Source: Tetraselmis striata
Lineage: Eukaryota; Chlorophyta; Chlorodendrophyceae; Chlorodendrales; Chlorodendraceae
Reading direction: 5' to 3'
NCBI GenBank assembly: GCA_006384855.1
Contig: VCJN01001450.1
Location: 40,700 to 104,699 of the forward strand
DNA: 64,000 nucleotides
Of this stretch, positions 1 through 64,000 are shown one piece after another. Numbering within the stretch: position 1 is the first letter of the stretch; every line of letters starts with the position of its first letter. Below the pieces are notes generated by a model. The model did not search any database, had not been told where the DNA came from, and worked only from the letters and a program-made list of their open reading frames with translations. The position numbers were made by a program, and so were the translations under genes.

Positions 1-2104
1 CCCCTATCTCACCCCTGCTGTCTGCTTCCTCTATACTTCATATGTGACCCTGCGCACGCTGGGACGTCAATTACCTTCAACGCTGCTCTCGTCGCATCCT
101 GATCGTCGAAGGAGTGCGACACATTAGTCTGCGGCAACAGCAATCAGCGGCAGCAGGCGTGACGTTCCCTCAGAGGCGCGACCATGTAGTACGAGCTGAG
201 AATGCACAGCGAGAAATGCACCTGGAGGAAAAGCGCGTAAAGAATGCCGGAGAGAGCTATGGCGTCCATTGCCCCTGCTTGGTCGGATGTGTGCAGCACG
301 CCAGCGGGGAGGCCAAATCCGTCTGTGTATTGCTACAGGCACAAGAGAATATATTCAATTACTGAGGGGGGAAGCCTGGCCCCTGCCCTGCTTGAATATA
401 GATAGCAGCAGGTGCATTATTCACACGTATAATCATAGATGCCGAGCCACAGGTGGACGATCAACATACCTTGGAATACAGGCATGTCCCAGAGCGCAAG
501 CACAGCAGCAGGACGCCGTCCATGGCGCAACACCAAGCGATATGGCGCAGCAGACTATATATCCGCTGGAAATGCCGCGGGCTTCCTGGGAAGCGTCAAG
601 CGTCGCGTGAATGCGCTAGCCCATTTAGCTCATTTCACACGGAACACAAGCAGTCGCTCCGCCAATCATGCGCCGTCGCGGGTGGGCCTGGAAACAGTGC
701 TGGGTCATAGTATTGCCGGCAGCTGTCAGGTTTATCGAGAATGGACGTCCCTGCTGCCGCGTGGCTTATTGACGGGGGAACGGGGCGCACCTTGCAGAAG
801 AAGAAAAACGAATACGGCAGTGACAGCGACAGTGACAGCCACATCAGCATCCACAAGTTCTGAACAGGTACTGAAGGTGACGATATAGGCCGGGCAGACG
901 GTTTTGCCAAGCACTGGTCGCCATCACCTACTGTGCCCAAGTAGGTCGTTTCGACACCAGCGGTCCTCGCTATGCTGCGGCCCTACGGGTACTTGTACCA
1001 GGGCGAGGGTGGCCCGAATGTTGGACGAGTGGCCAAGGCGAGTGGCCTACCGCCCGCCTCGAGGATGAGCGACTAGTAGCGTCGACCGCCCGCGCCAGGG
1101 CCTGATAGGACGCAAGTGAATATTTTAGAAGTGCAAATAAGCGCACAGCAGACAAGCAGTTAATATTTTGTGGGCTTTCGTATATTTAGAACTGGATCGC
1201 AGATAGACGCAGATGGTAGTAGTAGTCGCAGATAGACGAGACGCTGCAAGGGTTTCAATGGTGCCAGTCCCCTGTCCCGAGGGCGGGAAAAACATTATAT
1301 ACTATTCAGGATTTTTCATTCAGAAATTTTAATTTATTAAACGCTCACCGATGAAGTAGGAATCAAAAGTAGGAAATAATGGCCGATTATTTTGTCGCTA
1401 CCCAAATTCTCCTGCTGCTATTTTGTTATAAACAATCTTACTAATAATTCAGTAAGCAAACATATAGATTTTTGGCGGAAATTTATCGGGTGTTAATGGT
1501 CGCTATATTACTGGAGTACTGGTACTGGCACTACTGGTGGTGCGTACTACTGGTACCGCCCTGTCCAGCTCGCGCGGCGCACGAAACACAGCATGCGGTG
1601 CTGATATGTATCTACCAAAGCGCTGGCGGCATGCCAAGCATGACTATCAAACGTGGCCGACAGCGAACGCTCAGACACAGCCCTAGCCGAGGCCGACCGC
1701 GAAGGACCCCTCATCCGCACCAGAGTACCGTACCAGTCAATCTTGTGGTGCAGCCTGGTGGCAGCGGTGCTGGCAGTAGCTTGAAAGGGTGCAACTGGAC
1801 TCGGTGGCGGAACTCGCTGCGGGTACAGTGCGAGGCTTCTCCCCGCTTGTCGGTGGCTGGCGGGCCTGCTACCTCACGATTGGCGAGCCCTCAAGCGCGG
1901 CGTCCATGCGGCGGGAACTGCAGTGATTGGATGGGCAGCATCCAGTCCGACATCAGTGGGTGTCTCCGCCAAGGGTGCTATTGGTGAACACGTACTTGTA
2001 GCATGCCCCACTGGCATGGGGCTTAAGCCAGTGCGGACGATCAAGGGGGGCACCTGGACATGCAAAAGACGGCGTCGCTCACCCCCAAGAAACCATAGCG
2101 ATCG
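1..2104. other. Unresolved upstream region with dispersed-repeat fragment
   Basis: No gene model holds together here on either strand; the open frames are short and lack consistent splice phase. Bases 1242-1292 (ctgcaagggtttcaatggtg followed by a G-rich, A-tailed end) match 38857-38907 closely, so part of this stretch is a dispersed repeat. The stretch around 1300-1470 is clearly AT-richer than its surroundings. A possible minus-strand membrane-protein start near 269 is discussed among the findings. Confidence 0.5.
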
Positions 2105-3832
2105 ATGGCATCGACCAGCAGGAGCATGGATCAGTCCCCTAGGCGGCTGTCCGTGCATCACAATATGACAGGGCATGTGGCCTTCAGCTCCCTCACCGCT
2201 GCTGGCGCAACTTACATTCCCAGGTTGGACGACAGCGCTCACATCCAGGAGATCCCACCCACCGCACCTGATGTGCGGCGTGGTAGGCACAGGAAGTTGA
2301 ACAGCAAGTGGCCAGGTCCAGGCGGCGGCGGCGGCGGCGGCGGCGGGAGCAGTGCCAGATGTGTCACACAAGCCAGCCGCATCGGCAACACTGGCGCAGA
2401 GTTGCAGACACAGCGGCCGCGGCAGAAAACATCGCCGCGGAGGAAGCTGTCGCCCCGGATGCGGTTAGACCTCAAGGCAATCTCAAGGCAGAATCTCGAC
2501 CCTGTTCTGTCAGAGGATAGCGTGGGGGCTCTGGTGGCGAATTCAGCTACATCCCGGGATAAGTTCTCTGACTCGGTGGACATCGGGACATCTGTTCGTC
2601 AAGCTTATGAGAGCCTGCCGCCATTGACATGGCGCTCAGGGCCTTCACAATTAGAGGCTCAGAAGGAGGCTCAGAGGCTGCGGTAAGCCCTTGCAGGATG
2701 CCATGCCGCAGCCATGCTACAGTCTTGGGCGCGCGCGCGCAAAGGGGGGGGGGGGCATGCAGTGATGCTGTATCCGTAAGATTTCGCCAGCAACCCTTGC
2801 AGACTGTGCTAAAGGACCGCACGCGTGCATTTGGAAGCAGGCCCTGTCGCTGAACCATGAGCCAATTGAACACACACCCTTGCCTGGCTTGCCGCAGGGC
2901 ATACGAAAGCCAAATGAATGGAGACGCAACCTCGGATAATTCAAGCCAGGACGGAGCCATAATCGCGCCAAAGGATTGGAATAAGCGAACGGTGCTGGAT
3001 CACTATCGGTCCGTGGCGCGTGATCGGGTGGACCACATCAAGGCGCGCAGGCTGAGGAAGATGGAGGAGACCATCGACACCATGAAGGCGGCTGCGGGCA
3101 TTGGGGATGAATGGCAGAGGAGGGTCGATGAAAGCAAGTCGCGGCCCATCTCCGGAAAGACACGGCCCACTTCCGCAACCAGCGTCATGACAGGAAAGTC
3201 TCTGAGGATGTTGAAGCCGCGCCTCGGAGAGCTAGTCGATTTCTCGAATTCACCCGAGGCGATGGACCCGTCACTGCAATACCTCCAGGTGAGTTACCTC
3301 TCCCTTGTGGACTGACCACGGGGCACGGAAATTATATTTCAGCGGGATTAGTAGAGGTGTGGCCGGGAGGGATCGCCGAGACCTTGGCTACACAGGCGTG
3401 GGAGACTTGCACCAACTTATTCATCGGGAAGGTTGATGGTGAGCTATCACAATGATGCTATGGGCTGCGCTACAGGTGAAGCGAAGCGCCGGCTGGGACA
3501 ACAAAACAATCCAGACAGAGTTGCAGGAGCATGGGCTCCTGACGTATCGGGAGAGCCCCATGGGCCCGCCATTGGCGACCCCCGCTGAGACCGGCGATGC
3601 TGGACAAGACAGCGGAGGTGGTGGCAGTGAGGCAGAGGGACAAGCGGAGGTGCCTGCCCCAGTTCCGCCGCATGGGGAATCGTCGGCCGCGTCAGGTGAT
3701 GACATGGTTGAGGAAGGAGGCGCGCTGGTTCTGCCGGCAATCGAGTGGGCCGCGGGAGGGGGACATGCGGTAGAGGCGCATTTGCACGATGATAGCGAGG
3801 ACAAGGTGTGACACTGCCCGCTCACCATACTG

Positions 3833-3883
<51 letters not shown>

Positions 3884-6800
3884 GCTGTTGCCATGCACGT
3901 GACATAATGCACCGTTATGCTGGAGTACAATTATGTGTTTGTATTAGGGGGGTGGTCTCTCGACACATGAAATTCCTGCCTGTGTCTATGCTTCCGGGTC
4001 ATTGATGAGACGTGGTGCAGACAACACTGCCGCTGGTCGCCGCTGCAGAACGCCTGGAGGGGCCAGCCAACTCTGTGGGCCAATGCCTCCAACCATCCCG
4101 CCAGCAGCTCGATATTTGAGCAGCGCGGCAGACGTGTGCGGGTCAGCCGATTGCACCCGCTGCTGCTACTGAAGTGTACCGCAGTGGGCCGCAAAGTGCT
4201 TTCCACCGCGATGGCCCGCGCCGTAACTGCCATTGAGGCCAATGACACCTCTGATGCATTGTCATTCCGGATGGCAAACAGCGGCCCCAGCACGCGGCCG
4301 TCGCCATCCAAGGTGGTGACTGCTGGGCTGGACGACTCCCCTCTGGGCCTGCGCGCCAACGGCTTTGAGGACCTCCTGCTGCTCGAGGTGAAGCAGAGCG
4401 TGGCTGGCTGGCATCTGGGCCCCATGGAGAAGGGGCTGTTTGAGCGCGAAATCGACGCGGAGAACGACCGTACGGGGCTGCCACCAGGCGCGCTGCGCAC
4501 CCGCCTCAGCCGGGTCCGCACGCTGCCACAGCTGTGCCTGCGTGTTGCGCTTGTCGAGACGCTCCCGGGCATGAGACGTCTCAGCCGCAACATCTCCCGT
4601 GTGGACATGACGCGCCCAGCACGCCTGTACTCCGTCAAGTCAAACATATCGGAGCAATGCCATGATGACGCGACCGCGGGGCTCGTGGGCCGCACCCAAG
4701 CAGTGTCGTTCCTGCCCGAGAGCAACCCTGCCCAGGCGGACCCACCTCCCGGTTTTCTTGGGAGGAGCGCATCCACGGAAATAAAACCGCACGATGCGGT
4801 GACGTCTGATAGTGCGGAGGAGAGCGACCCTCATCTCCACAAGTCCGCCGTGTCCTTCTCCAGCGCCGTCCACGAGAAGCACGCCACCCGGGAGACTGCC
4901 GTGCAAAAGCGAGAGCTCACGCTAAACCTTGCGCACTCTGTCCTCACCGCTTACGACATACCCGGCATCCTCCACATTCTGGAGTGGCGCGGCAGGCAGG
5001 TGAGACGCCTGTATCACGGCCATGCTGAGGACCGACCCCAGGCCTTTTCTTGATCTCCGCTGGGCTCGCACTTTCACTTGTTCTCGACAATGCACGTCAG
5101 CGCCCCCCTCCGCCAGCGACACTGCCAGCGACTGGCGTTGCCGCAATGCCCAAGGTGGTTATGACGGATCCCCGCCGCCCGCTTGGCCACTACGGCACAG
5201 CGTACGTAATCGGCATATAACAAGCGTACTTTCCATGCGTACAGACCCAAGGATCCGAAACCAATACCAACTGCCCCTATGCAAAACGGGAAGGCTAAAG
5301 CTTGAAAACGGAAAGGGTGAACAAGGTTATAAACGGCGTATTCGAACTACAAGTGTCAATACCTATAATTTTGAAAGTTGGCAGAACATCTTCATATTTC
5401 CTGAACATACATCAATACTGCACGAGTGTATACCGGACGTGGATTTGAAATGTACGCCTATCTCCCCGGTACGCACGCCGTGGGTCTGCCGATACTTTTG
5501 GCACCCCCGAGGGTGCCGCTACCACGATGGCCGGCGCAGTTGCTGTCCGTGATGGTTTAGATGATCACACCTATATGCACTGACACGGTGAATGTGCGGG
5601 CACTCATGTGCGGCGCCGCGATGCAGATTTTTGAGTGCGCTACTACAGCAGTCAACATCTCTGACAGGGCCAGAGATCCGAACCTGAAGGAGGTCCTCAA
5701 GAAGGAGGGCAAAATTGCCGCTCGCTTGCTTGACACCTCCTGGCCAGTGCGCGTCCCGCTGCCACTTGCCCATGAATGCGGTGACGTCTCCTGCGGTGTG
5801 ACACTCCACCGGGGGGCGCATGCTGAACCTGGGGGTGCAGCTTGGTGCAGGCGCCACTCACGGTCCGCTTCCGCCGCCCGCAGGTGCTCGTCCACAGCTC
5901 TGACTCTGGCATGCAGGACACGGTGAGCTACCACAGCATTCTGTCGCACGCCGTGGAGTCGCTCAGCTCCGCCGCACTCAAGTCGCTGACCATCACGCGC
6001 CTGATTCTGACCAACACTGAGATTGGCGACGACGGTGTCGCTAGCCTGGTGCTCGGCCTCCGCGGCTTGCCGGCTCTGAAAGTGCGCGCCCGGATCCTAT
6101 GCCTGCGGCCACATACTACCAGCCACATACTCCTTTACGCAGCTGCCCCTCAAAGGACCCCCCCAACACCACCCGCCTCGCGTGGGACTCACTTGAATGC
6201 AATCTGCCGCACGCAGGCCCTGGACCTGAGTGACAACGCAGGGATGACGTGGCGCAGCTGCGTACCGCTGGCGGAGCTGGTGGACACGGGCCACAGAAAC
6301 GATTTCAGGTACCCGAAGCACGCGGTGATCGGCTGCGGGGTGTGCTGCCTCCAGACGCTGGTGCTCAACGGCCTGCCCATCGGCGCGCGCGGCATTGAAC
6401 TGCTAGCGCCCCGGCTGCACCGCAACAAGAGCCTCAAGACGCTCAGCCTGCAGCGCACCGGTCTCAAGAGGCAATCCGCCAATGCGCTGTCGCTCATGCT
6501 GCAGGAGAACATCGGGCTGCAGGTGCCACACTATCCGCCCGCCGGTTGCATTATCTGCGTACGGCATCTAGGCCGGGACTGTGTTGAACGCTTGACCCGC
6601 ATCCTGCTTTGCTGCCCGTTGCCATGCCTGGGTCTCATTCTCGGAGCTTCTCCCCCCGTAGGAGCTGCGCCTCGGTTGGAATCAGGTCTCTGCGGGCAGC
6701 GCCGCCGTCATGGCCCAGGCGCTGAGCTACAACCGCACACTTCTGCGCTTTGAGCTCGCCAACACTGGGCTGGGAGAGGCGGGCGGCAGCCACTTTGCCC

Positions 6801-9800
6801 TGACGCTCAAGGAGAACGTGGCGCTGCAGGTAGGCACGGGGCTAAAGAAACCCCAGCCGCCAACCACCCTCACTTGCCCTCCAAAACCAACGAGGGGATC
6901 TCCAGCCTTGGAGACCTAAAGACAAAGGTGTTTGCAGTGATGTGCAATGACAAGGGATGCAGTATGTCGAGAGTCACGTCGACATGCTTGCGCTTCTCCT
7001 CCGTCAGAAAACGATGTGCCGTCTTCCGCAGCTCCGGATGACCAAGCCTTTCCGATGAACTCGATAGCCTACAGCTTGTTGCTCTGCTCAAGTTGGGATC
7101 TCGCCAGAATGTCGTCATGTTCTTGCGCATTTTCGTCGTATCCATAAAACTCTGCAAAGCGGCAGTCCGTTTTCACATCAAACAGACGATGCCACACTCC
7201 GAATATCCACCCCACATGCCACTGCGCATGTGTGACTTACGTGATGCCAACTGCCGGGATTCAGGGAGCCTTGTAGGGATGTGTCTCGGAGTGCACGACG
7301 CCCCTCTCAGCTCCGCAAATGCTGTGCTTTGCTGCCTGCCGCAGGAGTTTGACCTCAGCAACAATGGCATCGGGGCGCGCACCTGCCTGGTGCTGGGTGA
7401 GGCTCTGCGCTGCAACAAGTCGCTGCGGGTACTGATCCTGGACCACAACCCCCTGGGCGAGGAGGGCGGCATGCACCTCATGAGCGCCTTGACTCACAAC
7501 CGCGGCTTGACGCGGCTGGGACTGCACAACGTGTCGTTCGTGGACGTGGCCGAGGTGGACGACCGCGGCTACCGCCGGATGCTCTTCAACCGCGCCAAGC
7601 CCAACGGGAAGTACACGCTGGACCTCTCCAACCCCACGGATCGCCAAATCGCCACGGAGCTGGTGCGGCTACGCGCTGAGTCGGGCGCCGCCTCTTGGCG
7701 GGACGTGAGGCTCAAGGGCAAGCCCTTCAGCGGGCCGGCAGAGAGGGACGGCTGGCCGGAGCGCATGCCGGAGACAGGCCGCCTGGAGCTCCGGTACGAC
7801 ACGGAGGCGGTCCCGCTGCTGCACCCAGAGGTGCGGCCAATGGGTGGCATGAAGGGGGCTTGCGACCTCCGGGGGGCTTGTGGCCCACGGCGATCTGGCG
7901 ATGGTGCGCCCGCTCCTGCACATGCCAAAATGCCGATTGTAAGCTTCCTGGTGCCCGCTGCCTGTGTCTCCGGCACAGTCCATTCCGGGGCACACGCTGC
8001 AGGTGATTATGCAGGAGCTGACGCACCCTGAGGCGGTGGACTTCTGGCGCCTGGGCCTGATCAAGACGGCGGCCAGCGTGTGCTTCTTCACTGTGGAGCA
8101 GGTGTGCCGCGCGCCGGGGCCGGCTTGGCCCCCTCCTGATCCGCAACGGCAGTGGGGCACTGTGCAGCGTCATCGCTGCGCTCCCATCCAGCACCCTCCG
8201 TGTCATTCTGCCATATCATTATCAAAATTATAAAGGTTTGCTTACATCAGTGCTTCAACATATGCGCCCTACAAACAGAACTAAAAGCAACTGTGAAAGG
8301 TTGCCAACAAAAGTCAACCAGTTGCCAGTCAAAAAGTGTCACGTGTGAGGTTTGATTTAAAAGGGTCAGTATCCGCGGATGAACAATTCAGGCAAACATA
8401 TTGCCTGGTCATTGATCACATAAACAGAGTAGCTGTTTTGCACCACGCGGCGCCGGCGAAGCGGCGAGTGGCACTACATAGTTGGCATGTGTACCACAGC
8501 AGTAAGTATGATCTTTATTGTGAAGAACCCGGAATCAACCGAGAGTCTGTTCAGTTAGTAGCGGTGAGGGAATATGGGCATGAAGACCCGAATTGATGAA
8601 TGTAGATTCCATTTTTTTTAAATTAAAAGTTCTTGAAATCTTAACAGAAAGTAAGGTTGAAGCCCTGCTTGCGTCTATTGAAAATAAAGACTTCCTATAA
8701 CTGAACGGCATTACTTCGCTCGTCAAGGGGCGCTTTGAAAGATTGACCCAAAAAATCAAAACAAAAGTAATGATGGAAACTATAGGCGGGTTGAGGACTG
8801 CAGCGCTTACAACCGGATCAGCAAGCAATGCCGTCATGGTTTCGGAGCAGAAATGGTTTCGGAGATGCGGAGTGAGCACTGTGAGTACAGGGGTGCTTTT
8901 CAGTGTCCAGCGGAGGGCGTAAGGCCCCCCCCCCCCCCCCCCCCCCTTGGAAAAGAAGGGAGGAAGCCGATTCCATCCGCAGCTCTGTGTGTGCTTCCCC
9001 TAATGCGCTCGCTGGACTCCTCGGCGTCCACCCTCCGCTATCTTGCAGGCAGTGAGCACCCTGCAGACCTTCCAATGGAGCGAGGAGAAGATAGAGGCCG
9101 CAATCGTGCTGTTTGTGCGCGTTGTTGACACCGAGAACCTGGAGGAGCTCACCGCCACCATGTCTTCCGGTGCGCCCCCCCCCCCCCCCCCCCCCCCCCT
9201 CTTTCTCCCACATGTGCTGAGAGTTTATGAGCCAGCGATGTCGTTCATTGATGCCCATGCAGCGCGCGTTACTGTCGCCTGTACCTCGTCATTTCACATT
9301 TCGGCTGGTCTGGGCACTCTGGTTAGTGCCCGCCTGACCCTGGTTTGGCACCTACCGCTCCACAGACCAGCACCGCGACCTGTTTGCGCGACTCGGCATG
9401 GCCGCCTACCTGCGCAGTGAGAACCCCACGGGGCGCTACTACCTCAACCTCAGCCGGCAGCTGGAGCGCGTGGTTGCGCAGCGGCTGCTGCTACTGGCGC
9501 AGGGGGAGCGGCACTGGCGCAGCAGCCGCGCGTATGTCAACTTCCGCAACGTGGTGCTGGACGGGCAGCCGGTGCATATCTACGATCCGACCAGCTTTGT
9601 TGTCCCATTCACCGGCTTCATGCAGTTCGACTTCATTGTGTACGACAGAGGTGCGGCGGGATGCTGCCTTGCTGTACGCCTTAAACTGGGCTCGTCTATA
9701 CAAACATCCGCTACAGTTCCGCCATAGATTCGTCAAGATTTGACCTCTGGCAGGTAGGGCAGATTCTCATTGTCAGTGACATAGAAGCATTTATCGCGGG

Positions 9801-12800
9801 CTCTGTTTTTCATCAGCTTCAAGTGGAGCTGTCACCGTTGACGTGATCTAGAACCGTGCCACTGTCGTGATAATATTGCAATATCAACGGCAGGCTGCGC
9901 GAAGACCTTCAGCCGCGTCCGCGTACTCGGGTTTCAAAACCCTACATCAATCCGTAGCAGTCAGTGCATGATATTGTGCATACTTGCGCTTGGGTGGCAA
10001 AAACTTAAGCGGCGGTGCCTGGACGTGTTTTGCCGCCCTTCTATAGCGTTTTCCCTTATTTCATTCATCTATTCTGGCGTTTTTCTACTCTCCTCTTGCT
10101 ATTGCTGAAGTTTCATTGTTAGAGACCTTTTAGACGCGGTAATAGACTGTTTAGATGTGATAAAAGGATTTTATAATCCGCTGTGTCTACAATCCTTGCC
10201 AAACGCGCTATGCAATCCTTACCAGGAAATGTACGAGTCAAATACGAGTTTAATTACACCGTACAAGGATTATCTGACGCGAAAAAGTAGAACGCGCAAT
10301 CGTTGACAGCATGATTAACGCCGTGTTATTGTTGTGCAGCGGTAATGTCCGCATTCCTGTATCGCTATCAAAGTTCAAACTATGCACCTCTAATTTTCCT
10401 GAATAAATAGGCAATACAAAATCAAACAATGTCCTTAGCGCTTTCCCAAATCAATTCGCAATACCACTTAGATGTATCCATCAGTTTCTTTCAAAAAATT
10501 CCAAACTGTCAACACATTTTCTCCATTCTGTTCCCAATTGCTGAACCTCCCTTCGAATAGACAATTGAGTACGATACTGCATCATTCAGTATTAAGGTAG
10601 TTGTGATCAATCGATTCCCGTACGGTATCTGCTCGTGATGCCGATGTACCACGGGTAGGCACGGGTAGAGCTGTATTTGAAATTAAGAAAGAGCACTACC
10701 AGCGTACGGCCGAATACGGATGACACTGCTACATGCAGCATATACCGGACTATACAGGGATGATATAGCGGCTCTACACTGCTGGTTTGTCAACATCTAG
10801 CATCAAATAAGATGCAGACCCCCCCTCCAGTCTTATTATCCAGCCGGCACCCGTCGCATTTCCCCGACGTTGTGGCTTGACATGCGCTGGGTCGGTGGCT
10901 GATTGGCAGGCACCGTCTTCTCGGCCTCGTCAGGGACAGCACTTCTGGCGCGGAGGCGGCCGAGGCCCATCGACGGGCTCAACTTTCTGCGCCTGCTGGG
11001 CGCCGTGCAGTCGGTGAAGGAGCTGGAGGCGGTGCTGGAGGCCAAGGCGCGCGGAGTGGCGAGCGGGGAGGACACTGTCCCAGACGACACGCCCCGCTCC
11101 AGCGGGCCCCGGCTCATGCGGGCCGTCAGGACAGTGATGGCGACGCAGGCCCGCGGAAGTGGTAGGAATATCTTCGACCTGCTCGCTCAGTCTGGGCTCA
11201 CGCTGCGGGAGATGATTGAAAGCGCAGAGGAGACGCAGGATGCTCACAAGGATCCGGCACAGGTATATTGGCGGCTGACGCCAGCTTGACTCATCGCACT
11301 CCTCTCAACCCAATTATTGCCCTAGCAGAGGTATGTGTGTTTGGGGAGCGGGGGGGGGGGGGGGGGGGGCAGGAGCAGAATATTCAGTGATGTGCATGTG
11401 ACGTTGCAGACGTTGGACGGCACGACACGAGTTCAGCAGAACCACATGAAGGACATCATCCGAAAGGTATGCTAGGCAGGCTTCCCCCAGAAACGGTATC
11501 ATGTGGCGGTGCCATGGTACTACACACCGCGCCCACAGGCACTGTCGGCGAAGGTTGCGGGTGGCCGCATGCCGTACGTGGCCGACATGCTGGCTGTTGC
11601 ATGCCTTTGCGCCCACACATGTTCGCTGGCAGCGCTGGAGAGGACAGCGTAGAGCTGCTTGCGCGGGATCGGTCAGGGCTAGGGATTGCGGAGCGGTGTG
11701 GTGGCGCTGATGGGAGTGGGGGCGTGTCGTGCACACACACACACACACACACACACACGCATGTGAGGACTTTGTACTCGGAATATGTGAGCACCTGCAT
11801 CCCGCATCATGACACCAACCTCTGTTCTTCAATCCCTGGCAGACTTGGGCAGGGCTTTCGGGCGCCAGGACTGTGACGCTGTGGCGGACGTGCGCAGGTC
11901 GATGAAGAGGTGGAGAGGATGGCGGAGACGCTCACCCAGGAGGAGGCACAGCCATCGCAGCCACAGCAGCCTGCGTCGAGACGTCCCAGCATCCAGGGCT
12001 CGCGGTCGAGCAGCCTGAAGGGCGGGGACGCCGCCGCCACCGCGTCGACGTCCTACGACGCTTCCGTCAAGGCCGCCCCCCCGGCTACGCCTCCGACGCC
12101 CAGGGGCAGGAAGGGTCTGCGGACCGCGCTGGGCCGCATCAACGCGCTGAACATGATGCACCACGGCATGGCGAAAATGTTCGACCTGAGCATCCCCAAC
12201 GTCACGCCGCTGGCAGTGGTTCGCACCTTCGCCAATTCGCACTTCTGCACGTGTCAGCAGGTCTTGCAGGTGAGCGCGCTTCGCCCTGCTTCTCCCGAGC
12301 GCTGTTTTACGCTTCAGCACTGGTGGATGGGCTAAATGCTAGGGGTACTAGCTACACTACCCCACTAACGATGGCTTGCCGCGCGCTGGCGGCAGCTGCT
12401 GTGTGTGTTTGACAGCAACATTCGCGAGGAGACCCGAGTGCGGGTGGGGCTGGTGCAGGTGCTCTTCACGCGCATCACCAACCTCGAGGCGATCGGCGAC
12501 GTGCTGCGCGCCTGCACTCCCGGGGAGCAGCTGCAGGTCATGCGCCGCGTCGGCTTCCTCAACTGCGTCCACGCGCACCGCGACGACTTCTTCAACCTGC
12601 ACGGCGTCTGCTTTGTTATCCGAATGAGCGTGGAGGAGGTGCGCCCCCCCCCCCCCCCCCCCCCCCCCTTTTCAAACTCCCCACGGGGTGGAAAACCTTA
12701 CAACCCTAAACCAAACTCTCACGCACATCCTGCAGTCTACATTATGCACCGCCAGCCACGTGCTGGTGCATATAGTAATATGCTTGCAGGGGATTCAGCA

Positions 12801-13985
12801 TAGTACAGGAACTTCTGCTCGACCCCTCGCTGGGTAATAACCAGCCCACAACGCAATAACAGGGTCGCTGGTTATCATTCCGTGCGCAGGGGGCTGCATA
12901 TCTGAGACTGCGAAAGGGAGCGCTGTACCCCAACCCGGCCTTCCCAAGCCCATCAGCTAACGCCCGCCTCGTTACGGTCCCACAGGAGTATCGAGTAGCC
13001 AAGATACTGGCGGAGTTCGTCGAGACACTCCCAAAGACACCTATGCCCGGGAAGCCTGTCGAGTCGGTGTTCCACCACCTCCTGATCAACGGCTCCCCGG
13101 TCTCCATATCGGAGGACACCGGCTTCTGGAGCACGCTATGTACGCTGGCGAAGAACCGGCCGCGCCCCGACGCGAGGTATGCCGGCGCGCTGTCGCCCTC
13201 CTTGATTTGTCGTCATGGCTCTGTTCCCACGGCCAACAGAAGCCTCGTCGCATGCCGGCCAGCATCTCTGCTGCATTGCAAGTGAGGTCTTTCCATGCAT
13301 CGCAAGAGCGCAGTATCTCGTGGCAATGAGCGCTACTTTCAGCTCCGCAGAGCGCCCGCGTCATGGGCTGGCTGCTGCTGGTGACACCTAGTGCCTGAGG
13401 GCTGCGGCGGCTGCGACTGTCGCTCGCAATGAGCATCAGCGGGGACAGTGCATTTGGAAAGGGCGCGTGGCTGCTGCTGACATGTGACCGCTGCTGCTGC
13501 CGGTATGATACGGCATCATGTCATCAGCTGGGACACGATGGGCACGCTGGAGTTTCAGCTCAAGCTTCCCGAGCTGTGGTGCCGCCAGAAGGCCGCCACG
13601 ATGATCCAGCGAGTGTCTCTGGGGTACCTGGGTCGCCGTGCCGCGAAGCTGAAGCAGGATGAACACATGACGGTGCGCCCCGGTATCCGCTCATTGCAGC
13701 GCCCTTGTGCTGCGTGTGAGGGGACTGGCATCGTATCAGCATGTGTGCCGGCGGTCAGTGGCACCGTCGCAGGTGTATCTTGCAAAACCATGCGCACGCG
13801 CAATCTACCATTATCAGGACGCCTTGCCTGTGTGACGCGGTATTACTAGGCGTGACGTGACGCTATGCTGTGTAATACCGCAGGAGATCCAATCTTCTTC
13901 TGCTGCCATGGCAGTTGCGGGGCTCCTGGCGGGTGGTCGCCGCAAAGGTGGCGTCTCCAGCGGCCAGCATGGGAAGCGCCATTAG
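2105..13985 (+). CDS. Giant leucine-rich-repeat protein with C-terminal IQ motif (20 exons, ~1,896 aa)
   Basis: Twenty exons join in frame across GT-AG introns: 2105-2682, 2898-3288, 3476-3805, 4049-4999, 5561-5746, 5884-6081, 6217-6279, 6355-6522, 6662-6829, 7345-7938, 8003-8101, 9049-9169, 9366-9650, 10910-11262, 11410-11466, 11898-12269, 12396-12638, 12890-13176, 13528-13672, 13884-13985 (TAG). Phases match at every junction, including phase-1 and phase-2 ones. The N-terminal ~810 residues are low-complexity and charged, with a poly-Gly run from (GGC)n at 2320-2345. Residues ~820-1100 carry ribonuclease-inhibitor-type LRRs (TLVLNGLPIGARGIELLAP, LILDHNPLGEEGG). The C-terminal ~700 residues hold at least two related helical segments (IVLFVRVVDTENLEEL and LVQVLFTRITNLEAIGDVL) and an IQ motif (MIQRVSLGYLGRR), a likely calmodulin or EF-hand partner site. 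LRRs suggest protein binding; no enzyme domain is seen. Exon 5's acceptor could instead be at 5627 and exon 7 might run into exon 8. The family and function are not recognised. Confidence 0.75.
3833..3879. repeat. (CT)n microsatellite in intron 3 of the LRR gene
   Basis: About 23 CT units lie just after the splice donor at 3806. It is a simple-sequence tract inside an intron, with no coding role. Confidence 0.9.
9651..10909 (+). other. Long AT-richer intron 13 of the LRR gene
   Basis: This 1,259-bp interval separates exons whose phase-1 ends fit perfectly (GAC AGA G / GC ACC). It contrasts with the 64-300-bp introns around it: it is visibly AT-richer and lacks the poly(G/C) runs seen in the others. 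No transposon ends or coding frame were recognised. It may be an old insertion. Confidence 0.55.
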
Positions 13986-14138
13986 TTCCGTTGTGTTTCA
14001 GTGGAGCTACTACTAGCTTAGCAGCCGGGCTGATGGGGTGATGATGAGCGAGCGGCATGGATGACATGCAGCGCAAGTGCAGCACTTCCAACGCGTGTCT
14101 AAGCTTTATAGCATCGGCCATGTCAACTTGTCAACACA

Positions 14139-14143
14139 TGTAA
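14139..14143 (+). terminator. TGTAA polyadenylation signal of the LRR gene
   Basis: TGTAA occurs 154 bp after the TAG stop at 13985, a typical spacing for green-algal 3' UTRs. It is inferred from motif and distance only. Confidence 0.4.
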
Positions 14144-17069
14144 ATATGAAGCCACTGCTGCTATTGAACCCCCCTATGTATTTACGCCTCACCATCAAGA
14201 CAGCGGTGTCGCTTCATGCCAGCCCAGCTGGGATCTTCCAGGCCGGAACATACATGGAACTGCATAGCAAGTAAGACAATATCAAGTGTGTGGACCGTTC
14301 CATCTATCTTTATTGTTTGCTCCTTTTTCTTGGGCAGCACACACTTTCGTGTTGGCCCCTGCCAGTGGAGGACAGAGGAGCGGATACATGCATGTCTCAA
14401 TATGTAAAACAGTGTTGCGCACCTGTCTGCTAAAGAGCCACACCTACTTACATAGACACGCGCGCTGTCACTGCGCAATTGTCAGCATGTTCAAGTGTTG
14501 CGGTGGTGCTGTAGTGTGATGTATACTACAAAATGACTCGCCGCTGCTCGATATATGACATGTATAGTGATACGCGAAAGTGCGTATTTATTGATAATAA
14601 GCAGCTGCTGCCTCGCGCGTGTCGTCGCCGCGCCGACTATCCCCCATGCACACGACGAGTGATGCGCTGCTTAGTAGCTTCGTATTATATGTACTATTAT
14701 AGCGTTGACGCCCGTACGCACTAGTTCCGTTACTGTAACATCAACAACGTACACAGCTACACCCGCCGTATACATATTACCATGACGGCATAATTATTCA
14801 ACATACCTACCCCAACCGCTGCTGTTGTCGCTGTCGTTAGCATCCATCAATATTCTCCTATTATTGTCCCTATTGTGACGACATCATGCACCGCGTAGCG
14901 GTTAATCACGTACAATACATTTTACAATACTCAACAGCATTAAAATCATGGGGGGTGGTGGGGGGGGGGGGGGGGGGAGGGGGCGAAGGGGGCCAAGGGG
15001 GGGGGGGGGGGGGGCACTGGTCTTACAGTCATTATTACTCGATGACCTGCGCGGCAGGCAGGCAAGCAGGCAGTACTAGCATGCAGAAAGTATGTCAATA
15101 TCAGTATGATAGTCAATAATATCACTGTTGTCCTCTTGTCTGTAGCTGCAATATACGTTACGCTTACATGTTACACGCGGCGCATGCTGCTGCTGTACTT
15201 ATTGCCAGTAGTATACTTTTTTGTGTTGCCGCTATACTGGCGACATTCAGCGTACACAATAAGAGGAGCAAACTGCCCTGCGCGCGCACAACTGTCGTCG
15301 ATATTATGATATGAAAGTATCACTGGTATGGTTTGGGAGCCGGTCCGCCGGCTCCGAAACCATGTTTGACTGATGATTCCGCTCTAATTTAACGCATGGC
15401 GATTTTGTCTGCTGCTTGGTGCGTATGCACGTGCGGGTCGCAACGGAGCTGCAATTGAAACTGGCCCATACAACGCAGTGCTGACTAATTTCTGCTCCCC
15501 GCCGCCCAAGCAGCCGAGCTGCTCTGAATACCGCTCGTCTGGGCTGCCCATGAAGAGGACAGACGTTCCCGTAGGTGCTGAATATCCGCCGATGCCTCGC
15601 ATAGACTTCCGGGGTTGCGCGGATGGCGGAATGATTAAGATTGAATCAGTAGCAGCAGCATTATACATGTCAATAATATCGCCGTCCTGGATATATTCTT
15701 CGGCAGGCCACTAAATAGGTCTTCGTTCGATAGCGCTGCACCCATGCAGCACGACGACATACGCGCACGACGCTCTTGGCATGTGTTCGGAAAAGTCGGC
15801 GGAATGGAATTTGACGGCATCATCGTCGTACTGCGACGGACGAATTACTTACGGACATTGTACCGCGCACCATGAACCCCCCCCCCCCCCCCCCCCACCC
15901 TTCCCTCTCGGGCCCTCCACATTGTCCCCGGATGACCCCTGAAAACTCTACCAAAGAAGACCAGCCGGTGACAGCAGCGAGATAGCAGCGCATGTTTGAT
16001 CTGGTATCTCTCCAAACCGGAGCCTACTGAGCGAGTTGCCGGCTGCTAGCGGAATGGTCCTGACCCGGCGCCGTAGAGAATGGGATGTAGGTAGTGGCAA
16101 CGTCAAGGTATGTCCGCAGACGAGAGGGAGGAGTTGACGGGTAGCAACAGAGGGGGGGGGGGGGGGGGGGTCAATGATGGTAATTCATGCGGGGTGCTGC
16201 GGGACGTGACGGCCCCCAATAGCATTCGGGTAGTAGTTACACAATCGCGGGCTAGCTGAGTCCGGGCTTCCGAAGGCGCGTGAGTAAACGGGCACGGTGC
16301 CTCCCCCCTCCCCCCCCCCCCCCTGCCTGCAGAGGATTGCTCAGTGACGGAGGACAGTCCGGGTGCACTGCAATGGAGGAGTGGTTTAGCCAGCACAATG
16401 TGCGAAGGCACTATAACGAGACGGTGAAGTATGGCATGGGGCACCGAGAGCGGACTCTGCACGTCCAGAGAGAGGAACTTTGTGGTTTGCATGAGGTACA
16501 GCATACCACAAAAGCCTGTGGATGTTTTATGGGTGTGATTTCGCCTGGGTCTCTTCTAGTCGACAAACAACGTAAAACATATGCCGTTGCGGCCATTGCG
16601 GGAACACTCATGAAAGGACGTGCGGACTGGTGTACATGGTGACGTTAACGACAATTTGCTAGTCGCTGCCTTACGTAGCGTACTCGTGGGCCAGAATGGA
16701 CAAATGAAAAACGGGTGCCTTCAAAGCACGAATCGCCAGAGTTGGCTGACAGCAGCGATGCCGGACTAATGTGTCCTCAATGCTGTGCTACAAATACCTC
16801 AAAATGGGTGGATGCGGCCAGAGCATTGTCAACTTCATCACCGCTGACTCCATCAACAGGAAGCAAAGAACCGCTCATGATGCGGTACTATATCATACAT
16901 AAAACTCTCATTGATATTGTTCCGTGATGTCTATAATGTTGCAATTAAGGCATGCCAACAACTACGTTTATGTCACATACTTAATGCCATAAATTACGCA
17001 ATGCTCTCACTGCACAAAGTCCGTCGGTGCAATGAACGTACCTATGCAAATAATTGAATTGCAGCGGCA
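14144..17069. other. Intergenic region rich in G/C homopolymer runs
   Basis: There is no convincing gene. It contains G-rich tracts at about 14950-15013 and 16151-16170, C tracts at about 15877-15896 and 16308-16323, and a 16-bp hairpin at 15328-15363. A possible lone exon lies around 16372-16494 on the plus strand (start MEEWFSQHNVRRHY, ending at a GAG/GTACAG donor), but no partner exon in phase was found, so it is not called. Confidence 0.5.
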
Positions 17070-19063
17070 TCATTTCTTCTGCGCAGCTGCCGCCGTGCTT
17101 GAGACGACTTGCGTGAGGGATGATATCCAGGGTATGACCTTCGCCATCTGTATGTTGCCCTTGATGTCTCGGATGCGGCTGAAGGACTGGTGACACTCGC
17201 TGAGGTCGCCGCCCCCCGGGGGCGCGGCGTTCGCCTCGTCATTCTCAAGCGATGATCCGGCGGTGGCCGAGTCCGCACGAAGGTCCACTACGTTGAGGAT
17301 TTGACACTGCGCGAGGATGGCGGCCTCGTTTTGCGAGACAAATTGGCAGTAGGGGTTGTCCTTGTCCTCCTGCAGCTCGGAGATCCCACACGACATGAGG
17401 CAGGGGGGGCGATCAGATGCGCCGACAGAGTACGGGTCGAGCTGCAGCTGGCAGGCGCCGCGATGGTTCGAGCGTTGTAGTGGCGGGAGTCCCTACTCAC
17501 CTGCCCTAACACATGGAGCCGCGTGCCATCCATCATGTGGCTCTTGCTAAACTCGGTGTCTGTGTAGGACGCGTATAGAACGTCCGCACCTCGCATGCAG
17601 TGCATCTGCAGTGGCGGGCGTCAGTGACATGTCAAGCCTTGCGCAAGGTCCAGTGATGGGGTGGCCGCCTGTGCCCGGCCATGCTGGGTAAGGGCGGCGC
17701 ACCTCTGCTCTAAGCCTGACCTTTAGCCACGGGCCCATCGCCTCGCTCAGGCCACCCTGAAGCACATCTGCTTGACTCAGCCGGGTGACCTCAGAGCGCG
17801 CGGCGTCCCCCGCGTCAGCAAACACTGAGCCTGGGGTAGACGGAGCGGGAGCCTCCTCGGCACTGGGCGGTGTGGGCGTCCGGGCACTGTTCAGCAGCGC
17901 CAGCTGCCGCTGGTCTGCCTCAACCACAAACTCCCCGCTCTGGACGGCGGCGCGCAGCATGTCGTACGCCACGTTGACCCTGAATGCCGTCAGGCCGGCC
18001 GGCATGACGGCGCCCTCTTTCGATAGCTGAATCCCGAGGATTCACGGGGGGAAGGGCATGTACTTTAGACCTTCTCTGGCTGATACAGGACAGGCAGCCA
18101 AGTCCCAAAGTGCGCGTGAGGGGGGGGGGGGGTCAAGGCTGGGTGTGCGTATGTATGGCGCGCGGGCAGCGGGCCTGGCGTTCTCACAATTCGGTACAGC
18201 ACACCCTTGTAGTCCAGACAGATGAAGCCGCTCTGCTTCACAATGACCATCTCGTGTCGCAGCGCACCGTCGCCCAGGTCGATGCTCTGAACGGAGGAGG
18301 GTTTCGGCTCCGGCCGGCACATCTGTTCGTGGCACTCGCCAAGCAGGTACTTGCCTGTCCAGCTTGACAGCGAGCTGATGTCCGGGAAAGCGGATCCGGC
18401 CGTGGTGTCGCGGGACCTGGGCCTGCCGAACAGGATCCTGTGGAGCATGGAGCGCGGCTTAGGCGGAGCGCCTCCTGTGGGAGACTCAGCAACGGCAGGA
18501 GCCTGATCCAGCGGCGTGTAGGGCCGTAGCACGAAGACCACATGCAGCCGACTTCGAACCTGTAGGCAGCGCGCCACAAGCGGGAGTTCATTCACCTCCA
18601 CCGGGTGGTGGCGAGCTCAGGGATCGCCGCGGGAGTTTTGACAGGGTGCTGGGTAAGCCTTGAAGCCACGGTCTGCGGGTACTTGCAACGCGGTATGAAC
18701 GCAAATTATATCTATGCAGATGACTGGATGAAAATGGGTGTGCTTCTTGTCGAAGCCCCAGGCCACTAGGTCAGACATCCAGACGACCGAACAAGTGGCA
18801 AGGAGGGTGGAGGAACGAGGGTGGCTCCCACGAAGAGGACCTTTATGTCGATGGGTGCCCTCCCTCCCATTGAGTTCCAGAGTCAAGCCCACCTTCTCCT
18901 GCAGCGCAAACTCCGTGTCCTCCCACGCATGGAGCTTGTCCTGCAGTGCCTTGAGCAGCCCACCCGACCCATGCGCCGCAGAGGCTGCAAAGCCAGCGAG
19001 CGTCTTGCTGGCAGGCAGCAGCCCGGCGGCCAGCGTGCCTAGGGCTGAGAATATCACCGGCAT
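17070..19063 (-). CDS. Unrecognised multi-exon protein
   Basis: Four 3' exons join in phase 0 on the minus strand: a third exon ending at 18188, then 18026-17703, 17605-17501 and 17369-17070 (stop). The donors are GTGAGA, GTGCGC and GTGAGT. Upstream lie an exon region from about 18614 (VNELPLVARCLQ, then FVLRPYTPLDQAP) and a likely first exon starting at ATG 19063 (MPVIFSALGTLAAGLLPASK, hydrophobic and Ala-rich, possibly a targeting or membrane segment). The joint between the first exon and the one near 18614 is not resolved; an intermediate frame closes at TGA. The protein is roughly 440-480 residues. Visible stretches include GKYLLGECHEQMC, YDMLRAAVQSGEFVVEADQR and NEAAILAQCQILNVVDL. I recognise no domain. 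The coherent splicing and GC-rich third codon positions support a real gene. Confidence 0.6.
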
Positions 19064-19856
19064 GGCGCCCCCTGCAACACCAGGCCGTCCAACGCGACGA
19101 CTTGCCAGTTCCTGCGATCCGGGCTACCTGCCTCCCTGGGCCCAACTCGCATCCACTCGGCCGGAAGCAGATGCGCTGCGACACTGCCACGGCTTGCTGT
19201 CTGCAGCACGCCGTCCTGGACGTCCTGGTCCTCCTTTTAGTTTACTTTTTGGTTACAGGGAGAGCGTCAAGAGAGTGGACGCAAAGTACTGGGGAAGGTC
19301 CCCCTTTTAGTCGTCGAAGCGTATTCATCCCCGACGAGCACTGCTTTATATTCAGCAGGGCGTGATGATGACACATACTGTAGCGACTATTACTGTAGCG
19401 GTATCATCCAGTCGGGGGTCAAGTTGTGTGATGGTTTGCGTCGTTCTACGACGACCCGCGGCGGTGGTAGGAGATATTCATGATTTCTTCGACTGATTTG
19501 AAATTAACAGGTCTACTTCACTCCTGTCCCGGGGGGAAAAAGCACGATGTTGTTAGGTTTTCCGATTAATTTTGGTACTGGACCTTGACTAAATTCCTAA
19601 TCTACCGTACCGTACAGGTACTGGTAGCGGTATTCGTTCGCGCGCTCCGCCCAGCCTGCTCATACGCACCGCCCCGGATATATTGATGCGCGACGCCGTG
19701 GCGCGACGTGATGACGATAGCGACTCGAGTACAGTAAGGATTAGTCGCTACATAAAGCGACTAGGTATCCGCAGGCAGAAACTCGTCCGCAGGAAATTTA
19801 CCATAGCGACGTAGATTTACAATAGCGACGACGTAGATAGCGACCATGGTCCATAG
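19064..19856. other. Intergenic spacer with dispersed-repeat fragments
   Basis: Bases ~19247-19310 match 37376-37434 (shared core ggttacagggagagcgtcaa). A short fragment at ~19525-19546 (cctgtcccggggggaaaaa) resembles the G-rich ends at ~1275, ~23443 and ~38885. No gene was found. Confidence 0.5.
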
Positions 19857-20282
19857 ATGGTCGCTACATCCGTTCAGCCCGAGGCTCTGCAGCCTGCAGT
19901 AGACAGGACGTTTCGAAACCACTTGGCTGTCCAGCCCTCGGCTCAACGGCCCTGGAGCGGTGTCGTACCCACCTGGCAGTCCAAGCTCGAGTCGCGGGTT
20001 CAAGGCGGCTCCGCACGTGCTTGTGGCATGCTGGCGAGGGGCAGCGCGGTAGTGCCCCCTCCCGCCACCCGCTCAGCGACAACCAACTACGCGGCTTGCA
20101 GCACTCCGCAACGCAAACGCGCAGTGGTACGACACCAGCTGCTTCGCCCCTGGGAATTGCCGTCGTTCTCGTCACGCCAGCCGGCGGTTCTACCTGCTGG
20201 TACCCCGGGCCAGCGCAGGGCCCGGCCCGCGTCGCTGGTCGACCGCAGCTGGCAGCGGTCGCGCAGCATCGCGACAGCTGCC

Positions 20283-21838
20283 ATGGGCGGTGAGATCGGG
20301 CAGCAGCTCATCGAGTCCCTCGACCACACGGAACAGTGGTCGGAGGGCGCGCGTATTGCCGTCAACCTAGGCGCGGCCCTCGTGTTGTTCCTGGTGGCTG
20401 TGGCGGGCGGAGCGGCGCCCAAGTGGCTGGTCTCCCGGGTGCAGGGGGGCGACGCAGAGGGACGGTCGCTTGCATTTTCGCTGGGCAACATGCTGTCCGC
20501 GGGAGGTAAACGGTTATGTCTGCCCTCTTCCCTGGGTCACATGCTATTAGTTTCTAGCTGGCAAGTGTCCGACGTGTGCAATGTCCTGGGCGCAGTCATG
20601 GTGTCTGCAGGATTTGTTCACCTTCTGGGCGACGCTATTGAGGACATGGGGCGCACTGACTTCCCAGTGGCGCCCCTCCTGTGCGCCACCGGGCTGCTGA
20701 TGACCATTGTGGCGGACGCCTTTGCGTCCAGTCTAGCGCAGGAGGACACTGACACCCAGGCCAAGCCACACGCCGGAACCTGCTGCGGTATGTGCGGCTG
20801 CGTGCTTACTGGCATGGACCCACCCGAGCAGTAACAACGTGGCAACCGGGGGCACAGTCATCCAGCCCCCGGGCTGAATGCTGGATTCCGCTGGCATGGC
20901 AATGCCACTCAGTGCTGACCCTCCCTCCTCCATGCACGTGGGTGTGCAGAGTCTGGCTATAAAGCGATGGACACCGTACTGGGCTCGGCCTCAGCAGGGT
21001 CCCCTCGGCCTGCGGGACAGCGCACCCAGTCCAAACCCACCGTCTCGTTTGTTACGGCGGCTCTACTGGGCTGCGCGCTGGCCTTTCATTCCGTCCTGGA
21101 GGTGTGTTGCCTTGTCTTGTGGGAGCGCAACCGGTTCACGTCGGGGGGGGGGGGGGGGGGGGGGGTGGGGGGGTCCTTGCATTTACTTTGGTTGCAGGCA
21201 GAGGGGGACTGCGGGAAACAACCGTTCGCTCATGCTTTTGGCCATCCACGCACGTAGGGCGCCGCGCTGGGGGCGCAGGAGACGGTGGAGCGGACCACAG
21301 ATGTATTCATTGCGATTGCAGCGCACAAGGTGGGGACAATATGCGCGCCATGCTGCATCGCATGGTGGGCACGGCTCGCTGATGCCCATACCCATCCTTT
21401 GTGGAAGGTGACACTGAGCGCCTCGTGGGTTTCAATGGCTGCGGCGTAGGGGTTGGCGGCATATGCGCTTGGCTCTAGCCTGGTGGAAAGCAAGGCCAGC
21501 ACCTCAAAGACGTGGAGCGTCCTCATGTTCTTCTCGTTTGCGACGCCAGTCGGGTATGTCCGGGCAAAGGCTGTGGTAGGCTTGCGAGGGGGCTGCTCTT
21601 CAGGTCTGAAATCCGCCGCTTGCTGCTGCCCAGGATCGTTGCGGGGCTGCTCCTGTCAGAGGTGTCTACAGGAACAGCCTCAGCCGCGTGCAGCGCGCTG
21701 GCGTCTGGTACGTTTCTATACGTCGCGCTAATGGAGGTGATCCCAAATGAGCTGCAGCACAAGGAGCATATGTCCATGAAGATCTCCACGATGATACTGG
21801 GCTTCTCACTGATGAGTGTGCTGGCCAAGTGGGCCTGA
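20283..21838 (+). CDS. ZIP-family zinc/iron transporter (6 exons)
   Basis: ZIP proteins move Zn2+ or Fe2+ into the cytosol across a membrane. Exons: 20283-20505, 20596-20787, 20950-21101, 21258-21329, 21450-21553, 21634-21838, all in phase, giving 315 residues. Family marks in order: SAGFVHLLGDAIEDM (first conserved His), the metal-site helix split by an intron as HSVLE then GAALGAQ, IAIAAHK with the second conserved His, AAYALGSSLVES, FFSFATPVG, and the closing helix SGTFLYVALMEVIPNEL. The open frame continues upstream to an ATG at 19857 (or 20030). That Ser/Arg/Ala-rich extension could be an organelle-targeting peptide, making ~457 residues, or simply 5' UTR. The 20283 start was chosen because homology-like sequence begins there. 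The segment after residue ~130 is Cys/His-bearing (CCG), a usual variable loop. The last exon is the source of the adjacent 217-bp tandem array. Confidence 0.88.
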
Positions 21839-22880
21839 GGCACATCCCACATGCCCTAAAACCGTAAACATGCCAGCCTGCAGCCGCCTTGATTGAGAGT
21901 GGAACACCGCTCCTGGGCATTGTCCGCGGTGGCAGCGCTGCGCTGGATAGTATGTAATGTGCAGCTTTATGCAGGTTTTGTATAGCACAAGAGCTTGCAC
22001 GCCTTTATGTCTACTGGGCTTCTCGCTGATGAGTGTGCTGGCCAAGTGGGCCTGAGGCACATCCCACATGCCCTAAAACCGTAAACATGCCAGCCTGCAG
22101 CCGCCTTGATTGAGAGTGGAACACCGCTCCTGGGCATTGTCCGCGGTGGCAGCGCTGCGCTGGATAGTATGTAAAGTGCAGCTTTATGCAGGTTTTGTAT
22201 AGCACAAGAGCTTGCACGCCTTTATGTCCACTGGGCTTCTCGCTGATGAGTGTGCTGGCCAAGTGGGCCTGAGGCACATCCCACATGCCCTAAAACCGTA
22301 AACATGCCAGCCTGCAGCCGCCTTGATTGAGAGTGGAACACCGCTCCTGGGCATTGTCCGCGGTGGCAGCGCTGCGCTGGACAGTATGTAATGTGCAGCT
22401 TTATGCAGGTTTTGTATAGCACAAGAGCTTGCACGCCTTTATGTCTACTGGGCTTCTCGCTGATGAGTGTGCTGGCCAAGTGGGCCTGAGGCACATCCCA
22501 CATGCCCTAAAACCGTAAACATGCCAGCCTGCAGCCGCCTTGATTGAGAGTGGAACACCGCTCCTGGGCATTGTCCGCGGTGGCAGCGCTGCGCTGGATA
22601 GTATGTAAAGTGCAGCTTTATGCAGGTTTTGTATAGCACAAGAGCTTGCACGCCTTTATGTCTACTGGGCTTCTCGCTGATGAGTGTGCTGGCCAAGTGG
22701 GCCTGAGGCACATCCCACATGCCCTAAAACCGTAAACATGCCAGCCTGCAGCCGCCTTGATTGAGAGTGGAACACCGCTCCTGGGCATTGTCCGCGGACT
22801 CAGCGCTGCGCTGGACAGTATGTAATGTGCAGCTTCATGCAGCTATTGTATAGCATATGAGGGTGCACGCCTTTATGTTC
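21797..22880 (+). repeat. Five tandem 217-bp copies of the ZIP gene 3' end
   Basis: Copies start at 21797, 22014, 22231, 22448 and 22665, an exact 217-bp period. The first copy is the genuine end of the ZIP gene: last 14 codons, TGA, 3' UTR and TGTAA signal. Copies 2-5 repeat the coding tail (GFSLMSVLAKWA) and UTR without the rest of the gene. The last copy has diverged near its end. Variants alternate (TGTAATG, TGTAAAG, TGTAATG, TGTAAAG, TGTAATG), and GGACAG marks copies 3 and 5. This suggests that a two-unit block was duplicated. Confidence 0.95.
21953..21957 (+). terminator. TGTAA polyadenylation signal of the ZIP gene
   Basis: TGTAA lies 115 bp after the stop. It recurs at 22170, 22387, 22604 and 22821 in the tandem copies, so read-through transcripts would meet four more signals. 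Confidence 0.5.
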
Positions 22881-23891
22881 GTATCACATAAGCAACCTCC
22901 CTAGGAGACGGTGTCGCAGATTTCTTCCAAGCGTTTGCTTCCAAGCATTGCACTTCCCGCCACCACACATCTACCGTCCGCTCTTCCGTATTTTGCCGGA
23001 GATAGCATGGCGCGAGAGCGGGGCAGCATATCTGCAACACTGTTCAGAATTTGTCGTGAGCCGGTAATCACCAGCCTGTGTACAGCATTTGTGTACATCA
23101 TCTGCAAAGCAGTTGCCAGTAAACGTCCGGAAAGGTCAGCATCAATTCCAAGAAATCAGCCACGCTTCTATGGCCATTTCAACACTTCAGTCAGCACATG
23201 TGCTGTACAATAGCAGCGTTATACTGCTTTATGACCATCAAGAATGTGGTGGTGTTACCAGGTACGATATGGATAACAGCAAATAAGCGTTACTCAGGAG
23301 CTCATACTCACGTTGTGCAGCAAATCAGCCGCGTAACAATAATCAGGGGTACCAGCAGTAATCCCGCTGGTGCGGTGCCGGTTCTACCGCGCCAACAGCG
23401 GATAGTACAGGCAGTATTTTGTGCAACGGTACTACGACGAGTCCTGTCCCGGGGGGCGGGAAAAAACTAGATATGATGGTAGGAGTATGGCGGTAGGAGG
23501 GTGTTTCGCATCTAAGATATTCACCGTTTAATTGTATTATATGTCAAAAATATTTAAAATCACTATGACCAGGGGTGCTTTTTACCTCTGCTATGACCTG
23601 CTGGCACAGTATACCGGTAATAAACCGATGGTGCGCGCGCAGCACGAAGCACCACCTCCGGGCGGGTGGCGCCGTCCAACTGACGACGCGCCCCGCGCCG
23701 GCCGCTCGGCTTGGCATGAGTCAGAATCGACCCACCGCGCGAAGCTTCGAGACGCGACAGTTCACAACCTATACTTTGAGCGGTGATCTCCACCATACAT
23801 CCAGGAACCACGCGTTCAAACCTTTGAGGAAGGAGAGCCAGTGACTGTGTGCGCCCCTCGCTGCCGCGAGCTCTCCGTTATCGGCAGCGAC
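22881..23891. other. Intergenic spacer
   Basis: No gene was recognised. A G-rich fragment at ~23440-23466 (gtcctgtcccggggggcggg then A-run) is shared with the repeats near 1270, 19525 and 38885. Confidence 0.5.
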
Positions 23892-25086
23892 ATGTCATTC
23901 TGCAAAGACGTCGACGCGTCCTTCCCGGACCCCGAGCGTCGCCACTTTACGCCGGACGACGCACCCCGGGCTGCGCGCAGCACTCTCGGGCCTGGGCTCA
24001 TGCCGGCTGAGCCCGAGCCCGAGCCGTGGCAGCATCACATCAGCCGCTCGCACGCGGCCCACACGAACCGAAACGCGGGCGCCGTCTTGCCTGCCACAGG
24101 TGCGCAACCGCGTGGCCGCCGCCCAAGTTCGAAGGACCACGCCACCCGTGCACTTCCTGCATCTTATGCGAGATGTCTATTACATTCTTCAATATTCAGC
24201 AGTGCTGAAATTATTAAGTAAGCACCAAGAGCAGCGGATGTGGGAAGCGGCAACTGTTGCCGTCCCCGGAGTATGTCATCCTGAAGCCCCCCCTCCGACT
24301 CCCCCCCCCCCCCCCCCCCTGGGCGGTCCCATGTTGCTCGCAGGCAACGTGCAGGTAGACGGTAGTAGCACCTTTGCTACATCCGGTGGGGGTTCGAATG
24401 CCTCCCTGGGGCCGGACTCTCGCTGGCAGAGCAGCTACCAGGCACAGACACTGGGCCAGGAGAGCAATGACGGTGTTGGGACTGTCGCTAAGCGCCGAAC
24501 TGGAAAGAAGCAGCTACCGCGGCCAGGGGAGCCGGCCCGGGCAACGCCATTTGCCACTGGTACCGCTCCGTACATGCGCGCCCCCACTGTGCGGCAGGAT
24601 GAAGGATCCATTCACGTGCGTCAGGCCGCGGAGGAAACTATCCATGCAGCACTGCACAAACCACATTTCCGTGTACTCCTGCGCGCCGTCTAGTTTGAAA
24701 GCCACGATGGTGTTGTAGGATGAGGAGGGGGGGGGGGGGGGGGTATAACCCTACTAACACGTGCTGGTGGTCTGACTGCAGGATGGCACCACAAGGAACT
24801 CAGGACACATTCCTGGATACAGTGGTTTTGTGCCCACCTATGATAAACAGGTAAGTGGACTGTTGGTGCATGCATGGACACATGCCTGATTTCACCTCGG
24901 GGCAGCCCAAATCTTTGCAGGGCACTCCCTGCTCAGCCCACACTCAGCGGTGCAACTGGAAGCTGATGGACGACCCTGGTGCTGCAGAATGCGATGAGGG
25001 AGCCACACCGTGTCACGCATGACAAAGCGCTCTTTGCGGAGAATTACGCCAGCCAGATGAGGCAGTACAACGGGTTTTTCAAGTAG
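23892..25086 (+). CDS. Small protein with GYSGFVP motif, candidate ciliary microtubule inner protein
   Basis: Four exons join in phase: 23892-24099, 24344-24615, 24782-24850, 24988-25086 (TAG), giving 215 residues. The third exon encodes SGHIPGYSGFVPTYDKQ and the fourth ends with ENYASQMRQYNGFFK. Short basic proteins with a G-Y-x-G-F/H-x-P motif followed by a Tyr-rich tail are typical of microtubule inner proteins of the FAM166/CIMIP2 type in axonemal doublets. Assignment to that group is inference from the motif and size. The N-terminal part (MSFCKDVDASFPDPER) is weakly supported, and the donor at 24616 (CAC/GTGCGT) was chosen for its phase. The first intron contains a C20 run. Possible TGTAA signals lie at 25384 and 25443. 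Confidence 0.6.
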
Positions 25087-26271
25087 CCTGGTTCCAGGGC
25101 AGGGGTAACCCCTACGTCACTGTGATTGAGCATTGTACAGCCGCTGTGGGAGAGCAGCCCGAACAAAATCTGACCGTGATTCCACTGCTTAGAGGTATCC
25201 GATTGCGAGGTTCAGAACACTCTGTCAGGTGTCCAAGAAGCGCCGGAAAGGCAGTGCTACGCGCCTGTATGTCAAAGCACATACGGGTAATTGAGGGTGC
25301 TGAGTCTTTTTGTCAGGTATGAAGACTCGGTGTCATCATGCGGAGTGCGGCTGAGTGACATTGTCAAATAGGGAACCGCGAGTTGTAAGTGAATCTTTGG
25401 ATGCTTTACGTTACCCGGGAATTGGGCACCATGCAGCGCAGATGTAATCTCTAGGTGCAGGCGGCTGAAAGTATCAGAGCCTCGAGGAGTCTGCCTGCGT
25501 AGCCGGACACCTCAGGGTGAGAACCGGGCACAGTATGTGGCGCCCCATCCCGAGATCGCGGTTTATGAAGGGAAATGAGAGCGAGACCACTTAGGGACTG
25601 TACTAGTGGATTGCCATACCATTTCATTGGGATTGCTGGTCCAAAAATCAATAAATTGGTAATCAGCAGCGCTGTCGGAATTACCAATAGTAGAATTATT
25701 GGAGTATTCTGGTATATTTAAAAGAAAAACATATTTTCTCTCTTCACAGAGGAAGGGGGGGTTGGCGGGGGGAGGAGGGGCTTCAAGAACGATACCCCCC
25801 GTGAACCCAACGCATGTCTTAACGCCTAGGGTGTGCGAGCTGCAGTCCTCACACGGCATTGTGCAGCCTAGCTGCATTGCGCTAGTCAAATTTTAGATTT
25901 GAGTTGGCCACACAGCCTGTTTGGTCACCCGCACTTTCATGTAGTCATAATTTGCTCAACAACCGGCACATCCATTGCACACCACAACGTACAGCTCCAA
26001 GGGAGAACAGGAACACTTTATATGTTATGTACCTCCTCAGCGAGAAACCCACAGAAAGCCACCAGGACAAACGCAGCAGCATGAACTGTTTAAACGGCAG
26101 CTTTCCAGCGGCACCTAGGATTCAATGTGTGGTGATAACACTTACCGACCTCATTCTAATAAAATATTGCGCCCACTGGCGTTGCTGGCACGGGCGTACT
26201 AACGTACTGAGCCCCCCCCCCCCCCCCTTCTAAACGGCCTGTTGTCTGCTGAGAAGCAGATCAGCAGAGCC
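25087..26271. other. Intergenic spacer
   Basis: Beyond possible 3' UTR of the left gene, no coding sequence or known element was seen. A C-run lies at ~26213-26227. Confidence 0.5.
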
Positions 26272-27686
26272 TCAGTTGGCGGTCAGCTGGTAGGCCAAGG
26301 GGTCCAGGTGCTTCACCACCTGCAGTATTCACAGTTTGGGGATTTATCTCAGTGCCACAATCTACCACCCGCTGCATGTACAAGCATTGACCCTACAGGT
26401 CATGAGACTGAGCTCACCTCGAGTATGAGCTCCTGACTCAGCCCGCTCTGCTGTAGGCCTGCTAATGCCGCACCCCTGGCGGCGCTTGGCATCGTACGGA
26501 ACACCTCCACACCCCCATCCTGCCCCGGTGGCCACACAGTCTTTGTGGCGCGCAGCCTCATCTTCGGTGCCAGGTCAAAGACACCTGGCGTGCTCTCCGT
26601 AGTATCGTCCCGGACCTGGCAGTTGGTGGCCTCAGCGTTGCGCTCGCGGCTCTCGAGTATATGAGAGGGCGAGGGCGGATAGGGGCCAAGTGGGGCGGTA
26701 CTGAACCAGGCAGCAGTCTCCACGCTCCACCAGTTGCTATGCATGCTGATGATGGCGCGTGTACTTCCAACCGCATCTGGCTGGAGGTCCGAGGCGGTGG
26801 GCGCCCTGCCCAACACTGACTCTTCAGTCCATAGCGGAGGCTCACCATCTGATAGCCCTGGCGGGGGAGTGTTGCACCTCGCCGGCATGTCCAACAGCCA
26901 GTTGCGAAGGCTTCGCAATTGCCCAGCTGCCCCACTGGTAGCACTGCCTGCCGCCCAGCGGCAGTACGCTTTCTGCTCTCTCTTCAGTGTCATGTACGAG
27001 GCGCCGACATGCTTTCCAAACGTGACCACAGACCGCTCTCCCTGAGCCTCCCACTCCAAAGTCCTTGCCTGGACCATCACGTCATGTGCCGCCTCCCTTT
27101 CCTGGAGGATGGGCCGGTTGTGTTCGGCAACCTCGTGCTGTGCGCGTTCTAGGCAGTTCTGCAGCTGAACATGTCGAACATGCAACAGGAAGCGGCCGCT
27201 GAAGTGCCGGAACAGCAGCCAGCCGCGGTAGTCAGAACGATAGTAACTGGAGGCGTGTGGCAGCTCGCGAGTGTACTTGCCGTTGAGCTCGTTATCATAC
27301 GTGATGCCACTCACTGTCAATTCTGCGACAGGCATCACCACCACTGTCACGCGGCAGGTCTCTAGCACGACCCCCTGCCTTCCGGCTAATTCTCCGGGCT
27401 CGGGACGATATCGCCACCGTCGGGTCCCCAATGGCGGCACCTCCTCGTCTGCAGAATCACACGCAAATGGGCCGTGGCTCTGAAGGAGCCCATGCTTCAG
27501 TTTCCACAGGCCACCGCCGGCATGGCTCAAGGTGAGCTGGCGCTCGGGTGCGTGGTGCATATCTCGGCACACCCACGCCCCATGCGCCTCGTCAAAAGCG
27601 ACGACGTTCGTGAGCTTTTGCTCCCGCCGGCCGAACGCCACTTCCACCCAGTACCACACGTCGCGTGCTGCCTCCGTTGCATGCAT
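26272..27686 (-). CDS. Protein with exonuclease-X C-terminal-like FGKH motif
   Basis: On the minus strand a 1,269-bp exon (27686-26418) begins with ATG and ends at a strong donor (GAG/GTGAGC). A 48-bp exon (26319-26272) follows in phase 0 after CTGCAG and encodes VVKHLDPLAYQLTAN plus stop. The total is 438 residues. The N-terminal region has VWYWVEVAFGRREQKL. Around residue 228 it reads VVTFGKHVGASYMTLKREQ then YCRWA, which matches the 'fGKh-G-t-...-YCrW' pattern of the small domain found after exonuclease X and in many algal and viral proteins. Whether it binds nucleic acid is unknown. A low-complexity Pro/Ser stretch follows. The rest is unrecognised. The nearly intron-free structure differs from the neighbours. 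Confidence 0.68.
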
Positions 27687-28447
27687 GAGCCTCTATGTAA
27701 CGCTTTTCGGTGTCTCCCTTTACGGTGTCGGCAAGAACGAGTATTTTTTTTAAACGAGTTAGGAAGTGGCTTTCTACCACGAGTAGCGACTAGACCTGGC
27801 GGCTCGGATCGATTTGCCTCCATTGAGCGACCCCGCCGCTGCTGCTCGAGCTGTAGTGTAGAGCTGGATGGCGCGCGCCGCGGCACTCTTATTACTGTAA
27901 TTCAGTGCGACTGTGCTGGTGCTGGTACGAGTACTCGCCTTAGGGTTTGTCCTCGTCGTAGTACGCGGGGTCACGTGTAGGATGCGTTTAAAAGTACGGG
28001 TATGTCCAGCACGATTTGGTAGGGATTCATGTATGATGCCATGCATGATACGAGGTCGTGCCAGCTCACCGATTTATAGATAATAGATTTACATTTTTGG
28101 CCGAAGTATTGTTGGATTCGGGTGCGGTATTTGTACCAAGGGGGTATTTATTTGACTGTAAGGATTTTATCCTGATATCTGGAGGACTGGAGACAGTCGC
28201 TACTAGTGGTGCACGCCTGCTGTCTGATGACCGATTGACTGCTGGGCGGGGCGATGATGACGTCGTCGTTCGCCTGGCGACGTCAGCCTGCTTGCCCGCT
28301 GGGAACCCGACAGCTCAAGCAGGATTATTTCATCGTCATCGTGCAATCACAGCGCAATAGACTCCACGCAACGCCCCTCCCACCTGATCGGCATCTGTCC
28401 GCGGAAGAAAGCTGGACTGCCTAAGCAATCTCAGAGAGGTTGACACG
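27687..28447. other. Intergenic spacer
   Basis: No gene or transposon end was recognised between the divergently arranged genes. Promoters for both probably lie here, but no specific element could be identified. Confidence 0.45.
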
Positions 28448-31400
28448 ATGCCGAGAAGCTTCGCGGCTGTCGGTGGGCAGGCGTCAAGTGCGCGTTCCGT
28501 GTCGGTTGTCACGTACAACATCCTGGCCAACAAGTTTGCGGTGCGACCGGGGTACGTCGCCAGCACAGCGCGGCAGTAGCGGAAAATAAATGTTGGAAAG
28601 TCCGTTCCTACTCGCGACGAATCGACGACCAGTGGCATAGACCCGCACTGTCCCCCGCCGAGCACTGGGGCTGGCGTTCCGGTGCCATAGAAGCCTAATC
28701 ATCCCACCTTTGCGGAACTGTGCAACTTCTCGAATTTTGCGTCATCTGGGGTATTGCCCCGTCACGATACGGCACGCGGTCTGTCGATAGCAGTGCCAGC
28801 GCCGGTGTTCGTTAGCACGTCGTAGTCTCTGTGTTTGGCCACCCAAAAATATGCGACAAAAGCTCGCCAAATAGACGAGTCTATTGAGGTCGTATAGGTG
28901 CAATTCAAACAGTCAGCAGGGAGCGATGCCGGAAGATGCCTTGCAATTGGACCTTGTGATGACAGCTGGGCCGAGCATAGTTCCACCCAGGTCGCCGACA
29001 TGCCGTGTCGCTTCTCGCCCAATTCGATATTTGCATATTCGCTGACATGGAGGCCTGTCGTCCGAACTATGCGTCACCCTCGATGATCATCCTCTTGTAT
29101 TCCCGATGGTGATATGCCGGGCTGATTATGCGACCTCGCAGGAAGCATGACTACTGCGACCCTGAGCTGCGGGACTGGGCGAGCCGCGGGACGAGGCTAT
29201 TGGAGGAGATCCTGGCGTACTCCGCGGACATACTATGCTTGCAGGAGGTGCAGCGCACGCGAATTCCCCGTATTAACTCCATGCTAACCAGCCCTCGCCT
29301 GCATCAACTAGTACGCCCTGGATGCGTGGGGTCGAAATGCACAGCATCGCATAGGCGTGGAACGTACATCACACCCTGATGACCTGTCCCCAAAAGCAGC
29401 TGTGCTGATGGACAAAATCTGTCATATTTGAACCCTGCATCAGGCATCCCTATGCCAGGAAATGCTACTTGCTAGCAGGCCCGCGCGCCTGCATAGGGAC
29501 TCTGCCATATGTAACAGCTGAATGCGTGTGCAGGTGGAGAGGGACATGTACACCAAGCAATGGGAGCCCGTCCTTCAGCGTCATGGGTACGCCGGCATTT
29601 ACCACGGGAGAGCTGCAGCTGGGCGTGACGCCACTGCGGACGCGGAGGACCCCGTGGAGGGCTGCATACTCCTGTACAACTCGGCAAAGTTCGCCTGCCG
29701 GTCCTCCATTTCCAAGAGCTTTGCCGATCTCATCCCGGACGATGAACCGGACTCGGAGTTCTTTGACAAGGTGGGAAAAACCCGCAGGCACACCCTCAGA
29801 GTCCTGCCTCGAAATCTGCCAACTGCGTGCCCCAAACACTGGCGAATTATGAATAGTAATAGCTGCATTGCCATCCCATCCATCTGCACCCCCCCCCCTT
29901 TAAGCCACCATCGCTCACGGCATCCCGAGCTGCCGCGCTTAGGCATGGAATGTGCGCTGTGCGCTCAGGCCAGGTCTCTCTGCGAAGGCGCTGCTGTGGC
30001 GGTGCTCGAGTGCCGTGGCTGCGGGACCCAGTTTGTGGCAGCATCTACTCACATTCACTGGGATCCACAGGTAATATACCCACAGACATCACGCCACGGA
30101 TACTCACACATGTTGCCCCTTGCGCAGGGCTGCCTTGACGTGTTCCATCGGCCTTGCAGTGGCCGGACATCAAGGCCTACCAGACAAGCCTGCTGACCAA
30201 GATGGTGTCCGAGGCCACAATCATAACAGACACCACACCTATCCTGATTGCGGGAGACTTCAACAGCCTGTGGCGCAAGTACTACACGGATGACTATGAC
30301 ACTGTTTGACACCCCCCCCCCCCCCCCCCCCCACCTCTGATCAGCATGCAACCCGCCTGCCACATGGCTGGCATTTGTTACACGTGATGGCACCGCCCTG
30401 ACTAGAGATGTACATACTGTGCCCAGCTGGAGCCCCATGTTCCCATCAAGGCGTTTGGCGAGCAGAACGACCACATTGTCGAGGTATTTTCCTGCTTGCA
30501 GGCATTATTATCGAGTCGTGTTATAGAGTTGAGCCGTGTCCCATGTCCAAACTCCCCATTGATGCGGCCGGCAAGCCCAACGGCCTTGCTTTTTTCTGAG
30601 GGGGCTGGTGCCATATCAGGTGAAGGCGGATAAGGCGCCTAGTGATAAGTACATCGTGAGCGGCGCCTACGAGCTGATGGCCCACGGGCAGCTGTCCCCA
30701 CATCACCCGCATCATCCCAACATGTTGCGCAAGGGCTTGCCGCCCGTGCAGCTCTCCTCGCACAATCTGAGCCTCACCAGCGCTCATCTCACAGCCACCG
30801 GCCGGGAGCCACCATTCACAACAAAGACGGACCGGTTTGCAGGATGCCTTGACTATGTGTTTGTCAACGGCCGTTGCAAGGTGCGACATGCCCCTGTTGG
30901 TCCATGACTACACTCATTACGTTGTGGAACAGTGAAGAAAGTCATCGTGAAATCCGCGCCACGGCAGCGGAACCGCCTCGTATCTACATCCGGTACCACA
31001 TAATTATAATCGTTGAGCCGTACCCTGGTCGCAAAAGTTCCTATCAGTGGTCCCCCACGTTAAGCGCAAACCTAGTCCTTACTGCCACTTGCCATCACGG
31101 TATCGCCCAATTGGCCAATCCCCGGTATAGTACACAGTGACATGCGCGGTACAGTATATAATGACATCGCAGCAGCACTCCGCCACCATCACGCTAGAGC
31201 AGCAGCGCACCGGCTGCCGTATCGTAAACAGCCGCAGATTTGACACGGTCAGCCCCGTGTGCACCTGACTTGTCCAGCCCCCCGTTGACCGCCACCACTC
31301 GGGCGCTCGGCCGCCGCGTTAATGAGAGGGCAATATTTACAAGTACACACGGTATCGTTATGTGCTATGGATAGTCGGCACCTGCCGCGCAGGATAGAGG

Positions 31401-32119
31401 GAGCACTGTGCAGCAATTGTAGTCATGTCGTATACTCTTACATGCACACCCCGAACATTATTTAATCCTTTACTTCATTACAATGCAGGCCGAAATCTTT
31501 TATATATTGCGCTTTACCTCCATAATCTGAAGACCCAGCATAATAGGATAACTTCGGCCCAGGAATCAGCAAGTGGCACCGCGACTTGGTCTATGAAACA
31601 TTTGCTACAAATGTCCATAAACATCTGTATACAAGTGTGATTCCGCCGAGTTGTCACGCGGACCCCGACGCGTGATGCCCGAATTGTAACGCAATTTAAA
31701 GCAAATTATAAGCAATTGTATATATCCAATTCGTTCTTCTTCCATCCCCGTATTCTCCGCTGTATTTGTTCACATATTTACATGGGAGTTTAAGATAACA
31801 AGGATCATGGTGCAATCAGTATTGTCAACGCCCATGCCCGTGCATCAAACGCCTTTTCTGTGGCAACCTTGAATTCGCACAGCACTGACAATGCAGGTGT
31901 GCGATGGGCGATACGCAGGTGGTTGGCATCCTCGACATGCCCTACACAGACCTGCCAGATGCAACGGACCCCGCAGGCAGCAATATCGAGTTTCCGTGCT
32001 TGCCGAACAAAGACTTTGGGTCTGATCACCTCGCGGTCGGCTGCCAGCTTCAGCTGTGCAACCCCACCGGCGGCAGAGGCGCCGCCTTGGGCGCTCTCAA
32101 CCAGACGTGCGCACAGTAG
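28448..32119 (+). CDS. CCR4/nocturnin-type endonuclease-exonuclease-phosphatase protein
   Basis: Mg2+-dependent phosphodiesterase fold of the deadenylase group (CCR4, nocturnin, Angel, PDE12), which shortens poly(A) or cleaves related nucleotides. Exons: 28448-28551, 29142-29247, 29534-29770, 29969-30070, 30160-30303, 30427-30483, 30620-30880, 31919-32119 (TAG), about 403 residues. All marks of the fold are present in order: TYNILA (metal-binding Asn), LQE joined to VERDMY (metal-binding Glu), THIHWDP, AGDFNSLW (Asp/Asn), LDYVFVNG, and SDHLAVGC (catalytic Asp/His). There is no N-terminal LRR, so this is not yeast-CCR4-like in full architecture. The donor after 30303 (GTTTGA) is non-consensus and is followed by a C22 run, so that junction is the least certain. 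Intron 7 is 1,038 bp and AT-rich. Substrate (mRNA tail, 2'-5' A or NADP(H)) cannot be told from sequence. Confidence 0.85.
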
Positions 32120-32619
32120 TTCGGTTCAGCTTCCTCCCCCCGCCCACCTTCCGGGGAGCCGGATGACTGGCAGGCCACTGTACAGCCCCGACTGTACTGC
32201 CAACACATTGACATCTGCCAGTACACCCAGTATCAACAGCCCAGTAGTACAGATACACAGAGAGACCGAGAGACCTTGGGGCCCATGGGGCTGTGGGTGG
32301 CTTAGGATAGTACTTAGAATAGTACTATGTTGATGCAAGCAGACATGCGTTGACCGCATCCCGTGGCACTTGCCCTCGCTTAGCACAGCGAATTTTGTAG
32401 CGGATTTTGTAGAATCACAGCTTCACGGATGGTTGTTGCTAGTAAACTGTACAAACACTGTACAGATAAACAACACACCCTGCCGAGGCGGCGCTTTGCA
32501 CCAGTTCCTGGTTGTCCCCCCCCCCGCCCCCACACACACTCACACACATGGCCTCAAACTTGGCGAGGCGCCGCTCCCTGCAAATGCAGTGGGCTGCAGA
32601 AAAAAAACTTGGCAGCGGA
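32120..32619. other. Convergent 3' spacer
   Basis: This is the tail-to-tail space between the plus-strand phosphodiesterase gene and the minus-strand reductase gene. No further element was seen beyond a C/CA-rich patch near 32515-32545. Confidence 0.5.
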
Positions 32620-35600
32620 TCAGGACCAGATGTCACGCACGTAGCGGCGCTGCTTGGTCATCTCCGCCAGCTTGGCGGTGGATTCCTGCGCCGAGAGGCC
32701 GCCGTGCTCCACCAGGATGTCCACCAGGCACTGGTTCACGTCCTTGGCCATGTGCGCCCCGTCGCCGCAGATCATCACGTAGCCCCCCTGGTCCAGGATG
32801 GCCGCACTCAGCTGGGCGCCGACCCCCTTCATACGGTGCTGCACATACACCTTGTCCGCGCCCTCGCGACTGAATGCCGTCACCAGGTGCGTCAGGTGCC
32901 CGGAGGCGGCGAAGCCCTCCAGTTCATTGCGGTACAGGAAGTCCTCCTCGCGGTTCCGGCAGCCGAAGAACAGCCACGACGGCCCCAGCGCCGCGCCCGC
33001 TCGTGCCTTGGCGGCGCGCTCCTGCAGAAAGCCGCGAAAGGGCGCCACACCGGTGCCCGGGCCAATCATGATGAGGGGCGCGCTCAGGTCACTGGGCGGG
33101 CGGAAGCTCTCGTTGGACCTCAGGAACACAGCGAGCTTGGGGCTCGTGGCGCCCGAGCACACTCGCTTGATGTAGTTGGTGGCCACGCCGGCGTGGTCGC
33201 CGTAGCGCTCCGTGCGGTACTTGACGACAGAGAAGGCCACGTGCGCGGCGTCAGGGTGCTGCAGCGGGGAGGAGGTCAGCGAGTACAGGCGGGTGGCCAG
33301 CGGGGTGAGCGCCTCCAGCAGGTGCGCCACCGGCGGCTTGCACGACGGAAACTGCTCCAGCAGGTCCACCAGGGAGGGCTGGCCGGCAACCATCTCAGCC
33401 CTGTAAGCCTCCTTGCCACCCCTGACATGACATCCGTGCGAGCAAGCATACGCATCAGCAAACTTGAAGCAACAGCAAGCCGCAACACCGGGTAGCATCC
33501 ACAAGGGCGATTGCGCGGTAGTCCATTCTGAGAACTGGCTTTACAGTAACGTAAATTAATCACCCCGCCGCTGACTTTGCAGAAAGTAGTCAATTTGGTA
33601 TGAAGGCGGGACGATTCAGCGCCCTTGTGCAGCCGGCGTCCGTTGAACGTAAACTTCTGTCAATATGTGTAGCAATTGGTGTGTTCCTTGGTCCCTACAT
33701 ATTCAAGCTCGCGGACGCTGAGGCTCGCGCTGTGCTCTGTAAGATGATCGTGAGTTGGATTCCAGCAAGTAAGCTGAATCATTGAGATAGAGTTAGCTTG
33801 AGACACTTGCGCTACCCCCTGATCTTGTACAAATTCCGACGGTCCACCAAATGGAATAAGCTCATACGTGACTATGAAGTCCCTAATCACGACTGCTGGT
33901 ACCCACGGACACAGATACAGTCTGGCCAGGTAATCATATCATACCTCGAGGAAAGGTACAGGAGGCGGTTCTTTTCCGCAGCGTCGCTGCAGTACTCTGC
34001 CAGCATGCGCAGCAGGGACTTCTTGGGCACCCCGGTGATGTCACAGCCAGCGGCAAACGCGTGGCGGAGGGTGCAAGGCCAGCCCAGGTGGCTGAGCTTG
34101 CCGGGCTCGCCGTCCGCGCCGGCGACAGAGAACACCTGGGAGCCGTCCGCCGCCAGCAGCGCCAGCAGCTTGTCCACCAGGGTGGGGTCATTCTCAGCTT
34201 TGATGCCGATGGCGTCGCCTGGGTGGCACGCCATCCCGCTACCGGAGAGGTCAATCTCCAGGTGGAGCACCTGAGGGAGCCACCACAGCGTCAGTGCGGT
34301 CGACATACAAACAGACGGAAGGCACACGCGCTCATTTTTCAACCGGTGTTGTCAAGCACTCTCACGGCACTCTCATGGGATGCCCTGGCTGCTCGAGCAT
34401 CAGAGACTGGGGTTGGGAACAGCTGAGGCGGCGATACGGCATGATGCGGGAAGACCTCTACTGCAACGGGCCATTAAGGTTGAAAAGGGGGGGGGGGGGG
34501 GATAAGAGCGCACCTCCCGTTCGCTGCTCTCAGAGCACATATTGTGGCACTTGACCACTGGCGCCCAAAACGGCGCGTCCGGCGCGTAGATGCCCTCAGG
34601 GTCGCGGTGCGCCAGCTCCTCGCTCGTGGGGTGGCTGCGCTCTGCCTGCTGCACCACGGCGGCAGCAGTGGCGTCCTCCATGGAGTCCAGCGTGACAGTG
34701 CACTTGGACAGCGCAGGGACGCCGACCAGTTCCTCGGCAGGCTGCTGGGCCGCAGCAGGCGGAGGAGGCGCCTCCTTGGTGCCCCCAGCCTCCTCACTGC
34801 ACGCTGCCTTCAGCACCGGCTTGAGCTTCTCGCACCACGCATCCACCGCCTCCTCAATCCCGTCCACCTCATCCACATCCACCGTCGGGTAGAAGCACTC
34901 CGCGCCCAAGTCGTTGAAGCGCTTGCAGAAGGTCTTTGGCACGGCGCAGAAGCGGGTGTAGTTGGAGTCGCCCAGGCCCAGGCAGGTGTACTTGATGCCC
35001 TTCAGCATCCCGGCAGGGTTGGTCTTCCGCCTGCAGGGATCCGCACAGGGGCAGGGAAGGAGCTGGATGAGCATGGCAGCAGTGCGACAAAGGCCCGTCA
35101 GGGGGAGGGCTGGCATGCAGGCGGAGCAGGCAGACGGGCTGGCGGAGGGTGTACTTGAGGGTGACTAGGAACTTGGCAGCGTTGTCTGGCGGGTCGCCAT
35201 CCCCGGTGGAGGAGGCGACAATCACCACGACGGGCGCCTTCTCGGGGGTCAGGTTCTCAAAGCCAAACTCGTTGAAGCTGACCGCCTGCACACAACACTC
35301 CCAGTGAGATACTGGCATGGGAGTAGCGCCTGGCGGCTGTAAGCCCGGACAATGGGCGGCCAGGGTGCTGCCTCACCTTTGCGTTCAGCCCCTCCGCAGC
35401 GGCCTCGGCTGCAATGCCTTTGGCAATCTCATGCGCAGTGCCGGTCTGTGAAGCGTAGAGCACCATCACTGCCTTGCTCTTGGGCTGGGGCTTGGCGCGC
35501 TCCGCCTGAGGGTGGGCGCAGGCAGATAAGGGGTGAGCACCCCACCAATTCGCGCCATCTCACGCCAAGAGAATGCATGCCAGAACAGAGGAGCATGTCG

Positions 35601-37130
35601 TCATAGCCAGCCGCCCAGACTCACCTGCATCTTGGCCATCAGGGCGGCGCTGCCAGTCAGCATCGAGGTAGGCGCGGCAGCAGCTGCTGCAGCAAGCGAC
35701 GGAGCTCCTCCAGCAGCCGGAGCAGGCGGAGGAGGCGCCTCCTTGGTGCCCCCAGCCTCCTCACTGCACGCTGCCTTCAGCACCGGCTTGAGCTTCTCGC
35801 ACCACGCATCCACCACCTCCTCAATCCCGTCCACCTCATCCACATCCACCGTTGGGAAGAAGCACTCCGCGCCCAGGTCGTTGAAGCGCTTGCAGAAGGC
35901 CTTTGGCACGGCGCAGAAGCGGGTGTAGTTGGAGTCGCCCAGGCCCAGGCAGGTGTACTTGATGCCCTTCAGCATCCCGGCAGGGTTGGTCTTCCGCCTG
36001 CAGGGATCCGCACAGGGGCAGGTAAGGCGCTGGGTGAGCACGGCAGCAGTGCGACAAAGGCCCGTCAGGGGGAGGGCTGGCATGCAGGCGGAGCAGGCAG
36101 ACGGGCTGGCGCAGGGTGTACTTGAGGGTGACTAGGAACTTGGCAGCGTTGTCTGGCGGGTCGCCATCCCCGGTGGAGGAGGCGACAATCACCACGACGG
36201 GTGCCTTCTCGAGGGTCAGGTTCTCAAAGCCAAACTCGTTGAAGCCGACCGCCTGCACACAGCCCTTCAATCAGACCTTGCCATGGCGGCAGCGCTCGGT
36301 GGTAGACCAGGGTGCCGAGGGGCTGAACGCAAAGGTGAGGGGCTGCCTCACCTTTGCGTTCAGCCCCTCCGCAGCGGCCTCGGCTGCAATGCCTTTGGCA
36401 ATCTCATGCGCAGTGCCGGTCTGTGAAGCGTAGAGCACCATCACGGCCTTGCTCTTGGGCTGGGGCTGGGAGCGCTCCGCCTGAGGGTGGGCGCAGGCAG
36501 GGAAGGGGTGAGCACACTTCCAGAGTGCACAGGCTGGAGCAAAGGAACGCATGCAGGCCAGGACGTGGCAACGCGGCTGCAAGCTCACCCGCATCTTTGC
36601 CAGAAGGGCGGCACTGCCAGTGAGCGCCCCGGCGGGGGTGGCGGCAGCGGCGGCAGACGATGCCGCCGGAGGCACGGCCATCTTGTTGTTAGCCTGCTCC
36701 TTCACAAGCCCAGGCGCGGCCTTCTCCGGCGCAGCTGCGCAACATCAGAAACAACAAACGGCAGGGAGGGGAGGGGGGGTTGAAAGGAGGAAAACGGCGC
36801 GGAAGGAGAGGGAGAGGGGGGTGGTGCGTGATGCGCCGCGGAAGGGGCGCCATCTGTGCTGCGTTCCGGATCAGGGGGGATGGCCGCCGAACCTGCTGGT
36901 GACAGCGTTGGCGCCGCAGCCTCCGCCTCTGCCACCTGCTGCTTGGCTGTCTCAGAATAAACGTTCTGAGAGAAGAAGGTGAGGTAAGCTACGCCGATGC
37001 ACACCACGGGCACCGCCAGCAGCGCGATCGGCAGCAGCGTGGGGAGCAGCAGGAGGCCGGCCGCGCCGAGCGCCAGCGTGCTCCATTCAATGCGCGTTGC
37101 TGAACCCGCCATCAGGCCCGCTTGCCCCAT
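32620..37130 (-). CDS. Membrane-anchored NADPH diflavin reductase with two FMN domains, MTRR-like
   Basis: Electron-transfer flavoprotein: NADPH to FAD to FMN to an acceptor. Ten minus-strand exons: 37130-36893, 36734-36589, 36480-36352, 36252-36122, 35997-35625, 35505-35377, 35285-35155, 35030-34514, 34270-33945, 33400-32620. Every phase matches; the sum is 2,901 bp (966 residues). Order: N-terminal transmembrane segment (ALGAAGLLLLPTLLPIALLA), flavodoxin 1 (YASQTGTAHEIA, SSTGDGDPPDNAAKF, LGLGDSNYTRFC), linker, flavodoxin 2 with the same motifs, Ala/Pro hinge, FAD domain (CHPGDAIGI, RLYSLTSSPL), NADPH domain (GPGTGVAPFRGFLQER, LFFGCRNREEDFLYRNEL), ending RYVRDIWS. The GDGDPPDN motif and DIWS end favour methionine synthase reductase over cytochrome P450 reductase (usually GDGEPTDN), although the anchor is P450-reductase-like. 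The first donor (GTTCGG) is weak. Confidence 0.85.
34756..35533 (-). repeat. Downstream copy of the FMN-domain exon block
   Basis: This is the second copy of the ~970-bp duplicated block, holding exons 6-8 (5' part) of the reductase. All flavodoxin motifs are intact and both splice ends are kept. Confidence 0.92.
35723..36510 (-). repeat. Upstream copy of the FMN-domain exon block
   Basis: This block (exons 3-5 of the reductase with their introns) is nearly identical to 34756-35533, with an offset of 967 to 975 bp caused by small indels. The block begins in a short LTGSAALLAKM-type linker and ends inside the Pro/Ala hinge, so the fusion stays in frame. Coding differences from the other copy are few (VGF/VSF, LEK/PEK, KAF/KTF, CFFP/CFYP, EEVV/EEAV). 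Confidence 0.92.
36317..36369. repeat. Perfect 24-bp hairpin spanning a splice donor of the reductase gene
   Basis: The left arm 36317-36340 and right arm 36346-36369 are exact inverse complements with a 5-nt loop. The right arm contains the end of reductase exon 3 and its GTGAGG donor (at 36351-36346 on the minus strand). The left arm is an inverted extra copy lying in the intron. The downstream duplicate (35341-35376) lacks it. Confidence 0.95.
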
Positions 37131-37551
37131 TCGACGGCTTTCACCGGCGTATGAGAGCCGTCACGCCAGAGGAATGTTGGGAGCTCTGCAGCGACTGTCT
37201 GAGCCTCCGCAGTGCTAGCGCACGGTTCTGACACACTGAGCTAAACTGGGCCGCCAGCGCATGGATGATACAGCGAGTCGTATACCCTGTACTGGTTTGA
37301 ATTACAAAAGCGTAAGGAACAAGAGCCTACCGCGTAGTACAACGTCACGACGGGCAACACTGGTATACAGGGTAGTTTTATTATTTTTGGTTACAGGGAG
37401 AGCGTCAAGAGAATGCACGGAAAGTACTGAGGAAAGAAAAAGCCCATACATTTAAGCAGAACCCTATACAGGGTAGTCGTTTCGCAGATGGCGGCGCGCA
37501 CGCGAGCGAATTACAGTCTGACAGTAGTTCAGGTACGGGTACGAGTCTCTG
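37131..37551. other. 5' flank of the reductase gene with dispersed repeat
   Basis: The part next to 37130 should hold the reductase promoter and 5' UTR; no element was identified. Bases 37376-37434 are a copy of the repeat also at 19247-19310. Confidence 0.5.
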
Positions 37552-37766
37552 TGTGAGGGGATGCACTTATGGTGGCAAGAGTCTTTGCTACTCCGAGGTT
37601 GTGAGGGTGAAAGTATTCTGATTACAGTTCCGGCAGGGCGCCGTGCTGATATATCAGCAGGCGCCGGGCGGCCGACAGGGCGCAGGCGCAGTGTTGCGCG
37701 CGCTACGCGCCTTAATGTGTGCTACTGTTGATTAGGGTTAGTGAGGGTATAGGATATATCCTCACA
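37552..37766 (-). repeat. LTR (3' LTR of the minus-strand element)
   Basis: 215 bp, TG...CA ends, nearly identical to 38444-38658. Just inside it is the polypurine tract on the sense strand (agagcggggtggaa). Confidence 0.92.
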
Positions 37767-37941
37767 TTCCACCCCGCTCTGATGAATCTGAGCCAGCAGA
37801 TTCACGGTGGAAACCTTTGCGGGTGGCTCGCCTCAGCAGCAAGGTATGCTGGTGAGGTCGAGATATGTTTGTATCGTTCTGACATCATATAATGTTGCAT
37901 CTATCAGCGGTGAATACCGCATCGTTTCATAGGGCATCCAG

Positions 37942-38360
37942 TCATCTCCAGCCAATTGCTGGAAAATTATGGAACCTTACTTTGAACAGCAGGGCTTTGC
38001 CCTTTGCATATAGTCTGGGGTATAGTGCAAATTTACAGTCAGTGATGTCCGCAATGATTGGGTCATCAGTTCCGCGCGTTTGCCTGCCAATTAAGGCATC
38101 CGGAATGTCTGTTTGCGCAGATATAGTATCCCTGGGTCTCAGCTTTGAGACATGAAACACTGGGTGGCACTCAAGCTCAGGTGGTAATAGTATTTTGTAG
38201 GCCTGAGGATTCACCTGTTCGATGACCTCATATGATCCTACATATCGTTGTTTGAGCTTAGGACATTTCTGTCCTCTTATGATCATATCGTCAGTTTTTA
38301 TCATTATTTTGTCACCGATCTGAAAAGTCATCGGCTGTTTATTGTTTTTGTCATGGTAAG
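37942..38360 (-). pseudogene. C-terminal fragment of Ty3-type integrase
   Basis: The reading frame enters at about 38360 (AYHDKNNKQPM) and runs to the stop at 37942. It has the typical integrase-end motifs FQIGDKIMIKTDDM, KLKQRYVGSYEVIEQVNP, AYKILLPPEL and HPVFHVSKLRP. Upstream gag, protease, reverse transcriptase and the integrase core are absent. The frame breaks off directly against the tRNA-derived segment, so this is a deletion remnant. Confidence 0.88.
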
Positions 38361-38366
38361 CACTCT

Positions 38367-38441
38367 ACATCTATAGCTCAGTGGTAGAGCACTCGTTTGG
38401 TAAGCGAGAGGTCCGGCGATCGAGACGCCGTAGAAGCACCA
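38367..38441 (+). tRNA. tRNA-Thr(GGT)-like sequence with encoded CCA, derived from a retroelement primer
   Basis: The fold is complete. Acceptor 38367-38373 pairs with 38431-38437 except at positions 1 and 3. The D arm starts AGCTCAGTGGTAGAGC, the anticodon arm has five pairs and loop TTGGTAA (anticodon GGT), and the T arm has five GC-rich pairs with loop ATCGAGA. Discriminator A is followed by CCA at 38439-38441. Eukaryotic tRNA genes do not encode CCA. With the LTR two bases away, this is a copy of the primer tRNA, not a normal gene. The B box is degenerate. Confidence 0.8.
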
Positions 38442-38443
38442 AA

Positions 38444-38658
38444 TGTGAGGGGATGCACTTATGGTGGTAAGAGTCTTTGCTACTCCGAGGTTGTGAGGGT
38501 GAAAGTATTCTGATTACAGTTCCGGCAGGGCGCCGTGTTGATATATCAGCAAGCGCCGGGCGGCCGACAGGGCGCAGGCGCAGTGTTGCGCGCGCTACGC
38601 GCCTTAATGTGTGCTACTGTTGATTAGGGTTAGTGAGGGTATAGGATATATCCTCACA
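38444..38658 (-). repeat. LTR (5' LTR of the minus-strand element)
   Basis: 215 bp, nearly identical to 37552-37766. It is separated from the CCA of the tRNA copy by two bases. Confidence 0.92.
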
Positions 38659-39219
38659 CTATGTATCTTGATGTACTCGGTAAGACAGTACATGGCAGGA
38701 AGGATGAGTTCTGTCCATATCTGGGGTACAGCCGTACAGGTAGTCATTTTACCCCAAAATAAGAGAATGCTATAATAAAAGAACGTCGCCTACCTGTACC
38801 CAGGGCTTTCCGAAGCTGGACGGCTGGCACTACATCGGTAAACGGCAGTCTCAGAGCCGCTGCAAGGGTTTCACTGGTGCCAACCCTGTTCCGGGGGCGG
38901 GAAAAAAACGCTCGATACAGCAGAGGTACCACCAGTACATTCCTTGTCCGCTCGGTTGAGCTGTCGTCTCGAATACGAGAAGTACAGGGTTCGATTCATG
39001 GTTGATGTACATCGGCAATATCGGCCCGGTGTGTCCTGGGTTTACCCAGTTGATGCACTAGCCCTTCGGGGTACGAATGACGCAGTGGTTTAAGGGCTAC
39101 CAGTATGCCCATGCGGCGGGCGCGGCAAGCTACACGACAGCGGGCCGGCGCGGCGGGGGGGGGGGGGGGGGGGGGGCGTAGCGCCGGCAGGGGCTTGGAC
39201 AGTCGCCGACGCGCTTTCT
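38659..39219. other. Spacer with dispersed repeat and G23 run
   Basis: Bases 38857-38907 repeat 1242-1292. A weakly tRNA-like stretch lies at ~38948-39012. A G-run at ~39155-39177 precedes the reverse-transcriptase element. Confidence 0.5.
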
Positions 39220-39669
39220 GTCGTTGGCGTCGCCGGGGGCGCCGCGAGGGCGCCGAGGATTGACGCCGCAGCCAGGTCGCTCCAACCAGCCCGCGTCAGG
39301 CACCACCCGGCCGACGGCTTTCACTGAGGTCGCCGCCGCGTGGCTAGCCAAGGCGCGCGCCGTGCTGCCCGAGCGGCACCGCCGTCGGGGGGCGCGCCGC
39401 GCCAGTGGAGCTGGACAATCGTCAGTGCTGCCGTCGCCCGCACTGCCGTCCGTCGCTGCGTTCCGGGGCGTCGCAGCGCCCCCGGTTGTTGCCCCCACGC
39501 CGCCAGAGGTGGGTGCACCGGCCGGCCACCCCGGTAGCCAGGCCTCACGGGCTCGGTATCTGCCCCCCCCCTACTCGCCCATCTCCAGCCGGCGACGGGG
39601 TGGGGTGGGGTTCGGTGGACCACCTCTCCGACGTGGACATGGTGCACATGCCGGCGGAGATGTCGATCC

Positions 39670-42600
39670 ATGGAGACGGCGGTGCCTATTGACTTTCAAG
39701 AAGCGTGGGCGGAGGCACAACGCTGCGTGAATGAGCGGGTGGTGGCGGCGGTGGAGGCCGATGACCCCGTGGTGTTGGATAGGGCGTTGAAGTGGAAGTA
39801 CCCGCTGCCGCAATTGTTGCTTAGGGCCCCGAGCCGAGGCGGGCGGCGGCGGCTACAAGCCTTGGCGTGGCGCTTCCGCGCTTTCGCGGAGAGGCGCATG
39901 ACCGAACTCGTGCGCTGATGGGACGACGCGCAAACTGAGGCGTTCTACGCCGGACACGCCCGCCAGCGTCGAACGGACGCCGATCTCTTTGCGGCGCTGC
40001 TCGTGGGCACCGCGGACACCGTTGTGGCGTTGGTGGAGGACGGAGAGCTCTCCCGAGCGGCGGGCCGGCTATCTTCTAAGGGTATGGCGACTTGTCCGAT
40101 CCTGCTATCCTCGCCCAGTGCGCGACAAGCACCCGTCCCGTAGCCACCCGATCCCAGACGCCGCGTATGACATTCCAGTGGACGAGGCCGCCCTGACGGT
40201 GGACATGGGCGTGCCGTACCAGCAACTCAAGCATCACGTGGCGGCGGGGCCCTCAGGCATGCGCAACGAGTATCTCCGCTGCTTGGTGGGCGAATACGCC
40301 CCGGCGTCCGGGCCCGCGGCAGTCCGCGCCATGTCGGAGGTTGCCTCCATGCACCTCCAAGGTCGCATGCCCGGGTGGTTCAACCGGCTCTTCGCCTCTG
40401 CTAGGCTCGTGGCACCTGTCAAGAATCTAGGCGAGGGGAGGGCGCCGGATGTGCGGCATGTGGCAGTCGGGGAGGCGGAGCGGCGCGCAGCGGAGCGGGC
40501 AGTGGTGGACAACATGAAGGAGGCATACGTGTCGGTGCTCGCTCCATCTCAGCTCGGCGTTGGCATTCCCGCGGGCGACCCTGTGCTCATCCACGGCGTC
40601 CGGCTCATTGCCGAGTAGCTTGGCCCACGTGCCGTCATCGTCCACACAGACCTTCGGAACGCTTACAACGAGGCATGGCGCCGCACCATCATCCAACGCC
40701 ACATCGATTGCTCTCCACTTCACACTGTCATCCCGGCGCTCCTAGCCTCCCTCTCCACGGATTCGTATATATTCGTGGACGACCGGTCCGCTCCGCTGCG
40801 GTCGGAGGACGGCGTGCAACAGGGCGCACCTTTGGCCACGACTTCCTTTTGCGTCGCGATTCACCCCGAGGTGCAGCAGTGTGATACCACGTTGGAGGTC
40901 AATGACGGGGCGGCGCGCTTCAACGCCAACGATGTATTTTTGGTGGGCATTCCGGAGCACGTTTGGCCGGCTCTTCACGCCTTCCGCACGTCTATCAAGG
41001 CGTCCGTGGGGCTTGAGGTGCGCTTCGACAAGATGCAGGCGTACAACGCAGACATGGAGGCCGCGCGGCGTGAGGCTCCGGCCGACATCGAGTGGCCCGA
41101 GCTAGATGGCCATCACGGCATCGGGTCCTGAACGTGCCGCTCGGATCGCCCGAGTATGTGCAGGCGTACATGCGCGGCAAGGCGGAGGAGCTACGAGAGG
41201 AGGTGGACGCTAGCCTGAGCAAGCTTCTGTCTGCCAAGCCCAGCCGTCAGTACACCCACGCCTTGCATCACCACGCATGGGCCCTGCTCAAGCATTGCAT
41301 GCAACACAAGGCGGGGTATTGGCTCCGCAGTTGTCTTCCGTCCGAGGTGGAGGCCTTTGCGGAGGCGGTGGATGCCACCATCCTCGCGGCGGTCGAACGG
41401 GTGCTAGGGGTCTCTTTTGATCCCTCCACGTACGGCACGGACACCAATCCGGTGGTCACCGATTTCTTGGCGGAGCTTTTGCACGACCCCGGCCCCATGG
41501 CAGCGGAGGTGGCTACCTTGAGCGAGGATGCAGTAGCCAGGGCGCGCAGCAGGCTTCACCTCCCCACTCGGTTGAAGGGAGCTGGCATCCGCCGCATGGC
41601 TACCGTTCGTGATGCCGCCTTCATCGGCTGCATGAATGCCATCCTCCCAAGGTTCATGACTAGGAACTCCGGCACCAACACCCCCACCCCTGGTTTCTTC
41701 CACCCACAGCCCAGGTCCGTACTTGGCAAAGGTAGCTTCAACGCAACTTCTTCCGCCCGCCAGTATGACCACTTCCTCAACGATGCTCATGCGCATGGGT
41801 CGGACAGCTACGCCGCGGAGATGCGCGAGGCGTGGGGCCGCCTCCAAGCGGCTACTGCTGGCCATCTCGGCGACGCGGATGTGCGTCAGATGGAGCGGAA
41901 AGTGGAGGCTGCGTCGGGCTCGCAAAAGGAGCTGACGGCATTTCTAGACCAGGCCAACAACTCTCGGCTTCGAAATAAGGTGTGCGCTCTCCCTGCCACA
42001 TGTAGGGAACGGATCTTGTTCAACCAGCTCGACGCGGCGTCATGCATGTGGATAGTGGCCATCCCCACCGCGCGGACAGCCATGACTCCGCATGAACTGC
42101 GGGAGGTCGCTGCCGGGTACTTCCTTCTGCCTAGCCCGTGCCTGTCCCCGGTGGTTGGGAGCCAAATCATTCTGCCCTCGACGGAGCACAACCCCGTCAT
42201 TGTTGACCTATACGGCGAGGCGCTCATGAACCTCCCGGCGCATGGAGACGCTCATTGGCGTGTACAACACGACGGTATCGCAGATGCCTTCCGCGATCAC
42301 TGTGTTCACGACATAGGAAACGCGGTACGGCGGGAGGTGGATGACTTCTTCCCGCAGGCAGTGCCTCTAGGCAACACCGTACCAAGGGATGAACTCAAGG
42401 ACATAGTGCCGGACGCAGAGCTCTCCCTTCCGGCGTTCAACGTCGTGACCGGAAGCCATGATCCCCGGAGCTTGAAGTCCACGCTGCTGGAGTTCAATAC
42501 TATGCGGTACGGGGTCAAGTACACTGCAGTGCCCCGGGCGATGGCTGTGGATCGGTTTGAGCACTCCCTGTTGGGCGACATACAACGGGGGTTGGCTGCG

Positions 42601-43038
42601 CGGGATGCGGCGTGGCACAACACGGAGTCCGGACAGAAGGGTCATCTTCGAGACATCCTGGATATGTCGGAGTACACGGGCATGGTCTTCGGCACATTGG
42701 GTGAGGTGAGCAAGGGGGTGCACCGCACAGTGCGTGGTATCGCATGCTTGGCTGCGGATCGGGGTGCCCTCTCATCGCGGGGCACTCGGTGCATCACCCG
42801 GGCTCACCAGGAGGCCTTGCTCGCAAGAGATTTCCTCGGGGTCCTGAGCTTGGTGGCCGCTCGAGAGCGCGCTCGCTGCCTCATCAGACGGCGCAGATTC
42901 GTCTGCCATCCCGTTGATGAAGATGCACAGCACGTCCGAGGATCACCCACACACACACGTGCACGCGTGGCCCGGACTCTGAACCGTGTGCGCATCACTC
43001 ATCCATCCCGCCTTATGCGGGATTCGGGCCGCTTTTAG
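39670..43038 (+). pseudogene. Decayed reverse-transcriptase retroelement
   Basis: Open frames line up as one former protein: 39670-39918 and onward past a TGA; 39989-40616, stopped by TAG after RLIAE; its continuation LGPRAVIVHTDLRNAYNEAW to 41130; and, after a frame change, 41122-43038. Reverse-transcriptase marks are VRHVAVGEAERR, TDLRNAYNEAW (catalytic Asp) and GVQQGAPLA. The expected ADD box reads FNANDVFLVG, so one catalytic Asp is Asn. The long C-terminal part ends with a Cys/Arg-rich stretch and may be a degenerate nuclease domain. This RT type is frequent in microalgal genomes and lacks LTRs here. It is dead from stops, a frameshift and the active-site change. A GC-rich hairpin near 43005-43045 may be its 3' end. 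Confidence 0.75.
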
Positions 43039-43927
43039 GCGGCTTGCTGTATTGTGTTGATTTTGTTATTCTTGGGAACTGCCCTTTTTGTAATTCACAC
43101 CAGTACCTGTGCTAGACCTACGAGTACAGTTGCCGCAAGAGGTCAAGTGCTGGGGCGGCTGCGGCCGATGTCCCGGGCAAACTGTACTTTACTTCACTTT
43201 ACTTAAATTGAAGAGAACGCTAAACAACAGAGAAATGCTGACGGCGCTTGTGTGACGGCGCCGGTTAGAAATCGACGGCAACCAGGATGCGGAAATTCGA
43301 CGGGAATTCGGGATGCGGGCCAACCCGGTTTGCAAATTGATAGGTCCCAATATCATCGAAAAATACACGGAAATATTGAGAACAACATGTGTCCTCACTC
43401 CTGACATTATTGTCAAACATAGATGCTGGTGTTGCCCACGGATAATATTTGTATGAAAACGAAACTATACCGGAGTTTTCGCCTGCTTGTTCCTCAAGAT
43501 ATGCGAAGTGCATATCACATATTTCACAGCCAGTGCGGGCAGTACACGTACGTGCAATGCAATGTGCTGCGACCTTGCTACTGCGGCATCATTCGCTCTT
43601 CCGTGCAACAAAAAATCGCAAGTACAAAATGGCATGCGTCACTCTTCGCTCCAAATTACATGCCCCTGCAAATACTGCATTATTTCCAATTCTCTAGTAT
43701 GTCCACTCTTGAGAGACATGGTTGCACGCTCGATAAGATTGATTTGGGAATGGGCATTTCTAGTCTAAGAATTCTCAGATCTTTCGCACAATGCGAATTT
43801 ACCAATACCTTCGGGACGCAGGGGAGCTTTCTCGGCCATGTAGTCCCCCCCCCCCCCCCCCGCCCGCACCCATGTTGCCACCCCTGACGTCCCGTTACTA
43901 CACCTGCCATATGCCGACCGCCGCCAT
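43039..43927. other. Spacer with dispersed repeat
   Basis: Bases 43074-43107 (aactgccctttttgtaattc and on) recur at about 55370-55404. No gene was found. A C-run lies at ~43846-43861. Confidence 0.45.
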
Positions 43928-44325
43928 GTGATAGCCACCCGTGTGTATCACCCAACATATAGGTCGTCAGTTGGAGATGGGATAACGAGGACTCAGACCC
44001 GGCGGATAGGGAGATGCATGGTGATGAAGGTGATTTACGACGATGGCGACTCGGAAGAGCTAGCTGAGTCGGAGATACAACCACTATACTTGACGACAGA
44101 GCAGCTGGGCGATTTCACTCACATGTTGCCTCAAGGCGCAATTGACGACCTACCGGCGGTGCGCCCCTTGCGCACCCACCGACGGTGCCTTCGGGGGGTG
44201 CTTGCCCGCGTTGTTGCCCCATAGTTTAGGTATTGGTAAGAATATCGCAGATACTGGCAAGGTGCAAACGATGATTTGCTGAAAATGACGGTTACGCGCG
44301 CGTTGGTTTACATGCTTGCGCGCAT

Positions 44326-47300
44326 GTGCACCTACGGGAGCTACGCGAACTTCTGGACGCCGACAACGACGCCGATAGCGACGCCGCAGGCATTGTCGCG
44401 GGGGTTGTGGGAGGCAACCCCTCCGACGACAGCCGTAGCGATAGTGAAGGTGAAGGAGACGCCGGCGCGAGGTATGACTTCAGTACCGGGACCAGCAGCG
44501 CTAGAGGGAAGTACAACGACGGGAAGAGGTGAGCATGTATCGTGTCGACCCCCCCCCCCCCCCCAGTGTGGCGCTACTATAGTCCGTTGCTAGCACATGT
44601 TCCTCCACCCCGCTTCGCAACAGACGCCGTCAATTGTACACCGGTGCCGACGCCACCCTTATGGAGGCCGCGCTCAATCTCTGCGAGTGGAAGCTAAAGC
44701 ACAGCATAAAGATGGCGGCGTTCGAGAGACTGTCGAAGCTGTTGAAGAAGCACATGCTACCGAAAGACGGGTCACAGCTTACCGAGACGTGGTACCAGGT
44801 AGGTGGAGTAGTGCTTGAAGGTCCCGGACATTAGGAAGTATATCGTTCACTGCTGCCCGTGCGACGAGCATCGGTACGGCCACTCCCTGGATGGTCACTG
44901 GAGCTACGGCGACCGCTGCACTCGCTGCAATCTAACGCGCTGGACACCCGAGTCACTGCGCCACCCGCGCCCCGCCACGCCTCAACCGCGCAAGTGTTAC
45001 TACGACGCAAACGTCTGTGAGGTGATGATACGCCCCCGCCCCCTTCAATCCGTTTGCCCCCACTCATTGGCAGCATTGTCAGCGCAAAGCTTGAGTTATT
45101 GTTGTTGTTGCATGAAACACGATGAAAATGGCGAAGTAATTCTTTTGGGATGAGGAATGGGATCTGCGCCGAGGCGCATATGCAGAGACCAATCTATCAA
45201 TAGGTTTTGGAACTTTGGACTCAAGCATGCAAGGCCATGTATGCTGCCGTCAAGGGGCAGTTATCTCACAAAGACAACGGGGAGTATGATTTATGTGGAG
45301 ATGGGGTGGAGCTACACTACAGAAAAGCATATTCTTGCTGGATATCTGGCATTAGGTTTGTACCCCAGTGCTGCGAGAGGTATGAGTATAATTGTCATGC
45401 GCAACCTCCCCGCAACCGACGTGCTGGTCCATGTCGCACGCCGGGGTTGGGAGGCGGAAGCCCATATATAGCCGGGAGAGTGTCTGGTTACATAGAAGTG
45501 AGCAGGCCCGGTGCGCCGAACGCCTATATGGCGGGCGCGATGCGGACGGTGCCCGCGGCGCGTGCGTAGCGCGGTGCTCGTATACCACTCAGATATGTGG
45601 TAAAGTACTAATACGCATACCCTAGCTACATTGTCTGGTGTACAGCAGTGGCAGCAGCACTAGTGTCAACATCCCTTCCCAATGTCGCAAGGGGATGCGC
45701 CAAGCAGGGGTTTCGGCTGCTAACGCTAGTCGCTAGCCTAGAGAGGCAGCCCGCCATGCCCTGACCTCGGCATGGATCGGGGCAGATCCTCTAGGGAGTC
45801 TGACGGCAACGGCTGTCGAGCGGATAAAAGTCCCGGGTGGCCACTTCTCCTTGGCGCTGGTGTGCCGAGCTTCGCATGCGACTTCATACTAGTCGACGAG
45901 TGTTGCCCGAATTTTCCATTCGGCCGAGCCGAGAATCTCTTCGTGCGGGATCTGCGATACGCGGCAGTCGCTGGCGTCATGGTAGCTGGCGAGGGAGCCC
46001 GTACATGGCGGTCGCTCGCGTCATGGTAGCCAGCGTCCGGGTGTGCGCTTTAGATATAGGTGCGCATACAAACTGTCGAGTGTCGAGGCCCCTTTCTGTT
46101 TGCGGTGATCTCGGTTTTACGTCCGGGCTTCCCGCCCAGACGGACTTCCTGCGAGATCTAGCGTCAGACCATTCTCACTAGTGTCCGACATAGGCTGTAG
46201 AGGGCCCATAACCTGTCATGCGCAACCTCCCCGCAATTGACGTGCTGGTCCATGTCGCACGCCGGGGTTGGGAGGCGGAAGCCCATAGCCGGGAGAGTAG
46301 TGTCTGGTTACATAGAAGTGAGCAGGCCCGGTGCGCCGAACGCCTATATATATGGCGGGCGCGATGCGGTGCCCGCGGCGCGTGCGTAGCGCGGTGCTCG
46401 TATACCACTCAGATATGTGGTAAAGTACTAATACGCATACCCTAGCTACATTGTCTGGTGTACAGCAGTGGCAGCCGCACTGGTGTCAACAATAATTATC
46501 CAACGAAGCGTCGATTTTTCGGCGGTGAGCTTTGTTTTGCCATACGGGTACCCGTATAGTGCGGATCCGGCCTATAGGTGCATGACTCAAGCGCTTATCT
46601 ACTGGCATGTACTACTAAATACTATAATCCACCCGCCCGCCCGCCCGCCCACGGCGGTTCTTAATTACACAGCCGTCCGATTACGATCTCACGGTTGGGA
46701 TGTATTGGTACTGGTACTACTCGCTATTCGCTGTTGGTAATGGAAAAAAATGGTACTCGCTGGTCGTCACAAGCGCCTATCTACTGACATGTACTACTAA
46801 GTACTATAATCCGGTGGAGCCGCCGCTCGATCGAAACGCTGCGCCTCCCTGATGACTTCTATGCAAGCCACACGCGAGTTCCTAGCTAGTCGCTACTTCA
46901 AAGCGCTGGCAATGCAATTCATGGAACTGTAGGCCAGTGATATAGAACCCGTTCCTTTGAAATTTTCTGAAAAATCGACGCATCGCTGATTCAACTGTCA
47001 AGTCACTTCATAGTTGGGTGGTTTTGACATGCTGTAGTGCGGTGTGGCTTGTTATTGCAGATGTCAAGACATGCCATCATTAAATCGGGGGGAGAAGCGC
47101 AACATGAAGGTGTTGATCATCATCCCAGGGCCCTTTGCACCAAAGCACATTGACATATATGTGGAGGAGACACTCAAGGCAATTTCTAGGACGCAGAGCG
47201 CGGAGCGGAGGGCGCACTCATTGTGGATGTGTATGAGGTGACTAACAGCGATGGCAACAAGTCCATAGCGCTCCGTGACTTGCTTTGCAGCATCATGTCG

Positions 47301-47530
47301 TGTGCACCCACAGTCAACCTGATTGGATATGCTGGCATGCGGTTGGCTGTTGTCGGCATATAACACTGACACGCACAACGTGGGATGATGGACCGCAGAT
47401 ATATATAGGCGCCTTCTTTGCTCACATGCCTAGACGCTTCAAGCTAGCTACGAAGCGTGGTGGAGTCACAACGTGGCACGGCTGCTCTTACTGTATGCTG
47501 CAGAGTACAGAGGGCATGGACAAGGAAAAA
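44326..47530 (+). pseudogene. Tnp2/CACTA-like transposase gene, interrupted
   Basis: The Transposase_21 (tnp2) family is recognisable. Exons in phase: 44326-44528 (acidic N-terminal part), 44624-44798 (LYTGADATLMEAALNLCEWK, then TETWYQ), 44821-45021 (CCPCDEHRYGH, DRCTRCNLTRW), and 45204 to beyond 45392 (LWTQACKAMY, DGVELHYRKAYSCWISGIRF). A TRIM insertion breaks the last exon. It resumes at 46497 with YPTKRRFFG. A later piece from ~47067 has MPSLNRGEKRNMKVLIIIPG and PKHIDIYVEETLKAI, matching the 'NLPP..R....LLIPGPKSP..IDVYL' block of Tnp2. After a frameshift come VDVYEVTNSDGNKSIALRDLL and TWHGCSYC. No CACTA-type terminal repeats were recognised. An upstream frame at 43928-44224 has a Tudor-like stretch (VIYDDGDSEEL) and might be its first exon. 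Confidence 0.7.
45393..46491. mobile_element. TRIM-like non-autonomous LTR element inserted in the Tnp2 gene
   Basis: Terminal direct repeats 45393-45671 (279 bp) and 46214-46491 (278 bp) begin TGTCATGCGC and end GTGTCAACA, fitting TG...CA LTRs. The 542-bp interior encodes nothing recognisable. A perfect 5-bp target duplication ATAAT flanks it (45388-45392 and 46492-46496). Removing the element and one ATAAT restores an open frame through the transposase exon. No clear primer site was seen, so its priming tRNA is unknown. Confidence 0.88.
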
Positions 47531-48497
47531 TGTATGACCGTGCATGCTTGAAGTGTCTGCATGCAGATATCGTATTTTTACTCCGGATGATGCTGATCAT
47601 ACATGGGCGGGGGCGGCTTCGGGTGCAAGCAAGTAATACTTCGGAGTCTGCCGTCCAGACGCCCCTTACTGCGAAGGCCGGTATCGCCGCCCTCGATGAG
47701 GATGATGGCGGTGTTATAGATGCCATGCAGTAGTAGCAACATCTAGGCAACAACCGTAGTGGCTTTTGTAAATTGAGCATAATATCCAGCTGTTGCGGGA
47801 GCAATTGCGTAGTATGGCATGCGCAGGATAGGCGTCGGGTGGGTCCGGGTTTCCAAGTGTAATGTTAAGCAGTATTCTTCTTACGAATAAACATGGCCAA
47901 TCTGCATTATTCTTGCATATGCATGCTTCACTAATCTTTTTTCATGACACACTCACAACATTTATCTCTTATACTGACAACATGGGTCAATGTTGTGCAT
48001 GGATGCCGCGATGTACTGCGGTATCGTCGCAAGCATATATCGTCAACCGATGTTGACACAAAAGGTTGCATATGTCTTTGACTTTATATACATATGTACT
48101 TCCGTGACTTTCATGGCATTTGTGGTATATATGTGTTGATAGACATGTAATATGTTCAGCAATAAGATTACTGTGAAATGCACAGTGCATTACAACAGCA
48201 GATGCATCGTAGTGCCATTGATAATGATATTGTGGCGCCCTTGGTACCGAGGTACTATTCCACCTCGGGACTGATGTAATGATATGAAGTAACTGAGCGT
48301 TTTCAATTGCCGTGGGTGTAGCTGTACGCAGCTTGCGAAGTACAGTTGGAGACCGGCATTTGAAAATGCCGGTTTTCCGTGCCGTAGCCCGCCGCATATA
48401 ATGCGGCGGCTGTCAGTATGATTGCTCATTCTCTCATCGTACTAACCGGCGCTCTGATTTGCGTCTGTTCTACTGATCTGCCACGAATCTGAGCACC
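47531..48497. other. AT-rich spacer, probably 5' region of the DIRS-like element
   Basis: No gene. The stretch immediately before 48498 is presumably leader of the gag frame. The element's left boundary and terminal repeats could not be located. Confidence 0.4.
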
Positions 48498-49664
48498 ATG
48501 TCCCTCTCCCACCGCTTGCTGCTACTTGCAGCTTTCGTCTTACTTGTAACCCCTTGCATCTATGCTGGGAACAATGATCACGAGGCTGGCCCTTCGGAGG
48601 GTCCGTCCCCGTTCGACAAGCGCGTTACTCAATCAGAGGACGCTATCAAGGAGGCTTCTCGCGACATCAAATCTTCTGAGGAGTTTCTTCTATCTACTGA
48701 AGAAGAGAGATCTCGTGAGCACTACCGCATGCTCATCGACAACTACACAGCGCGAAGGACTGCTCTGGAGGCGCAGCTCGATGCTTTCATTCTCAAAGGC
48801 GAGGAGGCCAACAGAATCCCGGAGGGAGCCAAAGGCAAGGCGGAGGCTCCTTTTGCTCCTTCTTCGCGTCGCTCGAAACGCGCTCGGCGCAGGGCGCAGG
48901 ACGACGACTCTGACTCCGATGACGACGACTTCGGCAGCGACTCCAAGCTGCTTCCTCGAGAGGTTCCCCAGCCGCCTGGAGGTTTCAAGGATAAGGTCAC
49001 TGGTAAAACTCACGTTATCCGTACCCCGCAGTTTCAGTTTATGGCGCTCGTTTTTTACATTACGTGGCAGCTATAGGATACTATGATCCAAGCATACCCC
49101 GATATGAAGGAGGAGGTTCCCGCCAAGCGCCCAGTCCCAGTAGAGGAGATGATGTCGTCCACTTCAGAGTGGACTGTACCTCGCTTTCTTAGAAATCTGC
49201 TTCGTACCACATACGAAGAAGCCATGATTCTATGCCTTCGGCACAAGTTTTCCTCCGATAATGCCGACATGTATCGTGGAGATGACATCTACGGCCCAGA
49301 TATGACTCTGTCCCCCAAAGAAAGAGCTCGTAAAGCTATAAAGCTGACGAAGCCCTCGTATAGTAAGGCAGATCGGGCTTCCACCAACACTGGAGGAGGT
49401 GGTCGTGGCGGTGGGGGTGGCAGTGGTTACGGCGGTAAGCGTAGAGGCCGTGGTGGCGGCGGCGGTAATCGTTATGGAGGTCGTGGTTATTACAATGGTT
49501 TCGATCCCCTTGCTATGGCTTCAGTTATGGCCGGCAACTTATTGGCGCAACAAAATAACCATTCGGGCTTTTTACCTTCTGGTGGTCGTGTTATCGGCCC
49601 TTGCCATGGTTGTGGCGCGTTTGGCCACTTGAAGCATCACTGCCCGAATGCCAAGAAGGACTGA
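48498..49664 (+). pseudogene. DIRS gag-like protein with one internal TAG
   Basis: A single frame of 388 codons is broken only by TAG at 49074-49076. It has a hydrophobic start (MSLSHRLLLLAAFVLLV, signal-peptide-like), an acidic and basic middle, a Gly-Arg-rich stretch (GGRGGGGGSGYGGKRRGRG) and a terminal CCHC zinc knuckle C-HGC-GAFGHLKHHC. The zinc knuckle and RG-rich part fit an RNA-binding capsid protein. Read through, the frame is intact, so this copy is only lightly damaged. Confidence 0.75.
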
Positions 49665-50134
49665 TCTGATATACATCTCCGGATGTGTACACGGCTTCCT
49701 ACAGCCTGTACTTGATACTTCGCTGTGATAATGCACCAGTGCATTGATCCTCTGGGATTTGAGACTGTCCATGCAGCTCTCTTTGTATTTTCATCTTTTG
49801 GTTCCAGCTCGGGCTGATGGCTTCCCGAAGCTTGTGGAATATACCTTTGCTGTCCGTTCAGCATTTGGTTTGTAAGTAATGCCTCTGAGGTTGGCTGACT
49901 CTGATTCAGCTTTCATTTTGCTTTTTCTTCGCTATTGTTTCTCTATGTCCTTTGGCTCTGATGCCTATTTGATTTGCACTCATTTTCATCTGTATCGCTG
50001 ATATGATTCATTCTTTCAGCTTACCTGTGCTTGTGCATTGTTTTTATGTGTCTTGGAGCTTTGTATGCTCATTTCTTTGTCAGATTTCCTTTTGATATCT
50101 TTTAGTCTTTGAATTTTAAATTCGATTCCGAATT

Positions 50135-52010
50135 TTGGATTCTTCTCTCACCCTAGTTTGCAGTAGAATAGCAGCAGTTTTATTCATTCTGTCTGTTTTT
50201 GGCTGCTATGTTATAGGTATCTCTTCTGGTCCTCATATTAATCATCCTGATGATGAGTTTTACTGGGCTCTCAGGGAGCCTCTAGACAGATTTGAGATGG
50301 AGCAGGGCACACCCATGTTCAGAGTTGGTACTCTGAAGAGGTCACTCCTGTTCTGGCGTTCTATATGCCGCCCTCGCTCATGGGTCCTGCGATGGATCGA
50401 GGATGGCTTTTCTCTTCGTTGGAAGACTGCCCCCCCCCCCCCCCTGCACCAGCTGAGTTCCCCAACCTTAGAACGGCCCACCAGAATTCAGAGTTTGTGG
50501 ATGACTTGTGCGTTGCTGAAATGGTGGTTGCATGCCATGTTTACGAGACTTTTGATAAACCTACTGTGGTTAGTCCTATAGGCGCTGTGCCTAAACCCCG
50601 CCATGATAAGCTCCGGCTCATCATTGATATGCGTTATGTCAATGAGGCTATTGATTGCCCTAAGCTCAAATTTGAGGGTCTCTTAGACCTCAAAGATATT
50701 ATGATGAAAGGTGATCACATGATCGCTTTCGACTTGAAATCTGGTTTGAGTCCCGTCGAGTTTCATTTCTCTGCAAAACCTTATGTCGCCTTCCAGTGGA
50801 AGGGCAAATATTACATGTTCAATAGCTTACCTTTTGGATTGAAAGTGGCTCCTTATGCCTTTGCTAAGACCATGTCTGAGCTGGTCAGATACTGGCGCAG
50901 AGAGGGTATTCGTGTCCTACCCTATCTGGATGATTTTCTATTTTGTGCCCCCTATGCTGCTGGTGCATCAGTGCTCGGCAAAAGAATTATTTCTGACTTT
51001 GGTAGGTCAGGTTTGTGTCTTAATATAGAGAAAAGCACCCCAGCTCCTGTTCAATTGCTCAGGCATTTGGGCTTTATGGTAGACTCTGCCACCGGTACTT
51101 TTTCTGTGCCAGAAGGCATCGCTGAATTGTTGTATGCCCGCAGAGGCAGAGTGTCTGTCCGCAAGTTGGCTAGTATTATCGGCCAAGCTATCTCCATGAA
51201 GCTGGCTCTGGGCTCTCTCGCTCTGCTTTATACCCGGCATCTGTATGCCGTTCAAAGTTCAGTGTGTACCTAGTCCTCCTGGGTTTCTCTCACACCTGAA
51301 GCTAGAAATGAACTGTCGTTCTGGGAAGGATTAGACAGAAGTTCCTGTGTGGGCAGAATCTGGCCTCGTCAGCATGTGGTGGCGATTAATTTGGAAACTG
51401 ATGCCAGTGATGTTGGTTGGGGTGGTCTTCTGATTAATGGCTTGTCAGATTCCCATCAACTTATCGCTCATGAGTTCTTTACTCTGTGGGAGAGAGCCCA
51501 GTCCTCTACCTTCAGAGAGCTAGCAGGAGTTATCAGATGCATAATGTATTTTATTACATTTTGTGTGGGCGCACCGGTAGTCATCCAGACTGATAACCAT
51601 AACCTACTATGGATTGTGGGGAAAGGTAGCAGATCTATTCCTATTAATGATCTGGCTATTGAATTACACCTTCTGTGTGTAAAGTATGATATCACGCTGA
51701 TTTACATTGGGTTCCCAGAGAAAGGAATGTCCGTGCTGACGCTATCAGCAAATATGAGGACACTAGTGACTAGATGTTACACAGTAATTATTTTCAGATG
51801 TTGGATGCCCGATGGGGTCCTCATACTGCTAACCTCTTTGCGAGCAGCATAAATGCACACTGTAGTGTGTTCTTTTCTCAGTTTTGGTGCCCAGGCACTC
51901 ATGGTGTCAATTCTATGCACCATGATTGGTCTCAGTTCAATTGCTGAATTAACCCTCATTTCAGAATGGTTGGTGATGTGCTTAGGCACATGCACACTTG
52001 TGCTGCTACG
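50135..52010 (+). pseudogene. DIRS reverse transcriptase-RNase H
   Basis: The frame starts in 50135 (PRSWVLRWIEDGFSL) and is shifted by a C14 run at 50431-50444 into the frame of 50365-51273. That frame carries the RT motifs VVSPIGAVPKPRHDKLRLII, FDLKSGL, LPFGLKVAPYAF and PYLDDFLF. TAG at 51271 separates it from RNase H in the same frame (LETDASDVGWGGLLI, FRELAGVIRC, IQTDNHNLLW). A further shift precedes RNVRADAISKYEDTSD, where TAG replaces the expected Trp codon. A TGA near 51945 again fits a lost Trp. The catalytic YLDD is intact, but the protein cannot be made in one piece. Confidence 0.8.
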
Positions 52011-52302
52011 GGCACTTTGATTATCCCCTTTTGGGACTCCTCCTCCTGGTGGCATATCCTTGCACCTGACGGTGCTCACTTCATTGATGGTGTCATGGAC
52101 TGGCTGTGGCTCCCCAGGGAGGACCCTGCCCTTTTTCTCCCGGGCCAGAACAGCGGCAACCAAAACTCACATCGACCGCCGTCCTGGGACATTCTGGCCA
52201 TCCGGATCGACTTTTCACGGTCAGGCCCTCCAGTTCTCCCGCTTGCGGACCGCTGCGTCCACGGCGCCTGCCCACGCTGCTTCCCCTCCCGGTGGTTTTG
52301 AG

Positions 52303-53310
52303 ATGCCGGCGACCCCTTGGGATGAGTGTGGTATCAATAGAGATGATCCCGTCGAGTGTTCCCTTCTGAATGACCTTCGTAATTCTGTTCGTAATACTGT
52401 CGCCGAGAGCACTGGCTCCGGCTATGCCTACGCATGGCGCCGCTTCCTTTGGTGGTGTGCCGCCCTCTCAGTTCCCAGGAACCCCCTGCCAGCCTCAGAT
52501 GAGACGGTGGCTCTCTATTTACAGTTCATTGCTAATGCGGCTGAGTCGTACTCGGTAATAAAAACAGCTTCCGCTGCGATTGCGTTCCACCAACGTATTA
52601 ATCTTTACAATCACCTTCCGACCCTCTCTCCGTGGGCCGCTATGGTGAGAGAGGCGGCTAAGGGGTCTATCGGCCTCAGGGTTTCCAATCGCAAAGAACC
52701 TTTCCTTTGGCGGAATGTTGTCGCGTTTGCGTCTGCTTATACGCATGAGAGTGCTCCTTACTGTCACTTGGTAGTCGCAGTCCTATGCGTCCTGTGTTTT
52801 GGCGCAATGTGCCGGTTCGACTGCGCGTCGGGCTTGAGACACACCGATGTCGTTTTCGCCCCGGGCGATAAATCTGTGACGATTACATTCGTTAAAAGAA
52901 AAGCGGATAAGTACCGTCAAGGGACACAGGTTGTTATATCTGAGATTCCCGGCCCTATTTGCCCTGTCCGGCTGCTGCAGCGGTTTATGATTTTGATTCG
53001 GCCTACTGGTAGGCAAGCTCCCGTTTGTCCTATTTTTCAGGGCTTTGTTGGTAAATTTGTCCGGGCTTCCCCAGGCGAAACTGCTCCCAATGGCAAAACT
53101 ATAATAGTTACATAATAATTACATTTGCCCAGTACTCAAAGTACTTGTCACAGTGGATGAACTCCATTATGGGCGTTACTGCTAAAGAGTTCCTGGCTAC
53201 TTACGGATCACACTCTTGCCGTAGTGGCGGTGCTTCGGCCGCTGCTAATGCCGGGATTGCCCGAGAGGATTGGGGCCAACATATGGGTTCCAGTAGTGTT
53301 TCGTGCCAGT
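52303..53310 (+). pseudogene. DIRS tyrosine recombinase, C-terminus lost
   Basis: From ATG 52303 the frame shows SGYAYAWRRFLWWC (N-terminal SAM-like part), GAMCRFDCASGLRHTDV with the first catalytic Arg, and VTITFVKRKADKYRQGTQ. It stops at TAA 53113. In the next frame the C-terminal box continues: YSKYLSQWMNSIMG, HSCRSGGASAAANAG with the catalytic His-x-x-Arg, and EDWGQHMGSSS. The nucleophilic Tyr expected after this point is not visible because the sequence changes character near 53310. The enzyme is therefore inactive as it stands. Confidence 0.78.
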
Positions 53311-53604
53311 GTAGTGTCTCGATCGCGCGCGTCAAGCTCTCGATGCCGAGCGCGGACGGGGACCTGCCCATGCTGCGACTACACGGAGGAGGACTCGCGT
53401 TCGGTACGTCAGCGCGCAAGGAAGCGCCTCCCCCCGTAGGCTCCCGGAGTACACGCAGTGGCATCTTGATTATGTCGACAACGCTGAGCATGTGGCGGAT
53501 GGCGAGGCCGAGATCTTGCCGGAGGAGTTCCGCAACAATGTAATCCACTTTCCCTTCCCACATCATCAAATCTTGCCAAACCACCGAATAGCTGCACCAG
53601 AGCA
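53311..53604 (+). other. GC-rich unrecognised open stretch after the DIRS element
   Basis: One plus-strand frame is open here with codon use unlike the DIRS element (for example YTQWHLDYVDNAEHVADGEA and LPEEFRNNVIHFPFP). It has no start or stop of its own and no recognised family. It may be a fragment of another element into which or next to which the DIRS copy came to lie. Confidence 0.35.
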
Positions 53605-54066
53605 GCAGCATGCTCGCCCTAAAACCTGATACAGATGCGGCAGGATAGCAGCATGCTCGCTCTATAAACGGATCCAGCTGCAGCAAGGCAACAACATGAT
53701 CGATGTATAAACTGATCATGTTGTTGCATGAGGGCAACAGCATGCTCGCTCCATCAAGGCAACATCATGCTCGCTGTATAAACTGATACATGTGCCGCAG
53801 GGCAGCAGCATGATCGCTCAAAAAAATGATACAGCTGCGGCATGGCAGCAGCATGCTCGCTCTATAAACGGATCCAGGTGCAGCAAGGCAACAACATGAT
53901 TGCTGTATAAACTGATACAGCTCCATCAAGGCAACAACATGCTCGCTGTATAAACTGATACAGGTGCAGCAGGGCAGCGGCACTATCGCTCAAAAAAATG
54001 ATACAGCTGCGGCAGGGCAGCAGCATGCATGCTCGCTCTAAAATCTGATGCAAATGTAGGAGATAC
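53605..54066. repeat. Minisatellite, about 11 units of ~43 bp
   Basis: Units follow a pattern cagcatgctcgctgtataaa, ctgatacagctgcagcaagg, caa, with substitutions and one or two shortened units. Unit types (tataaac, ctaaaac, caaaaaaatg) recur in the same order, suggesting larger blocks were copied. Confidence 0.85.
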
Positions 54067-54298
54067 GCCGCGAAGTGATGCAATAGGGACAGGACAGATG
54101 GACAAGAGGCAGCAATTTCAAATACATAGTAATGAGCGAGGGAGGGGTAACATCGTTACAACGTGCGTGACACAACTACATTGACGTAAATGCAGCAGGG
54201 GCTGCAATAGCAGGCACGTCGCAGCTGGTAACGCTATTGTTGGCCAAGTTCATGGACATACTTGTCGGCTGAGAAAGTGATTGCAATGCAAATGCGTG

Positions 54299-54650
54299 TT
54301 AGTTGTGGAGTACATGTGGGAAGCATTGCAGTTGCAGTTTGACAGCTTCCAGGGCTGCTAGCCTTTCCTTTGCAGCTGCAGCTTTTTTCGCAGCCTCGGC
54401 TTGCTCTTTGATGTGGACGACTTGGCTAGTCAGTGACTCTTTCACTCCCAGCAAAGTGTTGGAGATGAAATGGTCACTTGACGTCTTGTCCACCTCGTCA
54501 TCCTCTGTAGGCGCTGGTGAGTCTTGGGCCTTGCCACCGGTAGCGGTGCTGGCAGCCACGCCGCCGCTCTTGCGCTTGGAGGGGCCCTCCTGGTCTTCCT
54601 CCTCGCGGTCAGCAGCCGCCTCCTGGCGAGATTTCTTGCGCTGAGCGGCG
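54299..54650 (-). CDS. Unrecognised coiled-coil protein, C-terminal exon
   Basis: The minus-strand frame reads KKSRQEAAADREEEDQEGPS, then SKRKSGG, and ends KERLAALEAVKLQLQCFPHV to a stop at 54299. It is charged and Ala/Lys/Glu-rich with a helical tail, resembling the C-terminal parts of transposon accessory proteins with Myb/NAM-type N-termini, but no DNA-binding domain is visible. The upstream part (to ~54990) is disturbed by a G-run at ~54758-54789 and could not be joined in phase. It is partial. Confidence 0.4.
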
Positions 54651-54990
54651 CGCCCTTACGGCCGGCCGTTGCCACCTAGTGGTTGGGAGCCAGGGCGGAG
54701 ACATATCGTCATCCATGCCCGTAGCGCCCAGAAGCGGCCGCGGCGGCGCGGGCGCGGGGGGGTGGGGGGTGGGGGGGGGGGGGGGGGGGCGTGTTGGCCA
54801 TCGCGAGAAGTCCCTTGGGAGTGTTGTAGCCTGAGCACCCAACACGGCACGATGTGGGCGGACGACTGGCAGAGAAGCCAAGTCAGTGACGTTTGACCGC
54901 ACCCCCTCAGTCCTGTGAGTTCAAACGTTCCAACGAGCCCAGCATCAACACGCCATGGCGCCCGGGGTGGTGCTGGGCCGAGCAGCAAGC

Positions 54991-55511
54991 AGGCGCCGCC
55001 TGGCCACTACGACTCTTTGCGGCCGGCCTGTACATTGTGCTAAACATGTATATTCTGCGTAAAGTATTACTTCGATTTACGGCTCAGTGAACCATATTTA
55101 CGGCGGTCGTAAATATTGCGATATTTGCGACCACCGAGGCCGGCCGCAAATCCTCGAGCCGCAAATCCGCAAGTTTACGGTTACGGCTCAATAATACAAC
55201 TCCGTGTTAAGCGTTTACGACTACTCGCGAGCCGCAACCGTAAATTCGTACCGGGTACCCGTACGATTATTTGCGGTTACGGCCGACGAAAATGAAATGC
55301 AGCCTTACGCGGTAGTCTCTTGCTGTTGCTTGCGCTTTTGTAATCCAAACCAGAACCAGCAGTTCTGGGGAACTGCTGCCCTTTTTGTAATTCACACCAG
55401 TACCAGCAGTACCAGAAGCGAGTAGCGAGTAGGGGGTGTTCTTCGCCCCGCGGACACGCACCATCATGCCAATTACAGTGACTAATGAGCCCAGTGACAT
55501 AGCTCGCCTTG
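54991..55511. other. Spacer with dispersed repeat
   Basis: No gene. Bases ~55370-55404 match 43074-43107. The 55030-55300 stretch is dominated by permutations of 'cggttacggc/gcaaatccg', a degenerate local repeat. Confidence 0.45.
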
Positions 55512-56871
55512 TCACTGCCCGGCGCCCTGGCTGCTCGTCTGGACGTTTGTATTTTTTGCCCAATCCTCCCCATAATACTCTGTAACCATGTTGCTGATAT
55601 TATTCCTTTGCCTTACCAACCACTGCGCATAGCCATCGCTGCCTGCCATGCTCTTGGGCTTCTTGGCTCTTGGTTTTCGAAATATATATATGACCTTTTG
55701 TTTTCCACCTGACAGTGCCACCACCTTGCTCTGCACTGCTGCCTCCTTTTCATTATCATGCTGCACAGCCCGCTGTCTAGGCAACATAGTTTTGTCTGGC
55801 TCCTCCGCTGCTGCCTCCTCCACCGCTGTCTCCTCCGCCGCTGTCTCCTCCGCTGCCGCCTCCGCTTCCAGCTCCATTGTCTCCTGCTCCGGTGACGCCG
55901 GCCTCTCCTGTGAGTGTTGCAGCAAGAGCTCCTGCAGTCCCTCCATCTCCCGCTCGCCGTCTGATAAGCCAATGCTCCTTTCGCTGCCCTCCTCCCTATG
56001 CACGCTGCCCATAGACACGTTGTCGGCTCCGCCGCTGCCATCATCGTCGCTGTCCACGTGCAGCTCGCGCCCGCCGTCCTCGTCGAGTTGCTGCGGACCT
56101 TTCGCTGGCGACAGGGCCATCAGCTCGTCGTCGTCGCCACCCTCCTCGTCCTCGTTGTGCACTAGCTCCGCATCTGCCTCAACCTCACTTGCCACGGCTT
56201 CCGCCACAACCTCCGCGAGCGCTCGCAAGCGGTGCGCAGTTGCCTCGTGCTGCTCCTCGGCTTCCCTTTCCTGCTCCGCACCCTCCTCATCTTCCGACAC
56301 ATCACCGTCGCTCTCCGCAGAAAACACACCCCTGTCACGCAGCCGGTGGTGGCGTCTCCGCATACACTTGTACAGCTTGCGCCACTTCCGAGTTCTCTGC
56401 CCCTAGCTGCAGCACTAGACGGCCGCTGTGCGCTTCGAGGTCCTTCAACTTTTCTCTACGCTTGCTGTTTTTGTTGCGCTCGACAACAAGCGCAGCGTGC
56501 AGCGATGCTACCGTAGCTTTCAGCCTCACGTTTTCCCGGTCCGTCGCTGCCGGAACTGGTTGCACCTCCTCCCTCGCCACTGCTTGCACTGGCAGCGGCG
56601 GCAGTGGTGCCCCCCCCCCCCCCCCCCCCGTCGCCCTCGTTAGACGCATACTCGGAAGCGGCCGACTCCACCCCCTCAACACTTTGCGGGGGCTTCCAAA
56701 GTTGTACTGCCGCTTGACCCGCTTCTTGCGACCGCCACCCGCCATGATGACCGCAACCCACGCACGCCCATCACCCGGGGTAAGTGTTAGCTGCCTAGAA
56801 GTGTTGGCCGGGTGCATGGCAGCATGGGCGTCCCCCGAGGGGGCGCTCATGGCCGGTTCCACTGCAACCAA
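55512..56871 (-). CDS. Unrecognised acidic protein(s), probably mobile-element related
   Basis: Two overlapping minus-strand frames. The first (56871-56335; internal ATG near 56744 giving MAGGGRKKRVKRQYNFGSP) is basic and then coiled-coil (ENVRLKATVASLHAALVVER), with a poly-Gly run encoded by the C-run at ~56610-56629. The second (open from about 56404, through ATG 56363, to 55512) starts QRTRKWRKLYKCMRRRHHRL, is strongly acidic in the middle (DGDVSEDEEGAEQ, runs of Glu-Ala-Ala) and ends GYAQWLVRQRNNISNMV. They may be one protein broken by a frameshift near 56335-56404, or two exons whose splice sites I could not place. No domain was recognised. Confidence 0.45.
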
Positions 56872-57117
56872 CTAGATGCGCTGCGCCGCCACAGCAGCAC
56901 AGCGCCATCCCGGCCCACCTCCCGACACTCGTGGCTCTGCGACGGCTTACAGCCGGTGACATCGGGGTGTATATGCCACAGGGATAGGGGTTACGGCCGG
57001 GGGATCAGATGCGATGAGGATAGTGTTGTTGTTATGTACTGATGATTAATACGATATCCCGTATAATCCTCTATCCGGCGGAAACGTACCATCGGTGCGG
57101 TGCCGTGCACGATAGAT

Positions 57118-57334
57118 CATGTTCTCAAAACCATAAAATCTCTCGTCGTTGCACCACCACTATTCCACACCACCTTTTGTTTACCCTAGTCTCTCTCCGA
57201 TGTTGAAACTGTCGCACTGGTTTCGGAGCAATGCGACAGTCTCAACAATAGAGAGAGCCTTAGACAAACAAAAGGTGATGTGCAATGGTGATGCAAAGAC
57301 GAGAGACTTCAGTGTTTTGAGAATAGAACAATAA
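57118..57334. repeat. ~220-bp imperfect fold-back
   Basis: The two ~105-bp halves are inverse complements with scattered mismatches. Inner arms run 57171-57221 and 57227-57277 (caccttttgttt ... aaacaaaaggtg), with a core tgttgaaactgtcgcactg facing caatgcgacagtctcaaca. The outer arms continue through tctctcgtc/gacgagaga and ttctcaaaac/gttttgagaa. It could be a MITE, a foldback element or a hairpin RNA precursor. Confidence 0.85.
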
Positions 57335-57352
57335 CGGTTTATCATAACGCTC

Positions 57353-57688
57353 ATCACATGGCAGCAATATATCGTACATATACTCATCGCGGTCTCATGT
57401 AGACATTGTACTAGTACTCGTACATATAGTACATGTACTCACTCGTAGTACATCGTACTCGTATAATTGTCACATCCCTCCCCCAGGCCCCGTGCGAGCT
57501 ATAAATTCTCGACATCAGTGGGGGTCGATCCGGTGACCTCTACAATAGGAAATCGATAATGGTGTTATAACAATGGGAATGATGACGTTCGACTCAATAG
57601 AACATCACTTCCCACATGGCAGCATTAATATATCGTAATATACTCATCGCAGTCGCAGGTACACATCGTACTAGTACTCGTACACATA
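57353..57688. repeat. Tandem repeat pair that served as pogo-element target
   Basis: Bases 57353-57475 and 57601-57688 plus 60293-60340 are two copies of one sequence (catggcagca, atactcatcgc, gtactagtactcgtacaca/ta, gtacatgtactcactcgtag). The first copy is uninterrupted; the second is split by the pogo-like element. Confidence 0.85.
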
Positions 57689-58096
57689 GCGAGAAAAGGC
57701 CCTATCTTTCAACATGCCCTATCTTTCAACACTTTCCCTAGAAGCCCTAGCAGTCCAGCCGTTGGGCCACTACTAGGAGCTGTCTATGGCGCGTCCGATA
57801 GCCCTTGAGTAGGGCTACCTTAGGGCGGAGGGCCGCCCCCGATGGACTTTCCTGGTGTGTGCCAGGCAGGGGTGAAGCGATGGGGGTCAGCATTTTTTCC
57901 GGGTCGCGGGAAAATAAATACGGGCGCGCGTTTCAACACATCAGAATCATCCGGCTGCACGCGGCCGTGCGTCGCCACTAACTCTCACCACCGTCCTTGC
58001 AGTGCCGCTAAGAGGCCGTGGTAGTCGTTCAAGGCGGGGCGTGGCTGGCCAAGTCCCTGGGGGACGACATAGCCGGCTCGCCAGTCAGCCAGCTCG

Positions 58097-59694
58097 ATGG
58101 CGGGTGGGCCATCGCGCGCCGCCATGCGCGGTCGTACGAGGGAAAGGTCGGGACAATTATCAGCGCGCTCGTCTGGCCGCCCACCCAAGAAGCACACGGC
58201 AACCCGCAAGGCCGCCACCGACGCAAAACGTGGGCGAGGTAGATCCCGTAAAGAACCCCTCAGTCAGTCGAGTGACCCCTCTAACGCTCGAGGTGACTAC
58301 AACGTCGGTGAGAAGGCGAAGCGCGCGCTGGAGCATGCTGTCAAACTTGTTCTTGCTGGTGTCGAAAAGCCGGCCAAAGCTGCAAAGAGCTGTGGCGTGA
58401 ACAGAACGACGCTTATCGCTGCTGTCAAGAGGGAAAGACGGGCTATGAAACAGGGCAAGACTCCTGTTGTTGCTGCTGGAACCCGCCCAACAACCATGAC
58501 CCGTGAGGACGAATCGTCGTTGGCAAAGTGCGTCCTGAACTGGGCAGACCGTGGGCTGGCGCTATGCAAGCGAACCGTCAAGAAGCACGCGCTGGACATC
58601 ATTAAAAGCCGTGGCTATGATAAAGACCCTGTCACCAAGATCTGGATCAAACGAGGGAAGATGTCTAGAAAATGGTTTCGCGGTTTCATGCGCCGCCACC
58701 CTGAGCTGCGTGCGCGGGTAGCTGACCGCTTTGACCCCAAGCGATGGCTTGTAACCAGAAAGGATATGCTCACACTATACAATGCCATCCCTGAATTTGA
58801 GAAAGAACATGGTCCGCTGGATCCTAGCCGAATTTTCAATCTAGATGAGACCTCTTTTAGACCTGATGGGAGGGTGGAGCGGGTCATCGCAAGGAAGGGG
58901 GCCAAGCGTACACACACGTTGCAGAACGCATCGCGGTTCTCCATCACTAATCTACCTGTCATAGGCGCTGATGTCACACAGCTTCCACCTCTTTTTATTG
59001 TGAAGGGGAAAAACATGCCAGATTGTTGGGACAAGCTAGACTTATCAAACACCATTCTGAGGGACGCCGAGCGTACAACACAGAAGAATGCGTGGATGGA
59101 CGGCGACCTCTACCACTACTGGGTAGAGACGGTGTTCCTGCCCTACACAGAGGAACTACGCCGCAGAGGCAAAATATTGCTGATCATTGACAACTTCAGG
59201 TGAGTAAGCTAGCTTGCACTTAGCGACTTCTACCAGCTCAAAAGATGGCATGGGAAACTTGCAATTATCATCTTACATTTATGTGTGGATTCTTATCCAG
59301 CAGGCACACCAGGGTTATTGCGGCGGAGTGCGCGCTGACTGCAACCCTCAGCGCAGAAGAGAGCCCTGGCAACCCCGCGCATGCAACGTTTCAAGGAGCC
59401 TTGCAGGCTGCAGCAGGCGGCCAGCCCGAACCCAAGCTACCCAAGAAGGTGACTTTGCAGAGGGCTGGCGCTGCCTTGGAGACAGCAGCGAAGGCAGAAG
59501 AAAAGAAGGAGCAGCAAGTAAACAAGGCAGAGCAGGAGGTGGCGAACGCCAAGTGCCGCAAGACAGAGTTAGCCGAAGCCGTGGCTGAAGCTGAGCTAAG
59601 TGTGCTAGGTGCCCACGTCAAGGTTGCGGACGCTAAGATCGCCGCAGGGCAGATTCAAGTGCGCGCTAGCGCCAAGATGCGCGTGACGAAATGA
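58097..59694 (+). CDS. Pogo-family transposase, DDE domain incomplete
   Basis: Exon 1 runs from ATG 58097 to 59199; the donor AG/GTGAGT is phase 2 and exon 2 resumes at 59304 after CAG, ending TGA 59694. The N-terminal part has a helix-turn-helix (VNRTTLIAAVKRERR), then RKWFRGFMRRHPELRARVAD typical of the CENP-B/pogo binding region. The DDE nuclease part shows FNLDETSFR (first Asp), VIGADVTQLPPLFIVKGK and LLIIDNFR (second Asp). Instead of the expected block with the third acidic residue, the protein passes into an Ala/Glu/Lys-rich helical tail (KAEEKKEQQVNKAEQEVANA). The third acid is not visible, so catalytic competence is doubtful. The start could lie further downstream. Confidence 0.75.
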
Positions 59695-59829
59695 GCGTTT
59701 TTGATAGCAGCGACAGTGAGGAAGGCGAGGACGAGATAGAGGAGAAGGAAAAGGAGGATGGGGAACAGGGCGAGGACGAGCTGAACCTTGCCTACATAGA
59801 TGAGGACGGCGAGTGGCTGAACTGGTAGC
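59692..59829 (+). CDS. Small acidic ORF overlapping the transposase stop (ATGA)
   Basis: ATG at 59692 overlaps the TGA of the transposase (ATGA) and opens a 45-codon frame, MSVFDSSDSEEGEDEIEEKE ending DEDGEWLNW and TAG. It is strongly acidic. It may be the transposase's own tail displaced by a one-base change, or a chance frame. Confidence 0.35.
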
Positions 59830-60382
59830 AAGTAGGTGCTACGAATTTGTAAGGTTCAGCCCCCCCCCCCCCCCCCCCCCCGGGCCGAGATCCCGCCCTC
59901 GTCCGCCTTCATCACCCACTCATCAAGCGTCCCCCAGCCCAGCATACGGAATCGCGGACTCAGAACCGGAGGGGGGGGGGGGGGGGGGGCGCAGTACCAA
60001 GGCGGATAGGGCGGCGAGCACAGCAAAGAGGGCGGGCTCGGCGGAGATGTCGAAAGTGTTGAAAGATAGGGCCGCCCGGGTTACCGCACCCCTGCCATGA
60101 CCCATACGGCTAGCCAATAGGCATGCAACCCTTACACGAGCACCATTGACCACGCCCGACCGCCCACACCTAGGGCAACTTTAGGGCTTGGATCGGTGGG
60201 GTTTGTGCCATTGCGGCTGCTTCCTGGGTCCTGTGGCAGGGCAGGTGGTGGCAGGATGCCAAAAATGTGTTGAAGATAGGGCCGTTTCTCGCTAGTACAT
60301 GTACTCACTCGTAGTATATCGTACTCGAATAGTTGTCACACACAAAGCATTATGGCATTTGGCACATTTGGCATTCATACTC

Positions 60383-60565
60383 ATTTATGCTTAAATTTGG
60401 TCAGCTTTCGGTTACTTTGGATTTTTAGCTTGGCGCCATTCTACCGGAGCAAGCCAATCCAAGCCAGAACAATGGTCAACTTTCGTCAACTTAGGATCAA
60501 CTTCGATTTTTTTGCTTGGCGCTATGCCATATCAAGCAAGTCCAAGCAAGCTCCGGAGTGCAGGC

Positions 60566-60605
<40 letters not shown>

Positions 60606-60871
60606 ACGACAAACATAGTACAATAATGCGGGACAACAAGGTGCACGACGTCCAAGTGTTGCGGCCTTTTCACCCGGGCAGGGAATAAGATGTATAACAA
60701 TGTTCACCGGGCTAAAACGGTGAAATTGCTGATACTACAACAAACTGCCCGCCTTTCCCAAGGGCACAAACGCAGCTGAGGTCCATTCACTAGAATGTTT
60801 CGGTGACTATGTCACACACAGCGTCAAGGTAATCCCGGCCTTTCAGCCCGGGTCAATATGTCAACTGAAGG
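60383..60871. repeat. Dispersed ~490-bp repeat, copy 1
   Basis: Homologous over its length to 61595-62084. It starts with tttttgcttggcgc-type motifs, passes through a (CA)17 tract (60570-60603) and ends near tcccggcctttcagcccggg. Non-coding. A partial copy lies at 60953-61118. Confidence 0.8.
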
Positions 60872-60952
60872 ATCTGAAGTTCATACCGATGTGTATTGGC
60901 GCTTTGAATGTGTCGTTTATTTTCGTTAATTTGCCTTTGCTCTTATTTGGTA

Positions 60953-61118
60953 AACTTCCAGTCAAAATTATCTTTTTTGCTTGGCGCAATGTCGGACCAA
61001 GCGAGTAGTTCAGGCCTCAACTTTGACCAACTTTGGACCAGCTGTGGATCGACTTTGGTTTTTTTGCTTGGCCCTATGCCAAAGCAAGCCAGTCCAGGCT
61101 CCGGAGTGCAGGTATTTA
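60953..61118. repeat. Partial copy of the same dispersed repeat
   Basis: Carries only the first third (tttttgcttggcgcaatgtc, caactttggaccagctg, ggctccggagtgcagg) and stops where the (CA)n tract begins in the full copies. Confidence 0.75.
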
Positions 61119-61594
61119 GTTCTTCTCATAATCGAATATGAACACAATCTTTACATATATATGCACACGTGTTACATGGCTGTACATTGCATTATTTGCA
61201 AATGAAGATGAGCTGTATAAAATGGCATATCACGTATTCACGTAAATCAATCGGTTGCAGGCGGACTAACCCATTGAAGTCCCGTGTTTCTGTACGGAGG
61301 TCGAAAGTAGTAATTACAACGGTACCATTACAGCAAGGGGGTACAAATCAGATCTCTGAACAATGTTTTGGCATACTCCCATTTTGCATTCAAATGATGT
61401 ATATTTGAAGAAATGTTGTGCAAGCCATACATGTTCTTCCCATAATGTGTCTTTCATGTCATGAAAAACATGAACATAATGAATGAACATGACGATTTGC
61501 AAAATAAATTGAGTTTTTATTAGAATTTGTCAAAATAGATTTGCAAGATATATATATGTTCCAATCCCTACCTGGAATTTATCCTCATCTGCCT

Positions 61595-62084
61595 GTTGTA
61601 CTATTTGGTCATCTTTCGGTCAACTTCATTGGATATTTTGCTTGGCGCAATGCCGGAGCAAGCCACTCCAGGCTTCAACTTTGGTCAACTCTGGATCAAC
61701 TTCGGTTTTTTTTCTTTGCCCTATGCCATAGCAAGCCAGGCTAGGCTCCGGAGCGCAGGCACGTAACACACACACACACACACACACACCACTGCAAACC
61801 GCGTGCAAAATGCGGGACAACTAGGTCCACGACGTCCGAGTGTTGCGGCATGTTCACCGGGGCTGGGAATAAAGTATACGGTACTGTTTACCGGTGGGCG
61901 CAGGCCTAATTGGCAAAACTACTTATACTACAGCAGACTGTCTGCCTTTCCCAAGGGCAAACACAGCTGTGGGCGATTTATCAGCGCAGGACTTTCCGGT
62001 GACTGTCTTAGAGACATACCCAAGGCAATCCCGGCCTTTCAGCCCTGGTCAATATGTCAACGGAGTTATCTTGCACAGGTTTCG
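61595..62084. repeat. Dispersed ~490-bp repeat, copy 2
   Basis: Matches 60383-60871, including the (CA)n tract (~61767-61790), gcgggacaac, tgcctttcccaagggca and ggcaatcccggcctttcagc. It encodes nothing recognisable and probably belongs to a non-autonomous element family. Confidence 0.8.
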
Positions 62085-64000
62085 TAGTATGCCATGTCTT
62101 TCTGCAAACATTACACATCCCCCAAGTTCTGTGTTCATTACATGTGATAGGCTTCAGTTGTGATGTGGAGAAGACTCAATCACAAGCGTAATTTTGTTAC
62201 TTCAATCATGTAAATGCGATGATAGAAAATCTCAAAAATTGCCGTCCGAAAATTTGTGTAAATATATTCCACGTTCATACAACCTCAAACCTTTATTATC
62301 ATACTGCTACATGTCACGCAACAAGGAAAACAATGACGACGCCGGTGCAACAATATTTTGCATAAATGTATATATTCAGTAAAGGAGATTGAATTACGGT
62401 GGGGTGCCATGCCGGCAGTTACTTCGAGTATCGTTAAATGTGTAAAAACTCATACGGAAATCAACCAAATTATTTCAATACATGAAAGACCCACAACATG
62501 CCTATAGACACCGAAAAGGAATATATTCTGCAGCAATGAAGGAAAGTGCGGGAGCCGCGCAACATCGGGGCAAGGGCGGCGAGGACGTTGCGTGGCACAC
62601 GCTGATCGGAGGTCAAAACCGGCGACACCACATAGCACGTTCGCGAACGAGGGAGCGGGTACGCAGACCAAATCCCGGAAAAGAAAGCCGTTCACAGTTC
62701 GGAGGATAAAGAGCTAAAAGGACCATGGCGTTGCAGTAACATACCTCATACACGCGGACGACGTTTCAGTCCGCGCGATGTGCACTAGTGCCGACCACGA
62801 CTACACATGCAGTTTGCCATGATAACGCTACAAGTGCTTCCCGTTTGACACGACATAGATTAGCGGAGTCTCTCACATATATGTTGTGTGGAGAGGGATC
62901 GTTCGAGCGATGACGAACGAGGACGACACGGCTGTGAAACATACCGCACAATGGTGCACGACGCAGCCCGCTCTTTAGCCGCGCCGCAAGAACGCAAGCG
63001 GCGATGTGGAGGATCGCTGCTTCGCTATCGCAAAGGTGCGCCTACAAGGTCGAAGGTACTTGCACCTACTCGCCAGTAGTGCGTCGACGATAACACTACC
63101 TCTCCTTTCGAGTGCCTGCGCGGTAGGAGTGCGTATGCGGCGGGAGGACCGCGCGTGTGGGGTAGTCGGGTAGAAAGCAATATTGTTCTCTGCACCAGCC
63201 GATTGCTTACACGGTTGCTACATGCGGCCACCAACGACGACGCTGGCAAACGCTGCGACTCTCATATTTCGTTATATAGTATCTAATGTCACCAATCAAG
63301 TTAGGGCCGCCACCCTAACCCTACCGAACCATACTGAGAAATGTAGAGGTTTGAATTACTCTGGGTTAAGTAAGACATGTGTTACCCGACGTTACAAATT
63401 CCGCCTTAACTATGCGGCTAAAACGCTACAGCCGTGTGCCCACATCCCTCCCTCACCTTTTTATGCCGCCCCGCGACGCAGCGGTGTCTCCACCTTCTGC
63501 CTTTGCGCCAGTTTCCAGTTAGCGCAACGACATCGAGACTCTCGCTCGCAGTCTCGCAAGGTGACACACGATCTCACACGACGACGTTAGACACCGGCCG
63601 CGCTCGCCGCGATTGCAATTACGACAGCATTCCGTGCGTACTATGGACAACACACGGTTGCCCGCCGACATGGAGGGGGAGGCGGTGGAAGCAACGGCGC
63701 GAGTTCGATAGCTTGCACCGCTAGCCTCACCGCGCTAGTGCATCGGGTGATGCTTCGGCCCGACGAGCTAGACTCTCGCACCTCTTCCATTCAACAACCC
63801 CCACAGCAGAAATCTGTTAGCTGACGGCCTCGAGGTTGACGACGAGGGGGACCTCCCCCCCCCCCCCCCCTCCCCCGGCTTCCTTGCAATATCTCCCGGC
63901 CGCGCGCATTCGTCGACCCGCGCGGCTGGATCGACTAGCTGCCGCGCGCATACGTCGAGTTCTCCCCCGGCGGCAAGACTCACTACCCCCGGCTGCGGAA
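62085..64000. other. Unannotated right end
   Basis: No gene, RNA or element boundary was recognised. Open frames are short and inconsistent. A C-run lies at ~63857-63870. Confidence 0.45.

Follow-up and report, generated by a model that had tools for sequence, protein, structure and literature searches.

The window analysed here is a stretch of 64,000 nucleotides from the alga Tetraselmis striata. Positions 32620..37130 of its minus strand hold a gene for a diflavin reductase with a hydrophobic N terminus and two FMN domains, as judged from the open frame and from a database protein, P0001. The gene runs from 37130 to 32620 in ten exons separated by GT-AG introns, and the spliced frame is open for 973 codons plus a stop, which corrects the sum of 967 codons given in a preliminary description. 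In the gene model, exon 1 (36893..37130) contains the start codon and a hydrophobic N-terminal segment found by Kyte-Doolittle analysis, and exon 2 (36589..36734) encodes a hinge in which a motif scan locates TGSAALLAKM. By the domain limits, FMN domain 1 (FMN1) is spread over exons 3 (36352..36480), 4 (36122..36252) and 5 (35625..35997) and ends near 35766 within the last of these, which also encodes a second hinge with the motif TGSAALMAKM and contains the duplication junction. FMN domain 2 (FMN2) is divided in the same manner among exons 6 (35377..35505), 7 (35155..35285) and 8 (34514..35030); it ends near 34799, and the rest of exon 8 encodes a linker and the start of the FAD unit. This unit continues through exon 9 (33945..34270) into exon 10 (32620..33421), which also carries the NADPH unit and the C terminus RYVRDIWS, the FAD and NADPH limits being taken from Pfam matches on P0001.

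P0001 is 99% identical to the predicted protein, runs through both FMN domains and aligns without indels to residues 142-973; its contig may be an RNA or an intron-aware gene model. Exons 4 and 7 both end in CTCAA and are followed by GTACAC, and this boundary, along with the junctions of introns 3-9, agrees with the P0001 alignment. Exons 1-2 and introns 1-2 are defined from the sequence itself and from their conservation in a second contig, C2762. On P0001, Pfam places Flavodoxin (PF00258, in two stretches), FAD_binding_1 (PF00667) and NAD_binding_1 (PF00175) in this order.

A direct repeat of 967 bp doubles one complete FMN domain. Copy B, on the FMN2 side, covers 34749..35715, and copy A, on the FMN1 side, covers 35716..36682 with an approximate outer limit; both are defined on the minus strand by two direct repeats and by alignment of the copies. 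The first direct repeat, D1, is 300 nt long at 98% identity with a spacing of 967, and the second, D2, is 184 nt long at 95% identity with a spacing of 975. The preliminary description had proposed an internal duplication of three exons and about 970 bp in which splice sites, reading frame and flavodoxin motifs are kept by both copies. All of this is borne out: D1 and D2 span the block, the ten GT-AG exons leave the frame open, and SQTGTA, SSTGDGDPPDN and LGLGDSNYT are present in each copy. Likewise, its order of anchor-FMN-FMN-FAD-NADPH holds in the exon model, the Pfam matches on P0001 and the hydrophobicity scan, and the in-frame junction does lie in a low-complexity hinge, which is Ala/Pro-coding and located within exon 5. 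The available part of PMC3509625 describes diflavin reductases with a single FMN domain, and the departure from this layout that had been claimed is real, as complete FMN domains are found at residues 129-292 and 340-503.

The copies are 92.9% identical over 804 columns, and the two FMN domains differ at only 7 of 164 residues (132, 133, 174, 185, 248, 262 and 276 in copy 1 numbering), none of which falls in the FMN loops. The introns tell of a longer history. In the window, strong divergence is seen in two of the three corresponding intron pairs: introns 2/5 differ at 33 of 105 aligned sites and introns 3/6 at 35 of 90, and both pairs align only under force. In contrast, introns 4/7 differ at 5 of 124 aligned sites (Fisher p about 9e-12). 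Thus, a recent duplication is rejected by the divergence of introns 2/5 and 3/6, and the homogenisation of the copies is patchy. On the other contig, introns 3/6 differ at only 16 of 99 sites because intron 6 there is chimeric, its first part resembling intron 3 and its end resembling intron 6 of the window (35286..35376, minus strand). This chimera can be read as a gene-conversion tract. Since diverged introns lie beside near-identical exons and intron 6 is chimeric, the sequences point to an old duplication that was homogenised by gene conversion.

The pN/pS values between the contigs are 0.16 and 0.23 for the two copies (small counts), and the copy-to-copy values are higher, at 0.55 and 0.31, which leaves room for a mild relaxation of selection. 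Relaxed selection on one copy is not supported by these values, which rest on very small counts.

There is some reason to ask whether the block was doubled by the assembly, through a haplotig or a mis-join. Near-identical contigs have been kept apart in this assembly, which appears to include at least one bacterial contig, and in exons 4/7 and introns 4/7 the two copies on one contig resemble each other at least as closely as either resembles its counterpart on the other contig. However, contig C2762, presumably the other haplotype, is collinear with the window, 96% identical, and carries the same structure with an intact frame of 973 amino acids. Over the whole unit, counterpart copies on the two contigs match at 98.4% and 96.0%, versus 95.8% and 92.5% for non-counterparts, and the strong intron divergence between copies also argues against an artefact. 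Because C2762 has the same tandem order and P0001 spans both domains, a false duplication appears unlikely, and we regard it as highly improbable.

The FMN domain yields about 108-111 bits with P0118 and P0119, two sponge proteins named MTRR-like by their source, and only 79 bits with NDOR1, 64 with CysJ and 64 with P450 reductase (CPR). Among the PDB matches listed, the best for isolated FMN2 is NDOR1 (79 bits), and no MTRR FMN domain is present among the 60 listed. By these scores the FMN domain is of the MTRR type rather than the P450-reductase type, and a P450-reductase identity is disfavoured for this domain only (64 versus about 108-111 bits). The FAD/NADPH part could be of either type. 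Of solved structures, P450 reductases match P0001 best, at 343 bits; human MTRR reaches 248, its deposited chain being matched in the FAD/NADPH part only. The last exon alone (266 aa) gives up to 214 bits with CPR and 189 with human MTRR.

MTRR (MSR) shares the FMN domain type, the FAD and NADPH units and the presence of MetH in the alga’s genome, but the algal protein has a hydrophobic N terminus, two FMN domains and a stretch of ~34 residues between FMN2 and FAD, compared with a linker of roughly 80 residues given for MTRR in the part of PMC3509625 available. P450 reductases (CPR/ATR) share the N-terminal hydrophobic segment and are the best solved matches by sequence and by fold for FMN2 plus FAD/NADPH, but differ from the algal protein in its two FMN domains and its 64-bit FMN score. 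NDOR1 (NR1) differs in its FMN2 score, which is below those of the sponge MTRR-like domains, and in being a cytoplasmic protein according to the same partial source.

The best 19-residue Kyte-Doolittle mean is 2.57, at residue 27, and this segment could be a membrane anchor, as expected of a P450 reductase, or a targeting peptide; an MTRR would be expected to be soluble. A hydrophobic N terminus occurs in 65 of 90 testable relatives, although the accessible text of the review PMC3509625 describes it as special to P450 reductase. In a structure model of P0001, the stretch of ~34 residues between FMN2 and FAD has no secondary structure, with 16 residues below pLDDT 50. FMN2 is predicted to sit in a closed, P450-reductase-like place, and FMN1 is attached through a linker that is modelled with low confidence and is probably flexible. 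The structure search covered FMN2 with FAD/NADPH.

The two-FMN architecture is not unique to this gene. Two or more FMN domains are found in 12 of 120 listed relatives, P0001 included, and the homologue search that had been proposed as a check yields two to four in 18 of 134 after two added searches that favoured long proteins. The closest named relative among the matches listed is Prasinocladus malaysianus (65%). There is one FMN domain in a Volvox africanus model, two in Astrephomene and in Dunaliella tertiolecta, three in Chlamydomonas incerta and C. schloesseri, and four in P0131. The Chlamydomonas, Astrephomene and Dunaliella proteins resemble the window’s in that several FMN domains, their motifs intact, stand in tandem ahead of a single FAD/NADPH unit, and those of Chlamydomonas and Dunaliella share a TGG/TGS-A-A hinge motif before their FMN domains, a pattern not found in the Astrephomene protein. 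The multi-FMN, MTRR-like relatives differ in copy number and hinges, and their copies cluster within each lineage. No C. reinhardtii protein is present among the matches listed in three protein searches.

Trees were built with IQ-TREE on 136 domain rows, FastTree on 159 rows and IQ-TREE on 35 rows, with low support at many deep nodes. Several placements depart from a simple pairing of domains: the copies from the window, the second contig and P0001 are intermixed, the P0073-like proteins have their first domains in a group separate from the second ones, and domain 4 of P0131 groups with domain 2 of P0132. The 136-row tree separates the two domains of P0060, and the 159-row tree places them together. 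An AU test on 35 hand-picked rows of the 159, with the seven first domains constrained to group together, rejects (p about 1e-37) a single duplication that predates all lineages and was never followed by homogenisation. Independent duplication and gene conversion or homogenisation would both suit the test and the trees, which cannot tell them apart. Among titles and abstract starts, with 30 of 209 entries covered for one query and most subscription journals outside this coverage, no paper was seen to describe a diflavin reductase with FMN domains in tandem; the ‘two FMN domains’ in the part of PMC9510131 available are those of a dimer.

The same genome carries MetH, recognized by PF02965 on contig C1302 in a stretch of 9.9 kb with a GC content of 0.563. 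There is one TAG within the matched stretch. The MetH gene also holds a 2-kb internal tandem repeat.

We favour, with a probability of about 0.45, a single diflavin reductase in which a putative hydrophobic anchor precedes two working MTRR-type FMN domains, both presumably loaded with flavin, and one FAD/NADPH unit, with FMN1 serving as a second tethered shuttle. The probabilities given to this reading and to its rivals are not mutually exclusive. Electrons would pass from NADPH to FAD and on to the FMN domain that is docked on the FAD unit at the time. FMN1 might alternate with FMN2 at the FAD site or take electrons from FMN2, and with two shuttles the enzyme would store more electrons and have a reduced FMN available for a larger share of the time. 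The electron buffer suggested in the preliminary description is likewise hypothetical. The most probable acceptor would be MetH, the methionine synthase that depends on B12. The second module may have arisen by recombination in the Ala/Pro-coding repeats, with gene conversion then keeping the copies alike. Weighing against this reading are the higher copy-to-copy pN/pS, the stronger P450-reductase matches among solved structures, the short stretch between FMN2 and FAD, and the relatives in which FMN1 has lost its FMN-loop motifs.

Perhaps the second module is instead a tolerated passenger, wherein hinge repeats cause frequent unequal recombination, module number drifts, conversion keeps the copies similar and a single FMN domain carries out the function. 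This is quite possible, if short of probable: the range of one to four FMN domains among relatives, the chimeric intron 6 and the repeat within MetH all agree with it, whereas the intact FMN loops of both copies and the between-contig pN/pS values, small as the counts are, do not. Another possibility is that FMN1 is a docking or spacing domain that transfers no electrons and, for example, holds the catalytic part off a membrane or binds MetH. Six relatives (P0073, P0078, P0097, P0100, P0108 and P0130) retain an FMN1 that lacks the GDGDPPD-type motif, and the five in which the phosphate-loop stretch is present have GGEA in place of SQTG, and flavin binding is thus not a given for an extra domain; for the window’s FMN1, with its intact loops and near identity to FMN2, this role is unlikely. 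Alternative splicing that yields both one-FMN and two-FMN forms is slightly more doubtful still. The lengths of the exons and the phases of the introns would allow exons 3-5, or exons 5-7, to be skipped with a loss of 633 nt and no change of frame, but the modules stand in one chain in P0001 and in the C. incerta, C. schloesseri, Astrephomene and Dunaliella tertiolecta proteins.

The doubling of the FMN domain is real and is part of a wider pattern among some related algal proteins. Diflavin reductases are modelled as enzymes with a single FAD and a single FMN, in which docking and release determine the rate. Proteins found in nature with two, three or four FMN domains for each FAD unit would put such models directly to the test by allowing comparisons of flavin stoichiometry, electron capacity and turnover. 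C. incerta and C. schloesseri are close to C. reinhardtii, a genetic model, and their three-FMN proteins bring the question near to it. A bolder proposal, less likely than not, is that algal MTRR-type reductases have repeatedly evolved membrane-anchored arrays in which two to four FMN domains serve a single FAD/NADPH unit, selected for electron storage or multi-arm delivery to a B12 enzyme or other acceptor and maintained by conversion.

There are also pieces of a separate P450 reductase in this genome, on contig C2838, with Arabidopsis ATR2 as the best match. A 222-aa piece of this other reductase gives 212 bits with CPR and 119 with human MTRR.

The diflavin reductase gene occupies positions 37130-32620 on the minus strand and has ten exons. 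As claimed in the preliminary description, a three-exon block is present twice within it, here found as a direct repeat with a 967-bp spacing. The frame after splicing comprises 973 codons and a stop, which corrects the earlier count of 967. Of their 164 residues, the two FMN domains, FMN1 (residues 129-292) and FMN2 (residues 340-503), share all but 7, and none of these differences falls inside the three FMN loops, wherein the flavodoxin motifs are kept in both copies as had been proposed. The N-terminal part of the gene product has a hydrophobic segment. In Pfam, the near-identical database protein P0001 matches Flavodoxin_1 over two stretches and FAD_binding_1 and NAD_binding_1 once each, and there is also a weak, overlapping Flavodoxin_5 match.

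The doubled FMN domain in this gene is real. The genome assembly (224 Mb, 2903 contigs) includes a contig, C2762, that is collinear with the window and approximately 96% identical across the gene, and we read it as the other haplotype. The tandem order is the same on C2762, and the 973-residue frame is intact with 14 residues different. P0001 (832 residues; 8 member sequences, 1 contig) can be aligned to residues 142-973 of the gene product with no indels. It matches the splice junctions at introns 3-9 and joins both FMN blocks in a single reading frame; its contig is either RNA or an intron-aware gene model. There are 11 positions that are not identical across all three sequences. The doubling is thus borne out by the order on C2762 and by the presence of both blocks in P0001.

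Copies within the window diverge unevenly. Introns 2/5 and 3/6 differ at 33 of 105 and 35 of 90 aligned sites, introns 4/7 differ at just 5 of 124, and exon parts diverge by 2.1-2.3%. In addition, intron 6 of C2762 is chimeric, with a start like intron 3 and an end like intron 6 of the window. Because of this uneven divergence and the chimeric intron, we read the duplication, from sequence comparison, as old and homogenised patchwise by gene conversion. For exons 4/7 and introns 4/7, likeness between the contigs does not exceed likeness of the copies within one contig, which is the pattern that gene conversion would give. The copies meet at a junction within exon 5, in Ala/Pro-coding sequence that has an exon-8-like part on one side and an exon-2-like part on the other. 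Between the window and C2762, pN/pS is 0.16 in FMN1 and 0.23 in FMN2, and the FAD/NADPH part has a value of 0.33; the ratios between copies are 0.55 and 0.31. Each value rests on 2-7 changes.

A search for homologues of the same architecture, as the preliminary description had suggested, indicates that tandem FMN domains are more general than was supposed there. At least two are present in 12 of the 120 relatives listed out of 231 above threshold, P0001 among them, and in 18 of 134 once matches are added from two further searches, whose long multi-FMN queries bias the set towards long proteins. There are two FMN domains in 14 of these, three in 3 (P0115 and the Chlamydomonas incerta and C. schloesseri proteins) and four in P0131. 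The first FMN domain is incomplete in P0039 and P0097, and it is without the FMN-loop motifs in six proteins (P0073, P0078, P0097, P0100, P0108 and P0130). P0131 and P0132 are named in transcript-assembler style, and the Astrephomene and Chlamydomonas proteins are encoded on contigs longer than 1 Mb. No report of tandem FMN domains in a diflavin reductase was found in the literature searched, which covered few subscription journals. A TGG/TGS-A-A-hydrophobic-AK/AR motif, seen at residues 118 and 329 of the gene product and in P0121, P0122 and P0017, recurs ahead of FMN domains and, in some proteins, also without one. Among 104 proteins whose first FMN domain is preceded by more than 40 residues, 31 have it by the pattern used, and it is mostly helical in the P0001 model.

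In domain trees, tandem copies pair within their own protein for Astrephomene, P0129, P0039, P0115 and P0111. Those of Chlamydomonas group inside the two species, and those of D. tertiolecta group with a D. salina protein; other proteins depart from such pairing. A constraint placing all first FMN domains in one group was rejected on a set of 35 of the 159 rows. On these trees, pairing within lineages and rejection of joined first domains mean repeated duplication and/or an older duplication with repeated homogenisation, both of which fit the tests.

FMN2 scores about 108-111 bits against the sponge proteins P0118 and P0119, which are named MTRR-like, and 79 against NDOR1, 64 against CysJ and 64 against P450 reductase. 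By these bit scores the FMN domain is of the MTRR type. The top scores for the whole of P0001 are with P450 reductases (343 bits), and human MTRR reaches 248, a value limited to the FAD/NADPH part, where alone the deposited chain aligned. For the last exon (266 residues), P450 reductases give as much as 214 bits and human MTRR gives 189. Another contig, C2838, holds a 222-residue piece of another reductase, for which Arabidopsis ATR2 gives 212 bits and human MTRR 119. The FAD/NADPH part of the gene product may thus be of either the MTRR or the P450-reductase type. A hydrophobic N-terminal segment is present in the gene product and in 65 of 90 database relatives, a set that leaves out P450 and molybdopterin fusions and in which at least 60 residues precede the first FMN domain. 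A 2012 review (PMC3509625) describes a hydrophobic N-terminal anchor as special to P450 reductase.

An AlphaFold2 model of P0001 from 49 aligned proteins has a mean pLDDT of 90 and a pTM of 0.72. Values in both FMN domains are mostly about 90 or higher, and they drop below 50 in the segment that joins the two (residues 158-188). FMN2 and the FAD unit superpose on closed P450 reductase; FMN1 lies outside the coverage of the structure matches listed. As a model, this would still be compatible with docking by FMN1. With the architecture established on two contigs and in P0001, the loops intact, the homogenisation patchy and two to four FMN domains present in some relatives, a tentative mechanism can be proposed. 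Both FMN domains would bind FMN, FMN2 would be the usual docking partner of the FAD unit, and FMN1 might act as a second tethered shuttle or relay, to which we assign a probability of roughly 0.45. The N terminus may be a membrane anchor, and MetH the electron acceptor. It is also possible, if somewhat doubtful, that the second FMN module is a passenger. Shuttle and passenger are each compatible with splicing that yields one- and two-FMN forms.

A MetH gene is found on C1302, in a stretch with a GC of 0.563. It has an internal 2-kb tandem repeat (L025, 456-2472 and 2556-4573; 97.5% identical) spanning the homocysteine and pterin modules, with a frame shift in the second copy. A second MetH gene lies on C695 (GC 0.649) and probably derives from a contaminating bacterium. 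C695 itself is probably contamination in the assembly; its stretch L026 holds, by eye, bacterial-type genes at this same GC.

Just upstream of the reductase gene, C2762 carries approximately 5 kb of extra sequence (window about 37463-37477; L009 6943-9901 and L011 1-2023), whose flanks overlap by 15 bp in the manner of a target-site duplication, and it has some 480 extra bases at window 28204-28208. A 215-bp direct repeat (window 37552-37766 and 38444-38658) flanks a tRNA-Thr gene (38367-38441). Contigs C2214 and C1930 (L013, L014) hold an uninterrupted 993 aa frame with reductase domains, ahead of which a P450 part is seen by eye, resembling a CYP102 fusion.
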